From Gammaproteobacteria bacterium (GTDB lineage: Bacteria; Pseudomonadota; Gammaproteobacteria; Burkholderiales; Nitrosomonadaceae), in contig JAUIIB010000013.1 of assembly GCA_030431985.1 (NCBI GenBank), positions 1 to 64,000 on the forward strand: a stretch of 64,000 nucleotides of DNA, written 5' to 3'. The notes under the pieces were generated by a model. The model did not search any database. It saw only the letters and a list, made by a program, of their open reading frames with translations, and was not told where the DNA came from. Each line of letters begins with the position of its first letter. Positions within the stretch are counted from its first letter, which is position 1. Both the position numbers and the translations under genes were made by a program. Positions 1-64,000 of the stretch are shown one piece after another.

Positions 1-1
1 C

Positions 2-64
2 TGGAAACAGGCGCTGAATAGATTTACAATCGAATTCGAAGACCGTTTGAAGGACTACACTTAA
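2..64 (+). CDS. 3' end of an unidentified gene (partial)
   Basis: An open frame runs in from the left edge and encodes a 20-residue charged tail ending in EDRLKDYT before TAA. It is too short to identify. It converges on the DUF488 gene on the other strand. That it is a gene end at all is inferred only from the frame being open to the edge. Confidence 0.35.
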   Translation, partial: WKQALNRFTIEFEDRLKDYT

Positions 65-87
65 CTCAGACAGTTACACAGAAAACT

Positions 88-444
88 TTACACCCTCGAT
101 TCGAGATATGCTTTCAACACAAGTGCGTGATTCTGGGTCTGCGATTTAGCTGCATACAGCAAAACAGCATCACCCTGTTTCATATATCCGATCAACTCAT
201 TAACCACATGCGGATGCGAATCAAGTTCAGCATAATACCTAGCCTCGAATCCGGACCAATTCTGAGCGTCCTGGTGAACCCAGCGGCGCAATTCATTGGA
301 GGGAGCAATTGCTTTCATCCAGATGTCGACTCGGGCTTTTTCTCTTGTAAGCCCTCTGGGCCAAAGCCGGTCCACCAATATCCGTAAACCGTCATTTGAG
401 TCGGGCGGATCATAAACGCGCTTGAGATTAACCTGTATTTTCAT
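88..444 (-). CDS. DUF488 family protein (YeaO-like)
   Basis: A 118-residue protein of the DUF488/YeaO family. The recognisable core is KRVYDPP followed by GLRILVDRLWPRGL, then an HQD segment and a C-terminal LLYAAK strand. The molecular function of the family is not established. The ATG at 444 is chosen because the family begins immediately before this core; a reading extended to 546 would add a cysteine-rich leader that does not look like family sequence. The gene stands alone, convergent with the partial gene at the left edge. Confidence 0.8.
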   Translation of the reverse strand: MKIQVNLKRVYDPPDSNDGLRILVDRLWPRGLTREKARVDIWMKAIAPSNELRRWVHQDAQNWSGFEARYYAELDSHPHVVNELIGYMKQGDAVLLYAAKSQTQNHALVLKAYLESRV

Positions 445-588
445 GGCTCGATAATAAAAACAGCGTAGCGTATTCATCGAAATTTTGCGCCGCGGCACTT
501 CTATTCTGATAAAACAACAGCAATTACGGATAGTAACAACTGGCAATACCGGTCTATTCTATGTGCTGGAATCTATGTAAAGACGCAA

Positions 589-1101
589 TCATTGCTCCAA
601 GTCGATAACGACTTCACGCTTCATCCAGTCCCTACCGATCAGTAATTTATACTTCATTTTGCTACGATCCCGTAAATTGACGTCTACCGTTTTATTTATC
701 TTATTCCATCCAAGGCGTAAAGGCACGTTGTAACGGTATTCTACGCCCTGAGAATTGCGCACTTGACTTACAGAACTGATCCGCCTGGACATGGCCCACT
801 TCTCACCTTTCTCATTTACAATTGTGAAGTTAACCTGTTTTCCCACATTGTCTTCCATTGTTTCAGCCGCATCTTCTACCTGAATATCAATCGCATGTAT
901 CGAAGTACTTTTAGCACCGGTATCAATACGAGCGGCAAACTTCGCTTGACTTTCAATCCAAAAAAATTCTTCAGGACTGATGACTTTTTTATGTGCGTCT
1001 ATACTTTCCAATGCCAACGAAGAAGTATTCGCGGAAACGGCAAAAGCAAAAAAGGTAAGCATGAAAAGCATTATAGGTATGGTCTTAAAATATAAGTTCA
1101 T
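589..1101 (-). CDS. Exported retropepsin-like protease (PF05618, RimB/DUF785 type)
   Basis: A 170-residue protein with a hydrophobic N-terminal signal segment (about residues 7-25), so probably periplasmic. The core contains RIDTGAKSTS, the DTGA aspartyl-protease-like motif of the family annotated as ATP-dependent zinc protease or retropepsin-like. The C-terminal block LLIGRDWM is the usual second family motif. The start at 1101 is supported by GGAG about six bases upstream; a frame-consistent start at 1131 lacks this. The substrate is unknown. Cytosolic relatives sit beside rimK, but no rimK is seen here. Confidence 0.75.
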   Translation of the reverse strand: MNLYFKTIPIMLFMLTFFAFAVSANTSSLALESIDAHKKVISPEEFFWIESQAKFAARIDTGAKSTSIHAIDIQVEDAAETMEDNVGKQVNFTIVNEKGEKWAMSRRISSVSQVRNSQGVEYRYNVPLRLGWNKINKTVDVNLRDRSKMKYKLLIGRDWMKREVVIDLEQ

Positions 1102-1337
1102 TTTTCTCCAGAGTAATTTAACATTGGTCAATCAAATACGGGTTGACCCCAAATACGATAAAAAATTGCTAAAATCTTCAAATTGTATACTGAAATTGCA
1201 CATACGCAATAATACTAACTGCTAACTGCATTTTCTTCGGCACCCCCAAGAAAACTAAAGCAATAATTCCAGGACCACTATATTGAGGCGAAGTTATATC
1301 ACCATCGTTTAAACAATCTATTATTTATCAAACAAAT

Positions 1338-2807
1338 ATGAATAAAAAACTTACCATTGCTCAATCAAAAAATATTGATCTTGGTCTTCTCCCGCAAATG
1401 GCCAATCGGCACGGACTTATTGCCGGCGCAACGGGAACCGGAAAAACTGTGACATTACAATCACTGGCGGAGCAATTTTCGCAGATTGGCGTGCCGGTTT
1501 TTTTGACAGATATTAAAGGAGATTTGTCTGGACTATCTCAGGCGGGTGGCAATAATCAAAAAGTAGAAGCGCGCATTAAAGAGCTGGACATTACTGATTT
1601 TTCGTATCAAAGTAATCCGACCATTTTCTGGGATGTATTCGGAAAAAACGGACACTCTGTTCGCGTCACTATTTCCGACATGGGGCCTTTGCTGTTATCA
1701 CGTTTACTTGAATTAAACGATACTCAAACCGGCATTTTAACCATCGTTTTCATGATTGCCGATGATCGAGGCTGGTTATTATTGGATATAAAAGATTTGC
1801 GATCAATGCTGATCTTTGTTTCCGAAAATGCACGCGAGTTTAGTACACAGTACGGCAAAATTTCCTCATCCAGTATCAGTGCCATACAAAGAAAGTTAAT
1901 CCAATTAGTCCATGAAGGCGGAGACCTGTTGTTCGGCGAGCCCATGCTGAATTTGGAAGATCTGATGGCAACTGATGAACACGGCAGAGGCGCAATTAAC
2001 ATTCTGACCGCAGATGTTCTTTACAGAACCCCTCGACTCTATACAACGCTGCTACTCTGGCTGCTTTCAGAATTATTTGAAAATTTACCCGAAGCAGGTG
2101 ATCTCAAGCAACCTAAACTTGTGCTCATTTTTGATGAAGCACACCTTTTGTTCAACAATGCACCCGATGTCTTATTGGAAAAGATTGAGCAAGTTGTGCG
2201 TTTAATCAGGTCTAAAGCCGTTGGCGTCTATTTTGTCAGTCAAAACCCAATCGACATTCCAGACGTCATCCTTGGACAACTGGGCAACCGGATTCAACAC
2301 GCACTTCGCGCCTTCACTCCCAGGGATCAGAAGGCTGTCAAATCAGCCGCCAACACATTCCGCGCAAACGCCGAAATCAATGTAGAAACCGCGATTAGCG
2401 AATTGAGTGTGGGTGAAGCGCTGGTTTCTTTTCTCGATGAGGAAGGGCGGCCTGCACCTGTAGAAATCTCCAAAATTATCCCGCCTAAAAGCCGTATTGG
2501 TCCGGCAACTCAGTCCGAACGCCAACAAATAATAAGTAATTCCGCAATTCACGGCTATTATGAAACTGCGATTGACCGCGAATCTGCGTTTGAAATCCTC
2601 GAGCAGAAAAACAACCGTACATCTCGTGAAGAGGAAGACAATACAATAGTCTCATCCGATAAAACACGAGGAAGAAAACGTGCCGGGCGTCAGCATCAAA
2701 ATGCCGCGACAACGCTTATTAGATCGGCAACCAGTTCTATCGGTAGAGAACTGGGACGACAGATTATGCGTGGCATCCTTGGATCAATCTTCGGTAGAAG
2801 GCGCTAG
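1338..2807 (+). CDS. HerA-like ATPase of the DUF853 (YjgR) family
   Basis: A 489-residue P-loop ATPase. Walker A is GATGTGKT at residues 30-37, followed by a family-typical segment on controlling the DIKGDLSGL loop. Walker B is LIFDEAH near residue 264, and an SQNP motif follows around residue 300. This is the full length of DUF853 proteins, which are related to HerA/FtsK translocases; their cellular role is unclear. The C-terminus is Arg/Ser-rich and ends in GRRR, a possible nucleic-acid-binding tail. No clear ribosome binding site precedes the ATG. It stands alone between divergent or co-directional neighbours. Confidence 0.85.
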   Translation: MNKKLTIAQSKNIDLGLLPQMANRHGLIAGATGTGKTVTLQSLAEQFSQIGVPVFLTDIKGDLSGLSQAGGNNQKVEARIKELDITDFSYQSNPTIFWDVFGKNGHSVRVTISDMGPLLLSRLLELNDTQTGILTIVFMIADDRGWLLLDIKDLRSMLIFVSENAREFSTQYGKISSSSISAIQRKLIQLVHEGGDLLFGEPMLNLEDLMATDEHGRGAINILTADVLYRTPRLYTTLLLWLLSELFENLPEAGDLKQPKLVLIFDEAHLLFNNAPDVLLEKIEQVVRLIRSKAVGVYFVSQNPIDIPDVILGQLGNRIQHALRAFTPRDQKAVKSAANTFRANAEINVETAISELSVGEALVSFLDEEGRPAPVEISKIIPPKSRIGPATQSERQQIISNSAIHGYYETAIDRESAFEILEQKNNRTSREEEDNTIVSSDKTRGRKRAGRQHQNAATTLIRSATSSIGRELGRQIMRGILGSIFGRRR

Positions 2808-2953
2808 GGATAATATCTTAACAAACACACTATTTCCCAGATACGTCTTGCGACGTGCGCTGGTCCATGCTTACTGAATAAAGCAAGATCATCAAAATAG
2901 ATAATGAGTGTCTTCAGACCGAACATCGCAATACGTGAATTACAACATTTTAT

Positions 2954-3964
2954 ATGAAAACCGATTCCATTCCGCTTTATACAGAACCCTATACCGCTCC
3001 CAAATGGCTGCCAGGCGGTAACGCTCAGACGATTTACCCTTTTTTTCTTCCCCAAAAACCATTGTTTATATACCGGCGGGTACGCTGGGAACTCGACGAC
3101 GGCGATTTTGTTGATATCGATTGGCTTGACGGCAATGCTGACGCACCCTTGGTCGTTATTTTTCATGGCCTTGAGGGCGGATCAAGCAGTCATTACATCA
3201 TCAGTATAAAAAATGTTTTACAGCAATACGGCTGGCATAGTGTAGTCATTCATTTTCGCGGTTGTTCGGGTTCGCCGAATCGGCTGCCTCGCGCCTATCA
3301 TGCCGGCGATTCGGCGGAAATTGACTGGATGATTCAACGTATTGTGACAGAGTCTCGGCAAAACAACACCAGTGACCAGCCTGTGTACGCTATCGGTGTG
3401 TCGCTAGGCGGCAACGCGTTGCTAAAATGGCTGGGTGAACGAGGTGAAACAGCTCAAAACTGGCTCAACGGTGTTGCTGCAATATCAGTGCCACTGGATC
3501 TAGCCGCTGCAGGAAAAGCGCTTGATTCGGGATTTAATCTGGCATATACCCACCATTTTCTACATACACTCAAATCCAAATCGTTCAAAAAATTGAAACA
3601 ATTCCCAGGGCTGTACGATGCTCGAGCGCTGGCGAAATGCCGCTCGATTTACGATTTTGATAACATCGTTACCGCGCCTTTGCACGGCTTCAAAAATACT
3701 GAGGACTACTGGCAGCAATCGAGCAGCAAGCAGTGGTTACCGCATATTCGAGTACCAACGTTGCTGATTAATGCCTTAAATGATCCATTTATGCCATCAT
3801 CGGTGTTACCTGGAGTTGACGAGGTATCGGCAGCAGTAACATGCGAATTTACAAAAGAAGGGGGGCATGCGGGCTTTATCCAATCACCCTTTCCAGGCAA
3901 GCTGGATTGGTTACCAAGAAGAATGCTGAGCTTTTTTGCAACCCGTGAATTTAACTCACTTTAA
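2954..3964 (+). CDS. YheT-family alpha/beta hydrolase
   Basis: A 336-residue cytosolic alpha/beta-hydrolase. The N-terminal WLPGGNAQTIYP block is the YheT/ABHD1 signature. The nucleophile elbow is GVSLGGN (Ser near residue 149), the acid is in NALNDPF (near residue 275) and the His is in EGGHAGF (near residue 303), so the triad is complete. Substrates of this family are poorly defined; carboxylesterase activity is assumed. It is convergent with trhP. Confidence 0.88.
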   Translation: MKTDSIPLYTEPYTAPKWLPGGNAQTIYPFFLPQKPLFIYRRVRWELDDGDFVDIDWLDGNADAPLVVIFHGLEGGSSSHYIISIKNVLQQYGWHSVVIHFRGCSGSPNRLPRAYHAGDSAEIDWMIQRIVTESRQNNTSDQPVYAIGVSLGGNALLKWLGERGETAQNWLNGVAAISVPLDLAAAGKALDSGFNLAYTHHFLHTLKSKSFKKLKQFPGLYDARALAKCRSIYDFDNIVTAPLHGFKNTEDYWQQSSSKQWLPHIRVPTLLINALNDPFMPSSVLPGVDEVSAAVTCEFTKEGGHAGFIQSPFPGKLDWLPRRMLSFFATREFNSL

Positions 3965-4009
3965 ATACTCACATACCTCTTGGACTAAAACGGAGCAAAT
4001 TACCATTCT

Positions 4010-5374
4010 TTACGACAAAAACCGTGCTACGAATGCGTTTGAAACACTTCTTTCAATCGGAATACGCACACGATGACCGCTTCCGGGTGCTGCAAAAACA
4101 GATTTACCCTTACTGTCGAGCATTTGCTTAAGTTCGACAACCTGATTACCGGACGGATGGATAATTTCAAGACGGTCACCGACCTGAAACCGGTTCTTAA
4201 CCAGCACCTCGGCCATGTGGCTGGTTTCATCAAAGCCGGTAATATCACCGACATACTGACTACGGCTCGATTCCGAATGGCCGCGCAAGTAATTTTGCGT
4301 TTCATGAGTCTGATGACGCTGGTAAAAACCACTGGTATAACCACGGTTGGCCAGCCCTTCTAGCTCACCGAGCAATGCCGGATCAAATGCTTTACCGGAA
4401 ATAGCGTCGTCAATGGCTCTGCGGTAAATCTGCGCAGTTCGGGCAACGTAATACAACGATTTAGTCCGGCCTTCAATTTTGAATGAATCGACACCTAGAG
4501 CTACGAGCCGCTCGATATGCTCTATTGCACGTAAATCCTTTGAATTCATAATATAGGTACCGTGTTCGTCCTCCATAATCGGCATAAGCTGGCCAGGACG
4601 TTCTTTTTCCTCGATCAGATACACTTGATCCGCGGCCGGATGACGCTTAAAACCGGGTTCCTGATCCAATTGGTTTTCTGCCTGTTGTTGTGCCGCGTTA
4701 AAATCAAAATCAATCGCCTCTGCTGTTTTAATATCACCGTTATCACCGGTTTCACCTGAGGTTACTTTATAATCCCAACGGCAGGAGTTGGTACAGGTAC
4801 CTTGGTTCGGATCGCGGTGGTTGAAATAACCCGATAACAGACATCGTCCGGAATAAGCAATACACAAAGCACCGTGCACGAATACTTCAATCTCCATATC
4901 GGGACACAATTCACGGATCTGCGCAATTTCATCAAGCGATAATTCCCGCGATAGAATGACACGTGTCAATCCGATTTTCTGCCAGAACTTTACACCCATA
5001 TAATTGACGGTGTTTGCCTGAACGGATAAATGAATCGGGATGTCGGGCCATTTTTCACGCACCATCATAATAAGTCCGGGATCGGCCATAATAAGAGCAT
5101 CGGGCTTCATGGCAATAACAGGCTCCATATCCGCTAAGTAAGTTTTCACTTTTGCGTTATGCGGCATAATATTGCTGGCGACAAAAAATTTCTTTTTCAG
5201 TGCTTGGGCTTCAGTAATACCAGTTTGCAATTGTTCCAGTGCAAACTCATTGTTGCGTGCACGCAACGAGTAGCGCGGTTGTCCGGCATATACCGCGTCT
5301 GCACCATAGGCATAGGCTGTACGCATTTTTTCTAATGAGCCAGCGGGAAGTAGAAGTTCAGGTGTCGTCAACAT
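4010..5374 (-). CDS. trhP: tRNA 5-hydroxyuridine synthesis protein TrhP (peptidase U32 family)
   Basis: A 454-residue U32-family protein, essentially the length of E. coli YegQ/TrhP, which participates with prephenate-derived chemistry in 5-hydroxyuridine formation at tRNA U34. The start PELLLPAGSLEKM, the AYSGRCLLSGY block and the Cys pair in GTCTNSCRW are diagnostic; these cysteines belong to the presumed Fe-S site. EGRTKSLYYVA is the second family block. The ATG at 5374 gives the family N-terminus; an in-frame start at 5410 would add twelve unusual residues. The gene is divergent from dnaE. Confidence 0.88.
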   Translation of the reverse strand: MLTTPELLLPAGSLEKMRTAYAYGADAVYAGQPRYSLRARNNEFALEQLQTGITEAQALKKKFFVASNIMPHNAKVKTYLADMEPVIAMKPDALIMADPGLIMMVREKWPDIPIHLSVQANTVNYMGVKFWQKIGLTRVILSRELSLDEIAQIRELCPDMEIEVFVHGALCIAYSGRCLLSGYFNHRDPNQGTCTNSCRWDYKVTSGETGDNGDIKTAEAIDFDFNAAQQQAENQLDQEPGFKRHPAADQVYLIEEKERPGQLMPIMEDEHGTYIMNSKDLRAIEHIERLVALGVDSFKIEGRTKSLYYVARTAQIYRRAIDDAISGKAFDPALLGELEGLANRGYTSGFYQRHQTHETQNYLRGHSESSRSQYVGDITGFDETSHMAEVLVKNRFQVGDRLEIIHPSGNQVVELKQMLDSKGKSVFAAPGSGHRVRIPIERSVSNAFVARFLS

Positions 5375-5463
5375 GATGTAAAATGAGTTTGGGTTAGTAA
5401 AAAACAGCACGATGGTTACGCTGTATTGTACAACGCATCCTTGATCATATTATTGTATCATTT

Positions 5464-8400
5464 ATGTCCCGAGCACCTATCAAACCCGGATTTATCCACT
5501 TACGCCTGCATAGCGAATTTTCCATTCTGGATAGTACTATCCGGATCCCAGGCGCCATCGCAAAGGCAGTAGACAATCAAATGCCCGCACTGGCACTGAC
5601 CGACTTGGCCAATGTGTTTGGTGCAGTAAAATTTTATCAAACTGCCCGTCGCAAAGGGATTAAACCGATCATTGGCTGCGACGTCTGGATTACCAATGAA
5701 ACTGAGCGCAGCAAGCCCTCGCGCGCTATTCTACTTTGCCAGTCGTTCGCTGGCTATTTGTTGCTTTCACGCTTATTGACCCGTGCCTACCTTGAAAATC
5801 AAACACAGGGACGCGCTGAAATCAGCATGTCGTGGCTGAAAAATGAAAAACACGGCACAGATGGATTAATTGCACTATCTGGTGCACGCTTTGGGACAAT
5901 CGGCCAGGCTATTTTACACAATGATTTAAAACAGGCTCAATCGCATGCGCTGGAATGGGCAACACTTTTTCCGAACCGCTTTTACATCGAAATCCAGCGT
6001 GACGGTCATGAACAAGAAGATTACCTGCTGCAGCATTCACTTATTCTCGCCAGCACCCTGAATCTACCTGTAGTCGCCACACAATCCGTGCAATTTCTCG
6101 ATGCAGACGAATTTGACGCGCACGAAGCGCGGGTGTGTATTGCTGAGGGCTACATTCTTGCTGACCGCCGCCGTCCGAAAAAATTTACTCAGCAGCAGTA
6201 TCTCAAAACCCAGCAAGAAATGGCGGCATTATTCACCGATATTCCATCGGCCCTGGCTAATAGTGTTGAAATTGCTCAACGCTGTAACCTTGAACTGGAA
6301 CTGGGTGTCAACAAACTACCACTATACCCAACACCCAACAACGAAAGTTTGGAAGCGTATCTGCGAGACCAAGCCGCAATTGGTCTCGAGAAACGTATGC
6401 AAACGCTTTATTTTGATGAAACAGAACGCAGCAATAAGCTACAGGAATATCAGGAGCGTCTGGATTTTGAAGTAAATACGATTATTTCAATGGGATTTTC
6501 AGGCTACTTTCTTATTGTTGCAGATTTTATCAACTGGGCAAAACGTAATAACGTGCCCGTCGGGCCAGGAAGAGGCTCAGGTGCGGGATCGCTGGTTGCT
6601 TTTTCACTCGGCATCACCGATCTTGACCCGTTACGCTACGATCTGCTGTTCGAACGTTTTCTTAATCCTGAGCGCGTTTCCATGCCGGATTTTGATATTG
6701 ATTTCTGCCAGGACAGACGTGAAAAGGTGATTGAATACGTCAAACAACGCTATGGAACCCAGAGTGTATCGCAAATTATTACCTTTGGTACATTGGCCGC
6801 CAAAGCGGTGATTCGCGACATCGGTCGCGTACTCGATATGCCTTATAATTTTGTCGACCAGCTGGCCAAACTGGTACCGTTTGAAATCGGCATGACACTC
6901 AAAAAGGCTCGTGATTTAGAGCCTCAACTCAACCAACGTGCCGACGAAGAAGAAGACGTTCGTTATCTTCTGGAGCTGGCCGAACGCCTGGAAGGACTGA
7001 CGCGAAACAGTGGTATGCATGCCGGAGGTGTACTGATTGCACCGGGCGAAATTAGCGATTACTGCCCCATCTATTGCACTGAGTCGGGCGATGCAGTAGT
7101 CAGCCAATTCGATAAAGACGATGTTGAAAAAATCGGCCTGGTTAAATTTGATTTTCTTGGATTGCGTACTTTAACGACCCTGGACCGTGCAGTCAGCTAC
7201 ATTAATACCAGACGCCCGGACAGCGAACCGTTTTCACTCACAGCGCTTCCACTCGACGATGCAGCAACGTATGCATTGCTAAGACAAGGTAATGCCATTG
7301 GCATTTTTCAGTTTGAATCACGTGGCATGAAGGATCTTCTGCAAAAGGCAAAACCCGATTGTTTTGAAGATATCATCGCATTGGTCGCACTTTATCGTCC
7401 CGGTCCGATGGACCTGATCCCTGACTTTATTGACCGAAAGCATGGGGTAAAGACCATTGAATATCTTGATCCGCGCCTTGAACCGATCCTGAGTCCAACT
7501 TATGGCATCATGATTTATCAAGAGCAGGTTATGCAAATTGCACAAGTCATCGGGGGCTACAGTCTGGGCAGCGCAGATCTGCTACGTCGCGCGATGGGTA
7601 AGAAGAAAGTCGAAGAAATGGCGCAGCAAAGAGACATTTTTGAAGCAGGCGCAATACAAAATGGGCTGGATAAAGAAAAAGCCGTCGAGCTCTTTCGTCT
7701 GATGGAAAAGTTTGCCGGTTACGGCTTTAATAAATCACATGCAGCAGCTTATGCATTAATTGCCTATCAAACCGCTTATCTAAAAACACACTATCCAGCC
7801 GAATTTATGGCCGCCTGTTTGTCTGCTGATATGGACGATACCGATAAAGTGTTCGGTTTCATCGGTGACAGCCTGGTTAACGGGCTGACGATATTACCCC
7901 CCGACATCAATCATTCTGAGTATCGCTTTGTACCCACAGAAGAAAAAACCGTCCGTTACGGTCTCGGCGCGATCAAAGGAACTGGTGAATCAGCGATTAA
8001 CGCGATCATCGCTTCCCGCAACAAAAGTGGCACCTTTACCGATTTATTTGATTTCTGTAACCGCGTTGACCGACGTATTATCAACCGGCGTGTCATCGAA
8101 TCATTGATACGTGTCGGCGCATTTGACCGTTTACACCCCAACCGCGCCGAATTACTGGCCTCTGTAGGCATAGCTCTGGAAAATGCGGAGCAATCGAACC
8201 GCGCTGCGAATCAGACAACCCTGTTTGACGATCATGACGATCCAATCCTACGCCCGGAACTGATTCCTACCACGGCGTGGACGGAACGCATGAAACTCAG
8301 TCAGGAAAAGCAAAGTTTTGGTTTCTATTTTAGCGGGCATTTATTCGACACATATACCGATGAAATAAAACCGTTTGTCCGCACCACGCTCGACCGCCTG

Positions 8401-8970
8401 ATGCCGCAGCGTGAAACACAAATCATTGCCGGGATTATTGATGCCATTCGCATCCAAATGACTCGGCGAGGTCGAATGGCCGTCATCAGCCTTGGCGACG
8501 GCAAAGCTACAATTGAATTGATCGTATTTGACGAATTGTTCACTGAACACCGTAACTGGCTGAAAGCCGATGAGTTATTGATTGCGGAAGTCAAAATCGG
8601 CATTCGCGGACAGTATAGTGATCAGGAAAACAGTGATGAGCTTCGTATAACAGGCGAGAAACTTTATGACCTAGCTGGAATACGCACCCATTTCGCCAAA
8701 CAAATCAAATTACGCTGTACAGCAGATACCTTGCCTACGACCCAACTATTAAAAACACTGCTAACGCCCTACTCCAATCAATCCCGTCCCCAACTGAACG
8801 GTCACGCTGCTACGGCTCAATCATTCTGTCCAATTTCGCTGATCTATTACAATGGACACGCAACATGTGAGATTAAACTCGGCGAAAGTTGGCGGGTCAA
8901 TTTAGATGACCAGTTGCTGCAAACCTTAAACAGTCACTTCAAAGCCGAAAATGTCGAAATCGTATACTGA
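5464..8970 (+). CDS. dnaE: DNA polymerase III alpha subunit
   Basis: The replicative polymerase catalytic subunit, 1168 residues, normal length for proteobacterial DnaE. The N-terminal PHP domain begins HLRLHSEFSILDS. The fingers/palm core includes GPGRGSGAGSLV and PDFDIDFCQDRR (near residue 408), carrying catalytic Asp residues. RPGPMDLIPDFI and GYGFNKSHAAAYA follow, then an OB-fold region near residues 970-1080. It starts with ATG at 5464, divergent from trhP with a 90-base spacer. It ends only 33 bases from the convergent odhB end, with no obvious terminator between. Confidence 0.97.
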   Translation: MSRAPIKPGFIHLRLHSEFSILDSTIRIPGAIAKAVDNQMPALALTDLANVFGAVKFYQTARRKGIKPIIGCDVWITNETERSKPSRAILLCQSFAGYLLLSRLLTRAYLENQTQGRAEISMSWLKNEKHGTDGLIALSGARFGTIGQAILHNDLKQAQSHALEWATLFPNRFYIEIQRDGHEQEDYLLQHSLILASTLNLPVVATQSVQFLDADEFDAHEARVCIAEGYILADRRRPKKFTQQQYLKTQQEMAALFTDIPSALANSVEIAQRCNLELELGVNKLPLYPTPNNESLEAYLRDQAAIGLEKRMQTLYFDETERSNKLQEYQERLDFEVNTIISMGFSGYFLIVADFINWAKRNNVPVGPGRGSGAGSLVAFSLGITDLDPLRYDLLFERFLNPERVSMPDFDIDFCQDRREKVIEYVKQRYGTQSVSQIITFGTLAAKAVIRDIGRVLDMPYNFVDQLAKLVPFEIGMTLKKARDLEPQLNQRADEEEDVRYLLELAERLEGLTRNSGMHAGGVLIAPGEISDYCPIYCTESGDAVVSQFDKDDVEKIGLVKFDFLGLRTLTTLDRAVSYINTRRPDSEPFSLTALPLDDAATYALLRQGNAIGIFQFESRGMKDLLQKAKPDCFEDIIALVALYRPGPMDLIPDFIDRKHGVKTIEYLDPRLEPILSPTYGIMIYQEQVMQIAQVIGGYSLGSADLLRRAMGKKKVEEMAQQRDIFEAGAIQNGLDKEKAVELFRLMEKFAGYGFNKSHAAAYALIAYQTAYLKTHYPAEFMAACLSADMDDTDKVFGFIGDSLVNGLTILPPDINHSEYRFVPTEEKTVRYGLGAIKGTGESAINAIIASRNKSGTFTDLFDFCNRVDRRIINRRVIESLIRVGAFDRLHPNRAELLASVGIALENAEQSNRAANQTTLFDDHDDPILRPELIPTTAWTERMKLSQEKQSFGFYFSGHLFDTYTDEIKPFVRTTLDRLMPQRETQIIAGIIDAIRIQMTRRGRMAVISLGDGKATIELIVFDELFTEHRNWLKADELLIAEVKIGIRGQYSDQENSDELRITGEKLYDLAGIRTHFAKQIKLRCTADTLPTTQLLKTLLTPYSNQSRPQLNGHAATAQSFCPISLIYYNGHATCEIKLGESWRVNLDDQLLQTLNSHFKAENVEIVY

Positions 8971-9003
8971 TTCCAATACAAATATAAATCTTTAAATCAG
9001 ATA

Positions 9004-10365
9004 TCAGCCTTCAAGCAACGGACTCATTGGATATTCGAGTGCCTCTTTAATTGCCACCAATGCAAGTACCGCATCACGTCCATCAATAATACGATGATCA
9101 TACGATAACGCCAGATAGTTCATCGGACGAACGACAATTTGACCGTTTTCCACAACCGGCCGATCTTTAGTTGCATGAATACCGAGAATCGCACTTTGCG
9201 GCGGATTAATAATCGGTGTAGATAACATGGAACCAAAAACACCACCATTTGTAATCGAAAAGGTACCGCCCGTCAGTTCCTCAATGGTCAACTTGCCATC
9301 GCGCGCCCGCTTCGCAAAGTCTGCAATCTGCATTTCGATTTGCGCAAAACTCATCTGGTCGGCATCGCGTAGAATCGGCACAACCAGACCACGCGGACTA
9401 CTCACGGCAATACCGATATCGTAATAATCATGATAAATGATTTCATCACCTTCGACCGAGGCATTGATAATCGGATATTTTTTTAATGCCGCAACCACTG
9501 CTTTCACAAAAAAAGACATATATCCAAGTTTGATGCCGTGCTCTTTCTCAAATTCGGACCGGTAACGTGCCCTCAAATCGACAACCGCCTGCATATTTAC
9601 TTCGTTAAATGTTGTCAGAATAGCTGCAGTCGACTGCGATTGGATTAATCGCTCTGCGATACGCATGCGCAATCTCGACATGGTTACCCGACGATCAATA
9701 CGTTCCCTTGTCTTGTTTGAATAGTCAGTTTTAGCGTTTACTTCTGACTCAGGATCTACCTCACCTGTTTCGCCACCTTTATCGTTATACTGTTCGGTCT
9801 GTTCTTCGATGCCTGACTGTTTTATGTCACCATTTGCAGTTTTCTGATCAAGATAGGCTTGGACGTCCTCGCGGGTAATCCGTCCGCCACGACCGGTTCC
9901 TTTGATCGATTCGGTTTCTGATTGTTTCAGCCGGTTTTCTTCTATCAGTTTTCGTGCCGCCGGCATCAGCATAGGAATTGTGGGATCTATTTTGTGCCCG
10001 GTATCATCCTCTGTATCGGTATTATTGTTTTTGTCCGATCCCGGCTGATTTTTGGCTGACTGCGATGATTTTTTGTTTTTTTTGGATGATGCAGAACCGG
10101 ATTGTGACTTGGAGTCTGCATCATCCACGCTAGTATCAATGGTCGCGATAACCTCACCACTGACCACTGTTGCACCGTCGTCTTTTATAATTTCCTTAAG
10201 TACACCAGATTTCGGCGCCGGCAATTCCAACACAACTTTATCTGTCTCGACATCAATCAGGTTCTCATCGCGCTCGATCCGTTCCCCTTGCTTTTTATGC
10301 CACGAAACCAGCGTCGCATCAGCCACCGACTCAGACAGTTCGGGAACTTTGACTTCAACTAACAT
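9004..10365 (-). CDS. odhB: Dihydrolipoyllysine succinyltransferase (2-oxoglutarate dehydrogenase E2)
   Basis: E2 of the 2-oxoglutarate dehydrogenase complex, 453 residues. An N-terminal lipoyl domain has its modified lysine in DVETDKVVL (Lys43). A peripheral-subunit binding domain lies around LMPAARKLIEENRL, then the acyltransferase core ends with SYDHRIIDGRDAV, containing the catalytic His and Asp. It is longer than the roughly 405 residues usual for SucB because both linkers are long and rich in Ser, Lys, Asp and Asn. GGGAGG precedes the ATG. It lies 15 bases downstream of sucA; the E3 gene is not adjacent. Confidence 0.95.
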   Translation of the reverse strand: MLVEVKVPELSESVADATLVSWHKKQGERIERDENLIDVETDKVVLELPAPKSGVLKEIIKDDGATVVSGEVIATIDTSVDDADSKSQSGSASSKKNKKSSQSAKNQPGSDKNNNTDTEDDTGHKIDPTIPMLMPAARKLIEENRLKQSETESIKGTGRGGRITREDVQAYLDQKTANGDIKQSGIEEQTEQYNDKGGETGEVDPESEVNAKTDYSNKTRERIDRRVTMSRLRMRIAERLIQSQSTAAILTTFNEVNMQAVVDLRARYRSEFEKEHGIKLGYMSFFVKAVVAALKKYPIINASVEGDEIIYHDYYDIGIAVSSPRGLVVPILRDADQMSFAQIEMQIADFAKRARDGKLTIEELTGGTFSITNGGVFGSMLSTPIINPPQSAILGIHATKDRPVVENGQIVVRPMNYLALSYDHRIIDGRDAVLALVAIKEALEYPMSPLLEG

Positions 10366-10380
10366 AATGCCTCCCGTATT

Positions 10381-13227
10381 CTAAATTTTTTCCCGGAATG
10401 CCGCTTCAATTACTTCTTTCTGCTGCATTTTATGTTTTGCCAGATAACCGACAGACGGCGAAGCCGAAGACGGCCGCAATGCATACCCCAGTATCTGAGT
10501 AGACTTCATATTCCGCAGTAAATAATGCTGAATACGATGCCATGCGCCCTGATTGCCCGGCTCCTCTTGACACCAGATGACTTCATTCGCATTGTCGTAA
10601 CGTTTGATTTCGGCCTTGAACTCTTCATGAGGAAAAGGATACAACTGCTCCAGCCGAATTATGGCCATATCGTTAATCTGCTGCTCCTGCCGATATGCTC
10701 TAAGTTCGTAGTAAATTTTGCCACTGCAGACAATCAAACGCTTGACCTTCCCTGCCTCCAGCGCTTCCACTTCAGAGATAACCGGATAAAACATACCGTC
10801 GGACAGTTCTTCCAGACTTGAAACCGATTCTTTATGCCGCAGCATACTTTTCGGACTCATGATAATCAGCGGTTTGCGTAACGGACGAATCATCTGCCGA
10901 CGCAAAACATGAAACATTTGTGCAGGCGTTGACGGAATGCATACCTGTATATTGTAATCCGCACAAAGCTGCAAAAAACGTTCAAGCCGGGCCGACGAAT
11001 GCTCCGGTCCTTGTCCTTCGTAGCCATGCGGCAATAGCATCACCAATCCGCACAAACGCCCCCACTTAGCTTCTCCTGCTGCAATAAACTGATCAATAAC
11101 CACTTGCGCACCATTGGCAAAATCACCAAATTGTGCTTCCCATACGACAAGTTCGTGCGATTGGGTAGTGGCGTATCCATACTCAAAACCCAGCACCGCT
11201 TCTTCCGATAAAATGGAATTGATAACGGTAAAATCTGGTTGATCGGGTGTAATATGACGCAGCGAAAAATATAAATTTCGATCTTGCAGCGAAGTGTCCT
11301 GATTATGCAACACGGCATGGCGGTGAAAAAATGTGCCGCGTCCAGAATCCTGACCGGAAATCCTCACTGGAAACCCTTCATACAATAATGCCGCATAAGC
11401 AAGATTTTCTGCCATTCCCCAATCCAATGGCAACTTCCCTTGTCCCATCAAGCACCTGTCATCAATTATTTTCTCAACCCGCTTATGCAGAATAAAATTT
11501 TCTGGAATGTCTGTTAACCGCTCGGACAGTTGCTTTAGTGTTTCCAAAGCGATACCTGTTTTAATGGGTTGATTCCATTTGAATGGTTTTTTAAAAACCG
11601 CCCAGTTTACCGAATAAGGGGATTTATAATTGTAACGAATCTGTTTATTCGGATTAGTTCCGGCATCCATGGCTTCACGATAAGCCTGAACCATGGCGTC
11701 AGCTTCATCCAGACTGATTACACCTTCCTCTTGCAGTTTCTCAGCATAACGTTGCCGCGTACCAGGATGTTGACTAATGACCTGGTACATCTTAGGCTGG
11801 GTAACCATTGGATCATCCTGTTCATTATGGCCGAGGCGTCTGAAGCAGACCATATCAATGACGACATCCTTATGAAACTGCATACGAAAATCTAACGCAA
11901 GCTCGGTAATCATGGTTACCGCTTCCGGGTCGTCGCCATTGACATGAAAAACGGGGGCTTCGACCATTTTAGCCACATCAGAGCAATACAATGTCGAGCG
12001 ACTCTCACGTGGATCCGAGGTGGTAAATCCAATCTGATTATTAATAATTATGTGAACGGTACCGCCCGTACCATAGCCATTTGTTTGCGACAGATTGAGC
12101 GTTTCCATGACAACACCCTGCCCAGAAAACGCCGCATCACCGTGAATCAACACGGGCAGAACTCTATCGCCCTGTTTATCATGCAAACGATGTTGCCTTG
12201 CGCGTACCGAACCCTCTACGACTGGGTTGACAATTTCCAGATGCGACGGATTGAACGCCAAAGCCAAATGCACTACACCCTCTGGTGTACCGACGGCAGA
12301 AGAAAAACCCTGATGGTATTTTACGTCACCGGATGGCAAATCTTGTACATGCCCTTCCTCAAACTCTTGAAATAAATCTTTCGGCATTTTGCCTAGCGTA
12401 TTAACCAATACATTAAGTCTGGCACGGTGTGCCATGCCAATGACGATCTCATTGACACCTGAATTCCCAGCACAAGTAATTAAATGATCAAGCAGCGGAA
12501 TAATGCTTTCGTTGCCTTCTCCCGAAAACCGCTTCTGACCAATGTAACGGGTATGCAGATATTTTTCCAATCCTTCAGCAGCACTCAACCGCTCCAGAAT
12601 ATGCTTTTTTTCTTCATGGCTGTAGTTTGGATTTGACCGTTGAGTTTCCAGCTTACTTTGCAGCCAGCGTTTCTGTTCCACCGAGGAGATGTACATATAT
12701 TCAGCTCCCACAGATCCACAATAGGTTTCCTTCAGAATCTGCAGAATCTCACTAAGTGGGGCACGATCCGGGCCCGCTAGAGAACCCGTATTAAATACGG
12801 TGTCCATATCCGCATCTGTAAATCCAAAATTAGAGGGATCTAATTCCAGCCTCAGCGGCTTTGGCTCTGACTGCAAGGGATCCAACGCAGCCTGACTTAA
12901 GCCCAAATAACGGTACATATTAATTAACTGTAGAACCCTAACCTGCTTACGGCGATCTGTACCTTTTTTAATTGTCTCTGGCAAGACCATCATGCCGTCT
13001 GAAAGTGTACCCGTACTGCTTGCTTGACTCGTTTCTAGCGGTTTCTCAACGGTCGCACTTTTCATCAGTTGACCAGCGGACAGACCTTGCGCTTGATGAA
13101 TACAGTCAAAATATTCTCGCCATGTCGGATCGACTGAAACAGGACTGTGCAGGTATTCTTCATAGATGGCCTCTACAAAAGGCGCATTAGAGCCGTAAAG
13201 CAGTGTATCCTGCAATTGTTTATTCAT
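10381..13227 (-). CDS. sucA: 2-oxoglutarate dehydrogenase E1 component
   Basis: A 948-residue thiamine-diphosphate-dependent decarboxylase that oxidatively decarboxylates 2-oxoglutarate and passes succinyl to OdhB. Visible motifs are the N-terminal YGSNAPFVEAIYEEY, the GMAHRARLNVLVN block, HGDAAFSGQGVV, the diphosphate-binding INNQIGFTTS and a C-terminal transketolase-like half with QDSGRGTFFHRH and SSARLERFLQL. Length is normal for the family. It lies between gltA (14 bases upstream) and odhB, so it is part of the TCA operon. Confidence 0.96.
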   Translation of the reverse strand: MNKQLQDTLLYGSNAPFVEAIYEEYLHSPVSVDPTWREYFDCIHQAQGLSAGQLMKSATVEKPLETSQASSTGTLSDGMMVLPETIKKGTDRRKQVRVLQLINMYRYLGLSQAALDPLQSEPKPLRLELDPSNFGFTDADMDTVFNTGSLAGPDRAPLSEILQILKETYCGSVGAEYMYISSVEQKRWLQSKLETQRSNPNYSHEEKKHILERLSAAEGLEKYLHTRYIGQKRFSGEGNESIIPLLDHLITCAGNSGVNEIVIGMAHRARLNVLVNTLGKMPKDLFQEFEEGHVQDLPSGDVKYHQGFSSAVGTPEGVVHLALAFNPSHLEIVNPVVEGSVRARQHRLHDKQGDRVLPVLIHGDAAFSGQGVVMETLNLSQTNGYGTGGTVHIIINNQIGFTTSDPRESRSTLYCSDVAKMVEAPVFHVNGDDPEAVTMITELALDFRMQFHKDVVIDMVCFRRLGHNEQDDPMVTQPKMYQVISQHPGTRQRYAEKLQEEGVISLDEADAMVQAYREAMDAGTNPNKQIRYNYKSPYSVNWAVFKKPFKWNQPIKTGIALETLKQLSERLTDIPENFILHKRVEKIIDDRCLMGQGKLPLDWGMAENLAYAALLYEGFPVRISGQDSGRGTFFHRHAVLHNQDTSLQDRNLYFSLRHITPDQPDFTVINSILSEEAVLGFEYGYATTQSHELVVWEAQFGDFANGAQVVIDQFIAAGEAKWGRLCGLVMLLPHGYEGQGPEHSSARLERFLQLCADYNIQVCIPSTPAQMFHVLRRQMIRPLRKPLIIMSPKSMLRHKESVSSLEELSDGMFYPVISEVEALEAGKVKRLIVCSGKIYYELRAYRQEQQINDMAIIRLEQLYPFPHEEFKAEIKRYDNANEVIWCQEEPGNQGAWHRIQHYLLRNMKSTQILGYALRPSSASPSVGYLAKHKMQQKEVIEAAFREKI

Positions 13228-13241
13228 GATTCTTAATGCAT

Positions 13242-14540
13242 TTATTTGTGAAAATTTTTAGGGATATCACGCATCGTCGTCCCGGTATATAACTGGCGAG
13301 GACGTCCTATTTTATATTCGGGATCCGAAATCATTTCATTCCACTGAGCTACCCAGCCAATTGTACGTGCCATTGCAAAAATAGCAGTAAACATAGTCGT
13401 CGGAATACCCAGAGCCCTTTGCACAATACCTGAATAATAATCAACATTGGGGTACAATTTTCTAGAAATAAAATAATCGTCCTCAAGTGCTATTCTTTCT
13501 AGCTCCAACGCCAGTTTAAACAAACGATCATTTTCCAGTCCAAGTACGTTTAATACTTCGTGACAGGTTTCACGCATCAGTTTTGCACGGGGATCAAAAT
13601 TTTTATATACACGATGGCCAAAACCCATCAACCGATAATTTTCGCTTGGGTCTTTGGCACGTTTAATGTACTCATTGATCCGCGACACATCGCCAATTTC
13701 CTCCAGCATATTTAGGCAGGCTTCGTTTGCACCGCCGTGCGCCGGACCCCACAAGCAGGCAATTCCTGCAGCAACACATGCAAACGGATTGGCACCGCTT
13801 GATCCTGCCAGCCGCACAGTAGATGTCGAAGCATTTTGTTCATGATCAGCATGAAGAATCAATATACGATCCAAGGCTTTCACAATTTTTGGATCGGGCT
13901 TATAGTCTTCCGTCGGCATTGAAAACATCATATGCAGGAAATTTTCGGTATAACTGAGATCGTTCCGCGGATAAACATACGGCTGCCCGATGTTGTATTT
14001 ATACGCCATAGCAGCAATAGTTGGCATCTTCGCAATCAGACGCACCGCTGACAATTCGCGATGACTCGCATCGGAAATATCCAATGCCTCGTGATAAAAC
14101 GCCGACAAAGCGCCCACAACACCGACCATAACGGCCATTGGGTGCGCATCTCTACGAAAACCGCTAAACAGTTTAACCAGCTGTTCATGCAGCATTGTAT
14201 GGTGTTTGATTACACGATCAAATTCGTTTTTTTCTTCTGCTTTTGGCAATTCTCCGTGCAACAACAAATAACAGATTTCGATGAAATCACACTGTTTGGC
14301 AAGTTGCTCAATCGAATAACCGCGATACAACAATACACCTTTCCCGCCGTCAATAAACGTGATTTCGGAACTATTGCTGGCCGTCGATAAAAAACCTGGA
14401 TCATAGGTAAACATGCCACTTTTGGCATGTAATTTACGAATATCGATCACATCAGGCCCCATGGTTCCGGACATAACGGGAAGTTCTATGGATTCACCAC
14501 CAGCGTCAAAACTTAAAGTTGCTGTTCTTTTTTGAGCCAT
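13242..14540 (-). CDS. gltA: Citrate synthase
   Basis: A 432-residue type II (hexameric) citrate synthase, condensing oxaloacetate with acetyl-CoA. The active-site blocks [10 protein letters not shown] and [14 protein letters not shown] hold the catalytic His residues. The ATG at 14540 follows AGAGG by four bases and gives the usual [11 protein letters not shown] start; an ATG 21 bases upstream has no site of its own. It lies downstream of sdhE with a gap of about 120 bases and 14 bases upstream of sucA. Confidence 0.96.
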
Positions 14541-14659
14541 ACGACCTCTTTCTCCATGCATTACATCAATTTGACCATAGCGTATAGTGAGATACCATCA
14601 TTACAGAGCAATGACATAGGTTATCGCTACAAACCGTAACGCGATCAATACCCAATTAA

Positions 14660-14893
14660 TCAGCTTTCCTGCAATAATTTTAATACCGACAACTGATCAA
14701 CGTCTACGGGCTTTTCTCTTGCACAAATCAGATCCCAGAGATCATTGTCTGCGAGTGTAAGCAGTTTATCAAACTGCAATTTTTCATCCGCACTCAGATG
14801 ACGATACCGTTTATCCATAAAACGCTGAAGAATAATATCTAATTCCAGCATACCACGTCGACAACGCCATCGCGCACGCTCGAATTCTTTCAT
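14660..14893 (-). CDS. sdhE: FAD assembly factor SdhE
   Basis: A 77-residue protein of the SdhE/Sdh5 family, which promotes covalent flavinylation of the SdhA subunit. The RRGMLELD motif (residues 12-19), essential in characterised members, is intact, followed by the typical LL.L.D.DL segment. Its ATG overlaps the sdhB stop by four bases, indicating translational coupling. The partner sdhA is not in this cluster. Confidence 0.93.
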   Translation of the reverse strand: MKEFERARWRCRRGMLELDIILQRFMDKRYRHLSADEKLQFDKLLTLADNDLWDLICAREKPVDVDQLSVLKLLQES

Positions 14894-15585
14894 ACCGTCC
14901 GTTTGACCATCATCTCTTTGATTTTACCGATTGCTTGAGTAGGATTCAGCCCTTTCGGACACACATCAACACAATTCATGATTGAATGGCAGCGGAACAA
15001 GCGGTACGGATCTTCGAGGTAATCAAGCCGCTCCGCCGTAGCCTGATCACGGCTATCCGCCAGAAATCGGTAGGCCTGAAGCAGACCTGCCGGACCGACA
15101 AACTTATCGGGATTCCACCAGAATGATGGACAGGACGTAGAACAGCACGCGCACAGTATACATTCATAAGCACCTTCCAGCGCCGCTCGTTCCTCTGGAG
15201 ATTGCAAACGCTCCGTCTCAGGTGGCGGATTGTGATTAATTAAATAAGGTTTGATTGAATGATATTGATTATAGAATTGTGTCATATCTACAATGAGATC
15301 ACGAATGACAGGCAATCCAGGTAGCGGACGTACTTCTATAGGCTCTTTCAATCCCTGTAATGGCGTGATACAAGCCAAACCGTTGCGACCATTGATATTC
15401 ATGGCATCCGAACCACAAACACCTTCACTGCACGAACGTCTTAAACTCAGGCTATCATCAACAGCTTTGATACGCATAAGCGCATCCAGTAACATTTTAT
15501 CCGTAGCTGCCAACTCAATATCATAGTCCTGCATAAACGGTTTTTCGTTATTATCAGGATTATAACGATAGATGGAAAATTTCAT
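14890..15585 (-). CDS. sdhB: Succinate dehydrogenase iron-sulfur subunit
   Basis: A 231-residue SdhB. The [2Fe-2S] ligands are in CSEGVCGSDAM plus a downstream Cys. The ferredoxin-like region has CILCACCSTSCPS and CHSIMNCVDVCPKGLNP for the [4Fe-4S] and [3Fe-4S] clusters. A good site (AGGAG) precedes the ATG. It is the first gene of the operon. Immediately upstream is the 3' end of der, not sdhA, so the anchor and flavoprotein subunits must be encoded elsewhere. Confidence 0.96.
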   Translation of the reverse strand: MKFSIYRYNPDNNEKPFMQDYDIELAATDKMLLDALMRIKAVDDSLSLRRSCSEGVCGSDAMNINGRNGLACITPLQGLKEPIEVRPLPGLPVIRDLIVDMTQFYNQYHSIKPYLINHNPPPETERLQSPEERAALEGAYECILCACCSTSCPSFWWNPDKFVGPAGLLQAYRFLADSRDQATAERLDYLEDPYRLFRCHSIMNCVDVCPKGLNPTQAIGKIKEMMVKRTV

Positions 15586-15669
15586 CTCGAACTCCTATCT
15601 CTTGACGTTTCCAATTGTATATACCTGCCTGGAAGCACTATGCCTGAAGCGCAGTGTAACAGATGGATA

Positions 15670-15697
15670 GTTATATGGTATAGCAGTTATATTCCAA
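15670..15697 (-). promoter_or_regulatory. Candidate sigma-70 promoter for the sdhB operon
   Basis: On the minus strand TTGGAA (15692-15697) is separated by 16 bases from TATAAC (15670-15675), about 85 bases upstream of the sdhB ATG. Since no other gene precedes sdhB in this direction except der, which ends at 15754, a promoter is expected in this gap. The assignment is by hexamer match only. Confidence 0.4.
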
Positions 15698-15753
15698 TAT
15701 ACCGATACCCGGCAACTAATTTCAAGATCATTTGCAGCGGCAGACTGCGGCAT

Positions 15754-17151
15754 TCAGCCATATTTCTTTCGATTACGCCGCCTACGATTGTGTGCACGCC
15801 GCTCTTCCACTGCTGTAAGCGGTGCCGGTTTTTTATATGCATAGGGATTATGTCCGGTCCTAAATACGACTTGCAATGGTGTACCCGACAAATTAAAAGT
15901 GTCGCGAAAAAAACCTTCCAAATAACGCCGATAAGTTTCCGGCACATGTTCCAGCATACTACCGTGTACCACAACTAAAGGTGGATTTGATCCCCCCTGA
16001 TGTGCATATCGTAATTTTGGCCTGGACATTCCGCCACGTGGCGGCGCATGTTTTTCAACTGCAGCATGCAGCGCTCGTGTCAACAACGGTGTAGACAGGT
16101 CAGCCATTGCCGCGGTATAAGCCTGATCAATGGATAATAACAATTTTTTTAAGCCAGAGCCCTTCAATGCAGAAATATAATGCAGCTTAGCAAAACCAAG
16201 AAACCCCAACTTACGGCTTAACTCACGCTTCGTTATTTCACGTTGATAGCCGTCCAAGCCATCCCATTTATTAATTGCTACGACCAGCGCACGACCCGAC
16301 TGCAATATAAAATCAGCAATATGTGCATCCTGCTCTGCTATTTCAGTTTTAGCATCAAGAACCAGCACTACTACATTGGCATCCTCTATCGCCTGTAACG
16401 TTTTAATTGCTGAAAATTTTTCAACGGTTTCTTTAGTCCTACCACGGCGCCTCAAACCTGCCGTATCGATCAGTGTGTACTGACTGCCTTTGCTTTCGAA
16501 ATCAATGTAAATACTGTCTCGAGTCGTACCGGGCTGGTCAAATGCAATGACTCGCTCCTCCCCTAATAACGTATTAACCAACGTAGATTTACCAACGTTG
16601 GGGCGCCCCACTATAGCAATTCTAGGATGATCGCTTTTTTCCTCAATTTCTTCAGACCCTGGGAAACCTTCTAGCGCCAGCGTCACCAACTCATTAACAT
16701 GATCTCCATGCAAAGCTGAAATCGCGTAAGGTCTACCCAGACCTAGCTCGTAAAATTCTGCAGTAACAACTGCAGCATCCATCCCCTCTGTTTTGTTCAC
16801 TATCAGCAGAACATTGCAGCCTTTTCTTCGTAACTGTTCGGCAATAATTTTGTCCTGTGCTGCGACGCCTTGACGTCCGTCTACAATGAACAACACCTTG
16901 TCTGCTTCGTCAATCGCTTGCAATGACTGTTGCGCCATTGCATACATAATTCCATCCTTAACAACCGGCTCCAGCCCTCCTGTATCCATAACCAGGTAGG
17001 GCATGTCTCCTATTCTGCCATGGCCATAATGCCGGTCACGCGTTAATCCTGGGATATCTGCCACGATAGCATCTCTGCTTCGGGTTAAGCGATTAAACAG
17101 TGTCGATTTGCCAACATTGGGGCGGCCAACCAAAACTAATGTAGGTTTCAT
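15754..17151 (-). CDS. der: Ribosome-assembly GTPase Der (EngA)
   Basis: A 465-residue double GTPase acting in 50S subunit maturation. Two G domains each begin with GRPNVGKST (near residues 8 and 181). G3 motifs are DTGG and DTAG, and G4 motifs are NKTE and NKWD. A C-terminal KH-like domain ends in a basic tail rich in Arg/Lys (RRRNRKKYG). Length and organisation are standard. It lies 59 bases downstream of dsbC on the same strand. Confidence 0.97.
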
Positions 17152-17210
17152 TTTATTCCGTCGACATCAGAACGGTTATGATTGCAAAACTTGAATCATC
17201 TAAGCGTTAA

Positions 17211-17936
17211 TTACTTAACCGACTGACTCGCTTTCTGCAATTGTTCCTCAATGTTGGCAGACGGGATCATCCCACCTACGACAGAGCCATCTGAAAAAAT
17301 CAGCGTCGGCGTCCCGGTAACCCTGTTTTCCCGACCGGATTCCAGCAAGGCCTGAATCGGTGATTCACAGCTGCTATCCTTAGGAGCAATATCTTCAAGC
17401 ATTAAATCGTTCCATGCCTTAATCTGATCCTGAGCACACCAGATCGATGTGGACAACTCAACCGATCCCCTTAAAACCGGATATAGAAGCGTATAAATTG
17501 TTACATTGGAAATACCAACCAGCTCTTTTTCCAATCGCTTGCAATAGGGACAGTTAGGGTCAGTGAAAATAGCGAGTTTGCGTTCACCGTTCCCTTTAAC
17601 AATTTTAATGGCATGCTCCAGCGGCAGTGTGTCAAGCGGTATCCGCCGCGCGGCTTTAATTTCTTCCAGGCGTTTACTGGTTACACTGGTTTTGGTTTTA
17701 GTGTCAACGATATGCCCAAAGATAAAGTATTCTGCATTTTCATCGGTATAAAACAACTCGCCGCCAACCAGAACCTCGTAAAGCCCCAGATACGGTGTCT
17801 TTTGCAAACTTTCAATTTTTGCACCTGGGAAATGCGGTGCTATGGCCTTTCTGACTGCCTTTTCATCTGCTGCTACCACTCCTGTGATTAAACAAAGTGA
17901 CAGTGTAAAAATAAATCGCTTCACCCACATAACCAT
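17211..17936 (-). CDS. dsbC: Periplasmic thiol:disulfide isomerase DsbC/DsbG-like
   Basis: A 241-residue exported thioredoxin-fold protein. The signal peptide (about residues 1-22) ends at GVVAADE. An N-terminal dimerisation domain is followed by a thioredoxin domain with the redox motif CPYC (near residue 130) and the cis-proline block TGTPTLIFSDG. AAGGAG lies four bases before the first ATG; a second ATG two codons in is also possible. It probably reshuffles incorrect disulfides, for instance in periplasmic c-type cytochromes (inference). Confidence 0.92.
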   Translation of the reverse strand: MVMWVKRFIFTLSLCLITGVVAADEKAVRKAIAPHFPGAKIESLQKTPYLGLYEVLVGGELFYTDENAEYFIFGHIVDTKTKTSVTSKRLEEIKAARRIPLDTLPLEHAIKIVKGNGERKLAIFTDPNCPYCKRLEKELVGISNVTIYTLLYPVLRGSVELSTSIWCAQDQIKAWNDLMLEDIAPKDSSCESPIQALLESGRENRVTGTPTLIFSDGSVVGGMIPSANIEEQLQKASQSVK

Positions 17937-17958
17937 TGTGCTCCTTGTAAAATACAGA

Positions 17959-19128
17959 TTAATTCAATGCGTGCTGCATCAAACGGTTTTTGATGAGCGG
18001 CAGGCGATTGGTAACTTCCAGCCCCAAATTACGTATCCGGGCAAGCATCGGATCTGGATTGATAAATAATTTCTGCAAACCGTCGGTGACCATTTCCATC
18101 GCTAAAATATCCTCTTTCCGCGCGCATTCAAAACGACGCAACCACTCAAAGCCACCAACATCAACCTGCGGGTTACGATCGCTGAGTATATCGGCAAGTT
18201 TTCGAACATCCCGCAACCCAAGGTTTACACCTTGACCAGCGAGCGGGTGAATCCCATGCGCCGCATCGCCAACCAAGACTAGACGGGGTTTAACAAGATT
18301 ACTGACATGAACAAAATTTAACGGAAATCCTGCCGGTGGCGTTATTAATCTCATCTCACCCAGGGCATGCGATGTTGCAACAGCAACACGTTGACACAGT
18401 TGTTCTTCTGGCAGCTCCCGCAATGCCGACGCATGATCCTCACCGGTAGACCAAACCATAGATACCCGGTTACCTGATAAAGGCAACAAAGCCAACACTC
18501 CATCACGCCTAAACCATTGATGCGCGATGTTGCGATGCGGCAGTTCACAGCTGAAATTAGCAACTAAGCCGACTTGTCGATACGGTTGGCTTGAAACTTC
18601 AATGTCCGCCTGCTGACGTACCCACGAATTGACGCCATCAGCACCAACAACCAGTTCAGTCTCAAGTTGACGTCCATCCTCGAGCAGTATTTCAACATGC
18701 GAATCTAGCCAGGTAATAGCAGTACAGCGAGCCGGGCAAATGATATTTATATTATTTTCCAGCGACTGCAATTTCGACCACACAGCCACTTGTAATTGAC
18801 GATTCTCAACAATATAAGCCAATTCTGACATGCCAGCTTCATAGGCACTGAATTGGATTCGGGAGCTGTTGTCATCACCAAATACCGCCATATCGTAAAC
18901 TGGCGTAAGACGGCAGGCATCCATCTGCTGCCAGATCATATTTTGGTGTAAAAAAGTAGTACTGCCCGGACTAATCGCATAAACCCGACTGTCCCAACTG
19001 TCGTCGCCTGGTAACGGATGAGGCTCACGAGATTCAATCAGTGCAATCGTCATTCCGCTGTCTTTCAACGCAGCTACGAGAGAGGCACCAACCAGTCCTC
19101 CGCCAATAACAACCATGTCAAATTTCAT
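17959..19128 (-). CDS. UbiH/UbiF/VisC-family FAD monooxygenase (ubiquinone biosynthesis)
   Basis: A 389-residue flavoprotein hydroxylase. The dinucleotide motif is GGGLVGASLV (residues 8-17), the second FAD motif is GDAAHGIHPLAGQG (near residue 289), and an intermediate ADGVNS block contacts both cofactors. This places it among class A hydroxylases that hydroxylate the ubiquinone ring. Which position it modifies (C1, C5 or C6) cannot be told from sequence alone, since betaproteobacterial paralogues differ in regioselectivity. It is upstream of dsbC by 22 bases and divergent from lolC. Confidence 0.88.
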   Translation of the reverse strand: MKFDMVVIGGGLVGASLVAALKDSGMTIALIESREPHPLPGDDSWDSRVYAISPGSTTFLHQNMIWQQMDACRLTPVYDMAVFGDDNSSRIQFSAYEAGMSELAYIVENRQLQVAVWSKLQSLENNINIICPARCTAITWLDSHVEILLEDGRQLETELVVGADGVNSWVRQQADIEVSSQPYRQVGLVANFSCELPHRNIAHQWFRRDGVLALLPLSGNRVSMVWSTGEDHASALRELPEEQLCQRVAVATSHALGEMRLITPPAGFPLNFVHVSNLVKPRLVLVGDAAHGIHPLAGQGVNLGLRDVRKLADILSDRNPQVDVGGFEWLRRFECARKEDILAMEMVTDGLQKLFINPDPMLARIRNLGLEVTNRLPLIKNRLMQHALN

Positions 19129-19256
19129 CAGTCAATTATACAGTTGCTTTCAATCTAAAAAAACACATTAAACCGCCCGTGCAGCTATCGTTAAACTACT
19201 CATCTTTTCTTAATTATGGCACACTTAGCTATTTAACCTAGCCTCTGGACATTTTA

Positions 19257-20501
19257 GTGTCTCCATATGAACTTTTTATTGGGTTACGTTACACGCGCGC
19301 AAAAAAACGTAACCATTTTATTTCATTTATCTCCCTGATTTCTTTATTGGGCATCACATTGGGCATGACTGCATTGATAACTGTCATGTCCGTTATGAAC
19401 GGGTTTCAGAAAGAAGTACGCGCACGTATTCTCGGGGTCGCTTCCCATGTACAAATTACCGGAATAAACAACAAGTTATCTGACTGGAGATCATTGGCTG
19501 AGGAAGTGTCCAAACACCCGTCAGTAACAGGCACTGCGCCTTTTATAAGCGCGCAGGGCATGGTATCGCATGACAAAGTTGTACACGGTGTGATCGTGCG
19601 AGGCATCTTACCCGAACGGGAAAGTACCGTTGCCAACTTCACCGATACAATGGTCAGCGGCGAATTGATCAATCTATCGCCTGGTGAATTTGGTATCGTC
19701 ATTGGTATTGAACTGGCGCGCAGTTTAGGTGCTTTCAGTGGCGACAAGATTATTCTGATTTCGCCACAAGGGCAAGTCACACCTGCTGGAATATTACCAC
19801 GGCTCAAACAATTTACTGTAGTTGGCGTTTTTGAAGCCGGGCACTTCGAATACGACTCAGGTCTCGCGCTAATTCACATGGCGGACGCTCAAAAATTGTA
19901 TCGGATGGATAATAATGTTTCAGGTCTACGTTTAAAACTGAGCGATATGTTTCAAGCACCCCAGGTTGTTAATGATTTCGCTAGTTCGTTGACAGGCGCC
20001 TATTATATCAGCGATTGGACACAACAACACGCTAACTATTTTCGTGCTATCCAGATCGAGAAAAGAATGCTGTCGCTGATCTTGGCATTGATTATTGCTG
20101 TAGCGGCGTTCAATATCGTATCAACATTGGTTATGGCTGTTACTGACAAACAATCTGATATCGCCATTTTACGTACTCTGGGCGCCAGCCCACGCAGCAT
20201 TATGAAAATTTTTATCGTGCAAGGCACGTTTATCGGTGTCGCCGGTACAATTCTGGGCGTTACGGGTGGCGTATTATTGGCTTATAACGTCGGCGAAGTC
20301 GTTGCATTTATTGAATGGCTGTTTAAAGTCGAGTTTTTATCAAACGAAATTTATTACATCAGTAAAATTCCGACTGACCCGCAAATTGCGGATATTGTTG
20401 CTGTAGCGTCGGTTTCGTTTATTCTTAGCCTGCTTGCCACCATTTATCCAAGTTATCGTGCGGCCAAGATCAATCCAGCGGAGGCGTTACGCTATGAATA
20501 A
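19257..20501 (+). CDS. lolC: Lipoprotein-releasing ABC transporter permease LolC/LolE
   Basis: A 414-residue inner-membrane permease that extracts outer-membrane lipoproteins from the inner membrane. The N-terminal [23 protein letters not shown] block is followed by TM1. A large periplasmic domain comes next, then three C-terminal TM helices containing [16 protein letters not shown] and the terminal [10 protein letters not shown]. The start is GTG at 19257. Its end overlaps the lolD start by eight bases. Only one permease gene is present here, as in organisms using a single LolC/E-type (LolF) protein. Confidence 0.93.
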
Positions 20502-21204
20502 CGCCAATGCTACTGCGATTCACAGTAACCCTGTCATCACCTGCCATAACCTGTTTAAACAGTTCGGCACGGAAAATCTAGCCATTGAAGTGTTAAAAGG
20601 TGTGAATTTAGAAGTATCTGAAGGTGAAACAATGGCCATTGTCGGCGCTTCCGGCTCTGGTAAGAGTACGTTATTGCATATCCTGGGTGGATTGGATAAA
20701 CCAAGTAGCGGAGAAATTCACATTCAGAGACAAAACATTACAGCAATGAATGAAGCATTCCGCTGCAGACTACGCAACACATCACTTGGATTTATCTATC
20801 AGTTCCACCACTTACTACCTGAATTTACTGCATTGGAAAATGTGGCGATGCCCTTACTCATACGCCGCATGGCTGCAAATGAAGCGCAAGAAAAAGCTGC
20901 CAAAGTGCTACAACAAGTCGGATTGGGTCACCGTTTAACACATACACCAAGTGAGTTATCTGGCGGCGAACGCCAGCGCGCAGCGATTGCACGCGCGCTG
21001 GTTACACAACCTGCCTGCATCTTGGCAGATGAACCGACCGGAAATTTGGATCGCCATACCGCCGAAGCAGTGTTTGATTTAATGCTCGAATTGAACGAAA
21101 CAATTAATGCCAGCCTCATTATTGTCACCCACGACCAGCATCTGGCCGCGCGGACAAAATGCATTAAACATCTCATTGACGGTGTTTTACATGATTCTGT
21201 ATGA
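20494..21204 (+). CDS. lolD: Lipoprotein-releasing ABC transporter ATPase LolD
   Basis: A 236-residue ATPase partner of LolC. Walker A is GASGSGKST (near residue 51), the signature is LSGGERQR (near residue 154), Walker B is [11 protein letters not shown]. The LolD-type segment [17 protein letters not shown] is present. The ATG at 20494 lies inside the end of lolC (translational coupling). An open frame extends upstream to 20434, but that would bury the start deep in lolC. Confidence 0.95.
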
Positions 21205-21220
21205 GCAATAATGTAGGGGG

Positions 21221-21251
21221 TATCGTCATGGATTATGTACAATTCTGCTTG
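21221..21251 (+). repeat. Dispersed intergenic repeat, copy 1
   Basis: This 31-base stretch matches 28186-28216 at 26 of 31 positions, sharing CGTCATG, TTATGT and CAATTCTG. Both copies lie between genes just after a coding region. A weaker relative sharing only the TGTCGTCATGA core is on the minus strand at 37545-37555. No coding or terminator role is apparent. Confidence 0.4.
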
Positions 21252-21370
21252 CTATCCCATTAAACCACAGACGAGTAACATCAATATGCTTCAGCTTTAA
21301 GGTAGAATTGGTGATTTTGTAGTTTTTATCGTTCCTGTCTGCCAAAGCCGATCCAAAATCATTCAATCCA

Positions 21371-23065
21371 ATGCATACGCTTCTTACATACATCATGGTC
21401 TTCCCACGGCGCAGCGCGTTTGTTTTATTTGCGCTTTTGGTTGCCGGCATAGCAGAAGGGCTCAGTCTCACGGCCTTGCTACCGCTGTTATCAATTGCTG
21501 TAGGTGAGTCATCTGATGATTCAAGTATCAACAAATTTATGGAAGACTTGTTTTATAAGCTCGGTATCGAGCCGTCGTTAGACATGATTTTGATTATTAT
21601 CGTCGGCGGCATGTTCACAAAGGGGGTAATATTGTTACTTGCCAACCGTCAAGTTGGGTACACGGTTGCACATGTCGCAACGGCACTTCGCCTTAATCTT
21701 ATTGAAGCATTACTTGCCAGTCGCTGGCAATATTACCTACGTCAACATGTCGGCTCACTGGCTAATTCAGTCGCCACAGAAGCCTATCGTGCAGCCAATG
21801 GTTTCGAACACAGTGTCATTGTATTGGCTTTGGCTATTCAAGTAATTGTTTATGCAGTCGTTGCGGTGTTTATTTCATGGCAGGCAACACTCGCATCATT
21901 ATTGATCGGACTGTTTTTACTTGTTGTTTTACATCGTCTGGTGCGCGCAACCCGCCGCGCAGGCGCAAATCAGACACAGTTATTACGCTATCTCCTTGCT
22001 TACTTGTCAGATGTTCTAAACTCTGTCAAATCACTCAAAGCTATGGCAAGAGACAATGTTGCTGATGCAATTCTTCACGAACAGACTCAGCAATTGGAAA
22101 AAGCGACTCGACATGAAGTAATGAGCCGGGCAGCATTGATGGCCTTGCAAGAACCGATCCTAGCTGCCATAACAGCGGCCGGACTTTATTTGGCGCTAGT
22201 CACTTGGAAGCTGTCACTGCCTGAAGTCATGGTAATGGTTTTTTTATTAACGCGCATACTTGGCCTGCTCAATAAAACTCAACGCAAATACCAGCAGTTG
22301 GCCGCCCAGGAAAGTGCCTATTGGGCATTACGCAAGGCGGCCGAAGAAGCTGCTGCTTCAGCAGAACGTAATACGGGCACCGACGAACCCAGTTTACGTC
22401 ATTGTATTGCCTTACGGCAGGTAGCATTTAGTTATGGTGAGAAGACTATCTTTAAGGATTTGAATTTAGAAATTCCAGTTAAGACATTTACTGCTGTAAC
22501 CGGACCATCCGGTGTTGGAAAAAGCACTTTGATTGATCTATTGTGCGGATTAGCTGAACCAGATTCGGGAAAAGTATTGATTGACGGCAAATCGTTGCAT
22601 GATATCGATCTCAGAAAATGGCGACATATGATCGGCTACGTTTCCCAGGATACGATTCTATTACACGATACAATTCTAAATAATATCGTGGTTGGCGAAC
22701 CAACGTTAACTATCGAAGATGCTGAACGTGCCCTATATCAGGCAGGCGCTTGGGAATTTATCAGTACATTGCCTGATGGTATACAAACTGTCGTCGGCGA
22801 GCGCGGCGGAATGCTCTCCGGCGGACAGCGTCAGCGTATTGCAATTGCGCGGGCACTTGCTCATGGTCCTACTTTCCTGATCATGGACGAACCCACCAGC
22901 GCATTAGATCCTGAAAGTGAGAAAACTATTTGTGAAACGCTGCAACAGTTATCGAAGCAACTGACAATCATTGCAGTCTCGCATCAGCCTGCGGTTATCG
23001 ATGCTGCAGACCGAGTATTTATGCTTTCGCATGGATCGGCAAAAACGTTATCGAAAGGTGTATAA
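21371..23065 (+). CDS. ABC exporter, fused membrane and ATPase domains
   Basis: A 564-residue half-size ABC exporter. The N-terminal transmembrane domain (about residues 10-310) has several hydrophobic helices. The C-terminal ATPase has Walker A GPSGVGKST (near residue 378), signature LSGGQRQR (near 481) and Walker B FLIMDEPTSALD (near 501), followed by the SHQP switch His. It belongs to the lipid/peptide exporter superfamily; the substrate cannot be assigned. It lies 166 bases after lolD without a specific partner gene, so a stand-alone promoter is likely. Confidence 0.85.
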   Translation: MHTLLTYIMVFPRRSAFVLFALLVAGIAEGLSLTALLPLLSIAVGESSDDSSINKFMEDLFYKLGIEPSLDMILIIIVGGMFTKGVILLLANRQVGYTVAHVATALRLNLIEALLASRWQYYLRQHVGSLANSVATEAYRAANGFEHSVIVLALAIQVIVYAVVAVFISWQATLASLLIGLFLLVVLHRLVRATRRAGANQTQLLRYLLAYLSDVLNSVKSLKAMARDNVADAILHEQTQQLEKATRHEVMSRAALMALQEPILAAITAAGLYLALVTWKLSLPEVMVMVFLLTRILGLLNKTQRKYQQLAAQESAYWALRKAAEEAAASAERNTGTDEPSLRHCIALRQVAFSYGEKTIFKDLNLEIPVKTFTAVTGPSGVGKSTLIDLLCGLAEPDSGKVLIDGKSLHDIDLRKWRHMIGYVSQDTILLHDTILNNIVVGEPTLTIEDAERALYQAGAWEFISTLPDGIQTVVGERGGMLSGGQRQRIAIARALAHGPTFLIMDEPTSALDPESEKTICETLQQLSKQLTIIAVSHQPAVIDAADRVFMLSHGSAKTLSKGV

Positions 23066-23273
23066 CGATTAATCGTTTTTTGCATTTGCATAAACAAGTT
23101 GCGAAAAACCAAGATAATCATAACAAAAGCAATCAGATGACTTTCATTCTTACGCCTGGGTTATATACAACACCATGTATCTGGTTCTAAACAAACCAAG
23201 CCGGTAATTTTTAACTGAAAAGTCTATCGACAAATATCAAAAATGAGTTATCGCTGGATCTGCACGATTGGCA

Positions 23274-23846
23274 TCATGAATGCCGTGAAAGAATATCGGT
23301 GAATCCTCGATCAATATTAATTTTGGTCGCATTAGCCAGATGATTGTAGAAAACAGCCATCCCTGACATCGCAATAATTTCCATAATCTCCTCTTCGTCG
23401 AATCCATGCGCCTTCAGAACCTGAAAATCTTGTTCGCTGGAAGCATGCGAATCTTTCGCAAGTTTGACGGCAAAATCAATCGCCGCTTTGTCCTTGGCAC
23501 CGTCTGATTCATCAATCGTCTTATTTTCAATAAGGCTTTTTATCTGGGCTTTTGATACGCCAATGTTCAAACAAAACGCATGATGTGCAGCCTCACAATA
23601 ATGGCAAGCCTTCAAAGCAGAAATTGCCACAAAAATCATTTCTTTTAATCGCCTTTCTACCTTGCCGCTCGTTAAAATATGATTCATAACCGGCCAAATC
23701 CCATTCAGTGATTCTGGTGAAGATGCCCATACACGAAAAAAATGGGGTGTAAATGGTGCGTTCAACGCTTTTTTGATCTGATTAAATGTTGCCTCAATTT
23801 CAGGTGTTACTGTCGCATCATCGATTAGCTGACTGACTGTTCTCAT
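23274..23846 (-). CDS. AhpD-like / carboxymuconolactone decarboxylase family protein
   Basis: A 190-residue peroxidase-related protein of the AhpD-like fold. The redox centre CHYCEAAHHAF (near residues 91-101) has the CxxC plus downstream His of alkylhydroperoxidases. A helical C-terminus with an IMEIIAMSGMAVFYNHLAN block completes the fold. GGAG lies upstream of the ATG. It stands alone and no AhpC-type partner is adjacent. Peroxide detoxification is inferred from the family. Confidence 0.85.
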   Translation of the reverse strand: MRTVSQLIDDATVTPEIEATFNQIKKALNAPFTPHFFRVWASSPESLNGIWPVMNHILTSGKVERRLKEMIFVAISALKACHYCEAAHHAFCLNIGVSKAQIKSLIENKTIDESDGAKDKAAIDFAVKLAKDSHASSEQDFQVLKAHGFDEEEIMEIIAMSGMAVFYNHLANATKINIDRGFTDILSRHS

Positions 23847-24159
23847 TGAATTCTCCGAACCATGGTTTAAAGGAATACAGATGATAATTCAATCTGCAAT
23901 TCACACACAAATTGACTTATATTGATTGCATTAGAAGCCGTTTTTAACGGATACTTTGCAACTGCTGATAACCACAAAGTGAACATAGCGCTGTCGTTTT
24001 AGATGAGGAATGACAACGATGCATTGTAGGTAACGCACCACAGCATCGCAAAAAATACAACTGTCAATCATTCTAAAATCGCAATACTTAGTTTCGCAGG
24101 ATTATGATGAATCAACTAGCAGAACATCTTGCAATAACGGTAAATATAAATACACGTAA
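23847..24159. other. Intergenic stretch without a recognised gene
   Basis: A 313-base gap between the AhpD-like start and the sixA end. A 29-codon frame opens at an ATG near 24103 and runs into the end of sixA on the other strand, but has no supporting similarity. I see no convincing terminator, PhoB box or RNA gene. Confidence 0.4.
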
Positions 24160-24669
24160 TCAGATAATTTCTTTAGGACGGGTCAAACTGTAAAATTGAC
24201 AATATTTATTCGATATATTCTGCCATTGACAGTCTATAGAAATTTTAGCTACGGCACATGTCGTCATCAGCTTACCGTCACTTCCAGGCTTGGCCTTTCT
24301 GCATAGCACCTGCAGCAACAAATCTAATCCGGGATTATGGCCGATCAATAACACCGATTTATTCTGCTCTGGTATTGCGCGGATAACCTTCAATAATATA
24401 TCCAGGTTCGCTGCATAAATCCGGTTGTCAAAACCAATTTCTTGCGCTTGTATATCAAGTCCACGGGAAAAAATCAGTGCCGTTTGATACGCACGCAACG
24501 CCGGTGAGCTGATAATGACTTTAGGCTTATCCGCTTGTTTTGCCAACCATGCAGCCATCTTGGGCGCATCTGTTATACCACGTTTAGAAAGCGGACGCTC
24601 AAAGTCGCTGACGACTTCTTTTTTCCAATCAGATTTTGCATGGCGCAACAGGTACAGTGTATGTGTCAC
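24160..24669 (-). CDS. sixA: SixA-type phosphohistidine phosphatase
   Basis: A 169-residue histidine-phosphatase-superfamily protein. The catalytic RHA motif is in LYLLRHAKSDW, the second His in LLIGHNPGLD, and KRGITDAPKMA is a SixA-type segment. E. coli SixA dephosphorylates phosphohistidine on phosphotransfer proteins; the target here is unknown. The start is GTG at 24669, 28 bases after the parA stop; an in-frame ATG at 24780 would overlap parA by 83 bases and adds non-family sequence. It is the last gene of the run that starts with the glycosyltransferase. Confidence 0.8.
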   Translation of the reverse strand: MTHTLYLLRHAKSDWKKEVVSDFERPLSKRGITDAPKMAAWLAKQADKPKVIISSPALRAYQTALIFSRGLDIQAQEIGFDNRIYAANLDILLKVIRAIPEQNKSVLLIGHNPGLDLLLQVLCRKAKPGSDGKLMTTCAVAKISIDCQWQNISNKYCQFYSLTRPKEII

Positions 24670-24697
24670 AATATCGATCTCAAAAATGATTAACCGG

Positions 24698-25444
24698 CTA
24701 TCCGCAATGAATGCTCGTTTTAATTTCTTCCCAGAGTGCCTGATAGGCTTTTGCCGCCCGGCTACTTTTGGCGAAAACAAGAACCGGTTGCCGGTGAACG
24801 CCCATTTGCTCTACATCACTTGCATAGGGAATGTAGCTTTTTAATACGCGCACGTGCTCGGGTGGGTTTTCGATAATTTGTTTATGGAGCTTCTTCCGGT
24901 TATCCACCATGGAAAAAAATGTAACAAGCTTTGTACGGACAATATTTAGTTTCTTACAAAAATCAACTATCTGGTCTAAAGTCCGTAGAGACAATGTAGT
25001 CGGAATTGTCGGTATAACTACAACGTCAGCGGCCACCAATGTATTTTCAGACACCAGCGATATACTTGGCGGACAATCCAGAAAGATATAGTCGTAAGCA
25101 TTAGCCAGCGGTTTGAGCAATTTACGTATGCGGGTATCGGACTTTTTGGTCACATCCAATTCCAGATCAAGGTTACGGTAAGAGAAATCGGCGGGTATCA
25201 GATCCAGGCTTGAATAATCGGTCCCCTTGATCACATCTTCGAGTGTTTTTTTACCGGTCAGCAAACCCTTGCTACCTTTTTTAACTTTGGGCTTGATACG
25301 AAAGTAGTAACTGGCCGCCCCCTGCGGATCAAGATCCCAAACCAGTGTTCTGGCGCCCTCATGTGCCGCGAGATAAGCCAGGTTAACTGCTGTCGCAGTC
25401 TTTCCGATACCACCCTTGACGTTATAACAAGCCACTATTTTCAT
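24698..25444 (-). CDS. ParA/MinD-family ATPase coupled to a CHAD gene
   Basis: A 248-residue ParA-type ATPase. The deviant Walker A is KGGIGKT (residues 10-16) with the signature lysine, followed by WDLDPQGAAS (switch I) and FLDCPPS (Walker B-like). No N-terminal helix-turn-helix is present, so it resembles small ParA proteins that position cargo. Its ATG overlaps the TGA of the CHAD gene by four bases. No parB gene or parS-like site is adjacent, and the chromosomal parAB locus is not here. The cargo is inferred to be linked to the CHAD protein (polyphosphate). Confidence 0.85.
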   Translation of the reverse strand: MKIVACYNVKGGIGKTATAVNLAYLAAHEGARTLVWDLDPQGAASYYFRIKPKVKKGSKGLLTGKKTLEDVIKGTDYSSLDLIPADFSYRNLDLELDVTKKSDTRIRKLLKPLANAYDYIFLDCPPSISLVSENTLVAADVVVIPTIPTTLSLRTLDQIVDFCKKLNIVRTKLVTFFSMVDNRKKLHKQIIENPPEHVRVLKSYIPYASDVEQMGVHRQPVLVFAKSSRAAKAYQALWEEIKTSIHCG

Positions 25445-27066
25445 GATGTTTTCCTTTTAGGGTGATGAACGCGTATTGCATCAGCAAAAGTAGATTCTTT
25501 ATCAATTTCAGAGAATACTTTGAAACACTGTGCGAATTCACTCCGAACCGCTATTTTACGATCATTGAGCTTTTCCACGAGCACCCCCATTGCCATAATT
25601 GTTTTCGTATCCGCCAGTCCTTCCTGCAGCATCTGCTCCGCAAAACCTTTTAATTGTTGTATCTGCACGCACAAATCCTGAAAATCACCAAGATTATCCT
25701 GCAGGCGCTTTAGTATTTTTAGCAGCTTTTTAATGGATTGACCAGCATAGCAGTCCTCAAAGAATTCGATCAGATAACGAAATTTTTTACAGGTTTTACG
25801 CAGCTCATGCAAATCGTCATCGGGAGATTGTGGTGTTATGCTTTCACCTTCTTTAAGTATGCGCTTGTAAAGTCGCCAAATACGCAATCGCGCGACATCT
25901 CTGGCCGGTCTAACAGCACCAGCCCCTTCCTCTTGCAAGCACTCTATCTCCGGCACTTCACTTAAAATATCGCTGTTTACAACCACTCTTTGCCATTCAC
26001 TGATTATTTTTTGATACCGCTTTGAATCGAGCATGCGGCACATGCGGTCATGCTCTATTTTCCAATGGCGTTCCAAAAAGACACGAAAAATTGCTAGATC
26101 ACTCTGCAGTTCAAGCGGCAGTTCACGCACATGGCCATCAAACTTGAGTAGATATACATCCAAGTCTCTAGTTGGCGTTGTTATCTTACCAAGCCAGGAG
26201 AATTCTCGTTTAAAAAAAGCCAACACATTGTCTGGAAAAACATGCTTGACCTGCCCCAGAATTGAACGAATACGCCTTACAGCAACACGATAATCATGAA
26301 GAAATTCTGTATCAACAGCACTGCGCAACCCAGGCTCGTTAATCTGCATGATGTTAAACATATGAGATAACACGGTGATCACAGCTTCACGGGTATCCAA
26401 TGCATACTCGAGCTTTCGAGGCACGTTGATTTTTTTTAGGTCCGACTCATGCCCGGTTACTGTGAGTAGACTCTCCAATAAATCACGCTTAGCTTGATGT
26501 AATTTTAAATGTTCAGAAATTAGATCTAAAACTCGTCCGAATACTTTTTGATACCCTCTTATCGATATTATATTCAGGCGATCATCAAGTCGCTTTTTAT
26601 CGGTTTCGTCTTGTATTAAATAGCTTTCTACCTGAAGTACGGCCAGCGTTTTATTTTCCTGGTTCAGGATAAGTAATCGCTTACGTCTAATGGTTAGCTC
26701 CGCAACTGCGATTAACGCTCTTATTCCCAGAATATTATTGAGTAACTGATAATATACGCGTGACGTAATATCCTTTGAAAATTTTGGAACAGCATTGAGT
26801 GTTAGCTCACAAACATTACTGCCAGTTGACTTGTCATGGATAAAAAAAACACCTTTACGATTATTCTTACTTTTACCGACGGACTCTTCCCATCCGCAGA
26901 TATAGTTTCTTTGATACAGCCGCCAGTCAAAGGAATCAAGATAATAACGCTTTAACAATGAATGATCGGTTTCATACAAAATAAACTCCTGCTGCAATAA
27001 TTTAAAAACCGCATCACTCCCGTCATTTTGTCCGAGTAAAAATTGTGCGCGATGTAAAGGTTTCAT
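25441..27066 (-). CDS. CYTH-like/CHAD domain protein (polyphosphate-binding)
   Basis: A 541-residue protein. The N-terminal ~200 residues resemble a CYTH-like triphosphate tunnel fold (YYLDSFDWRLYQ, a LTIRRKR strand, LQVESYL). The C-terminal part is a CHAD domain with conserved His/Arg/Lys patches HDYRVAVRRIRS (near residue 258) and LHELRKTCKKFRYL (near residue 422). CHAD domains bind inorganic polyphosphate and target proteins to polyphosphate granules in Ralstonia (published family knowledge). The CYTH half is divergent and its catalytic acidic residues are not all recognisable, so hydrolysis is uncertain. It is downstream of the DAG kinase by 79 bases and coupled to parA. Confidence 0.85.
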   Translation of the reverse strand: MKPLHRAQFLLGQNDGSDAVFKLLQQEFILYETDHSLLKRYYLDSFDWRLYQRNYICGWEESVGKSKNNRKGVFFIHDKSTGSNVCELTLNAVPKFSKDITSRVYYQLLNNILGIRALIAVAELTIRRKRLLILNQENKTLAVLQVESYLIQDETDKKRLDDRLNIISIRGYQKVFGRVLDLISEHLKLHQAKRDLLESLLTVTGHESDLKKINVPRKLEYALDTREAVITVLSHMFNIMQINEPGLRSAVDTEFLHDYRVAVRRIRSILGQVKHVFPDNVLAFFKREFSWLGKITTPTRDLDVYLLKFDGHVRELPLELQSDLAIFRVFLERHWKIEHDRMCRMLDSKRYQKIISEWQRVVVNSDILSEVPEIECLQEEGAGAVRPARDVARLRIWRLYKRILKEGESITPQSPDDDLHELRKTCKKFRYLIEFFEDCYAGQSIKKLLKILKRLQDNLGDFQDLCVQIQQLKGFAEQMLQEGLADTKTIMAMGVLVEKLNDRKIAVRSEFAQCFKVFSEIDKESTFADAIRVHHPKRKTS

Positions 27067-27145
27067 ATCATTGAACAGTCAGTCCGCTTAAAGCGTTTAA
27101 TAAACAACGCTATTTCATAACATCTGAGCTGTTGATTTTACAACG

Positions 27146-28129
27146 CTAACTGACATTAGGTGATATCTGGTAGGTTTCAACAGGCTGCATATTGAATTCC
27201 GGTGGAATAAGCACATGTATTGGACTTGGATTAATACTGAATTGTACTGCTCCTTCCGCTTCAATGTCACGATAACGGAAGTAATCACCATCCACCTGCA
27301 GCGGATAAGATTGTTCATGCAATGTACACACAATATTCTGTCCTGAAAAATACTGCATTGGCAAGTTAGCAGGTTTACGTTGCAGAATTTTTATTGCCTT
27401 AATGAGTTCATGTTGATAGCGTGCTCCTGGTAGAAAACCGACAACCAATTCACGTTTCGAAGGATTTGCCGCGGGGACTAATTGCAGATTCCTGGCATAT
27501 GCTGAGCTGTTGGCAACAATGATATAACCCGATTTACGGTCTACGACCAAATGCCCGTCAACGTTGACAGAAACAGTTGGATGGTGCAATGAACACAACG
27601 CTTTAATACCATGCCAGACATAAATTGAATCGTTCAATGGACTCCTGCGCTTACCGATATATTTGACAGTTAATGAATCCAGTCCCATCGAGGCCATGTG
27701 AAAGAAAGGTTTCTTACCCTTGATACCCTGGCCACTAATTAAACCGTAATATTGCTGCAAACAATTACCCGCTTCAATAGTCTGCACTAAATCATCTGTC
27801 AGTACACTCATGCCGTAAGCACGCGCAAAAAGCGACTCATTCCCACCAGGCACAGCATACAACGGCGTTCTCGTTTTACTAATCACGCTCAACAATTTTC
27901 TGACAGTGCCATCGCCTCCGACAATCACGACAAGATCGCTTTCGGCAATTATCTCCTTTATGCGCTTGTAGGCTTTAGTCTTTTTTTCCGATGGAAGAAC
28001 CGTGACCTGTTTACCCTGGAAAGTGAGTTCTGTTGCCATACGCTCAGCGGTTTGTAGCGTATTCCTAGCACTGGAAATAGGATTGTAAAAAATAATAATT
28101 TTTTGTGGAGAAGGTATCTTAATCAGCAT
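27146..28129 (-). CDS. Diacylglycerol kinase-family lipid kinase
   Basis: A 327-residue member of the DAG kinase/sphingosine kinase family. The N-terminal NPISS block, nucleotide-binding VVIVGGDGTVRKLL (GGDGT near residue 73) and YAVPGGNESLFARAYGM blocks are diagnostic. The C-terminal half is the beta-sandwich lipid-binding domain with an LQVDGDY motif. It would phosphorylate diacylglycerol or a related lipid to return it to phospholipid synthesis. It follows the glycosyltransferase by 91 bases on the same strand, and the intervening gap holds repeat copy 2. Confidence 0.85.
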   Translation of the reverse strand: MLIKIPSPQKIIIFYNPISSARNTLQTAERMATELTFQGKQVTVLPSEKKTKAYKRIKEIIAESDLVVIVGGDGTVRKLLSVISKTRTPLYAVPGGNESLFARAYGMSVLTDDLVQTIEAGNCLQQYYGLISGQGIKGKKPFFHMASMGLDSLTVKYIGKRRSPLNDSIYVWHGIKALCSLHHPTVSVNVDGHLVVDRKSGYIIVANSSAYARNLQLVPAANPSKRELVVGFLPGARYQHELIKAIKILQRKPANLPMQYFSGQNIVCTLHEQSYPLQVDGDYFRYRDIEAEGAVQFSINPSPIHVLIPPEFNMQPVETYQISPNVS

Positions 28130-28185
28130 TGCTTATCATGATTATCAAATAAACCAAGCGCCCTAACCTCTGATATCCCAAGGAA

Positions 28186-28216
28186 TGTCGTCATGAGTTA
28201 TGTGCAATTCTGTTTG
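28186..28216 (+). repeat. Dispersed intergenic repeat, copy 2
   Basis: The partner of 21221-21251 with five differences in 31 positions. It lies in the gap between the glycosyltransferase end and the DAG kinase start. It carries the shared CGTCATG and CAATTCTG blocks. Confidence 0.4.
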
Positions 28217-28220
28217 TCTT

Positions 28221-29267
28221 TTAGACAAGATTAACGGTCAGTACTCTAACGTCCGACCAAATCTGACGGCACCATGCCTGGTCAATAGACGGCATTCCAC
28301 TTTTAATCCACTGCACCAAGTATTTTGCGGTATTAGGATAAGTGATACGCTTTGCTGTTGTCGTATGAAGCCAATTTTCAATTAAGTTTTGATCGACTTT
28401 TTCCATCACTTGACCGTACCCCAATTCAGCTAATGCGGCAGCATTAGAGGCCTGCTCCATCTGACCATGCACGGGTTTTACTAAAATTTTTTTACCCAGA
28501 TACAACGATTCACTGGCCAACTCAAAGCCGGCGTGACAGATAATACCGGCGCAATCGTGCAAATCTTTCTGAAAGCCTTTCAATGACAACGGCTTACATT
28601 GAATATGCGCAAAACCCAGCGCTGGATCTGGATAAAATGAATACACGACAAATTCAAAATCTTTAAGCGATCCAAGTACTGCAATCAACTGCTGCTGATC
28701 CTCAAATGGCAAATAAACAACAATTTTGTTTTTCTGAATGGTTTTCGATACAGTTGGTGTGTCGATAATCGGTGGCAAAATTGGCTGGTCGAAATGGTGC
28801 CAGTGTAAACCGATACCGACATTAACCGGCGCAAAATTCTTCATCACCGATTCAGCAAAAGGATTGCTGCCTGCACGCGGGATGTTGTACTGAAATGCGT
28901 ATTGGTGGCTAACACCTATCGTTTTCTTTTTCTGCCTGCGTGCCGACCAGGCCGTCACAGGCTCAAAATCACAAATAACAAGATCATAATCACTCAGGTC
29001 CAATCGTTTAATATCATTGATCAAACGAATGGGGCTTGATTTAAAAACTGTTTTAATTGGATTAATTTTGCCGTTTTTAATACTAAATGTCAGACCTTTG
29101 CACCACTGATGATCTTTAAAAATCTCCATATCAAAGAACTGGTCCTTTGGCCGACCTGTAAACTGATAATCAACGGCGATATCCGCCGCGTGCAGTTCCC
29201 TGGCCATAATCCGGCCACGTGTAATATGTCCGTTACCGGTACCTTGAATGCCGTAAAATATTTTCAT
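28221..29267 (-). CDS. MJ1255/VC2487-type glycosyltransferase, candidate lipid glycosyltransferase
   Basis: A 348-residue GT-B-fold protein. It opens with MKIFYGIQGTGNGHITRG, typical of the MJ1255/VC2487 family related to MurG and MGDG synthases. The C-terminal half has the donor-site pattern ICHAGFELASESLYLGK followed by KPVHGQMEQ. The acceptor is not known from sequence. The position directly before a DAG kinase and behind a PhoB-box-like promoter suggests diacylglycerol as acceptor (inference). The ATG at 29267 gives the family N-terminus; an extended reading to 29288 adds seven residues. Confidence 0.78.
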   Translation of the reverse strand: MKIFYGIQGTGNGHITRGRIMARELHAADIAVDYQFTGRPKDQFFDMEIFKDHQWCKGLTFSIKNGKINPIKTVFKSSPIRLINDIKRLDLSDYDLVICDFEPVTAWSARRQKKKTIGVSHQYAFQYNIPRAGSNPFAESVMKNFAPVNVGIGLHWHHFDQPILPPIIDTPTVSKTIQKNKIVVYLPFEDQQQLIAVLGSLKDFEFVVYSFYPDPALGFAHIQCKPLSLKGFQKDLHDCAGIICHAGFELASESLYLGKKILVKPVHGQMEQASNAAALAELGYGQVMEKVDQNLIENWLHTTTAKRITYPNTAKYLVQWIKSGMPSIDQAWCRQIWSDVRVLTVNLV

Positions 29268-29428
29268 AGTATGACTGTACTCAAACAATTAAAATTTGAA
29301 CTTGAAACAATAATGAATTGCCAACAATTTCAGGCATAACCGCAAAATTGTTCACCCCATATCGATAAACAGTGAACATGAATGGTTGAATCTATCCAGA
29401 ACGAACACCTTAGATTAAGATGCTGGGA

Positions 29429-29462
29429 ATTCTAGAACGGCAATGTGACAATAAAATGACGT
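29429..29462 (-). promoter_or_regulatory. PhoB-box-like promoter of the glycosyltransferase operon
   Basis: On the minus strand ACGTCAT TTTA TTGTCAC (29445-29462) matches 11 of 14 heptamer positions of the enterobacterial consensus CTGTCAT N4 CTGTCAY. Ten bases later is TAGAAT (29429-29434), a 5/6 match to the -10 hexamer. This is the spacing seen in PhoB-activated promoters such as E. coli phoA. Transcription would start about 155 bases before the gene. The remaining bases of the 358-base gap 29268-29625 show no gene. Confidence 0.7.
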
Positions 29463-29625
29463 TAATCAGCTTGTAGTACAACAGCGCCTACACCAACAAT
29501 ACAACTTATAAATCATTGATGCGTGCAGTAGAATTCTTTAAACGCCAGACAATACAATGCTTGTGTTTACGCTTGACTCTAATCTCGATAAAAAACTGTC
29601 AATTTAATTTGCTTGCCGGAATCAG

Positions 29626-30597
29626 TCAGTCTGCATCTGACTGTGAATACGTTGAATAATTCATGTAATGCGTAGTATCGTCACGGTGTCCCGGCACCCA
29701 CTGCCTGATTCTCTCCCGGTGTTGCGCATACCAGGACCTACCGATGCTAAGTGCTTTTTGCTGATAAATCGGGTTATTGACTGAATCCATGTGATCGGGC
29801 AGATCATAGTTTTTCAGAGGATGATTGATATACAAAACATAATTACCAATCACGGCTTCTGTTATTTTCGCATTGGCTATCATCTTTTCCCGGAGAATCA
29901 CGGACGCAATGCCACGCGCCGACCACTGCAATCCGCCATATGCTCTTGCCTTAACACCGTTGAATGTAAAACTGCGCCAGCCCGAGCCGATGGAAAATAC
30001 TTTAATACTTGTACCTTTCCAAATTTTTGCAGCATGTAAATAGGCACCAAGCCCGGGATTGTTCATACCCACACCACCGTCGATACGCCAACAATCGTCT
30101 TCCATTCTCACGGGAGGATAATAAGAAGGTGCTGCCGTACAAGCATCAGCGATTTCACAAAGCAAAAAATCGGGTTGAATTTGAGTAGTAAAAATCTCCA
30201 GTTGATCCAGATCCAAATTGAAACACGGGATAAATATCTGTTTGTCGAGTGATGACAACCTCAAATTGCCGAGCTGTTTTTGTAATGTTCGGGTTTTTGA
30301 AACACCGGTATATTTCGGTCGAATTTGCAATTTGCTCATCAACCGGTTCATCCAGTGCTCCACCATCATGTTTTCCAACAAATGTTCCTGCTGTATTAAT
30401 TGAATGATTGCAGTTGCACTCATCTTACGGCCCAATATCAGACAGGCTAACATACCTCCTGAAGATGAACCGGCGATTAAATCAAACAAATCATAGGTAG
30501 AAACACCGGTATCTTCTTCCATAGAAGCCAGTACGCCCAGCTGTATTAACAAATGACTACCACCACCGTCCAGGCTTAATACATACTTGGGATGCAA
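29626..30597 (-). CDS. Patatin-like phospholipase
   Basis: A 323-residue patatin-family lipid acyl hydrolase. The oxyanion block DGGGSHLLIQLGVL is followed by the nucleophile elbow GSSSG (Ser near residue 47), and the dyad Asp is in DGGVGMNNP (near residue 172). It would release fatty acids from membrane lipids. There is no ATG at the expected position: the TTG at 30597 is six bases after GGAG and is preferred; the TTG at 30612 is the alternative. It lies 80 bases downstream of the PlcP-like gene. Confidence 0.85.
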   Translation of the reverse strand: MHPKYVLSLDGGGSHLLIQLGVLASMEEDTGVSTYDLFDLIAGSSSGGMLACLILGRKMSATAIIQLIQQEHLLENMMVEHWMNRLMSKLQIRPKYTGVSKTRTLQKQLGNLRLSSLDKQIFIPCFNLDLDQLEIFTTQIQPDFLLCEIADACTAAPSYYPPVRMEDDCWRIDGGVGMNNPGLGAYLHAAKIWKGTSIKVFSIGSGWRSFTFNGVKARAYGGLQWSARGIASVILREKMIANAKITEAVIGNYVLYINHPLKNYDLPDHMDSVNNPIYQQKALSIGRSWYAQHRERIRQWVPGHRDDTTHYMNYSTYSQSDAD

Positions 30598-30677
30598 TAA
30601 AATCTCCGGCAAATAGAAATTAATAACTTTGGCTGCGCTATAGTGACTAAATTGTCAACATCTTCAAACCTGGAAAC

Positions 30678-31481
30678 CTAGGCAGCTTTTTTAGCTGCAA
30701 TCATGTTTTCGACATTTTTAAATCTCTCGAATCTTTCGGTCCAATTCACCAATTCAAGGGATCCATCTAAATGTTCAAACAAAGTGGTACAACTCTCTAC
30801 CCAATCACCATCATTACAATATAGCACCGAGTTAATCTCCCGGATTTCGGCATGATGAATATGACCACACACAACGCCATCTACACCACGATCCTTAGCT
30901 AAGCGTGCCAATGCATGCTCAAAACTACTAATAAAACTGACTGCATTCTTGACTTTCAGTTTCAGATACGCCGCCAGCGACCAGTATGAAAACCCAAAAA
31001 ATTTTCGCATACCGTTAACATAGCGGTTCAACCACAACAACATATCGTAAGCCGCGTTACCCAGCATGGCAATCATACGGCTGTGCTTAACGATGACATC
31101 GAACTCATCACCGTGCAATATCAACAGTTTCTTCCCATCTTGCGTGGTATGTACATAATCCAGATGTATTTCAAGATTGCCGAAAACATGGCCCGCACAA
31201 TCCCTTAGCGCTTCGTCATGATTTCCTGGAACATAGATAACTTTAGTTCCGTGTTTTGCTTTTCCCAGAATTGATCGAATGACGTTAGTATGTTCCTGTG
31301 GCCAATACGCGCTTTTTTTGATACTCCAAAAATCTACGATGTCGCCAACTAAAAACAAATAATCTGTTTCAACTGAATGCAAAAAGTGAAGTAACGCCTC
31401 AGCCTGACAACCGCGGAACCCGAGATGAACATCAGAAATCCATACGCTTCTTACTTTGATGGGTGGTTTTTTCTTAGTCAT
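30678..31481 (-). CDS. PlcP/LpxH-like metallophosphoesterase (candidate phospholipase C)
   Basis: A 267-residue calcineurin-like phosphoesterase of COG2908. Metal-site motifs are ISDVHLG, GDIVD, GNHDE, HGDEFD and GHIHH, all intact. The long FSYWSLAAYLKLKVKNAV insert and C-terminal NDGDWVESC are shared with alphaproteobacterial PlcP, which cleaves phospholipid headgroups in phosphate starvation, rather than with short LpxH. The neighbouring patatin, glycosyltransferase and DAG kinase fit a PlcP role; UDP-2,3-diacylglucosamine hydrolysis is the alternative. A good site (AAGAAGGG) precedes the ATG. I see no PhoB box in front of it. Confidence 0.8.
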   Translation of the reverse strand: MTKKKPPIKVRSVWISDVHLGFRGCQAEALLHFLHSVETDYLFLVGDIVDFWSIKKSAYWPQEHTNVIRSILGKAKHGTKVIYVPGNHDEALRDCAGHVFGNLEIHLDYVHTTQDGKKLLILHGDEFDVIVKHSRMIAMLGNAAYDMLLWLNRYVNGMRKFFGFSYWSLAAYLKLKVKNAVSFISSFEHALARLAKDRGVDGVVCGHIHHAEIREINSVLYCNDGDWVESCTTLFEHLDGSLELVNWTERFERFKNVENMIAAKKAA

Positions 31482-31653
31482 AATCCCTTCTTAAATCAGT
31501 TGATCGTGGCAACAAAGCATAAAGCGTCTTCGTTAAATCCTTTTGAACCTTTTGTTAAGGATTAATGAATTTTTGATTAAACAGCGTATAGCCTGCTTAA
31601 ATTGTTATCACAACGTTATGCAAACAGTAACGGTGGCGCTATAGAGATATGAC

Positions 31654-31705
31654 AAAAAATAAAGCAGCCATATCTAGGGGAGCGATAAATGATACTGGCT
31701 GCTTT
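31654..31705 (-). terminator. Second of two tandem long-loop terminators
   Basis: On the minus strand a perfect 10-base inverted repeat AAAGCAGCCA / TGGCTGCTTT (31696-31705 with 31661-31670) encloses a 25-base loop and runs directly into ATTTTTT. It is 27 bases after the first hairpin. The loop contains a pyrimidine run CGCTCCCC. Confidence 0.6.
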
Positions 31706-31724
31706 CGGTAAAAATGGATAAATC

Positions 31725-31781
31725 AAAAAAAGACAGCCGTTTTGAGGAAGGTGTTAACTGTGGAAAGAACTAACGGCTGTC
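31725..31781 (-). terminator. First of two tandem long-loop terminators
   Basis: On the minus strand a perfect 10-base inverted repeat GACAGCCGTT / AACGGCTGTC (31772-31781 with 31732-31741) encloses a 30-base loop and is followed by seven T. It lies about 77 bases after the stop of the secreted metallophosphoesterase gene. The loop contains CACCTTCCTC. Confidence 0.65.
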
Positions 31782-31857
31782 GTATTAAAACATATGAGAA
31801 ATACTACCAATACATTGTTACAACGGTGTTAAAAAAATAAAATTTAGCCAAGAAATA

Positions 31858-32943
31858 TCATAAATTTCCCGGCACCAATTGCGGTGCAAAATTAAATACT
31901 GCTTTAGACCTGGGGTCGACTAAAACCTTGACCCAGTGCAATTCAGAATCGCCAAATACTTCCATACGTGTTAATTTGGGCACTTGATGATTATCGTTTG
32001 GACCGGTTGCATCAGCATTGGCATACCACGGTACAAAACGCGGACGATCAACCCGGTACACATGTGAATCACCATGGCTTAATACAACCGGCCCATCAAA
32101 TGTCAGGCTGAGAGCAAACAGCTTTTCCAGAAATGGATTGAAACCAGCGCGATTGATGTCATCGAAAGGCAACTCGAAATTCGGATCGGCATGAATCGCA
32201 ATAAAAATACCAGCCACACGCTCCTCTATTGCCATATCAAACGTTTTTTCCAGCCACGCAATTGAAGCAGCATTTCGTGTTGTAAATTCATGAATACGGT
32301 CTTTCCTTGGGTTATCAAAACTATCCGCTGGATCTATTCCTGACCATGGTCTTAAATTGTTATTGCTCCCTACAACATGAATGGCAGATACGGCGACACG
32401 ACCCGTCATGAACATTGTATTTTCCACAAACGTTTCATAGCCTGATATTGCCGACTGCGTTAATACCTGGCGAGGCTTTTGACCTGTTGTCATACCGGGA
32501 TTTGGAAAAAACAATTGACGCAGATACGCCAATCGCTCAAGAGGATTCCATCCGCCATTACTGGCACGATGACAATCGGTCCATTCGTTGTCTCCAGGCG
32601 TATAAATCAACACTGTGGTAATTTGTTGCAGCTGATTGAACCGTCGTTGCAAGCGTTCGTCAGTACATTCGGTACCACCACTTTTGATATCGCCCACATG
32701 AACAACAAATTTCACTTCATGGTCATTGTTTATATCTTCAATGATACGATCAAAAGCACCTTCTTTATCATCACCGTAAGGCCCGTCACCAATCACGGCA
32801 AATGCAACGGGATTAACATTACGATCAATGCCCGAACTGGCAGCCTTTTCTGCAAACACATTTGCCGCAAAACAAGATGCAACAAATGTCATACCAATAC
32901 TAAACACAGCACTCACGCTAGTACGAGCCAGATTACTCAACAT
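31858..32943 (-). CDS. Exported calcineurin-like metallophosphoesterase
   Basis: A 361-residue phosphoesterase with an N-terminal signal peptide (hydrophobic to about residue 30, ending near FAANVFAEK). Metal-site motifs are IGDGPYGDD, HVGDIKSGG, GDNEWTDC, HADPN and SHGDSHVY. The acting compartment is therefore probably the periplasm. The substrate is unknown. The ATG at 32943 is used; a TTG two codons upstream has better spacing from GGAG. It lies 87 bases downstream of the glycerophosphodiesterase and is probably its operon partner, ended by the tandem terminators. Confidence 0.82.
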   Translation of the reverse strand: MLSNLARTSVSAVFSIGMTFVASCFAANVFAEKAASSGIDRNVNPVAFAVIGDGPYGDDKEGAFDRIIEDINNDHEVKFVVHVGDIKSGGTECTDERLQRRFNQLQQITTVLIYTPGDNEWTDCHRASNGGWNPLERLAYLRQLFFPNPGMTTGQKPRQVLTQSAISGYETFVENTMFMTGRVAVSAIHVVGSNNNLRPWSGIDPADSFDNPRKDRIHEFTTRNAASIAWLEKTFDMAIEERVAGIFIAIHADPNFELPFDDINRAGFNPFLEKLFALSLTFDGPVVLSHGDSHVYRVDRPRFVPWYANADATGPNDNHQVPKLTRMEVFGDSELHWVKVLVDPRSKAVFNFAPQLVPGNL

Positions 32944-33030
32944 AAACAAAAATACTCCATGAGATTTTTAATTTTATAGAAAGCCGGGCACAGGCAGAGT
33001 AAATAAACGCTGTCATGGGTATCCCGGTTA

Positions 33031-34338
33031 CTATTTCAGATTCATGCAATTAGCGTAATAAGTAACGGTTGCCGGCCAATCAGAGAAAATTCCAAGAATA
33101 CCGACATCTTCAGCCAGAACGTGCAAAGCAGCGTACATATCGCCATCATTGTTAATCATCTGGTCAGGGTCGACAGGGCTCGGATTTTGCCCATTGAGCG
33201 TCTGGAAATACCATCCGCCACCGTTATTTAATGGACCATCCCGCTCGAATGTCCAGGTAATAACATCCAACCCAGCTTCTTTGGTGGCAACCGCATAACG
33301 GGAAGGCGCGATTGCACCATCCTCAATTTCCAACAACATCCACATTGGCGGCGCAATAATTTGCACACCTTCGGCAACTAATTGTTCCATCGAAGGCGAC
33401 CAAGTTGCAGGATTACGATGATCAAAAGCGGGATCACTATAACGACCGTCGAGATATACAGCCTGACTACCAAAATCCGGTTCACTTTGTATCCAGTACA
33501 GTACATCATCGATATTGAATGATTGCGCCCAGACTTTAGAAGCAGGTACTTCAGCTTCCTTGTACTCATCAATCATTTTCTGGGCATAATCTTCCTGGGA
33601 AAACCCATCAAATGGCATCGGAATACTCGGCGCTTTCAGCTCCGGTGTCATTTTCACTCCCAATTTTTGGAACAACTCAATACTTTCCTTATGCGTTAAC
33701 AGCGTGCCACGCGTCGTATACAAATCTGTTCTCCAGCCGGCCGTGCCTTTCATGTAGCCGTCAACATTGGTTGCACCTGAATCTGAAGCATCCATTTTCC
33801 CCTTCAAGGTTCTGAATTCAGCCAATGTAATATCACTGGTACAGCATCGTGCTGTTGCTGATGTAATCAGATTACCACTTTCGTCATACACAGCAGGTTG
33901 AAACGGAACCGAGCATTTTTCTGCTAAAGGTGTTTCTAAAATATTTGTTGTGGTATGCAGATCGCATTGCGAATGACGGCAAACCAATTCTTTATCCTGT
34001 GTAAAGGTCACATCACATTCGACAATGCCCGCACCCATCTTCGCAGCAGCTTCGTATGATTCCAGTGTATGCTCTGGGAACTGCATAGGAGCGCCGCGGT
34101 GACCGATTGAAAAATCGGTTCGTTTAAAAGGGCCTTTTTCACAACGTTCCAGCCGATTTTTTAACCGGCTTGGATCCATATCCCGGACTAAAAAAAACGG
34201 GCGCGGCCCTAACTGAACACTATGGCCGCGTCCATTATTATAATTTTTTCCTGATTCGCTACCTTTGTTGCTGGCCCAACTTGTTGTAGACAATGTCACT
34301 ACAATTGCAGTAGCAACTGTGATGATCAGACATCTCAT
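33031..34338 (-). CDS. Exported glycerophosphodiester phosphodiesterase
   Basis: A 435-residue GDPD-family enzyme with a signal peptide ending near SWASNKG. The catalytic block is [17 protein letters not shown] followed by ECDVTFTQD and [10 protein letters not shown], containing the metal-binding Glu/Asp and catalytic His residues. It is longer than cytosolic UgpQ and resembles secreted GlpQ-like enzymes that release glycerol 3-phosphate from deacylated phospholipids. AAGGAG precedes the ATG. A PhoB-box-like promoter lies about 100 bases upstream. Confidence 0.9.
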
Positions 34339-34437
34339 TATTCACTCTCCTTTAATTGTTTTAATTGACGCATTGCAACAGGCTCCCTACGTCGGTTGCC
34401 CAGGCAACCACCACCATGTTATGGAGTGAATATTTCT

Positions 34438-34471
34438 GTTTTATGCCTGTTTTATGAAATTTCAATGACGC
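34438..34471 (-). promoter_or_regulatory. PhoB-box-like promoter of the GDPD gene
   Basis: On the minus strand GCGTCAT TGAA ATTTCAT (34454-34471) matches 10 of 14 heptamer positions and is followed after exactly ten bases by TAAAAC (34438-34443). It is the weakest of the four boxes in this window, but shares their geometry. The transcribed leader would include a GGTTGCC-CA-GGCAACC palindrome at 34394-34409. Confidence 0.55.
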
Positions 34472-34590
34472 TTAAATGAATCCTAATCCGTCTGATTCAG
34501 GTATGTAACACTTCGCAAATTTACGTACTGTGATACATCCAGTTAAAACTGATCCGGAAAAAAGCCGACATCGAGTCATTATCCACATCG

Positions 34591-34956
34591 CTATTTCTCT
34601 GCTCCATGCCTCACCTCATGGTAATTAGTCAACAACCCAACGATAATAATGATTGCACCCACGCCCATATAAAAATTTCGGGCTGTCAGTTCATCAGCAA
34701 AACCCAGAATAAACGGAACAACGACTAGTGTCGGCCCAACGATACGCTCAATCCAACCGTGCAGCGTAAAAGCCAGCACCTTAAAAGCGCCTAAAGAAAA
34801 ATCCGAAGTCAATGTAACCATTAAATGAACACCGGCCAGAACATAAGCAAGCATGGTAGGTATTGGGCTGAAATCCAGAAACAACGGCGCTAAAATAAAA
34901 ATACCAACAGTTAAAAAATCCAGATAACCATGATTACGTGCGGATATAACTTTCAT
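34591..34956 (-). CDS. Small SPW-repeat-like membrane protein
   Basis: A 121-residue integral membrane protein with about four hydrophobic helices (DFLTVGIFILAPLFL; TMLAYVLAGVHLMVTL; IVGPTLVVVPFILGF; FYMGVGAIIIIVGLL). The pattern resembles SPW-repeat proteins. Function is unknown. The ATG at 34956 is preceded by AAGGAG at good spacing; the frame upstream to 35058 is not membrane-like. It lies 98 bases downstream of the Crp/Fnr gene on the same strand. Confidence 0.7.
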   Translation of the reverse strand: MKVISARNHGYLDFLTVGIFILAPLFLDFSPIPTMLAYVLAGVHLMVTLTSDFSLGAFKVLAFTLHGWIERIVGPTLVVVPFILGFADELTARNFYMGVGAIIIIVGLLTNYHEVRHGAEK

Positions 34957-35054
34957 TGTTTCGCTCCTTAACTTGCGATTGGTTAATAAACAACGCCATT
35001 GTAGAAAACACGCAGAACCCAGTCTGTTATCTAGCGAACATCGACTGAAATGAA

Positions 35055-35756
35055 TCAATCATTATCGAAAAAGCTATCGGAAAAAGCGCTGTCATTAATA
35101 CAGATCTGTTCACGTGTGTAATCAAGTAGGCCGCGGCTTCTGAAATTGTTCATAATTGTACTGACAACGGAACGGCTGGCTCCGACCAGATCTGCCAGTT
35201 CCTGTTGCGTTAGGAAAACTTCCAGAGAAAATCCATGTGTACAGCGTGCACCGAATAACTGTGCTAGTTCCCGCAATGTAGCAACTATCCGCTGTTCGAC
35301 GGGCTGGGTTAGAATCATGCGTAATTTTTGCTCGGTCCGACGTTGCCGGTCATTTATCGATTCCAGAATCAGCCAGGACAGATCCGGTCGATTGAGGATT
35401 AGCTGTTTGAAATCCTTAAGCCCGATGCAATAGCAGATTACATCACCCAACGCCTGTGCACTTTCCTCAACTAGCCGATAATCCTCATCGTGTTGCAGGC
35501 GGCCAAAGATGTCCCCACGTGTGAGCAGTGTAAGCGTCAACTCGCTACCCTGTTGTGTTAGATAAGAAAGTTTGACAATACCTTGTCGTATCCAGAAAAA
35601 ACCCGTACTGCAATCACCCTGCCGGTAAAGAAACTGTTTATCAGAAATTTCAATTTCCCGAATACCGGGATAAATCTTTTTCCATTCACCTAGATTCTGT
35701 TCAAAGATGGAATCTAGAGATTGGGTCAACTTGTCGCTGCGGCGGGAAAAAGACAT
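35055..35756 (-). CDS. Crp/Fnr-family transcriptional regulator
   Basis: A 233-residue regulator with an N-terminal cyclic-nucleotide-binding-like domain (YRQGDCSTGFFWIRQGIVKL) and a C-terminal winged helix with the recognition segment LTQQELADLVGASRSVVSTIMNNF. The N-terminus lacks the cysteine cluster of oxygen-sensing FNR, so an Fe-S cluster is not expected; the effector is unknown. The first ATG (35756) is used; a TTG at 35780 is an alternative. It is divergent from phoH across a 433-base gap. Confidence 0.87.
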   Translation of the reverse strand: MSFSRRSDKLTQSLDSIFEQNLGEWKKIYPGIREIEISDKQFLYRQGDCSTGFFWIRQGIVKLSYLTQQGSELTLTLLTRGDIFGRLQHDEDYRLVEESAQALGDVICYCIGLKDFKQLILNRPDLSWLILESINDRQRRTEQKLRMILTQPVEQRIVATLRELAQLFGARCTHGFSLEVFLTQQELADLVGASRSVVSTIMNNFRSRGLLDYTREQICINDSAFSDSFFDND

Positions 35757-36085
35757 AAGTAAACAATTATTTTGAAACAACGATACCTGTAAATTATAAA
35801 CTGATATCTCGGGAGTATAATTTCAGTCCCTAATCAATTATTTTCTATAGATAGATAATTACTAGATAATGATGGCGTTCAAACAGAACGACGGTGATAT
35901 ACATATCAACCATGAAACATACTCATCATAAAATGTGTAAAAATATTGGAAATGTAAATTTTTCCTGGTCTTTTACTGTAATACCCGACTTGCGAGGCAA
36001 CTTAAATTAATTTTCCAGACTAGTAGGTATGTACCACAGAGCATTCCATTGGACTTTCTTCACGGTTTTGTAACAATTGAATTTT

Positions 36086-36150
36086 AGTATTCTTTCAATT
36101 TGATATTGCCAGGTTCAGTGAACTTGTCAATATCAAACTGAAAGAGTACT
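36086..36150. repeat. Large near-perfect palindrome upstream of phoH
   Basis: Left arm 36086-36116 and right arm 36120-36150 are inverted repeats 31 bases long, identical at 27 positions, with a three-base centre (AGT). Two of the four differences would form G-U pairs in one of the transcripts. It ends 39 bases before the phoH ATG and lies in the only large gap between the divergent Crp/Fnr and phoH genes. It has no T tract. The rest of the gap 35757-36189 holds no recognised gene. Confidence 0.75.
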
Positions 36151-36189
36151 TAGTATGATTGAATAACACAAGAAATCACTTAATCAACT

Positions 36190-37521
36190 ATGCCACGCAG
36201 TCAAAAAAAGATATTCGTACTGGACACCTCGGTTATTTTGTACAACCATCAGGCGATATACAGCTTTGAGGACAATGACGTCGCCATTCCGATCACCGTG
36301 CTGGAAGAACTCGATCATTTCAAAAAAGGAAACGACACAAAAAATTTTGAAGCACGGGAATTTATACGGATTATGGATAGCTTATCGCTCCATCATTCAT
36401 TACAGAAGTGGATCCCGATCGACCGGCCCAACCATGGACGCTTCAAAGTGGTCTTACAGGAGCATACCAACGGATTGGATGCCACACAAATTTTCGGAGA
36501 AAACTGCGCTGATCACCGTATCCTCAATACCGCCATCTCTTTAAGCCATGAATTTCCGCGGAAGAAGATTATTCTGGTCACCAAAGATATCAATCTACGG
36601 CTAAAGGCAAAATCATTAAATATCACAGCGGAAGATTTTAAAACTGGAAAAATAAAAGATCTTGAGTCACTTCATGTCGGCAGTGCAACTATAGAAGGCC
36701 TACCGAAATCAATCATTGATGAAATCTACACCAACGATTTCTGCTTGCCCGAAGACATAGACCTGCATACACCTATCCCCAATCACTACTATATTCTAAA
36801 AAATGAGCGTGCCTCGGTGCTGGTATTTTATAACCCGGAATCACAACGGATTGAGCGCGTTCATAAGAAATCTGCGTACGGAATTTCCCCTAGAAATGCA
36901 GAGCAAGTCTTTGCATTACATGCCATAACCCATCCCCAAATTAAACTGGTCACGCTACAAGGTGTAGCCGGCACAGGAAAAACACTACTGGCGCTTGCCG
37001 GCGCATTGGATCAGAAAAAAAATTTTAAACAAATCTATCTGGCACGCCCTATCGTTCCACTGAGCAATAAAGATATCGGCTACCTTCCTGGTGACATTGT
37101 TTCCAAACTCAATCCTTATATGGAGCCGTTGTGGGACAATCTGAAATTTATTAAAAACCAGTTCAGTGAAAGAGACAAGGAATTTAAACAAATTACGGAT
37201 GCGGTCGAACAGGAAAAACTAACCATCTCGCCACTTGCATATATCCGTGGCAGAAGCATCTCAAACGTATGTTTTATTGTCGATGAGGCGCAAAACCTAA
37301 CACCGCATGAAGTAAAAACGATTATTACCAGAGCCGGTGAAAATACCAAAATCATTTTTACCGGAGACATTTACCAAATCGACACGCCCTATCTCGACTC
37401 GCAAAGTAACGGCTTGTCCTATCTTATCGATAAAATCAAACATCACGAAATTTTTGCACACGTACGACTGGAAAAAGGTGAACGTTCCCACCTGGCTAAC
37501 CTGGCAAATGAACTACTTTAA
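36190..37521 (+). CDS. PIN-PhoH fusion protein (PhoH2-type RNase/ATPase)
   Basis: A 443-residue two-domain protein. The N-terminal PIN nuclease domain starts FVLDTSVILYN and carries acidic residues in EELDHFKKG, DHRILNTA and TKDINLRLKA. The C-terminal PhoH ATPase has Walker A GVAGTGKT (residues 258-265) and Walker B FIVDEAQNLTP (near 361). PhoH2 proteins unwind and cleave RNA in mycobacterial studies. No antitoxin-like small gene precedes it; the large palindrome does. Despite its name, no PhoB box was found in front of it. Confidence 0.9.
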   Translation: MPRSQKKIFVLDTSVILYNHQAIYSFEDNDVAIPITVLEELDHFKKGNDTKNFEAREFIRIMDSLSLHHSLQKWIPIDRPNHGRFKVVLQEHTNGLDATQIFGENCADHRILNTAISLSHEFPRKKIILVTKDINLRLKAKSLNITAEDFKTGKIKDLESLHVGSATIEGLPKSIIDEIYTNDFCLPEDIDLHTPIPNHYYILKNERASVLVFYNPESQRIERVHKKSAYGISPRNAEQVFALHAITHPQIKLVTLQGVAGTGKTLLALAGALDQKKNFKQIYLARPIVPLSNKDIGYLPGDIVSKLNPYMEPLWDNLKFIKNQFSERDKEFKQITDAVEQEKLTISPLAYIRGRSISNVCFIVDEAQNLTPHEVKTIITRAGENTKIIFTGDIYQIDTPYLDSQSNGLSYLIDKIKHHEIFAHVRLEKGERSHLANLANELL

Positions 37522-37615
37522 ATTAACTGTAGACAATTGACAGTTCATGACGACACCCCTAACAGACTGTTAAAATAATGCCATAATATCAGTAGGTTCA
37601 ATACAACGATAGACA

Positions 37616-38359
37616 ATGGAAAATTTCATCAGGGAATTTAAACGCGCGCTTTCTCCGCAATATTGCCAGCAACTGATCGCTAAATTTGAGAAAGATTCGC
37701 AAAAACAACCCGGTCGTACTGGTGCTGGCGTTGATAAATCCAAAAAAGACAGCGTTGATCTTTATATCACTGCACAGCCCGAATGGCAGCAGGAGTGCCA
37801 GACAATTGAACAAGTCATTGTCAATGCAATTGTGCAATATGCGCGTTTATTTCCGTTTTTATTAACAGGAGCCGTTTCACCCGGCATCGTCGATCCTCAA
37901 ACCCATAAAACCCGCCCAATACTGCACAACGAGCTGAATAAAATTGACGATTCTCAGCTGACCAGTCTAATTAAAGCAATGTATCAACTGGACGGGATCA
38001 ATTTCCAACATTATACACAGGGTCGGGGCGGTTACCCTCACTGGCATTCGGAACATTATCCGCACCCTACAGATGGCAGCCAGCGCTCATTACGGCGGGT
38101 TCTATTATGGCTGATTTATCTCAATGATGTTAACGAGGGAGGTGAAACCGAATTTTTTTATCAACAGGCTAAAATACGACCGATACAGGGCAGTTTGATA
38201 CTGGCACCGTGCATATTTACCCATACTCATTGCGGCCACATCCCGGTCTCGAATGACAAATATATACTGGCTTCCTGGTTAATGTATAAAACTGCTCCGC
38301 AGTTGTACGGTCAACCTTCTTCCACCCAAAAAGAGCAAATTAACTCAGATACGGATTAA
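37616..38359 (+). CDS. 2-oxoglutarate/Fe(II) oxygenase (prolyl-4-hydroxylase-like)
   Basis: A 247-residue oxygenase. Iron ligands would be the His and Glu/Asp of HWHSE (near residue 141) and a distal His in THTHCGH (near 202), with a following Lys in SNDKYILASW as the 2-oxoglutarate anchor. NEGGETEFF is the usual strand before the distal ligand. The iron acid is Glu-like or displaced compared with the usual HxD, so activity should be regarded as probable, not certain. The substrate is unknown. Confidence 0.82.
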   Translation: MENFIREFKRALSPQYCQQLIAKFEKDSQKQPGRTGAGVDKSKKDSVDLYITAQPEWQQECQTIEQVIVNAIVQYARLFPFLLTGAVSPGIVDPQTHKTRPILHNELNKIDDSQLTSLIKAMYQLDGINFQHYTQGRGGYPHWHSEHYPHPTDGSQRSLRRVLLWLIYLNDVNEGGETEFFYQQAKIRPIQGSLILAPCIFTHTHCGHIPVSNDKYILASWLMYKTAPQLYGQPSSTQKEQINSDTD

Positions 38360-38429
38360 CTGTATGCAATCATGATTTTCCGATCAAATCTTTTAAACGC
38401 AAATTACAACAAACAGAATCTCATACAAT

Positions 38430-39452
38430 ATGGCTCACCCGTCGTCTAAAGAAATACCCGAACTACAGCGTATTGAGAAAATTATTGAATGGGGTGACAA
38501 AAAGTATTTGTCCAGCAGAATACTTTGCCACGTACCCTTTGAGAACGTTTTATTACCGATACATGCACTTTCACTCGGCAATCCGGAACCGGGGATTCCA
38601 TGCATTACCTATGTCGCGGGTATTCATGGTTTGGAACGTATCGGTACACAGGTTGTCGTCGCTTTTATGGAAGGGTTGCTCGAACGACTAAAATGGAACC
38701 AGGCCACCCTCGATCTTTTGCAAAAGGTGCGTATTCATATCCTGCCACTTATTAATCCCGTCGGAATGCACAACAACACAAGGTCAAATGGTGAAAATGT
38801 TGATCTAATGCGTAACGCTCCGATTGACAGTCAAGAAAAAACAGTCTGGTTAGGCGGCGGACACCGGATTTCACCACTATTACCATGGTACCGTGGAAAA
38901 GCTGGTATACCTATGCAACCAGAAGCACAGGCGCTCTGTGATTTTATTACCCAGGAAGTTTTTCCCGCGCCATTTAGTATTGTTTTAGATTGTCACTCCG
39001 GATTTGGAGTTCGTAACCAAATTTGGTTTCCTTACGCGAAAAGCCGAATCGAAACGATCAAGCATCTCAAAGAGGTTTATTATCTGCGGAACCTTTTTGT
39101 GAACGCCTATCCACACCAGGAATATTCGTTCGAGCCTCAATCAAAACATTATCTTACCCATGGCGATCTTTGGGATTTTCTTTATTTGCAATCACTTGAA
39201 CATAAAAATACTTTTCTGCCTTTAACCTTGGAGATGGGGTCATGGCGCTGGGTTCGCAAAAATCCATTACAAATAAGACAACTACAAGGCATATTTCATC
39301 CTGTAAAACCGCACCGACTCAGACGCGTGTTAAGAAGTCACCTCATTTTGTTGGATTTTTTGTTACATGCAACACTATCCTATCAAAACTGGATTGATAA
39401 AAGCCGGGAACCCGAAATGGAAAAACTGGCATTATCGCTTTGGTATTCCTGA
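38430..39452 (+). CDS. M14-like zinc carboxypeptidase / DUF2817-type amidohydrolase
   Basis: A 340-residue protein with the M14 metal site: HGLE (near residue 66) gives His and Glu, and DCHSG (near 187) gives the third His. The segment NPVGMHNNTRSNGENVDLMRN contains the substrate-binding Asn-Arg pair, and LEMGSW (near 267) supplies the catalytic Glu. There is no signal peptide, so it is cytosolic. It is probably a carboxypeptidase or deacylase. Its stop overlaps the next gene start by one base (TGATG). Confidence 0.78.
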   Translation: MAHPSSKEIPELQRIEKIIEWGDKKYLSSRILCHVPFENVLLPIHALSLGNPEPGIPCITYVAGIHGLERIGTQVVVAFMEGLLERLKWNQATLDLLQKVRIHILPLINPVGMHNNTRSNGENVDLMRNAPIDSQEKTVWLGGGHRISPLLPWYRGKAGIPMQPEAQALCDFITQEVFPAPFSIVLDCHSGFGVRNQIWFPYAKSRIETIKHLKEVYYLRNLFVNAYPHQEYSFEPQSKHYLTHGDLWDFLYLQSLEHKNTFLPLTLEMGSWRWVRKNPLQIRQLQGIFHPVKPHRLRRVLRSHLILLDFLLHATLSYQNWIDKSREPEMEKLALSLWYS

Positions 39453-40207
39453 TGGGTCAGTCTCCGTTTGTTTTAATACGCGGCCTGTTACGGGATGCCA
39501 GACACTGGGGCAATTTTAAACAATTGTTACAACAGCGATTCCCAAATACTCCGGTATTGGCCCTGGATCTACCCGGGAATGGCGCACTGAATCAGCAGAC
39601 GAGCAGCGATAACATTAGCGATATGACTGAGTCACTGCGCGAGCAAATTAGAAATCGACGCAATCTCAGGCTCATTGCCATTTCAATGGGTGGTATGATC
39701 GCTATTGACTGGATAACACGTTATCCGAATGAAGTTCAGTCCGCTGTGTTGATTAACTCCAGCTTGCGTAATCTTTCCCCGTTTTATCACCGACTGCATT
39801 GGAAAGCTTATTCGCGTTTAACAAAAATTATTTTGTTTGCAGTGCTCCACACAAAACCGGACTTCGAGGCCGACATTCTTGCGCTTACCTCAAATCATCA
39901 CAGTCAAGACATTGCGCTTCTCAAACGTTGGCAGCAATGGCAACAGCAAAATCCTGTCTCGCACACCAACGCGATCAATCAATGCTTAGCAGCCGCTAAA
40001 TTCTCAAATACGTTCCAACTGCATAGACCGGTACTCGTAGTCTCCAGTAAAATGGACCGTCTGGTTGATTGCCGTTGTAGCGCTAAGCTGGCTAAGGTAC
40101 TGGACGTCCCTCATTTTCAACATCAAACTGCGGGACACGATCTGCCGCTGGATGCACCTGAATGGCTGGTAAAGCAGATTGAGCAACAGCTTCCTTCTAC
40201 ACGGTAA
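39452..40207 (+). CDS. Alpha/beta hydrolase
   Basis: A 251-residue hydrolase of the esterase/lipase type. The oxyanion/GXSXG elbow is AISMGG (Ser near residue 77), the acid is in SKMDRLVD and the His in AGHDLPLDAPEW. It resembles small serine hydrolases such as BioH-like esterases. It is translationally coupled to the M14 gene. The ATG at 39452 is preferred over an upstream TTG at 39440. Confidence 0.82.
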   Translation: MGQSPFVLIRGLLRDARHWGNFKQLLQQRFPNTPVLALDLPGNGALNQQTSSDNISDMTESLREQIRNRRNLRLIAISMGGMIAIDWITRYPNEVQSAVLINSSLRNLSPFYHRLHWKAYSRLTKIILFAVLHTKPDFEADILALTSNHHSQDIALLKRWQQWQQQNPVSHTNAINQCLAAAKFSNTFQLHRPVLVVSSKMDRLVDCRCSAKLAKVLDVPHFQHQTAGHDLPLDAPEWLVKQIEQQLPSTR

Positions 40208-40274
40208 AACAGGAACAACAGCGACACTAAAACAATCCATTTGTTGATATTACTGCTTATATCAGCATCGTACG

Positions 40275-40308
40275 TAGTCATTCTCCTGTCACATTTGCAC
40301 TTTATCGT
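40275..40308 (+). promoter_or_regulatory. PhoB-box-like promoter of the OlsF-like gene
   Basis: TAGTCAT TCTC CTGTCAC (40275-40292) matches 12 of 14 heptamer positions, with a perfect second heptamer. After ten bases comes TATCGT (40303-40308), a 4/6 match to -10. The ATG is 35 bases further on with GGAG between. The promoter sits just after the end of the alpha/beta hydrolase gene. Confidence 0.7.
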
Positions 40309-40343
40309 ATCTGCCATCTATCGTTTGGCTGGAGAACGAATCA

Positions 40344-42101
40344 ATGATTGATGTCGATGCATTGTTACAGGACTATTTACAACACACGGATAGGCATCAC
40401 GGCAAGCCGTTGATAAAGAAAGCCTCTTCGATTCTAAAAAAACTGGTCCATCAAGACGAGATCAATCAGTTTATTGAAACGCACCAACATCTGGAGGGTT
40501 TGGAATTTAATGATGCCGTTTTGGCGCACTTTAATTTTGCCTTTCAGGTTTCCAACAAAGACCGCGCACGCATCCCAGATCAGGGCCGGGTCCTTATTGT
40601 CGCCAATCATCCGCTAGGGTCTTTAGACGGACTCGCGCTGCTCAAACTGATTTCGGAAATCCGAACCGATATTAAAATCGTTGCAACTACATTGCTAAAC
40701 TGTATCAATCCGCTCCGAAATCTTTTTCTTTCGGTAGATAATTTCAAACAATACAGTAATACACGTGACCAGCTCGACCAGATTGTCCACGCACTTGATA
40801 CTGATCAAGCTGTAATCATGTTTCCTACGGGTGAGGTTTCCCGTATTCGCCCTAACGGAATCCGTGACGGGAAATGGAAATCCAGTTTCCTCGCATTAGC
40901 GAAAAAAACTCAGGCACCAATACTGCCTGTCTACATTGGCGGAAAAAATTCAACACTGTTTTATGGCTTGTCAAGCATTTATAAACCACTTGGCACTATT
41001 ATGCTGGTTAATGAAATGTTCAATCAGAAAGATCATGAAATTTCATTTAGAATTGGCAACCCCATACCCTGGCAATCAATTGCAGCCACGGAACTGCCTA
41101 AAAAAACCATCGCCAAATTAATGCGCAAACAGATTTATTTGTTAGGTCAGAAAAAGAAAAAAGAACTGTTTAAGCCCATAGAAAACATTGTACATCCAGC
41201 GAAGACCAAGCTTATTCACAAGGAACTCAAGGCGTCTCAATTAATTGGCAAGACACAGGATGGAAAACACATTTATTTATTCGATTACATACCTAATTCT
41301 AGCGTCATGCGCGAAATCGGTCGTTTACGCGAGCTATCCTTCAGACAAGTTCAGGAAGGCACGGGCAATGCATTCGATATTGACAGTTACGACCGATATT
41401 ACCGCCATCTAATACTCTGGGATGAAGACGAGCTGGAAATTATCGGCTCTTATCGTATTGGCGAATCCGAAGAAATTCTGCGCGAATATGGACAGAAAGG
41501 CCTGTACACAAATAGCCTGTTTACATTTAATGAAACATTCGCACCCTACCTTGAACATGCAATAGAACTGGGCCGCAGTTTTATTCAACCCCGGTATCAG
41601 GGTAAACGCAGCCTCGATTACCTATGGTATGGCATAGGCGCCTACCTGCATCAACATCCCAATATACAGTATTTATTCGGGCCTGTTTCAATGAGTAATT
41701 CATGGCCGTCAGAGGCGCAAAAAATCATTGCCAGCTTTTATACAACGCTTTTCGGCAGCGAAAAAACACTGGCTGAAGCGAAACTCCCCTTACACTATGA
41801 CTCAATTCAGGATTTTGCGCCATATCAGCACACTACGAATGAAGCCGAATACAAACAGGCATATACACTGTTGAAAGAAAAAATGAACCTATTGGGCGTC
41901 AAAGTACCGGTACTTTACAAACAATATGTTGAGCTGTGCCGCCCCAGTGGCTGCACATTTCTGGATTTTAATATCGATCCAAAATTTTCAAACTGTGTCG
42001 ATGCACTTATTCTGGTTCAAATTAACGCAATCAAAGAAAAAAAATATCAGCGCTACATCGAAAGCCATAGCCAGATTACGCAAAATTTAAACTCCGCGTA
42101 A
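40344..42101 (+). CDS. olsF: Bifunctional acyltransferase, OlsF-like (ornithine-lipid synthesis)
   Basis: A 585-residue two-domain protein. The N-terminal domain is PlsC/hemolysin-like with ANHPLGSLDG (His and Asp of the acyltransferase motif near residue 93) and FPTGEVSR. The C-terminal domain (from about residue 320) is OlsB/GNAT-like: REIGRLRELSFR, then HLILWDEDELEIIGSYRI. This domain order and length match OlsF of Serratia, which makes ornithine lipid with N- and O-acylation activities on one chain. A PhoB-box-like promoter directly precedes it. The amino acid acceptor is inferred from the family. Confidence 0.78.
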   Translation: MIDVDALLQDYLQHTDRHHGKPLIKKASSILKKLVHQDEINQFIETHQHLEGLEFNDAVLAHFNFAFQVSNKDRARIPDQGRVLIVANHPLGSLDGLALLKLISEIRTDIKIVATTLLNCINPLRNLFLSVDNFKQYSNTRDQLDQIVHALDTDQAVIMFPTGEVSRIRPNGIRDGKWKSSFLALAKKTQAPILPVYIGGKNSTLFYGLSSIYKPLGTIMLVNEMFNQKDHEISFRIGNPIPWQSIAATELPKKTIAKLMRKQIYLLGQKKKKELFKPIENIVHPAKTKLIHKELKASQLIGKTQDGKHIYLFDYIPNSSVMREIGRLRELSFRQVQEGTGNAFDIDSYDRYYRHLILWDEDELEIIGSYRIGESEEILREYGQKGLYTNSLFTFNETFAPYLEHAIELGRSFIQPRYQGKRSLDYLWYGIGAYLHQHPNIQYLFGPVSMSNSWPSEAQKIIASFYTTLFGSEKTLAEAKLPLHYDSIQDFAPYQHTTNEAEYKQAYTLLKEKMNLLGVKVPVLYKQYVELCRPSGCTFLDFNIDPKFSNCVDALILVQINAIKEKKYQRYIESHSQITQNLNSA

Positions 42102-42251
42102 ATAATTATACTGACATCAGTTCTGGGATAGTTCTGGGCAATACCGCCTTTCCTCCGAGTTATATATCCCAGACTCTATCTGACTTAATCCAAACACTTG
42201 CATCAAATATGATGCCGAAATCTCCTCTAAAAATCGGCAAACTTCATAGAT

Positions 42252-42285
42252 CTGTCATCAAAATGACACGAATGCGTTTTAATAT
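42252..42285 (+). promoter_or_regulatory. PhoB-box-like promoter of the phytase-like gene
   Basis: CTGTCAT CAAA ATGACAC (42252-42269) has a perfect first heptamer and 12 of 14 matches overall. Ten bases later is TAATAT (42280-42285). GGAG precedes the ATG at 42322. The preceding part of the gap (42102-42251) shows no gene. Confidence 0.7.
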
Positions 42286-42321
42286 CCCTGAGTATCCAAT
42301 AGACAGATAGCAGGAGCCCGA

Positions 42322-44694
42322 ATGCATAACAATAAAACCATATCTTTAATCACAGTCAACACATTTGCTGTAATCGTATTGGCTGTATACACATTGTCCC
42401 CTTTTACCGCACAAGCGGGCCCAATATTTAACCGCATTGCAACTTTCCCCGTGTATTTGAATACCGATATAGACCTGGAAACGGTTGCTGAAATCGTCGA
42501 TGCTAGTAAAGACGGCAAAACACTGGTTTATACCGACAGTGAAACCGGCAAACTCGGTTTTGTCGATATTAAACGACCATCTAAACCAAAAGCGCTCGGC
42601 GCCATAGACGTTGGCGGTGAACCAACTTCGGTTGCTGTTGCTGGTAAATACGCTCTAGTTGCGGTCAATACATCACCGAGCTTTGTTGCACCCAGCGGCC
42701 ACCTGCATGTGGTACACATCAAGTCGCAGGCAATTGTCGCAACACACGCTCTGGCCGGACAACCGGATTCGATAGCAGTCAGTCCCGACGAACGTTATGC
42801 CGCCGTCGTGATCGAAAACGAACGCGATGAGGATTTAGGCAATGGCGAACCGCCACAGGCACCAGCAGGCCTGTTGCAGATTGTCGATCTCACCGGAACA
42901 CCTGCTGATTGGTCGATTCGCGATGTCAATCTAGATGGCATTGCTGATTTATTTACCGGTGACGCGGAACCCGAATATGTCGATATTAACGAAAACAATA
43001 TTGCGGTCGTCACGATGCAGGAAAATAACTACATCGTACTGATTGATCTGGCAACCGGCGCCATCATCAACCACTTTTCCGCAGGTAGTGTCGATCTTAA
43101 TCAGATCGACACACAGGAAGAAGATCCAGCTTTAATTAGTCTAACAGATACACAGACAAATATTGCACGTGAACCTGATGGTGTTATCTGGATTTCCGAC
43201 AGTGTTTTTGCTACAGCCGATGAAGGTGATTTATTTGGTGGTAGCCGTGGATTTACCTTGTTCGATACGGACGGCAATATTTTGTATACGTCAGGTAATA
43301 CATTAGATCACGTTACCGTCCGCCTGGGCCATTATCCCGATGGACGTTCCGGCAATAAAGGTAACGAACCGGAAAATGTTGAATTCGCCAAATTTCGTCA
43401 TAGCCCATATTTATTTGTCGCATCCGAAAGATCTAGTGTGATTTTCGTTTATAAAGTTAAAAGGCATAACAAGCCCCGGTTGGTGCAAGTCTTGCCTGCA
43501 GGTATTGGACCTGAAGGGATTAAAGCTATCCCCAAACGAAATCTTTTTGTCGCTGCAAGCGAAAACGATGCGCGTGACGATAAATTCCGCAGCACTATTA
43601 CAATTTATCAATTAACAAACAGAATATTCAATCGGACAAACGGTTACCCAACCGTGATTTCAAAAAACCGCTCCGATGGTACGCCTATCCCTTGGGGTGC
43701 CTTATCTGGTTTTGCAATGGATTCCAAGGATAAAAATACCCTGTACGCCGTACACGACAGCTTTTATCAGCAAAGCCGCATTTATGCCATGAACATAAAA
43801 AGAATGCCAGCGGTAATCACAGATGAAATTATTCTCAAAGATCAAAATGGTAATACTGTTAATCTGGATGCTGAAGGCATCGCGGTAAGCGCCAGTGGTG
43901 ATAACAGCTTCTGGATAGCATCGGAAGGCACCGGGTCAATGGATGATCCCAGTCGGCCGGTAACGAGTCTTAATACATTGGTACATGCCGCAAAAGACGG
44001 TACGATTATTAAAATGGTCACGCTGCCTGATAGCGTGAATGACAAACAACGGCGTTTTGGTTTCGAAGGTGTTGCATCGGTTGTAGAAAACGGTCATGAA
44101 GTGCTCTATGTTGCATTCCAGCGCCCGTGGATTGATGACCCCAAACCAAACAATACCGATGACGGCGGTAAAGTCAGAATCGGACGTTATGACACTTCAG
44201 ATCAAACCTGGTCTTTTGCATATTATCCCCTGGAAGTCCGCCAATCTCCGAATGGTGGATGGGTTGGATTGTCTGAAATCACAGCGCTAGGAAATGATCG
44301 CTTTGCAGTAATTGAACGCGATAATCAAGCGAATACCGATGCACGTATCAAACGCGTCTATGAATTTTCTATTGCAGAAGTGGTTTTCAAACCGGAAGGA
44401 GACAGTTTTGATACGTTAAATAAAACGCTTGTCCGTGATTTGATGCCTGACCTAGAAGCGACAGGCGGCATGGTGTTAGAAAAAATCGAAAGTCTTGCAA
44501 TCAATAAGAGAGGTGATATGTTTTTTGCGAATGATAATGATGGTGTCGACGACTCCAACGGTGAAACCCAATTAATACGGATTAAAAAAGGGTTTAAAGC
44601 ATCCCGTCATTCTCTTGGTTATGGCTACGAATACGACGACGAGGATGATGACTACTTTGACGACGAAGATGATGACGATGAAGATGACGACTAA
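42322..44694 (+). CDS. Secreted phytase/esterase-like beta-propeller protein with Asp-rich tail
   Basis: A 790-residue exported protein; the signal peptide ends near TAQAGP (residues 1-34). The N-terminal part is a YVTN/choice-of-anchor-like propeller (GGEPTSVAVAG, SIAVSPDERYAAV, ITAEGDLFGG region). The C-terminal part matches the esterase-like phytase group (LDAEGIAVSASGDNSFWIASE; FEGVASVVENG; IESLAINKRGDMFFAND). The last ~20 residues are almost all Asp and Glu. A PhoB-box promoter suggests a phosphate-scavenging role; the actual activity (phosphomonoesterase, phosphodiesterase or phytase) cannot be determined. Confidence 0.75.
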   Translation: MHNNKTISLITVNTFAVIVLAVYTLSPFTAQAGPIFNRIATFPVYLNTDIDLETVAEIVDASKDGKTLVYTDSETGKLGFVDIKRPSKPKALGAIDVGGEPTSVAVAGKYALVAVNTSPSFVAPSGHLHVVHIKSQAIVATHALAGQPDSIAVSPDERYAAVVIENERDEDLGNGEPPQAPAGLLQIVDLTGTPADWSIRDVNLDGIADLFTGDAEPEYVDINENNIAVVTMQENNYIVLIDLATGAIINHFSAGSVDLNQIDTQEEDPALISLTDTQTNIAREPDGVIWISDSVFATADEGDLFGGSRGFTLFDTDGNILYTSGNTLDHVTVRLGHYPDGRSGNKGNEPENVEFAKFRHSPYLFVASERSSVIFVYKVKRHNKPRLVQVLPAGIGPEGIKAIPKRNLFVAASENDARDDKFRSTITIYQLTNRIFNRTNGYPTVISKNRSDGTPIPWGALSGFAMDSKDKNTLYAVHDSFYQQSRIYAMNIKRMPAVITDEIILKDQNGNTVNLDAEGIAVSASGDNSFWIASEGTGSMDDPSRPVTSLNTLVHAAKDGTIIKMVTLPDSVNDKQRRFGFEGVASVVENGHEVLYVAFQRPWIDDPKPNNTDDGGKVRIGRYDTSDQTWSFAYYPLEVRQSPNGGWVGLSEITALGNDRFAVIERDNQANTDARIKRVYEFSIAEVVFKPEGDSFDTLNKTLVRDLMPDLEATGGMVLEKIESLAINKRGDMFFANDNDGVDDSNGETQLIRIKKGFKASRHSLGYGYEYDDEDDDYFDDEDDDDEDDD

Positions 44695-44730
44695 CAGTTT
44701 TTCTTAATACAACTGCAAGCGAGCTGTTAA

Positions 44731-46032
44731 ATGATTAGAGCGTATCGGCGTGAGGCGCTTTTTTTCCTCAGGCACTATAATGATATTGATCACATCGTGC
44801 CTGTCATTTATAAATGGTCTCAATCGGGCCACCAATGCACCGTGGTTTTGATTGGTTTTACAAATATCAGAAAAGATTACCGCATACAGTTTATTTCAAC
44901 ACTCGCTTGCGTCAAAGTTTTAAGTATTCACGATCTACTAACGCCGGTGGATCAATTCCATTTCTGTTCCATCAGCTTAGTCCTATATGGTTATTCGGGT
45001 CAGTATGTGAATCGGTCTTTTTATCGACTGTTCACGTATATGTGGCCTAAAAAGAAACGCCTGCAGTTCTGGAATAAGATAGCAAAGTTATTATTAAAAA
45101 CAGCGTTCGTAAAAAATATAAAGAGTGTGGTTGTTTTTGATTGGATCAGCCAAAAATCGACTCTACCCTTAGAATTCGTGCACTGTTTACTTTTATTATC
45201 CCGAAATGAAGGTCACACCAGCATTTCTTTACCGCATGGCGATAGCCCGCACATCAACGAACTGATCCGCAATCACGAATTCAGTATTCAGCCGCAAGCA
45301 AAATATGCATTCAGTGATATGTTTGACTTCATTGTGTGTCCGAATGAATTATGTGCAAAACGCTACCGTCCTTTTATCAGCAGCACTAAAATAAAAGTGC
45401 TGGGATCACCCAGGTATAACGACGAATGGCTGGCTCGATTACGGCGGCTATTGCCTACAACCGCTATCCAGAAAAATCAGCAGTTACTGAACATTGTATT
45501 CTTTTTGCGCAAAAACGAATTCTCGTTATTCTGGGACGAAATAAAGCGGGTTATGAAGATGCTGATCCAATTTGAAAATGTACAGCTCATTATTAAGCCT
45601 CATACACGCGATTATCAACAGAAACCACTTAGAAGCATCCTCAGACAAATTCAGTCACCGAGAATAGAAGTTGCACAGGAACATGCACACTCTGTCAATT
45701 TAATCGAAATGGCGCATATTGTTATTGATGTGGCCACATCCGCTGCTTTTGAAGCCGTCAAGCATGGAACTCCTGTACTCTCAGCAGATTATTTACATGC
45801 AGGCCGTTCCACTATCGCACACTATATCCCTGAAACAACAATGCACTGTCGTGATGACATTTATCATGCTATTCAACGCTTCATAAAAGATCCACAACAC
45901 GATTTCTACAATACCCAACATCGTGCAAACTTTATTCGGCACATGCTGGATGTTCCAGACAAATATGTTTTAGAACGATATGTCAGCTTGTTAGCTGGGG
46001 AAACCCAGGCACCTAAACGACTGGTTGCGTAA
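44731..46032 (+). CDS. Surface-polysaccharide transferase-like protein (GT-B, CDP-glycerol transferase-like)
   Basis: A 433-residue soluble protein. Visible blocks are LPHGDSPHINE, VCPNELCAKRY, LGSPRYNDEW, IIKPHTRDY and the C-terminal VATSAAFEAVKHGTPVL, a pattern seen in GT-B-fold polyol-phosphate or capsule transferases. The exact function is unrecognised. It lies 37 bases after the phytase-like gene and converges with the PPTase gene leaving only four bases between them. A role in the NRPS pathway is not demonstrated. Confidence 0.6.
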   Translation: MIRAYRREALFFLRHYNDIDHIVPVIYKWSQSGHQCTVVLIGFTNIRKDYRIQFISTLACVKVLSIHDLLTPVDQFHFCSISLVLYGYSGQYVNRSFYRLFTYMWPKKKRLQFWNKIAKLLLKTAFVKNIKSVVVFDWISQKSTLPLEFVHCLLLLSRNEGHTSISLPHGDSPHINELIRNHEFSIQPQAKYAFSDMFDFIVCPNELCAKRYRPFISSTKIKVLGSPRYNDEWLARLRRLLPTTAIQKNQQLLNIVFFLRKNEFSLFWDEIKRVMKMLIQFENVQLIIKPHTRDYQQKPLRSILRQIQSPRIEVAQEHAHSVNLIEMAHIVIDVATSAAFEAVKHGTPVLSADYLHAGRSTIAHYIPETTMHCRDDIYHAIQRFIKDPQHDFYNTQHRANFIRHMLDVPDKYVLERYVSLLAGETQAPKRLVA

Positions 46033-46036
46033 ATAT

Positions 46037-46738
46037 CTACATGTTGCTTCTCAATGTAATACAAGTCAGCCAGTAATCGTTGAACTTCAGATATTGGCCT
46101 TCGGCCCGGTCGATTATACAATTCAGCTGATGCTGTCCTCGATAGCATGCACTAAATGCGTTTTTAGTTTCGTTTAATTGTATTTCAATATCTAGAAAAT
46201 CAATAAATTCCCCGACAAGCGGATAAAGAAGTTTATAGCAGCTTTCTTTAGCGCTAAAAATCAATGTCGCATCGATATCTTTGTAATGCACTTGTTCATT
46301 GGGCAAAAGTATCTTAGGGTTCAAGGTGCGGTCCAGCCTCTCTACACTTTCCAGATCAATACCTATAGCTCTGTAATTCGCGTGTGTCGTTACAGCAACA
46401 GCAGCATATGTTTGGGTATGTGTAATACTGCCAACTATGTTGCAAGGCCATTTGGGTTGCCCGCCGTTTCCGGGGAGCAAATCAAATTGATCAATTCCAA
46501 AATCGGCTAGTGCATGATGCGCTAGCCAACGTCCCGTGGAAAATTCGTTTTGCCTTTTCTTGACGGCACTATTCACGACCTTTCGTTCTATATGCGAAAT
46601 ATCGCCGTAGTGGTTTCCTACGGCAGCCCCCAGGCATATCAATTCAGTGAAGCTAAACTGCAAATGAAACTTGTTCAGCTCTCCAAAACTCGACACGAAA
46701 AAGCGACTATTACTTACAGTTAGAATAAACCACAACAC
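46037..46738 (-). CDS. 4'-phosphopantetheinyl transferase (Sfp/EntD type)
   Basis: About 233 residues. The core motifs GIDLESVERL (near residue 128) and FSAKESCYKLLYP (near 161) provide the magnesium and CoA-binding residues. Upstream blocks STGRWLAHHALADFG and NGGQPKWP..VGSITHT are EntD-like. It would load pantetheine arms on both carrier domains of the adjacent NRPS. The start is uncertain: the GTG at 46738 lies ten bases after the NRPS stop but its site overlaps GGAG poorly; no ATG is available before the family core. Confidence 0.88.
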   Translation of the reverse strand: MLWFILTVSNSRFFVSSFGELNKFHLQFSFTELICLGAAVGNHYGDISHIERKVVNSAVKKRQNEFSTGRWLAHHALADFGIDQFDLLPGNGGQPKWPCNIVGSITHTQTYAAVAVTTHANYRAIGIDLESVERLDRTLNPKILLPNEQVHYKDIDATLIFSAKESCYKLLYPLVGEFIDFLDIEIQLNETKNAFSACYRGQHQLNCIIDRAEGQYLKFNDYWLTCITLRSNM

Positions 46739-46748
46739 TCCATAGTTA

Positions 46749-49700
46749 TTATGGATTATTCATTTCTAAACTTTTATCGATAATACCGACAAAATCATTC
46801 AAGTTGTCATATAGCCAGTTACCATGATTACCTTTCACGATATGAACCGAGCCCCCTTCAGTTGCCCGATCAAGCCATGGCCGATTAATATCCACACGAG
46901 TCACAAATGGACTTTCTGCCGTCCGAATCAGTGTGATATTACCGCGGTAGCCTTTAGATGGTGCGTAAGAACATAGTGCCTGGTTAATACGATATTCCAA
47001 CACCTCGTGTTTAGCCAGCACGCGTAGCGCATGCCAATTTGATTTAAACAGCGTCCCACCCGTAATCAAATAGCGCAATCGCTCCATTGACAAATATGAA
47101 GCAAATCGCCGTGGACTCAGGCCTTTGGATTCACGCAAAGCTGGTGGAATCCACATCACAAGCGCACCTACTTCATGACCCATTTCCTGCAAGCGCACCG
47201 CCATTTCATAAGCAAGATAAGCGCCCTCGCAACCACCACCCAAATTATAAGGACCTTGCGGACAAGCATTTAAAATTTCCTGTATGTAATGCTCGGCAAA
47301 TTCTTCAATACGAGTAAAAGGTTTTAACCCTTTTTCCATACGCTCGGTCAATAAAGCATACAGATCCAGCTGGTAGAACGGCTGATCTTCACCGAGGTGC
47401 CGTGGTATCTCAGCGTACTTAGGATGGCTGCCTGCCGCAAAAAATGGGGGCTTATTGCCACTTGTTCTGTGTGGAACAAAACCCGATGGCGAAGCTTTTT
47501 TATCACTATCAGAAAGTGTATTGGCAACATACTCAATCGTACGCCCCTGCAAAAGTGCTGCAAGCGAAACGCGTTGTCCAATTTTTTCTTCTATCTTAGA
47601 AACCAAACGAACAGCCAGTAATGAATGACCGCCCACATCAAAGAAATCATCCCGTACACCAACTGGTGAGACGCCAAGTATTTCTTCCCAAATGTCGACA
47701 AGCATTTTCTCTTGTTCATTTCGAGGCGCCACATAGGTGCTACTGGTCCCTTCACGTTCACGGCTTGGGGCAGGCAGTTCTTTTCTGTCGATCTTTCCGT
47801 TGGGAGTTAATGGTATTGCATCCATGAATATACATGTACTCGGCATCATATAATCCGGCAAGTGATTCTTCAATTTTGCCATAATCTGATTGGAATCTTT
47901 AGATGCCTCATCTGCAACAACATAAGCCACAAGCCGTTTATCGCCTGGTACGTCCTCACGGGCGATTACGACAGACTGTTTGATGCCATCCAATTTCTCA
48001 ATTAGCGATTCTATTTCACCCAGTTCAATTCTAAACCCGCGTAATTTGATTTGATGATCAGTTCTACCCAGACACACTAACGTGCCATCCTCCTTGTAGC
48101 GCGCCAAATCACCCGTTCTAAATATCTTGGAACCGGTCTCGCCTGCAACTGGATTATCAATAAATTTTTCTCTGGTCAGCTCGGGCCTATTCAGATAACC
48201 GTTTGCAAGTCCCATACCCCCAATACACAGCTCACCGATTAATCCCGGTGGAACAGTATTGTTGTATTGATCCAGCAAGAAAATTTTTGTGTTATCGATT
48301 GGCCGGCCGATTGGTACTGCACCATCTACCGATTCGACTTTATGTACCGTAGACCACACTGTTGTTTCAGTTGGTCCGTACATATTCCACAAACTTTTTA
48401 CCAGTGGTAATAACTGTTCCGCAAGCGACTGAGGAAATGCCTCCCCACCGCATAAGGCAACAAGGTTATTAGCACCTTTCCATCCGGTGTCTATTAATAA
48501 TTGCCAGGTCGTCGGTGTTGCCTGCATCATTGTCGCACCGGAGTTTTTCAGCTGATCTGCAAGCGCTTCTCCATTAACGGCTACCGAGCGCGGACAAATA
48601 ATGACACGAGCACCCGCTGTAAGCGGTAAATAAAGCTCCAGTCCGGCAATGTCAAACGACAAAGTGGTTACTGCAAAGAATCGATCGTCTGCCTTAATCC
48701 CCGGCTTTTTCCGCATTGAACTCAGCAAATTAGTGATAGCTTGGTGTGAAATCTGTACACCTTTTGGCAATCCGGTCGAACCGGATGTAAAAATGACATA
48801 AGCCAGATCAGTGGTATCGACATGAACGGTTTCACTCATGTCTGTACTTTCGTGACCGATCGCCTCAGCATCGCTATCAAAATTAATCAATGATGCTTTT
48901 TCTGTTGGCAGATCTGTGCAAAGATCACCTTCTGTAATCAGAAGGTTGATATTAGCATCTTCCAGTATGAATGACTGCCGTTCCCGTGGAAACTTTGGAT
49001 CAATAGGTACATACGCCGCACCCACTTTCATAATAGCCAGCATACCGACCAGCATTCTCGGCGAACGATCGACACACAATCCAACTAACGTTTTAGGTTG
49101 TACGCCTTTACGCCGCAAATAATTTGCCAGCTGATTTGATTGCTGAATTAATTGACGATACGTGACTTCCTCAGATTCAAAAACAACTGCGGTCGCGTCC
49201 GGTGCCGATTTACAGGTTTCTTCGACCAATCCATGCAATGTCAGATTTGGTCTAAGGTCAGCAGCTGTATCATTCCACGATACCAGCATTTGCTTACGTT
49301 CCTCTTCGCCACTCAATACAATTTCAGAGATACGCTGATCAGCGTTGTTTACCATAGCTCGCAGCAACATCTTGTAGTGTTCAATCATGCGGGCAATTGT
49401 GGACGTCTCGAATAGATCCGTATTGTGTTCCCAAATCATGGTAAGTCCGTCGTTCTCAGAACCCTGAGCTAATCCAATTTGTTGCGCAGAGTGAGGAATA
49501 CCGATAACACCCAGATCAAATTTAGATGAACCATTACTGATTACAGGTTTTATCTTGACATCCAGGTTAGTCATCCCCGACTCTGGCATCGGTTCATCAT
49601 GGAAGCTGAACATAACTTGAAACAAAGGATTCATGCTTAAATCGCGTTTAGGCTGAACAGCTTCTACAACCCGATCAAAAGGTACATCCTGGTATGAGGC

Positions 49701-52523
49701 ATCTTCTAAAACAAGGTCGCGAACCTGATGCATTAGATCGCGTATTGTAGGATCTTTGTCAAGCGCTGTACGAATAACAACGTTGTTAAGAATCATACCG
49801 ATAACACTTTCCGATTCGAATTTACGTCGATTGGCAAAAAATGTACCTACTGCGATGTCCGACTCACCTGTATATCGATGCAGCAATGCAATAAAACCGG
49901 TAAGCATGGTCATAAATAGCGTACTGCCTTCTTTCTTACTCAATGCACGTAGGTTATTACATACATCTAATGGTATTTCAGGCCTGAGCGATGTGCCACG
50001 GAAAGTCTGGCTGGGCGGACGCGAACCTTGTGTAGGCAACTCCAAAACTGGTGGGATTGTCTTGAATTTTTCCCGCCAGTAAGCTAACTGATAGTCCGAA
50101 ATATCACCCTGCATCCATTCATGCTGCCATGTTGCAAACTCTGCTAATTGAATTGGCGGCTCATCAAGAGGCGAAGATTTGCCATCTGCATACGCGTTAT
50201 ATAGAGTGACCAGTTCTCGAATGAATAGATTGAATGCCCAGCCATCGTGTACAAGATGATGCTCCATATGCACGAGTACATTCCGTTCCTCGCTATAACG
50301 AAAAAGCGTCCACCTGACCAAATAAAGCTTTGCTAAGTCAAAGCGATATTGATATTCTTTTTGACTCCACTTCTCGGTTTCTTCGTTTTGCTCCTCAGGG
50401 CTTTTATCTGAAAGATCTATAATATTTAGTTTGTAATCTGGCGTCGGGTGTATTATCTGGACCGGCCTGCCTTCGACCATCGGAAATGTTGTTCTATAGC
50501 TTTCATGGCGCCGCAATATTTCGCCCAGGGACTGCTCAAGCGCTTTAATATCTAAATGACCGTTGAACGTTATTGTAGAAATAAAGTTGTAGGCAAGATT
50601 TCTGGGGTTTAATTGATGCAAAAACCAGACCCTTTCTTGCGCGAAAGTTAATGGTATATAACCATCGCGAGACACTTTTCTAAACGGCAGGTCGTTAAAC
50701 TGTTTGGCGTTTGATTGGGTAATAGCTTGAGCAAGATCAGAAATTGTCGGCCCTTCAAAAATCAAGCGCAAAGGAATATCAACACTAAAATCATCTCGAA
50801 TTCGCGTGGCAACCTGTGCAACCTTGAGTGAATCGCCACCTAGATCAAAAAAGTTGTCATTGACACCAACATCGTCAATACGTAACACCTTAGACCATAT
50901 TTTAACCAGCTTTGATTCTGCTTCATTTACTGGGGCCACATACTCAGTAGCGAGTTCCGGACGACCTGATTCTGGCACAGGGAATGCCTTTCTATCAATT
51001 TTTCCATTAGGGGTTAATGGAAAAGCATCCATCGTTACATAAAAACCCGGCACCATATAATCGGGCAACGTTGCCGCTAACGCCTCCCGTAATACTTTAC
51101 TTGTAGATTGCTCTGAAGATTGAAAGATAATATAAGCAACCAGGCGCTTATCGCCAGGCGTGTCTTCTCTTGCCAACACAACTGACTGCTTGACCATTGG
51201 CAGTTGATTCAAGGCAGATTCTATCTCACCTAACTCAATACGAAACCCCCTGACTTTAACCTGATAATCCACTCTGCCCAGATGCTCCAGCGAACCGTCT
51301 GGCAGATATCTTGCCATATCACCAGTACGATAAAGACGCGCATCACTATCAGGTTGTAACGGATGAGCGATAAAACGCTCCTTGGTCAAATCGCTACGAT
51401 TGTAGTATCCCCGGGCCAACCCGGTTCCTCCGATATAGAGCTCCCCTGGCGTTCCTGTCGCAACTGGTTGCAACTGATCATCCAGAATTTGGATTTCAGT
51501 ATTGGCAATTGGATGTCCAATCGATATAGGATTACTGGTGTCTTCTATTCGACAGACCGTAGACCAGATTGTTGTTTCTGTAGGTCCGTATAGATTCCAG
51601 AGCTCAGCGCATCGCGGCAACAATTTTTCAGCCAGCTCACCAGGTAAAGCTTCACCACCGCAATAAATACGCAATCCAGAACTTCCCTCCCATTCTGAAT
51701 CCAATAACAATCGCCACGTAGCAGGTGTAGCCTGCATCACTGTTATATCAAGCTCTTTGATCATGCGACCGAGCATGCTACCGTCAACCGCTGCAGTGCG
51801 GCTTGCAATGACAACCTGCGCACCAACAGTCAATGGCAGGTAGAGTTCCAAACCGGCGATATCGAATGATAATGTTGTAACCGCTAGGAGCCTGTCATTC
51901 TCACTCATTCCCGGCTCTTCACGCATACTGCGCAGGAAATTAACAACTGCACGATGCGGAATTTCAACACCTTTTGGACGTCCTGTAGATCCGGAAGTGT
52001 AAATGATATACGCAAGATCATCCGGTTTTGCCATCTGCGGCAGAGACGCTTCCGACTCTTGGTTTATCGTTTTCCAGTCGGAATCCAAACACAGCGTTTT
52101 TCCTGTATAGTTTCGTAACGAATCTGCCAGCGCACTTTTTGTTACTACCAGTCGGGCACCAGAATCATCGAGCATATAACTAATCCTATCAGAAGGATAT
52201 GCCGGATCGAGTGGAATATAAGTTGCACCTGCTTTTAATATACCGAGCAAACCCACCACCATGTCTAACGACCGATCTATGTAGATACCGACCAATTCTC
52301 CGGGTCCCACACCCATTTTATGCAGCCGATTCGCCAGCTTGTTTGAATTGGTTTCTAAATCCTGATAGGTAAGATGCTGCTCCTCATGAATAACCGAAAC
52401 CTTATTTCTGTACTTGGGCACTATATTGGCGATCAATTCAGAAATTGTTGTTGCAGAATTAAAAACTAAATCTACGGAGTTTGCTGTGTTTCCCAGCTCA
52501 GAATTAGAAATATCTTTATTCAT
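46749..52523 (-). CDS. Two-module non-ribosomal peptide synthetase, A-PCP-C-A-PCP-TE
   Basis: A 1924-residue synthetase. Module 1 begins directly with an adenylation domain (YTSGSTGRPKG near residue 175) and a carrier domain (LGGDSLKV, Ser near 563), without a loading C domain. A condensation domain with intact HHLVHDG (near 758) precedes adenylation 2 (FTSGSTGLPKG near 1248), carrier 2 (GGHSLLAV near 1633) and a thioesterase. Predicted pocket residues are DILAYGLIW for A1 and DILALGMVW for A2, closest in my recollection to glycine-type codes. The thioesterase nucleophile elbow is GGCEG with Cys1765; His1900 is in GNHGNW. Downstream gap to the PPTase is ten bases. Confidence 0.95.
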   Translation of the reverse strand: MNKDISNSELGNTANSVDLVFNSATTISELIANIVPKYRNKVSVIHEEQHLTYQDLETNSNKLANRLHKMGVGPGELVGIYIDRSLDMVVGLLGILKAGATYIPLDPAYPSDRISYMLDDSGARLVVTKSALADSLRNYTGKTLCLDSDWKTINQESEASLPQMAKPDDLAYIIYTSGSTGRPKGVEIPHRAVVNFLRSMREEPGMSENDRLLAVTTLSFDIAGLELYLPLTVGAQVVIASRTAAVDGSMLGRMIKELDITVMQATPATWRLLLDSEWEGSSGLRIYCGGEALPGELAEKLLPRCAELWNLYGPTETTIWSTVCRIEDTSNPISIGHPIANTEIQILDDQLQPVATGTPGELYIGGTGLARGYYNRSDLTKERFIAHPLQPDSDARLYRTGDMARYLPDGSLEHLGRVDYQVKVRGFRIELGEIESALNQLPMVKQSVVLAREDTPGDKRLVAYIIFQSSEQSTSKVLREALAATLPDYMVPGFYVTMDAFPLTPNGKIDRKAFPVPESGRPELATEYVAPVNEAESKLVKIWSKVLRIDDVGVNDNFFDLGGDSLKVAQVATRIRDDFSVDIPLRLIFEGPTISDLAQAITQSNAKQFNDLPFRKVSRDGYIPLTFAQERVWFLHQLNPRNLAYNFISTITFNGHLDIKALEQSLGEILRRHESYRTTFPMVEGRPVQIIHPTPDYKLNIIDLSDKSPEEQNEETEKWSQKEYQYRFDLAKLYLVRWTLFRYSEERNVLVHMEHHLVHDGWAFNLFIRELVTLYNAYADGKSSPLDEPPIQLAEFATWQHEWMQGDISDYQLAYWREKFKTIPPVLELPTQGSRPPSQTFRGTSLRPEIPLDVCNNLRALSKKEGSTLFMTMLTGFIALLHRYTGESDIAVGTFFANRRKFESESVIGMILNNVVIRTALDKDPTIRDLMHQVRDLVLEDASYQDVPFDRVVEAVQPKRDLSMNPLFQVMFSFHDEPMPESGMTNLDVKIKPVISNGSSKFDLGVIGIPHSAQQIGLAQGSENDGLTMIWEHNTDLFETSTIARMIEHYKMLLRAMVNNADQRISEIVLSGEEERKQMLVSWNDTAADLRPNLTLHGLVEETCKSAPDATAVVFESEEVTYRQLIQQSNQLANYLRRKGVQPKTLVGLCVDRSPRMLVGMLAIMKVGAAYVPIDPKFPRERQSFILEDANINLLITEGDLCTDLPTEKASLINFDSDAEAIGHESTDMSETVHVDTTDLAYVIFTSGSTGLPKGVQISHQAITNLLSSMRKKPGIKADDRFFAVTTLSFDIAGLELYLPLTAGARVIICPRSVAVNGEALADQLKNSGATMMQATPTTWQLLIDTGWKGANNLVALCGGEAFPQSLAEQLLPLVKSLWNMYGPTETTVWSTVHKVESVDGAVPIGRPIDNTKIFLLDQYNNTVPPGLIGELCIGGMGLANGYLNRPELTREKFIDNPVAGETGSKIFRTGDLARYKEDGTLVCLGRTDHQIKLRGFRIELGEIESLIEKLDGIKQSVVIAREDVPGDKRLVAYVVADEASKDSNQIMAKLKNHLPDYMMPSTCIFMDAIPLTPNGKIDRKELPAPSREREGTSSTYVAPRNEQEKMLVDIWEEILGVSPVGVRDDFFDVGGHSLLAVRLVSKIEEKIGQRVSLAALLQGRTIEYVANTLSDSDKKASPSGFVPHRTSGNKPPFFAAGSHPKYAEIPRHLGEDQPFYQLDLYALLTERMEKGLKPFTRIEEFAEHYIQEILNACPQGPYNLGGGCEGAYLAYEMAVRLQEMGHEVGALVMWIPPALRESKGLSPRRFASYLSMERLRYLITGGTLFKSNWHALRVLAKHEVLEYRINQALCSYAPSKGYRGNITLIRTAESPFVTRVDINRPWLDRATEGGSVHIVKGNHGNWLYDNLNDFVGIIDKSLEMNNP

Positions 52524-52647
52524 AATTTATATTTAAATCTTTAATAGTGTTATTTTGAAGAGATTTTAACTTTCGGTAATAAGTATTTCCACTTTATTGA
52601 TAAAACGTTTTCTTTTTTATAGATAATTTATTTAACCCGTGGGTATT

Positions 52648-54534
52648 TTAATGCTGACCAATACTTTTTATTGAAACGCAGGATCTAAGATCTTGTTGCA
52701 CCTCTGACACAGAAGAATTCTGCATAAACAAACGCCCCCAAACTTCAAGCATCATTAATTTGAGTTTTAAAGGCTGATCCGCTGTATCGAACAAATAAGC
52801 TGCTTCGTTTTTGGAAAGTTTAAATTGACTGTTTATAAAATCACTTTCAAAAAAACGGTTGTGTACACCCATACGCCCGAAGGCATTCACGTTAAATCCA
52901 CGTTTTTTTCTTCGACTTAGTAATTTAGGCAAATACCGGTCTGCAACCTGCCTAATTACCCATTTATCACGTAATAATGGATGATCTTTTTCCCATGTAA
53001 CAGGGGAAAAGCGAATCTTGTGGCGTAGCGGTAGATTAACAGCCGTCTCAACGAATGTTTCATCAAGGAATGGGAAACGTGCCTCTATACCGGCACTCAT
53101 ACCCATCGTGTCATTTCTATGCAATAACGTGACAAGATGATTACGCAGTAAATCCAATGTACGAATATTCTGGTCAACGGGCTTCTTTAATATCGTTGTG
53201 TAGACTTCCCTAGCATTACGTTGGTCAATCGAATTAGCAAACTGTCCCAGCATGTCAGGCACAAGCTGTGAAAAATTACTCTCTGTGTTGAATACATTAT
53301 GACCGATAACGGGCATGCGTTCGATTAAATCACGTATTTTCCCAATCTGTCTATGAAAGAAGCGCCAAAAAGGTTCGAGTGCAATATATTCATAACCGAG
53401 GAAGCATTCGTCTGAGCCCTCACCTGACAGCACTGCTTTTACGCCATTTTCCTGAACGAGTTTTGAAACCATCATAAATGGCACACTATGAGGATGACCC
53501 GAGAACGGCTGTTCATAATGAAACAGCACTTCCGGTGTCAGTCGGATAAAATCGTCATCATTTGTTTGAACAGACAACAGATCAAGATTCAGATGTTTTG
53601 CCAAGTTAACTGCTGCGTCATATTCACTGAGTGGACCGACAACATCGGCATGAAAGATAGCCAGATTGTTATGATATTTACTGGCTATAGCCATAATCAG
53701 CGAAGAATCAACACCGCCGCTGCACAATGCACCTACAGGTGCATCGGCAAATAACATCTGTTTGACAGCATATTGCATTTGCTCATCGACAAGATCGATT
53801 ATTTGTTTGTTACTAAGTCCCTCAAGCTCCTCAATCTTATCTCGATTAACACTATCGAGCACATCGGCAAACTTACTGTACTCCGGTGGTGCGCCAGCAG
53901 TAATAGTGACAACCGAACCCGCCGGAACAATATCGATATTTTCGTAAAACCCTTTGTCACGAATTGGCGCCCCTGCATTCATAAGATATCGGATCATTTG
54001 AAAACTGTTTGGTTTTAATTCCACCCATGGTTTCATCGCCTTGATTTCCGATGCAAAAACGATTTTGTTATCGTCACAATACAGATGAAGCGGCTTGATA
54101 CCAAAACGATCTCGCGCTAATACAATCCGCTTGCGCTTCACATCATAAAAAGCAAACGCAAACATTCCCTGCAACCGTGGAAGAGCCGCCTCAATACCAT
54201 CTCTTATTAATAATTTTAAAAGAACTTCTGTATCACTCGTTGTGGCAAACTCAACACCGAGTCCTTTAAGATAGTGACGCAGCTCAAGAAAATTATATAT
54301 CTCACCATTATAGATAAGACAAAAATTCTGTTCGGCGTCCCACATAGGTTGATTACTACGCTGCTGAAGATCAACAAGTGATAGGCGGGTATGCACAAAA
54401 CCAACACCGGGCCCAGAGTAAATACCATGACCATCTGGCCCACGGTGAGATATCAGTTTTGATGATTCGACAAGTTTGTCTTCAGGTGGTTCAGTTATGC
54501 CATCGGCAAACACAATTCCAAATATCCCGCACAT
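52648..54534 (-). CDS. asnB: Glutamine-hydrolysing asparagine synthase family protein
   Basis: A 628-residue AsnB. It starts MCGIFGIV so the glutaminase nucleophile Cys2 is present, with RGPDGHG, NGEIYN and SDTEVLL following. The synthetase domain has the PP-loop SGGVDSS (near residue 275) and GEGSDECFLGYEY. Both halves therefore look functional. It lies 124 bases upstream of the NRPS on the same strand. It may make an amide on the NRPS substrate or product, or supply asparagine. The ATG at 54534 is fixed by the MCGI requirement; the frame to 54600 is excluded. Confidence 0.9.
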   Translation of the reverse strand: MCGIFGIVFADGITEPPEDKLVESSKLISHRGPDGHGIYSGPGVGFVHTRLSLVDLQQRSNQPMWDAEQNFCLIYNGEIYNFLELRHYLKGLGVEFATTSDTEVLLKLLIRDGIEAALPRLQGMFAFAFYDVKRKRIVLARDRFGIKPLHLYCDDNKIVFASEIKAMKPWVELKPNSFQMIRYLMNAGAPIRDKGFYENIDIVPAGSVVTITAGAPPEYSKFADVLDSVNRDKIEELEGLSNKQIIDLVDEQMQYAVKQMLFADAPVGALCSGGVDSSLIMAIASKYHNNLAIFHADVVGPLSEYDAAVNLAKHLNLDLLSVQTNDDDFIRLTPEVLFHYEQPFSGHPHSVPFMMVSKLVQENGVKAVLSGEGSDECFLGYEYIALEPFWRFFHRQIGKIRDLIERMPVIGHNVFNTESNFSQLVPDMLGQFANSIDQRNAREVYTTILKKPVDQNIRTLDLLRNHLVTLLHRNDTMGMSAGIEARFPFLDETFVETAVNLPLRHKIRFSPVTWEKDHPLLRDKWVIRQVADRYLPKLLSRRKKRGFNVNAFGRMGVHNRFFESDFINSQFKLSKNEAAYLFDTADQPLKLKLMMLEVWGRLFMQNSSVSEVQQDLRSCVSIKSIGQH

Positions 54535-55078
54535 TCTAATCCATATATCAAAAAATATTGTTACACCTAGCATAAAGCCGATTTCAACAAAAACCGACAC
54601 TTAATTTTGTTACTGATACGGTTTATATGCATTACTGATAGATTATTGGCATATTTACAATACTTTAACCACATTTATGAACATATCCAACCGTCAGGTC
54701 GACGTAATATAACCCTTACACCAAGTCGGGTTGTACTGTACATTGGTCGAACCGAATAATCGAGCCTCAGATACTATTCGGACATTACTTAATTGTTAAA
54801 CGTCCGCATAGGATGGGGACGAGTAAGACAAGAAAAATAACTTCTATAATAGTTTTAGCAAAATCAGTTTCTAGCGTTCACTGCCCTCCAGCACAATCAA
54901 ACTCTTCCAAAGACTGCCAGTTGCTTTCTAAAGCGCTAACGACAAATCAAGAAAAGCCGTTAATTTTACTGCAAATTCATTAAAAGCTATTGCTCTCATT
55001 TATTTTAAGATGCTGGTATATACAAGATAAATGAGTACAAGAGTCAAATCTATTGATCACCTAAATAGGTAATAAAAA
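54535..55078. other. Divergent intergenic region between asnB and the cupredoxin operon
   Basis: No gene is visible in these 544 bases. A 7-base inverted repeat CCGAATA / TATTCGG is at 54752-54758 and 54775-54781. Just after, CGGAC (54779-54783) can pair with GTCCG (54802-54806), and CGTCC (54801-54805) can instead pair with GGACG (54817-54821), giving two mutually exclusive short stems. On the minus strand TTGGAT and TAAAGT 17 bases apart are a weak candidate for asnB. Confidence 0.35.
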
Positions 55079-55717
55079 ATGCTTATGGCTAAAATTAAAT
55101 GGTTTTGTACATTATTCATTATTGTTTTTCCAAATGTTGTACTTGCACAATTCAACATTCAATTACTCGATCAAGATAACAACCCCGTAAGTCAGGCAGT
55201 AATCAGTATTCCAACTGAAAGCAAATCAAACTCCGCTTCACAAATTGCAGTTATGGATCAGGTTAATAGAGCATTCGTGCCCCACATATTAGTCATCCAC
55301 CAAGGACAACACGTGTCTTTCCCAAATAGCGATGACATCCGCCACCATGTTTATAGCTTTTCTGAACCAAAACCATTTGAAATAAAGTTATATAAAGGCA
55401 CGCCTACTCAACCGAAAACATTCGATAAACCCGGTATAGTGATTCTGGGTTGTAATATTCATGATCACATGGTCGGCTACGTCTATGTAGCAGAGAATGA
55501 AATAGCCACCATCACCGATAAAAATGGAATCGCAGTTTTCGACGGAGAAGCCCCCAGCACAGTAAACATCTGGCATTCACGTTTATCCAAAAGTGAAAAC
55601 AAAATCATTTCCAAACCACTTGAGAATCAGACGAATAGCGGCGTATGGCAATTAACAGCGCATTTACAACCGCCACTCATTAAAAAACAGAGAAAATTTA
55701 AAGCAAGGTTCAAATAA
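55079..55717 (+). CDS. Periplasmic cupredoxin-like protein (methylamine-utilisation type)
   Basis: A 212-residue exported protein (signal peptide to about residue 22, VVLAQF). A cupredoxin fold is indicated by FPNSDDIRHHVYSF (His ligand near residue 88) and GCNIHDHMVGYVYV, giving Cys, His and Met ligands of a type-1 copper site near residues 124-129. A C-terminal domain of unknown role follows. The ATG at 55079 or the ATG two codons later may be used. The next gene starts one base after its stop, so it heads an operon. Confidence 0.83.
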   Translation: MLMAKIKWFCTLFIIVFPNVVLAQFNIQLLDQDNNPVSQAVISIPTESKSNSASQIAVMDQVNRAFVPHILVIHQGQHVSFPNSDDIRHHVYSFSEPKPFEIKLYKGTPTQPKTFDKPGIVILGCNIHDHMVGYVYVAENEIATITDKNGIAVFDGEAPSTVNIWHSRLSKSENKIISKPLENQTNSGVWQLTAHLQPPLIKKQRKFKARFK

Positions 55718-55718
55718 A

Positions 55719-58064
55719 TTGGGCTTACGTACTTTAAATTACAACATATTCAAGCTGGTTGGCGGATTGTTAGGCTTAACAACAACGGCCATTCTTATAA
55801 TCGTTTGGATATCGACAACAAATCATGTACGAACACAAGTCAAACATGATTTAGGTATCGGTCAGAATATTTTTACCCAGGTCTTGGACAGCAGGGAAAA
55901 CCAGTTATATAGCTCAGCAGAGGTACTCACTGCCGATTATGGTTTTATCCAATCTGTTGCCTCCCGGGATAAAGCCACAATATCCAGTGTATTACATAAC
56001 CATGGCCAGCGAATATCTGCTGACTTAATGGCACTTTTCGGATTAAACGGCACGCTTATTTCAAGCACATCTAGCGAACTTGACAACTACACCTTTACGC
56101 TGGATGAAGCGCTAGTAAATGCAGCAATCAGTGAAGGTGGCGCAGTATCAATTCTGCAGATTGATAAACAACTCTATCAGGTTATTTTACTCACGATTAA
56201 TGCGCCGGCCCCTATTGCTATTGCTGCAGTTAGTTTTGAAATCAATAAAGCGCTGATTGATGAATTGACTGCAATTACAAAATTATATACCACAATTGAA
56301 TCACGCCAGACCAGCGGCGAAAATTTAGCGATCAGTTCGTTACCTCCACACCAGATGAAACATGCGTTTCAAAGCATTGATCCAGAGCTTGATTTCTTGA
56401 GATTTCCATTTCTACAAAAAAACAAATACCTATCTAAACGTTTTTTGTTATACGAGAGAGCAGATAATAATGTATGGATTATTCTCACTGAAGATTTGGA
56501 TGAATTGTTTAGCGAATTTAATTTGCTACAACTCGAGATAACGATCATTACATTAGTGTCAATTGGTATTGCGTTACTTTTGGGAGCAGTATTTGCAAAA
56601 AAACTGACTCTTCCTTTGACAGACCTCGCTTCAATGGCTCAAAGGATTTCCCATGGGGATTACCATGAAAGCATTAATATTCAATGTGATACACAGGAGA
56701 TCAGCAAATTATCGAGTTCATTTAGCGTTATGCAGAATAACATTCGTGACCGGGAAGAAAAAATTCAGTTTCAGGCCCGTCATGATTTATTGACCAATTT
56801 ATTTAACCGGTTTCAGATTACCGAAATCATTAATGAAAAAATTAAAGCAGGACAGCCATTCCAAGTATTTGGAATGAATATACTTGGTTTTCGTGGGATT
56901 AACGATACATTTGGCTACCATATCGGTGACGGCTGTTTGAAATTACTTGCTCAGAGGCTACTGAAGATAGGTGGACACACGGCACGATTAAGCGGCGGAG
57001 AATTATTATGGCTACCCGAACAGTCTATAAATGAAGTAGAGCTCACCAACCTTCGCGAGCAATTGGAACAGCCGCTGGAAATCGAAAAAACCGTTATAAA
57101 CATACGGTTCTCAATTGGCCTCGTAAATTATCCTGATGATACTGAAGATGTACAAACACTTTTTCGCCGGGTAAGCATAACCGTCGATCACGCCCGGCAA
57201 AATGAAGAATTATTCCAAGCCTATCGTCAAGACCTGGAAGAAAATTATTTGTACCGGCTTGAGGTCCTGCGCGAATTAAAACAATCGCTGAGCTTATCTG
57301 AATCGGAACTTACGGTTTTTTATCAACCCAAACTACATCTTCACTCGGGAAAAATCACGAAAGCCGAGGCGCTAATGCGCTGGAATAGTAAACGACTCGG
57401 ATTTGTTTCACCAGAATTATTTATTTCCATTGCCGAGCAAGCGGGATTTATCCGACAGTTGACTTATTGGCTGATTGAACATGTCATCAACGATTTACTT
57501 TATTGGCGACAAAACGGCACCAACTTACAAGTTGCAATTAACCTTTCAGTTCAAGATGTCTCTAATCATGATTTGTTACCCATGATTATGCAGCGCCTGG
57601 AACAATCCGGATTAGACAAAAATGCGCTCGCCTTTGAAATTACAGAAAGCGACTTAATGGCTGAGCCAGAGAAAGCCGTGACCCAACTGCAGGCCTTTAA
57701 AACAAATGGATTCAACCTGGCAATAGACGATTTCGGTACGGGCTATTCTTCATTAGCTTACTTAAAAAATATGCCGGTATCCGAATTGAAAATTGATAAA
57801 AGCTTTATTCTCAAGCTTGATCAACAAAAAGACGATCAAAACATCGTCCAAACCATCATCGGTCTGGCACAAACCTTTAATCTGGAAATTGTAGCTGAAG
57901 GCGTCGAAAACGAAAAAGCATTACAACTACTAAATTCTTGGCGGTGTGACTGGATTCAAGGCTATTTTATCAGCAAACCAATGCCGAAGGATAACGTCCC
58001 AAACTGGCTCATTGAGCATCAAAATACCAATTGGACTATTACAGAAACTGAGGAAATAATATGA
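55719..58064 (+). CDS. Membrane GGDEF-EAL protein, c-di-GMP phosphodiesterase with degenerate GGDEF
   Basis: A 781-residue sensor. TM1 (about residues 11-33), a periplasmic sensor domain of ~240 residues, TM2 (about 275-295), a HAMP linker, a GGDEF domain and an EAL domain. The GGDEF active site reads SGGEL, so cyclase activity is not expected. The EAL domain has EALMRW (near 550), ITESD, DDFGTGYSS and KIDKSF, consistent with active phosphodiesterase. The start is TTG at 55719 with AAGG upstream. It overlaps the DUF3034 gene by four bases (ATGA). Confidence 0.88.
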   Translation: MGLRTLNYNIFKLVGGLLGLTTTAILIIVWISTTNHVRTQVKHDLGIGQNIFTQVLDSRENQLYSSAEVLTADYGFIQSVASRDKATISSVLHNHGQRISADLMALFGLNGTLISSTSSELDNYTFTLDEALVNAAISEGGAVSILQIDKQLYQVILLTINAPAPIAIAAVSFEINKALIDELTAITKLYTTIESRQTSGENLAISSLPPHQMKHAFQSIDPELDFLRFPFLQKNKYLSKRFLLYERADNNVWIILTEDLDELFSEFNLLQLEITIITLVSIGIALLLGAVFAKKLTLPLTDLASMAQRISHGDYHESINIQCDTQEISKLSSSFSVMQNNIRDREEKIQFQARHDLLTNLFNRFQITEIINEKIKAGQPFQVFGMNILGFRGINDTFGYHIGDGCLKLLAQRLLKIGGHTARLSGGELLWLPEQSINEVELTNLREQLEQPLEIEKTVINIRFSIGLVNYPDDTEDVQTLFRRVSITVDHARQNEELFQAYRQDLEENYLYRLEVLRELKQSLSLSESELTVFYQPKLHLHSGKITKAEALMRWNSKRLGFVSPELFISIAEQAGFIRQLTYWLIEHVINDLLYWRQNGTNLQVAINLSVQDVSNHDLLPMIMQRLEQSGLDKNALAFEITESDLMAEPEKAVTQLQAFKTNGFNLAIDDFGTGYSSLAYLKNMPVSELKIDKSFILKLDQQKDDQNIVQTIIGLAQTFNLEIVAEGVENEKALQLLNSWRCDWIQGYFISKPMPKDNVPNWLIEHQNTNWTITETEEII

Positions 58065-58933
58065 TAACTAAACCGAGAATCTTATTATGGCCTGGCGTAT
58101 TGAAAGTAATAATAATGCTGTGTCTATGGGCAGCCAACTTGGTGATTGCCGGGCAAGGTAAGTTGTTAGAAACCGCGGGACTGACTCAAATAGAAGGTAG
58201 TGGAGGCGGCGGCATCGTGCCGTGGGCAACAATCTCCGGGTACGACAGCCGTGATGAAACATCGTTGTCCGCTTTTAATTCACTGGTCTTTCTCGATGAT
58301 TATCGCTTACATTCATTTGGCGCAAGCGTAGGATTATTCGACCGTTTAGAAGTCAGTTTTGCAAGACAAAATCTCAATTTGTCTGCTTCAGGCGATCAAA
58401 TCCAGCAAAATATTTACGGCGCAAAAATTCGCTTATACGGTGATCTCATATACACGCTTCTGCCTCAAATTAGTATTGGCATGCAACACAAGAGATTAGA
58501 GGATGGCGCAATTGCATCATCCGTTGGCGCAAAAAATAATAACAGTGGCACTGATTTTTACATTGCCGCCACTAAAGTCCATCTCGGTGCAGTTGGTGGC
58601 TACAATTTAGTCTGGAATTTGGTCGGCCGTGCGACTAAAGCCAACCAACTTGGCCTGCTTGGCTTTGGCGGAGGGAAAAACAACGACTATCAAATGGTAT
58701 TTGAAAGCTCAGTCGGTGTTTTATTATCCCGACATTTTGCGGTTGGCTATGAATTCAGACAAAAACCCAATAATCTAGTGGGTGTCAAAGAGGATGACTG
58801 GCATGATTTCTTCATAACCTATATTCCTAACAAACGCTTTAATATAACTTTGGCGTGGACGCAACTCGGAGATATTGCTGGCGCCAAAAATCAAAATGGT
58901 TTTTATCTATCTGCAACGGGATATTTATGGTAA
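58061..58933 (+). CDS. DUF3034 outer-membrane-like protein
   Basis: A 290-residue protein with a hydrophobic signal region ending near VIAGQG. The segment LLETAGLTQIEGSGGGG and amphipathic, Gly- and aromatic-rich beta strands match DUF3034 family proteins. It ends with the aromatic SATGYLW, compatible with an outer-membrane beta-barrel C-terminal signal. Function is unknown. It overlaps the EAL gene upstream and the globin gene downstream, so it is co-translated with both. Confidence 0.82.
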   Translation: MITKPRILLWPGVLKVIIMLCLWAANLVIAGQGKLLETAGLTQIEGSGGGGIVPWATISGYDSRDETSLSAFNSLVFLDDYRLHSFGASVGLFDRLEVSFARQNLNLSASGDQIQQNIYGAKIRLYGDLIYTLLPQISIGMQHKRLEDGAIASSVGAKNNNSGTDFYIAATKVHLGAVGGYNLVWNLVGRATKANQLGLLGFGGGKNNDYQMVFESSVGVLLSRHFAVGYEFRQKPNNLVGVKEDDWHDFFITYIPNKRFNITLAWTQLGDIAGAKNQNGFYLSATGYLW

Positions 58934-59358
58934 CGATTTTAAAAAAATTTTTTCTCTTAATTACACTATTGTTGTCGGCATGTATGCACGTATTTCATTC
59001 GGAATCCGTGTATGAAAGTCTGGGTGGCCGTCACAAAATAGCAGAAATTGTTGATAAGTTTATCGTGGAAATCGAAAGTGACCCAGTAATTTTTGAATAT
59101 TTCAAGGATTCGGATGTTGAAAGATTCCGCTCAAAATTGACTGAGCATATTTGCTTTCATACTGGCGGCCCTTGTGAATACACAGGTGACACTATGGAAA
59201 GGGTGCATGATGGAATGAATATGACCGAGGCTGATTTCAATCGTGGCGTCGACTTACTTATTAACGCCATGTATTCAGCCAACATACCCCATCGAATACA
59301 AAATAAAGTACTGGCGATTTTCGTACCTATGCGGCAACAAATGATTTACCGCCCCTAA
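58927..59358 (+). CDS. Lipoprotein group 1 truncated hemoglobin
   Basis: A 143-residue protein. The N-terminus has a basic segment and a hydrophobic stretch ending in the lipobox LLSAC, so a lipid-anchored periplasmic globin is predicted. The globin part (VYESLGGRHKIAEIVD; FHTGGPCEYTG; MERVHDGMNMTEADF) has the proximal His in RVHDGM. The ATG at 58927 lies inside the end of the DUF3034 gene and fits the lipobox; an upstream frame to 58855 is not used. It probably binds O2 or NO. Confidence 0.85.
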   Translation: MVTILKKFFLLITLLLSACMHVFHSESVYESLGGRHKIAEIVDKFIVEIESDPVIFEYFKDSDVERFRSKLTEHICFHTGGPCEYTGDTMERVHDGMNMTEADFNRGVDLLINAMYSANIPHRIQNKVLAIFVPMRQQMIYRP

Positions 59359-59385
59359 CAACCACAATCAACAAATCAGCTCAGT

Positions 59386-60300
59386 GTGAAAATCTCAATC
59401 ATCGGAACCGGGCATGTTGGTTCCACCATTGCATATATCACAGTCCTCAAGGGATTATGTAGCCATCTTGTTTTGGCAGGACGTAATACCGCCAGAATAG
59501 AAGGACATGTTCTGGATTTACAGCATGCATTATCCTTTTGTGAACGACCGATAACTATTGAAAGTAGCACCATTGAACAAGTAAAAGACAGCGATCTTCT
59601 TGTGATTACGGTATCTGACACTGGCAGGAAAAAAATTGCCAATAGGATGGATTTAGGCCCGGAAAATGTCAGATTATTTAAAAAAATTATCCCCGTGTTG
59701 ACCCAAAACAACCCTTCAGCAATCATCATTATTATTTCCAATCCCGTCGATATCCTAACTTATTTAACAGCCCAGATTGCGGGTATACCATTTACAAGAG
59801 TTATGGGAATCGGTACGCTCGTTGACTCGGCCCGTTTCAGAGTGCTGCTTTCAAATGAAGAAAAAATTCACCCGGATGATTTACGCACATACATTCTAGG
59901 CGAACATGGACCAAATCAGTTTCCGGTTTTCAGCAATGCATTTGCTGGCAGCGAACGGATCGCCGATAATCCAGTTCATCGCAACATTTTTGAAGAAGTA
60001 AACAAAGCTGGTCTAGACGTATATCATCTGAAAGGTTACACCAATTACGCAATCGCAACTGCAGCTTGTGAGGTACTTAAAGCAATCGTCTTTAATGATC
60101 ACCGGACAATGCCTTTAAGTACATATTTTAGAGCGTGGCAGGGAATCGAAGATAATTGCTTCAGTATTCCTGTTGTAGTCGGACGCGCCGGTATTCTAAG
60201 GTATCTTAATCCCAAGTTTAATCAAATTGAAAAAAACGCCTTGAAAGAAACAGCCGCGCTAATGAAACAAAACATAAACAAACTGATTTACAACAAGTAA
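59386..60300 (+). CDS. Lactate/malate dehydrogenase family, malate-type
   Basis: A 304-residue NAD-dependent dehydrogenase. The dinucleotide motif is GTGHVGST near the start. Catalytic Asp and Arg lie in GTLVDSARFR, and the catalytic His in GEHGPNQFP. The specificity position before the mobile loop aligns an Arg (TGRKKIANR) where LDHs have Gln, favouring oxaloacetate/malate. It starts with GTG at 59386, 27 bases after the globin stop. Confidence 0.82.
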   Translation: MKISIIGTGHVGSTIAYITVLKGLCSHLVLAGRNTARIEGHVLDLQHALSFCERPITIESSTIEQVKDSDLLVITVSDTGRKKIANRMDLGPENVRLFKKIIPVLTQNNPSAIIIIISNPVDILTYLTAQIAGIPFTRVMGIGTLVDSARFRVLLSNEEKIHPDDLRTYILGEHGPNQFPVFSNAFAGSERIADNPVHRNIFEEVNKAGLDVYHLKGYTNYAIATAACEVLKAIVFNDHRTMPLSTYFRAWQGIEDNCFSIPVVVGRAGILRYLNPKFNQIEKNALKETAALMKQNINKLIYNK

Positions 60301-60339
60301 TACAATCTACTGCCGATGAATTCGCCATCATAATCGGTA

Positions 60340-60373
60340 ATCCCGAGCAGGAGCCGACTCTGATGCTCGGGAT
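60340..60373. terminator. Hairpin between convergent genes
   Basis: A perfect 10-base inverted repeat ATCCCGAGCA / TGCTCGGGAT (60340-60349 and 60364-60373) with a 14-base loop lies between the convergent dehydrogenase and peroxiredoxin genes. It lacks a T tract on either strand, so a bidirectional, factor-assisted stop is only inferred. Confidence 0.5.
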
Positions 60374-60398
60374 CGTAAGTTTCGAATGGATGACAATG

Positions 60399-61058
60399 CT
60401 ATTGGGGCTGCTTTACTTTCCTCAGATAGGGCTTCACTGTTTCCCATCCGTCAGGATAAGTTTTTTCTGCCTCTTCATTACTAACTGCAGGAACAATAAT
60501 AACATCTTCGCCTTGACGCCAATTGACGGGCGTCGCAACTTTGTGTTTTGCGGTCAGTTGCATTGAATCGATAACACGCAGAATTTCGTTAAAGTTACGG
60601 CCTGTTGTCATTGGATATGTCAACATCAGCTTGATGTTTTTGTCGGGACCGATCACAAAAACCGAACGAACTGTTGCATTTGTCATCGCGGTACGACCTT
60701 CAGCAGAGCCTGCCTCATCGGCCGCAAACATATTGTAAAGTTTGGCAATGTGAAGATCCGTATCTGCAATAACCGGATATTCAACCTTAGAGCCACCCAC
60801 TTCCTCAACATCATCCAACCATTTATGATGATCGCTAAGTGGATCAATACTCAGTCCGATAATCTTAGTGTTGCGTTTATCAAATTCGGACTGAATACTC
60901 GCCATATATCCCAATTCGGTTGTACAAACAGGTGTAAAATCTTTCGGGTGGGAAAATAGCACTGCCCAGCCACCCCCAATCCACTCATGAAAATCAATTC
61001 TACCACGTGTAGTCTCAGCCTGAAAATTTGGTGCCTGATCATTAATACGTAACGCCAT
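60399..61058 (-). CDS. 1-Cys peroxiredoxin (Prx6 type)
   Basis: A 219-residue thiol peroxidase. The peroxidatic site is HPKDFTPVCTTE (Cys near residue 47). The Prx6-type C-terminal extension with a VVTPVNW-like segment (VATPVNWRQGEDV) is present; no resolving Cys of the 2-Cys class is evident. It reduces peroxides using an external thiol. AAAGGAG precedes the ATG. It stands alone. Confidence 0.92.
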   Translation of the reverse strand: MALRINDQAPNFQAETTRGRIDFHEWIGGGWAVLFSHPKDFTPVCTTELGYMASIQSEFDKRNTKIIGLSIDPLSDHHKWLDDVEEVGGSKVEYPVIADTDLHIAKLYNMFAADEAGSAEGRTAMTNATVRSVFVIGPDKNIKLMLTYPMTTGRNFNEILRVIDSMQLTAKHKVATPVNWRQGEDVIIVPAVSNEEAEKTYPDGWETVKPYLRKVKQPQ

Positions 61059-61180
61059 TTTTATCTCCTTTGTCCATTAATATAAAAACCGTAAAAAGAG
61101 CAATGATACGATAGTCTTTGTCATATCACCTAGAGCGTTTGCTAACAACCATCGTTGGACAAATCATCAAATGTATTGCC

Positions 61181-61212
61181 AAAAAAAAAACAGCGCTGCA
61201 AAAAGCGCTGTT
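61181..61212 (-). terminator. Rho-independent terminator of the small YjfB-like gene
   Basis: On the minus strand AACAGCGCT / AGCGCTGTT (61204-61212 with 61189-61197) has a six-base loop and is followed by ten T (complement of 61181-61190). It is about 54 bases after the stop of the 66-residue gene. Confidence 0.85.
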
Positions 61213-61265
61213 CAGACACCAATTTGTTCTAACGATTGAATTAGGAAATAGCAGTATTCAATCTT

Positions 61266-61466
61266 TCAAGCTGTCGTGTTAATATTTTTTCCAATATGAG
61301 GCGGCAGATTCTGCGTTGGTGCTACATCGGGCAGCGCCTCAATAAGTACCTTTGCATTGTCCGCACCTATATCAAGTGCTTTCTTAAAAACAGCAGTACC
61401 GGACGCTTGCTGGATGTAAGCGTCACTCATCGTTGTCGCCGTATTAGCAATATCGGTAATATCCAT
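61266..61466 (-). CDS. YjfB-like putative motility protein
   Basis: A 66-residue soluble protein starting MDITDIANTATTM with an alanine/aspartate-rich helical middle and a Pro-rich tail, resembling the small YjfB (putative motility protein) family. GAGAGG precedes the ATG at good spacing, and a strong terminator follows, so a monocistronic transcript is likely. Function is unknown; no motility genes are adjacent. Confidence 0.75.
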   Translation of the reverse strand: MDITDIANTATTMSDAYIQQASGTAVFKKALDIGADNAKVLIEALPDVAPTQNLPPHIGKNINTTA

Positions 61467-61588
61467 ACAGACCTCTCTATTTAGGTATATTTATGAATCA
61501 TTTATCCTTTAACGGCAATTCAAGTAAACCATTTAGAAACAACGGACTCATTAGATATACGTATACTTGCTTCAAACAGCTTAATTTT

Positions 61589-62197
61589 TTAGAGTAATCT
61601 TCTAAAAAAAGGTGGTAAAAAGTTTCTCACACTGTCCCGCCAATTATGGCCGACTGTGATGGGTACTTGTAAATGATAATCCACATTATCAAGACCCTTT
61701 CCTTCAAGATAGACGAAATACTGTCCTTCCTCATCCAACTTGAATGAGTGCGTAATTACTCCTGACGAATAAGCTTGCGCAGGAATAGATAATACTTCAA
61801 TTTCTTCAGTACTTTTGTCATCAATCCAAACCAGTTTAAAAAGACGCAAAGAAAACGGCACATCGCGAGAGGCACGTGGATAAAGAAGGTCAATCGCAAT
61901 GTTGAACATACCAGGCTTCGGGATTTTACCGCATTGAACCGGCATATGAGCGGTTCTATGATCAGCCCCGGAAACTTTTTCATTATTGCCTGGAAGATAA
62001 TAGCTTGAATAGCCAATTATGAGTGTTTCTGTTTCGACAGTACAAGTATTGCCACGAAATCCTTTCGGGTAGCTTTCTGTAGTATCGCCTTGTGAATTAA
62101 CCCTTAAAAATGCGCCAAAAACCATAAAGGCCACAAAAGCTCCGACACCAATAATAAATTGAAATTTACGTGATAATAGATTCACACTTTTTGGCAT
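61589..62197 (-). CDS. Hypothetical membrane-anchored protein
   Basis: A 202-residue protein that I do not recognise. It has one N-terminal transmembrane helix (about residues 13-30) and a soluble, probably periplasmic, part rich in beta strands, with two Cys (NTCTVE and VQCGKI) that could form a disulfide. The ATG at 62197 is preceded by AAGG; a GTG two codons upstream is an alternative. No operon partner is evident. Confidence 0.7.
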   Translation of the reverse strand: MPKSVNLLSRKFQFIIGVGAFVAFMVFGAFLRVNSQGDTTESYPKGFRGNTCTVETETLIIGYSSYYLPGNNEKVSGADHRTAHMPVQCGKIPKPGMFNIAIDLLYPRASRDVPFSLRLFKLVWIDDKSTEEIEVLSIPAQAYSSGVITHSFKLDEEGQYFVYLEGKGLDNVDYHLQVPITVGHNWRDSVRNFLPPFFRRLL

Positions 62198-62339
62198 ACC
62201 CACCTTTTGATTGAATCTTCGTGATAGATAATGTGCATTGTATATGAAGGCAGGCTCACAGAGTCGTTTTATTCAGTTTTTGTTCAGCTAAATCCCCCTA
62301 GAATAGGAACACAAAAAACAGACAGTTTTGAGGTATTAG

Positions 62340-62591
62340 ATGAAAACAAAAACAAAATATATTCTGCAACCCCATATGCTTGGAGTATATTTTCTTGTTT
62401 TGGCTACCGGCATATCAGTGTCCGTTGAAGCTGGCAGAGGTCATCATCGGCACCATGGGCATCATTACGGGCACCATCATCATTATGATGGATACGCACC
62501 AGTATATGCACCACCTCCTGTCTACGGTTATCCACCCAATGTTGCAATGGATATTAATACAAGATCAGGGCATTTCTTCTTGAGTTATTGA
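62340..62591 (+). CDS. Small exported His/Tyr/Pro-rich protein
   Basis: An 83-residue protein. A signal peptide (about residues 1-31) is followed by a run in which 13 of about 20 residues are His (GRGHHRHHGHH segment), then repeated Tyr-Pro motifs and a non-repetitive tail. GAGG precedes the ATG. Metal binding (Cu, Ni, Zn or heme) is inferred from composition. A strong terminator lies about 110 bases downstream. Confidence 0.7.
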   Translation: MKTKTKYILQPHMLGVYFLVLATGISVSVEAGRGHHRHHGHHYGHHHHYDGYAPVYAPPPVYGYPPNVAMDINTRSGHFFLSY

Positions 62592-62704
62592 TGCATCTAC
62601 TAATAAATTACTACCGATAAACAACAACTGAAAACGAATATTTTGCTTCACTTACACTTATTTTAGTTCTCCCACTAGTCTCTCCTCAATTGTAGAGATT
62701 TAAG

Positions 62705-62731
62705 ACGCCGTCTTTCGACGGCGTTTTTTTT
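62705..62731 (+). terminator. Rho-independent terminator after the His-rich gene
   Basis: Stem ACGCCGTC / GACGGCGT (62705-62712 and 62717-62724) with a TTTC loop is followed by eight T. It lies between the His-rich gene and the convergent ubiE. Confidence 0.9.
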
Positions 62732-62830
62732 GCAAGCCAGTGCTAATACAGCAATCAACTCTGAAATAATGTCCAAATACAACAACATAAAAAGCTGTTA
62801 TATCTAGATTTCCAATAGATCAAACATATC

Positions 62831-63565
62831 CTAAAATTTGTAGCCGCGATGCAGAGCCACAATACCTGCTGACAAATTAAAGTACTCCACACGTTCATAA
62901 CCCGCTTCTTCCATCATCTCCTTGAGCGTTTCCTGAGATGGATGTACACGAATTGATTCGGCCAGATAACGATAGCTTTCGGCATCGTCCGTAATTATTT
63001 TACCCATAGCAGGAAGTAACTTAAATGAATAAGTGTCATATATCGATTGCAACGGCTTCCACACTTTGGAAAACTCCAATACGATAACCGTACCGCCGGG
63101 TTTGATGACACGGAGCATTTCTTTAAGTGCGATATCTTTATGCGTCATATTTCGTAACCCAAATGCAACGCTGACACAATTGAAATAGTTATCAGGAAAC
63201 GGTAAAACTTCAGCATCACACTGCGCAACCGGTGGGGAATTTCCTTCATCTATCAATCGATCCCTTCCAATGGTCAACATAGAATTATTGATATCGGTTA
63301 ACCATACCTCTCCGGTTTTACCAACCCGCTTTAAAAAAAGTGTGCTCAAATCACCCGTACCACCGGCGATATCCAAAACCCTGTCACCTGATTTAACACC
63401 ACTGACATCGATTGCAAATCGCTTCCATAAGCGATGCAACCCAACAGACATCAGATCGTTCATCAGATTGTAGCGTTCGGCCACTGAGTGGAAAACGTCA
63501 GCGACCCTACCCGCTTTCTCATTCTCAGATATGGTGTTAAATCCGAAATGTGTGGTTTTAGTCAT
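62831..63565 (-). CDS. ubiE: Ubiquinone/menaquinone C-methyltransferase UbiE
   Basis: A 244-residue SAM-dependent methyltransferase of quinone biosynthesis. It begins [19 protein letters not shown] and contains [19 protein letters not shown], the SAM motif [10 protein letters not shown] and [10 protein letters not shown]. All are diagnostic for UbiE. It lies 54 bases downstream of the DUF971 gene on the same strand, a common betaproteobacterial pairing. Confidence 0.97.
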
Positions 63566-63619
63566 AATTTAAAACAATACTCATATATGAATTGGGTATA
63601 AAAAATACTTAAATGGAAT

Positions 63620-64000
63620 TTAGTCGTGCTGACATGTTTGATGAACTGAGGCGTTCGACTCACGACTCGCATTAACTTCTTCTAAACGCTGTAAATATTT
63701 CTGCCACATTTTATCCTGATTAAGTCCGTATTTATAGAGCAAATCCCATGAATACAAACCTGTATTATGTCCGTCACTAAAATACAATTGAATGGCATAA
63801 TGACCTACAGGCTCAATTTTCAGTATATTGACCATCTTTTTCCCCGTCTGCAAAACTGCTTGATCCGGACTATGCCCGCTGACCTCGGCAGAAGGAGAGT
63901 GAACACGCAAAAATTCACAGGTATACTGAAACGCTTTGCCGTCAGAGAATGTAATATCAAGTATTCTGGATTGTTTATGAAATTTTATTTCTGTAGGAAC
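63620..64000 (-). CDS. DUF971 protein (partial, 5' end outside the window)
   Basis: 127 codons are open to the right edge, so the N-terminal end is missing. The sequence contains ITFSDG, LRVHSPSAEVSGHSP, VNILKIEPVGHYA and FSDGHNTGLYSWD, which define the DUF971 (gamma-butyrobetaine-hydroxylase N-terminal-like) family. In betaproteobacteria it commonly precedes ubiE. Function is unknown. The apparent start at 63910 is not the true start because the frame and family similarity continue beyond it. Confidence 0.88.
   Translation of the reverse strand, partial: VPTEIKFHKQSRILDITFSDGKAFQYTCEFLRVHSPSAEVSGHSPDQAVLQTGKKMVNILKIEPVGHYAIQLYFSDGHNTGLYSWDLLYKYGLNQDKMWQKYLQRLEEVNASRESNASVHQTCQHD

Follow-up and report, generated by a model that had tools for sequence, protein, structure and literature searches.

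A conserved ParA–CHAD gene pair as a candidate module for polyphosphate-granule positioning

The sections on polyphosphate (polyP) in a 2025 review list AlgP as the sole polyP entry of its table, call the Caulobacter proteins unidentified, and describe the use of energy in polyP-granule spacing and inheritance as an open question (PMC13052382). Partners of ParA ATPases usually carry a positively charged N-terminal peptide, according to the relevant section of PMC12204374. Depleting CHAD in Ralstonia caused no obvious change in phenotype, as recounted in PMC6537752. A ParA gene next to a CHAD gene has been drawn before, in Acidithiobacillus, where ParA is named as partitioning plasmids or chromosomes, and copper or cAMP roles are suggested for CHAD (PMC10892726; PMC6416229). 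The original prediction for the locus described here knew of no described system of this kind; the gene arrangement itself was already in print, and granule positioning does not figure in the parts of those two papers that treat the cluster.

The locus lies on the (−) strand of a 64,000-nucleotide stretch of a Nitrosomonadaceae contig (JAUIIB010000013.1), hereafter the window. The CHAD gene (25441..27066) encodes a 541-aa protein, the proposed granule-side adaptor, and is followed by the gene of a 248-aa Soj-like ParA ATPase (24698..25444). The two genes have four bases in common, an ATGA stop/start overlap at 25441..25444. This overlap, the intact deviant Walker A motif of ParA (KGGIGKT), and the lack of any ParB family among nine proteins scanned around the locus are all as originally predicted. 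The SixA phosphatase expected downstream is present as a 169-aa open reading frame (24160..24669, (−) strand, GTG start by inspection), but its TIGR00249 score of 66.6 bits lies below the cut-off of 74.5, and we file it only as a SixA-like histidine phosphatase, likely accessory. PPK1 is present in the source genome.

A PhoB-like promoter upstream of the gene run had also been proposed, and this element was not recovered. Using a Pho-box consensus, no match with at most two mismatches was found inside the gene run or just upstream; the sole match in the window at that threshold, with two mismatches, lies at 14600-14617. At up to three mismatches the whole window holds 10 matches against 5.84 expected, among them one inside the CHAD gene and one at 33747 on the other strand, and exact half-site pairs number zero. 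On the basis of the match counts near the locus and in the window, together with the lack of exact half-site pairs, we reject the PhoB promoter.

The pairing itself is widely conserved. Among the best 80 ParA relatives kept from our scan, 59 have CHAD directly upstream, across about ten phyla and down to about 48% ParA identity. Loss of the pair outside close relatives had been named beforehand as grounds for refutation; the pair instead extends well beyond them. The overlap is four bases long in 44 of the 59 paired loci and one base long in a further four. By comparison, CHAD was found within about 6 kb at none of 20 Soj-type control loci, and within about 1.5 kb at none of 24. Of 150 genomes from the same order, six contain a ParA match above 200 bits, and five of these adjoin CHAD. 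In a survey of 398 Pseudomonadota genomes, all seven full-length paired-type CHADs found adjoin this ParA, against a ParA base rate of 68/398. The phylum of G584 was surveyed in 246 genomes, and the five best of its 22 CHAD matches adjoin ParA; the genomes of the other 17 CHADs lack a ParA match above 143 bits, as compared to 346 and 347 bits in two positive genomes. Distances of ParA and CHAD co-vary across 38 pairs (r 0.71). Each of the nine Methylococcales genomes in which ParA stands apart from CHAD has a paired-type CHAD elsewhere.

The partner protein is a two-domain CHAD protein with an intact polyP-contact site. Pfam places the CHAD domain at aa 233-472 (1.7e-57), and an AlphaFold2 model of the whole protein (pLDDT 90.4) extends it to residues 216-534 (25465..26421, (−) strand), which match CtCHAD (Chlorobium; PDB 6qva) with a Z of 34.4. 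CtCHAD also falls among the paired CHADs in a quick tree. The six polyP-contact residues known from CtCHAD are H257, R260, R264, R300, R430, and Y431 in the window protein; of these, H257, R264, R300, and Y431 are kept in all 47 paired CHADs compared, and R260 and R430 in 46 each. Residues 1-212 of the model (26431..27066, (−) strand) match triphosphate tunnel (TTM/CYTH) structures with Z up to 15.6; this CYTH-like N-terminus has no Pfam match, and its TTM fold lacks sequence-level support. The catalytic ExExK motif of strand 1 is absent from the window protein and from 70 of 71 paired CHADs, as compared to its presence in 18/18 proteins of the CYTH-CHAD type that are unpaired and come from the same order. 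A Fisher p for this comparison takes no account of relatedness and is not relied on. With the catalytic motif gone, the TTM-like domain is probably a binding or interaction module. Loss of ExExK was rejected as a mark of pairing, as the motif is also missing in 16 of 17 unpaired CHADs from the phylum of G584, some of which are short reading frames. The basic N-terminal peptide usual in ParA partners is missing as well: the first 20 residues have a median net charge of -1, reaching at least +3 in only 6/47 paired CHADs. At the other end, a basic motif (regular expression) is present in 40/47 paired CHADs and is followed by K or R in 31/47. The net charge of the last 20 residues has the same median, +3, in paired CHADs and in 17 unpaired ones, and a C-terminal basic tail was therefore rejected as the ParA contact.

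ParA itself matches Pfam AAA_31 (1.4e-40) and retains K10, K15, D39, and D123 in 60/60 family sequences. Basic positions 184 and 218 are likewise kept in 60/60, and we take these to be the residues that face DNA in Soj. Beyond E240 only a short tail follows, with a median of 8 residues; it was compared by inspection with MinD, which carries a C-terminal amphipathic membrane-targeting helix. At two loci (L063 and L064) the ParA frame continues for ~290 residues of CYTH-like appearance on visual inspection; these extensions gave no significant profile match, the L063 stretch had no PDB match, and we do not claim a ParA-CYTH fusion.

Adjacency to CHAD over about ten phyla, combined with intact polyP-contact residues, supports a polyP-linked ParA module. 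From sequence and predicted structure, we consider it somewhat probable that the pair is an ATP-driven module for positioning and partitioning polyP granules, similar to McdAB and ParAB. The CHAD protein would coat granules through its CHAD domain, as suggested by its kept residues and clade and by the published polyP binding of CtCHAD. ParA would dimerize with ATP and bind the nucleoid, a role consistent with a fold like that of Soj, with the conservation of its nucleotide-site and basic residues, and with the shortness of its C-terminal tail. Once on the granule, CHAD may release ParA locally, such that granules would move up the ParA gradient, be kept apart, and be passed to both daughters. 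Counting against this reading are the ParA family members that lack an adjacent CHAD, the missing basic N-terminal peptide, a C-terminus no more basic than in unpaired CHADs, the loss of ExExK in unpaired CHADs too, and the Ralstonia depletion result. The original granule-system prediction is partly supported: the conserved pair and its intact contact residues fit it, the PhoB promoter was not found, and the wider ParA family also occurs without CHAD.

The gene neighborhood is in line with a polyP role. PPK1 (3), PPK2 (5), SixA (13), and CYTH (6) genes occur beside the best 80 ParA loci, as compared to 0/20 for each near Soj-type controls, and NUDIX genes also recur beside the pair. By their co-location, the first four may be enzymes of polyP metabolism that serve the same granule economy. 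The same neighbors are also compatible with ParA being an ATP-dependent regulator or assembly factor rather than a motor, which through binding to CHAD would govern the growth of granules, the turnover of polyP, or the neighboring PPK and phosphatases. ParA-fold proteins with non-motor roles do exist, such as BcsQ in cellulose synthesis and FleN with FleQ, and both are structural neighbors of our ParA (Z about 25-27). Soj-type ParAs are nonetheless the closest folds (Z about 32), Cyanothece McdA (28.5) scores 1 to 3 Z units above FleN and BcsQ, the presumed DNA-facing basic residues are kept, and transcription-factor families are not prominent in the neighbor tallies. We regard a regulatory role as possible but unlikely.

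Less probable still is a link to the chromosome cycle that moves no granules, in which CHAD and polyP would act as a sensor tuning ParA and thereby chromosome segregation or replication. The ParA family is indeed Soj-like, and granule placement in Caulobacter depends on chromosome replication and segregation, as described in the polyP sections of PMC13052382. Against this, a long, fully supported branch separates the family from 20 Soj-type ParAs, the scanned neighbors include no ParB, and a different contig of the source genome encodes a second ParA, with 33% identity to this one.

Granule positioning would also be the wrong reading if the CHAD of this clade carried another cargo, such as an enzyme complex or a different polyanion, with polyP binding incidental; we give this little credence. 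The TTM-like domain could bind a different ligand, and some ParA family members adjoin glycogen phosphorylase or other genes, with CHAD absent there. The near-invariant polyP-contact residues and the PPK genes among the neighbors argue for polyP. The ParA family is not solely a CHAD partner, as 62 of 69 ParA profile matches in the 398 Pseudomonadota genomes lack an adjacent CHAD and three Bacteroidota bins with ParA have no paired-type CHAD at all. Around 67 orphan ParA loci there is no constant operon partner, and the commonest neighbor families lie on the opposite strand. A4-type CHADs (mostly about 310-370 aa, lacking the TTM part) occur in 41/61 orphan-ParA genomes vs 13/60 others, an excess that is suggestive and confounded by lineage, the sets being unmatched by family. 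In Methylococcales, this ParA lies beside glycogen phosphorylase. A broader and rather doubtful extension is that the lineage is an ancient, general storage-granule motor family, in which the CHAD branches would move polyP through an inactive-TTM adaptor and side branches would have been re-pointed to other granules, e.g., glycogen in Methylococcales. Operon hitch-hiking or lateral cassette transfer with no functional interaction fits the many genomes with ParA but no CHAD alongside, yet is very improbable for a mostly stop/start-overlapped pair conserved at this depth, both genes of which persist, though unlinked, in 9/9 of the Methylococcales genomes noted above.

Should granule positioning prove correct, an inorganic polymer granule would join the cargoes of ParA/MinD ATPases, and a job would be found for a CHAD clade with a TTM domain that no longer carries the catalytic motif. 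The conserved pair would supply a named two-gene candidate for polyP-granule spacing and inheritance in strains of three phyla whose records name cultured isolates, such as Nitrosomonas marina Nm22, Sedimenticola selenatireducens, Thalassobaculum litoreum, and Prauserella muralis.

At the level of the gene pair, the closest described arrangement is the folD-ppk-parA-CHAD cluster of Acidithiobacillus, the same pair type beside ppk with a parA that may belong to this clade, as shown in the cluster descriptions of PMC10892726 and PMC6416229. Soj/ParABS provides the nearest solved structures and sequences to this ParA, with catalytic residues kept, but here the partner gene is CHAD rather than a neighboring ParB, and the clade is separate. 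CHAD phosins (the Ralstonia phosins, CtCHAD, and YgiF) share the CHAD domain and the six tested contact residues, and CtCHAD groups with the paired proteins; unlike them, the paired CHAD is genetically coupled to ParA and its TTM domain is devoid of the ExExK kept in unpaired proteins of the order. As in McdAB carboxysome positioning, a small ParA of Soj-like fold is encoded next to a cargo adaptor, here a candidate one. In contrast to McdB, which the relevant section of PMC12204374 describes as largely disordered with a basic N-terminal peptide, the proposed adaptor here is a folded CYTH-like/CHAD protein, and the expected cargo is polyP rather than a protein shell. AlgP of Pseudomonas aeruginosa has the same proposed role, to keep polyP granules spaced on the nucleoid, in the parts of PMC9239181 and PMC13052382 that discuss it; AlgP binds DNA and resembles histone H1, whereas the candidate proposed here is an ATPase.

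The two genes at issue lie on the minus strand of the window: CHAD (25441-27066; 541 aa; Pfam CHAD, 1.7e-57) is followed by ParA (24698-25444; 248 aa; Pfam AAA_31, 1.4e-40), and the four-base overlap claimed for them is present, the shared bases being ATGA. The ParA was also said to have no parB partner, and no ParB family was found among nine window proteins scanned, the pair included. As originally predicted, a SixA-like gene (24160-24669) lies downstream, 28 bases past ParA, but its 66.6 bits fall under the TIGR00249 cut-off of 74.5; the PhoB-like promoter proposed upstream of the run was not seen in a search for a PhoB box. Upstream of the pair are genes for a DAGK-type lipid kinase, an MJ1255/VC2487 glycosyltransferase, a patatin and a metallophosphoesterase. 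The patatin-like phospholipase at 29626-30612 (minus strand) scores a sub-cut-off 122 of 200 bits against a CBASS lipase model, and no CBASS partner family occurs among the nine proteins scanned. The window's genome (91% complete) holds a single CHAD match, with a PPK1 match on a different contig from the pair. Among the best 80 of at least 588 relatives of the window ParA, those nearest to it with a name come from Nitrosomonas marina Nm22 at 83% and Nitrosomonas sp. Nm51 at 81%, which suggests that the source organism is a Nitrosomonas. At the Nm51 locus (L082) a short CYTH-like piece alone (1238-1666, plus strand) precedes ParA, and the CHAD-profile match in that genome is partial (75 bits), reflecting either a broken gene or an assembly error.

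The ParA-CHAD gene pair is real, old and widespread. Loci were taken for the 30 best of 55 CHAD matches in the window's own genome and 60 relatives, and this ParA adjoins CHAD in 12 of the 30, all of the same genus and of two sub-types. One of the twelve (L013) has ParA as a 62-aa piece only, at a contig end, and in two others of the 30 loci (L003, L022) ParA matches reach just 23-26 bits. At L072 (8463-10828), of the same genus, a CHAD gene of another kind neighbours a PPK2 gene without this ParA adjoining. ParA matches above 200 bits occur in 6 of 150 genomes of the order; five adjoin CHAD, and the sixth (genome G092) neighbours a GGDEF/EAL gene. The profile used to scan named genomes was built from 15 ParAs, all but one (L061) adjoining CHAD, and the best 80 of at least 588 relative stretches were analysed. 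CHAD lies directly upstream on the same strand in 59 of the 80, which is no rate for the whole ParA family because these loci were picked by likeness to the window's ParA; the overlap is exactly 4 bases in 44 of the 59 and 1 base in 4. Assigned from record titles and tree labels, the paired loci belong mainly to Pseudomonadota (35), Actinomycetota (10), Thermodesulfobacteriota (6, one titled Dadabacteria and one assigned from title alone) and Chloroflexota (2), with single loci in Acidobacteriota, Dormiibacterota, Myxococcota, Verrucomicrobiota, Planctomycetota and Gemmatimonadota. Adjacency past close relatives, the check set by the original prediction, is thus kept across many phyla. Many paired loci come from metagenome bins; strain-named records include Nitrosomonas marina, Sedimenticola selenatireducens, Thalassobaculum litoreum, Rhodothalassium salexigens, Prauserella muralis, Fodinicola feengrottensis, Cerasicoccus frondis and Candidimonas sp. 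No CHAD was found near Soj-type ParAs in 20 control loci of the same order at ~6 kb either side (one shorter), nor in an overlapping set of 24 loci at ~1.5 kb either side.

A long branch with support of 100/100 separates the ParA family (87 rows) from 20 Soj-type ParAs, and the CHAD label changes 12 times on the ParA tree versus 33.6 in shuffles. A CHAD tree built by a quick method from 84 paired rows (some duplicates), 35 labelled unpaired and CtCHAD, the domain crystallised with polyphosphate (polyP), splits with a support of 88. Thirty unpaired rows form one side; the other holds the 84 paired rows, CtCHAD and five labelled unpaired, of which L013 has the ParA fragment. CtCHAD falls in a 21-row group (support 100) whose remaining 20 rows are all paired. 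CHAD and ParA protein distances correlate with r of 0.71 over 38 pairs, a value that still contains shared species history; 2000 label permutations gave at most 0.41.

Within a sample of 398 Pseudomonadota genomes, the rule that a paired-type CHAD has ParA next door is strict. CHADs that are full-length and of the paired type (at least 327 bits across both domains; up to three candidates scored per genome) occur in 7 genomes, and ParA adjoins 7 of 7; an eighth (G387) has a partial paired-type match on another contig, with ParA also present. The ParA profile at E 1e-60 or better gave 69 matches in 68 of the 398 genomes (up to six candidates scored per genome), of which 7 are paired, and the presence of ParA therefore does not imply CHAD. 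In the 67 of these loci outside G000 and G006, CHAD is upstream in 5 and absent despite room in 61, and 1 lies near a contig edge. ParAs without a known CHAD form separate clades (FastTree), the largest being a 37-row orphan clade (among L185-L248) with no adjacent CHAD; no constant operon partner was found for the orphan ParAs of L185-L248. A CHAD match, mostly stand-alone, lies elsewhere in 41 of 61 orphan-ParA genomes.

A further sample comprised 246 genomes of the phylum to which G584 belongs; G584 is the genome that holds L118 and is titled Streptosporangiales. With a cut-off of E 1e-60 this sample gave 22 CHAD matches, of which the best 5 are beside ParA and the other 17 are not (L263 has no room to tell). 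In the genomes of these 17, a ParA match at E 1e-40 is absent from 15 and reaches 141-143 bits in 2; two positive genomes score 346 and 347 bits. A genome-wide CHAD search covered G092 and the 21 of 80 loci without adjacent CHAD. Full-length paired-type CHADs were found elsewhere in the genome for nine Methylococcales, L113 and L154, a partial one for L153, and weak or partial matches for L082, L118, L144 and G092; at E 1e-10 there was none genome-wide for L138, L148 and L157 (Bacteroidota), L151, L155 or L105. In the three Bacteroidota loci, from genomes without paired-type CHAD, a conserved-looking gene of 243-261 aa follows ParA, and the gene ahead of ParA in L138 and L157 resembles a chromate transporter by eye.

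Neighbouring genes include several related to polyP. The 24 same-strand genes within 200 bases past ParA (23 CHAD-bearing loci plus L082, where CHAD is incomplete) comprise 6 histidine phosphatases, 2 CYTH, 1 PPK1, 1 carbohydrate phosphorylase, 1 NUDIX and 1 MgtE, plus unrelated genes. Just upstream of CHAD, 21 same-strand genes include, among 25 of 27 families, at least 2 histidine phosphatases, 1 PPK1 and 1 PPK2, together with at least 1 H+-pyrophosphatase, 1 CYTH and 1 DAGK, as well as 3 aminopeptidases and others. Single-sequence probes (E 1e-10) across the 80 ParA loci detected PPK1 in 3, PPK2 in 5, SixA in 13, CYTH in 6 and GlgP in 5, and each in 0 of 20 control loci; the zero for PPK is weak alone because the control stretch is about one-third the size (249,593 vs 801,965 bases). 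Positive loci without a full adjacent CHAD are L151 (PPK2), L082 (SixA), and L097, L102 and L125 (GlgP). The cluster of L120 reads CHAD-ParA-PPK1-GlgP; that of L139 contains SixA, PPK2, CHAD, ParA and CYTH, and that of L140 contains SixA, CHAD, ParA, CYTH and two PPK2 matches. In Methylococcales, GlgP follows ParA without adjacent CHAD in L097, L102 and L125, and ParA lies beside glycogen phosphorylase with CHAD and PPK1 at 4913-7417 of L120; a Chloroflexi bin has CHAD-ParA-GlgP (L126, 2685-5183). A link between the ParA family and glycogen granules is possible.

An AlphaFold2 model of the window CHAD (47 sequences, pLDDT 90.4) matches the CtCHAD-polyP structure 6qva over residues 216-534 (Z 34.4, rmsd 2.0, 309 aligned), and residues 1-212 match triphosphate tunnel structures (6yp4, Z 15.6; 5a68, 14.8), among them a polyP polymerase of eukaryotic origin (3g3r, Z 12.5). 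Mutation of CtCHAD H253, R256, R260, R296, R418 and Y419 weakens polyP binding (PMC6537752). Their window equivalents, mapped by a sequence alignment that also supplied the numbering offset, are H257, R260, R264, R300, R430 and Y431, kept in 47, 46, 47, 47, 46 and 47 of 47 paired CHADs. The TTM enzyme motif ExExK is missing from 70 of 71 paired CHADs, and by motif the TTM domain is predicted to be inactive. All 18 unpaired CHADs of loci L001-L030 and L081-L160 have the motif; it is also missing from 16 of 17 unpaired CHADs in the G584 phylum, so its loss is not unique to pairing.

In ParA, K10, K15, D39 and D123 are kept in 60 of 60 proteins, as is a basic residue at both 184 and 218, with R183 in 55 and H187 in 59; these basic residues presumably face DNA, as in Soj. 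The tail beyond E240 is short (median 8 residues). ParA of L144 (5992-7677, plus strand; Bacteroidetes bin) runs on for ~300 residues that by eye are HAD-type phosphatase-like. The CHAD-adjoining ParAs of L063 (1117-1995, minus strand) and L064 (9100-9975, minus strand) carry ~290 extra C-terminal residues with no Pfam match (nor, for L063, a PDB match), and their resemblance to CYTH by eye was not confirmed by profile comparison.

Searches of the open-licence PMC literature turned up no paper that assigns a ParA to polyP granules. Acidithiobacillus folD, ppk, parA and CHAD have been termed highly conserved, with the ParA described as crucial to plasmid partition (PMC10892726, 2024), and a figure legend on a CYTH-CHAD gene names parA and ppk (PMC6416229, 2019). 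Neither 'CHAD' nor 'polyphosphate' appears in the main text of a ParA/MinD survey (PMC10241942); in the available text of the review PMC13052382, AlgP is the sole polyP entry and ATP use is left open. What is observed here comprises the two genes with their overlap, the conservation of the pair, its retained residues, the modelled folds and the polyP-related neighbours.

Binding of polyP by CHAD domains has been published, as has the location of CHAD proteins on granules; in Ralstonia, CHAD over-expression can shift granules to the poles, and CHAD depletion has no apparent phenotype (PMC6537752). In the mechanism that we infer, CHAD would serve as the granule adaptor, ParA would sit on the nucleoid, and granule spacing would be driven by ATP. 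Most ParA partners act through a basic N-terminus (PMC12204374), whereas paired CHADs are without one; this is a gap in the analogy, and any ParA-CHAD contact, if existing, must therefore sit elsewhere. The ParA model (pLDDT 91.8) is closest to the ParA-ATP structure 8ray (Z 32.5) and Soj (~31-32), followed by McdA (28.5) and MinD (~27). The pair is best read, with somewhat better than even confidence, as a branch of the ParA/MinD positioning systems that would serve a new kind of cargo.
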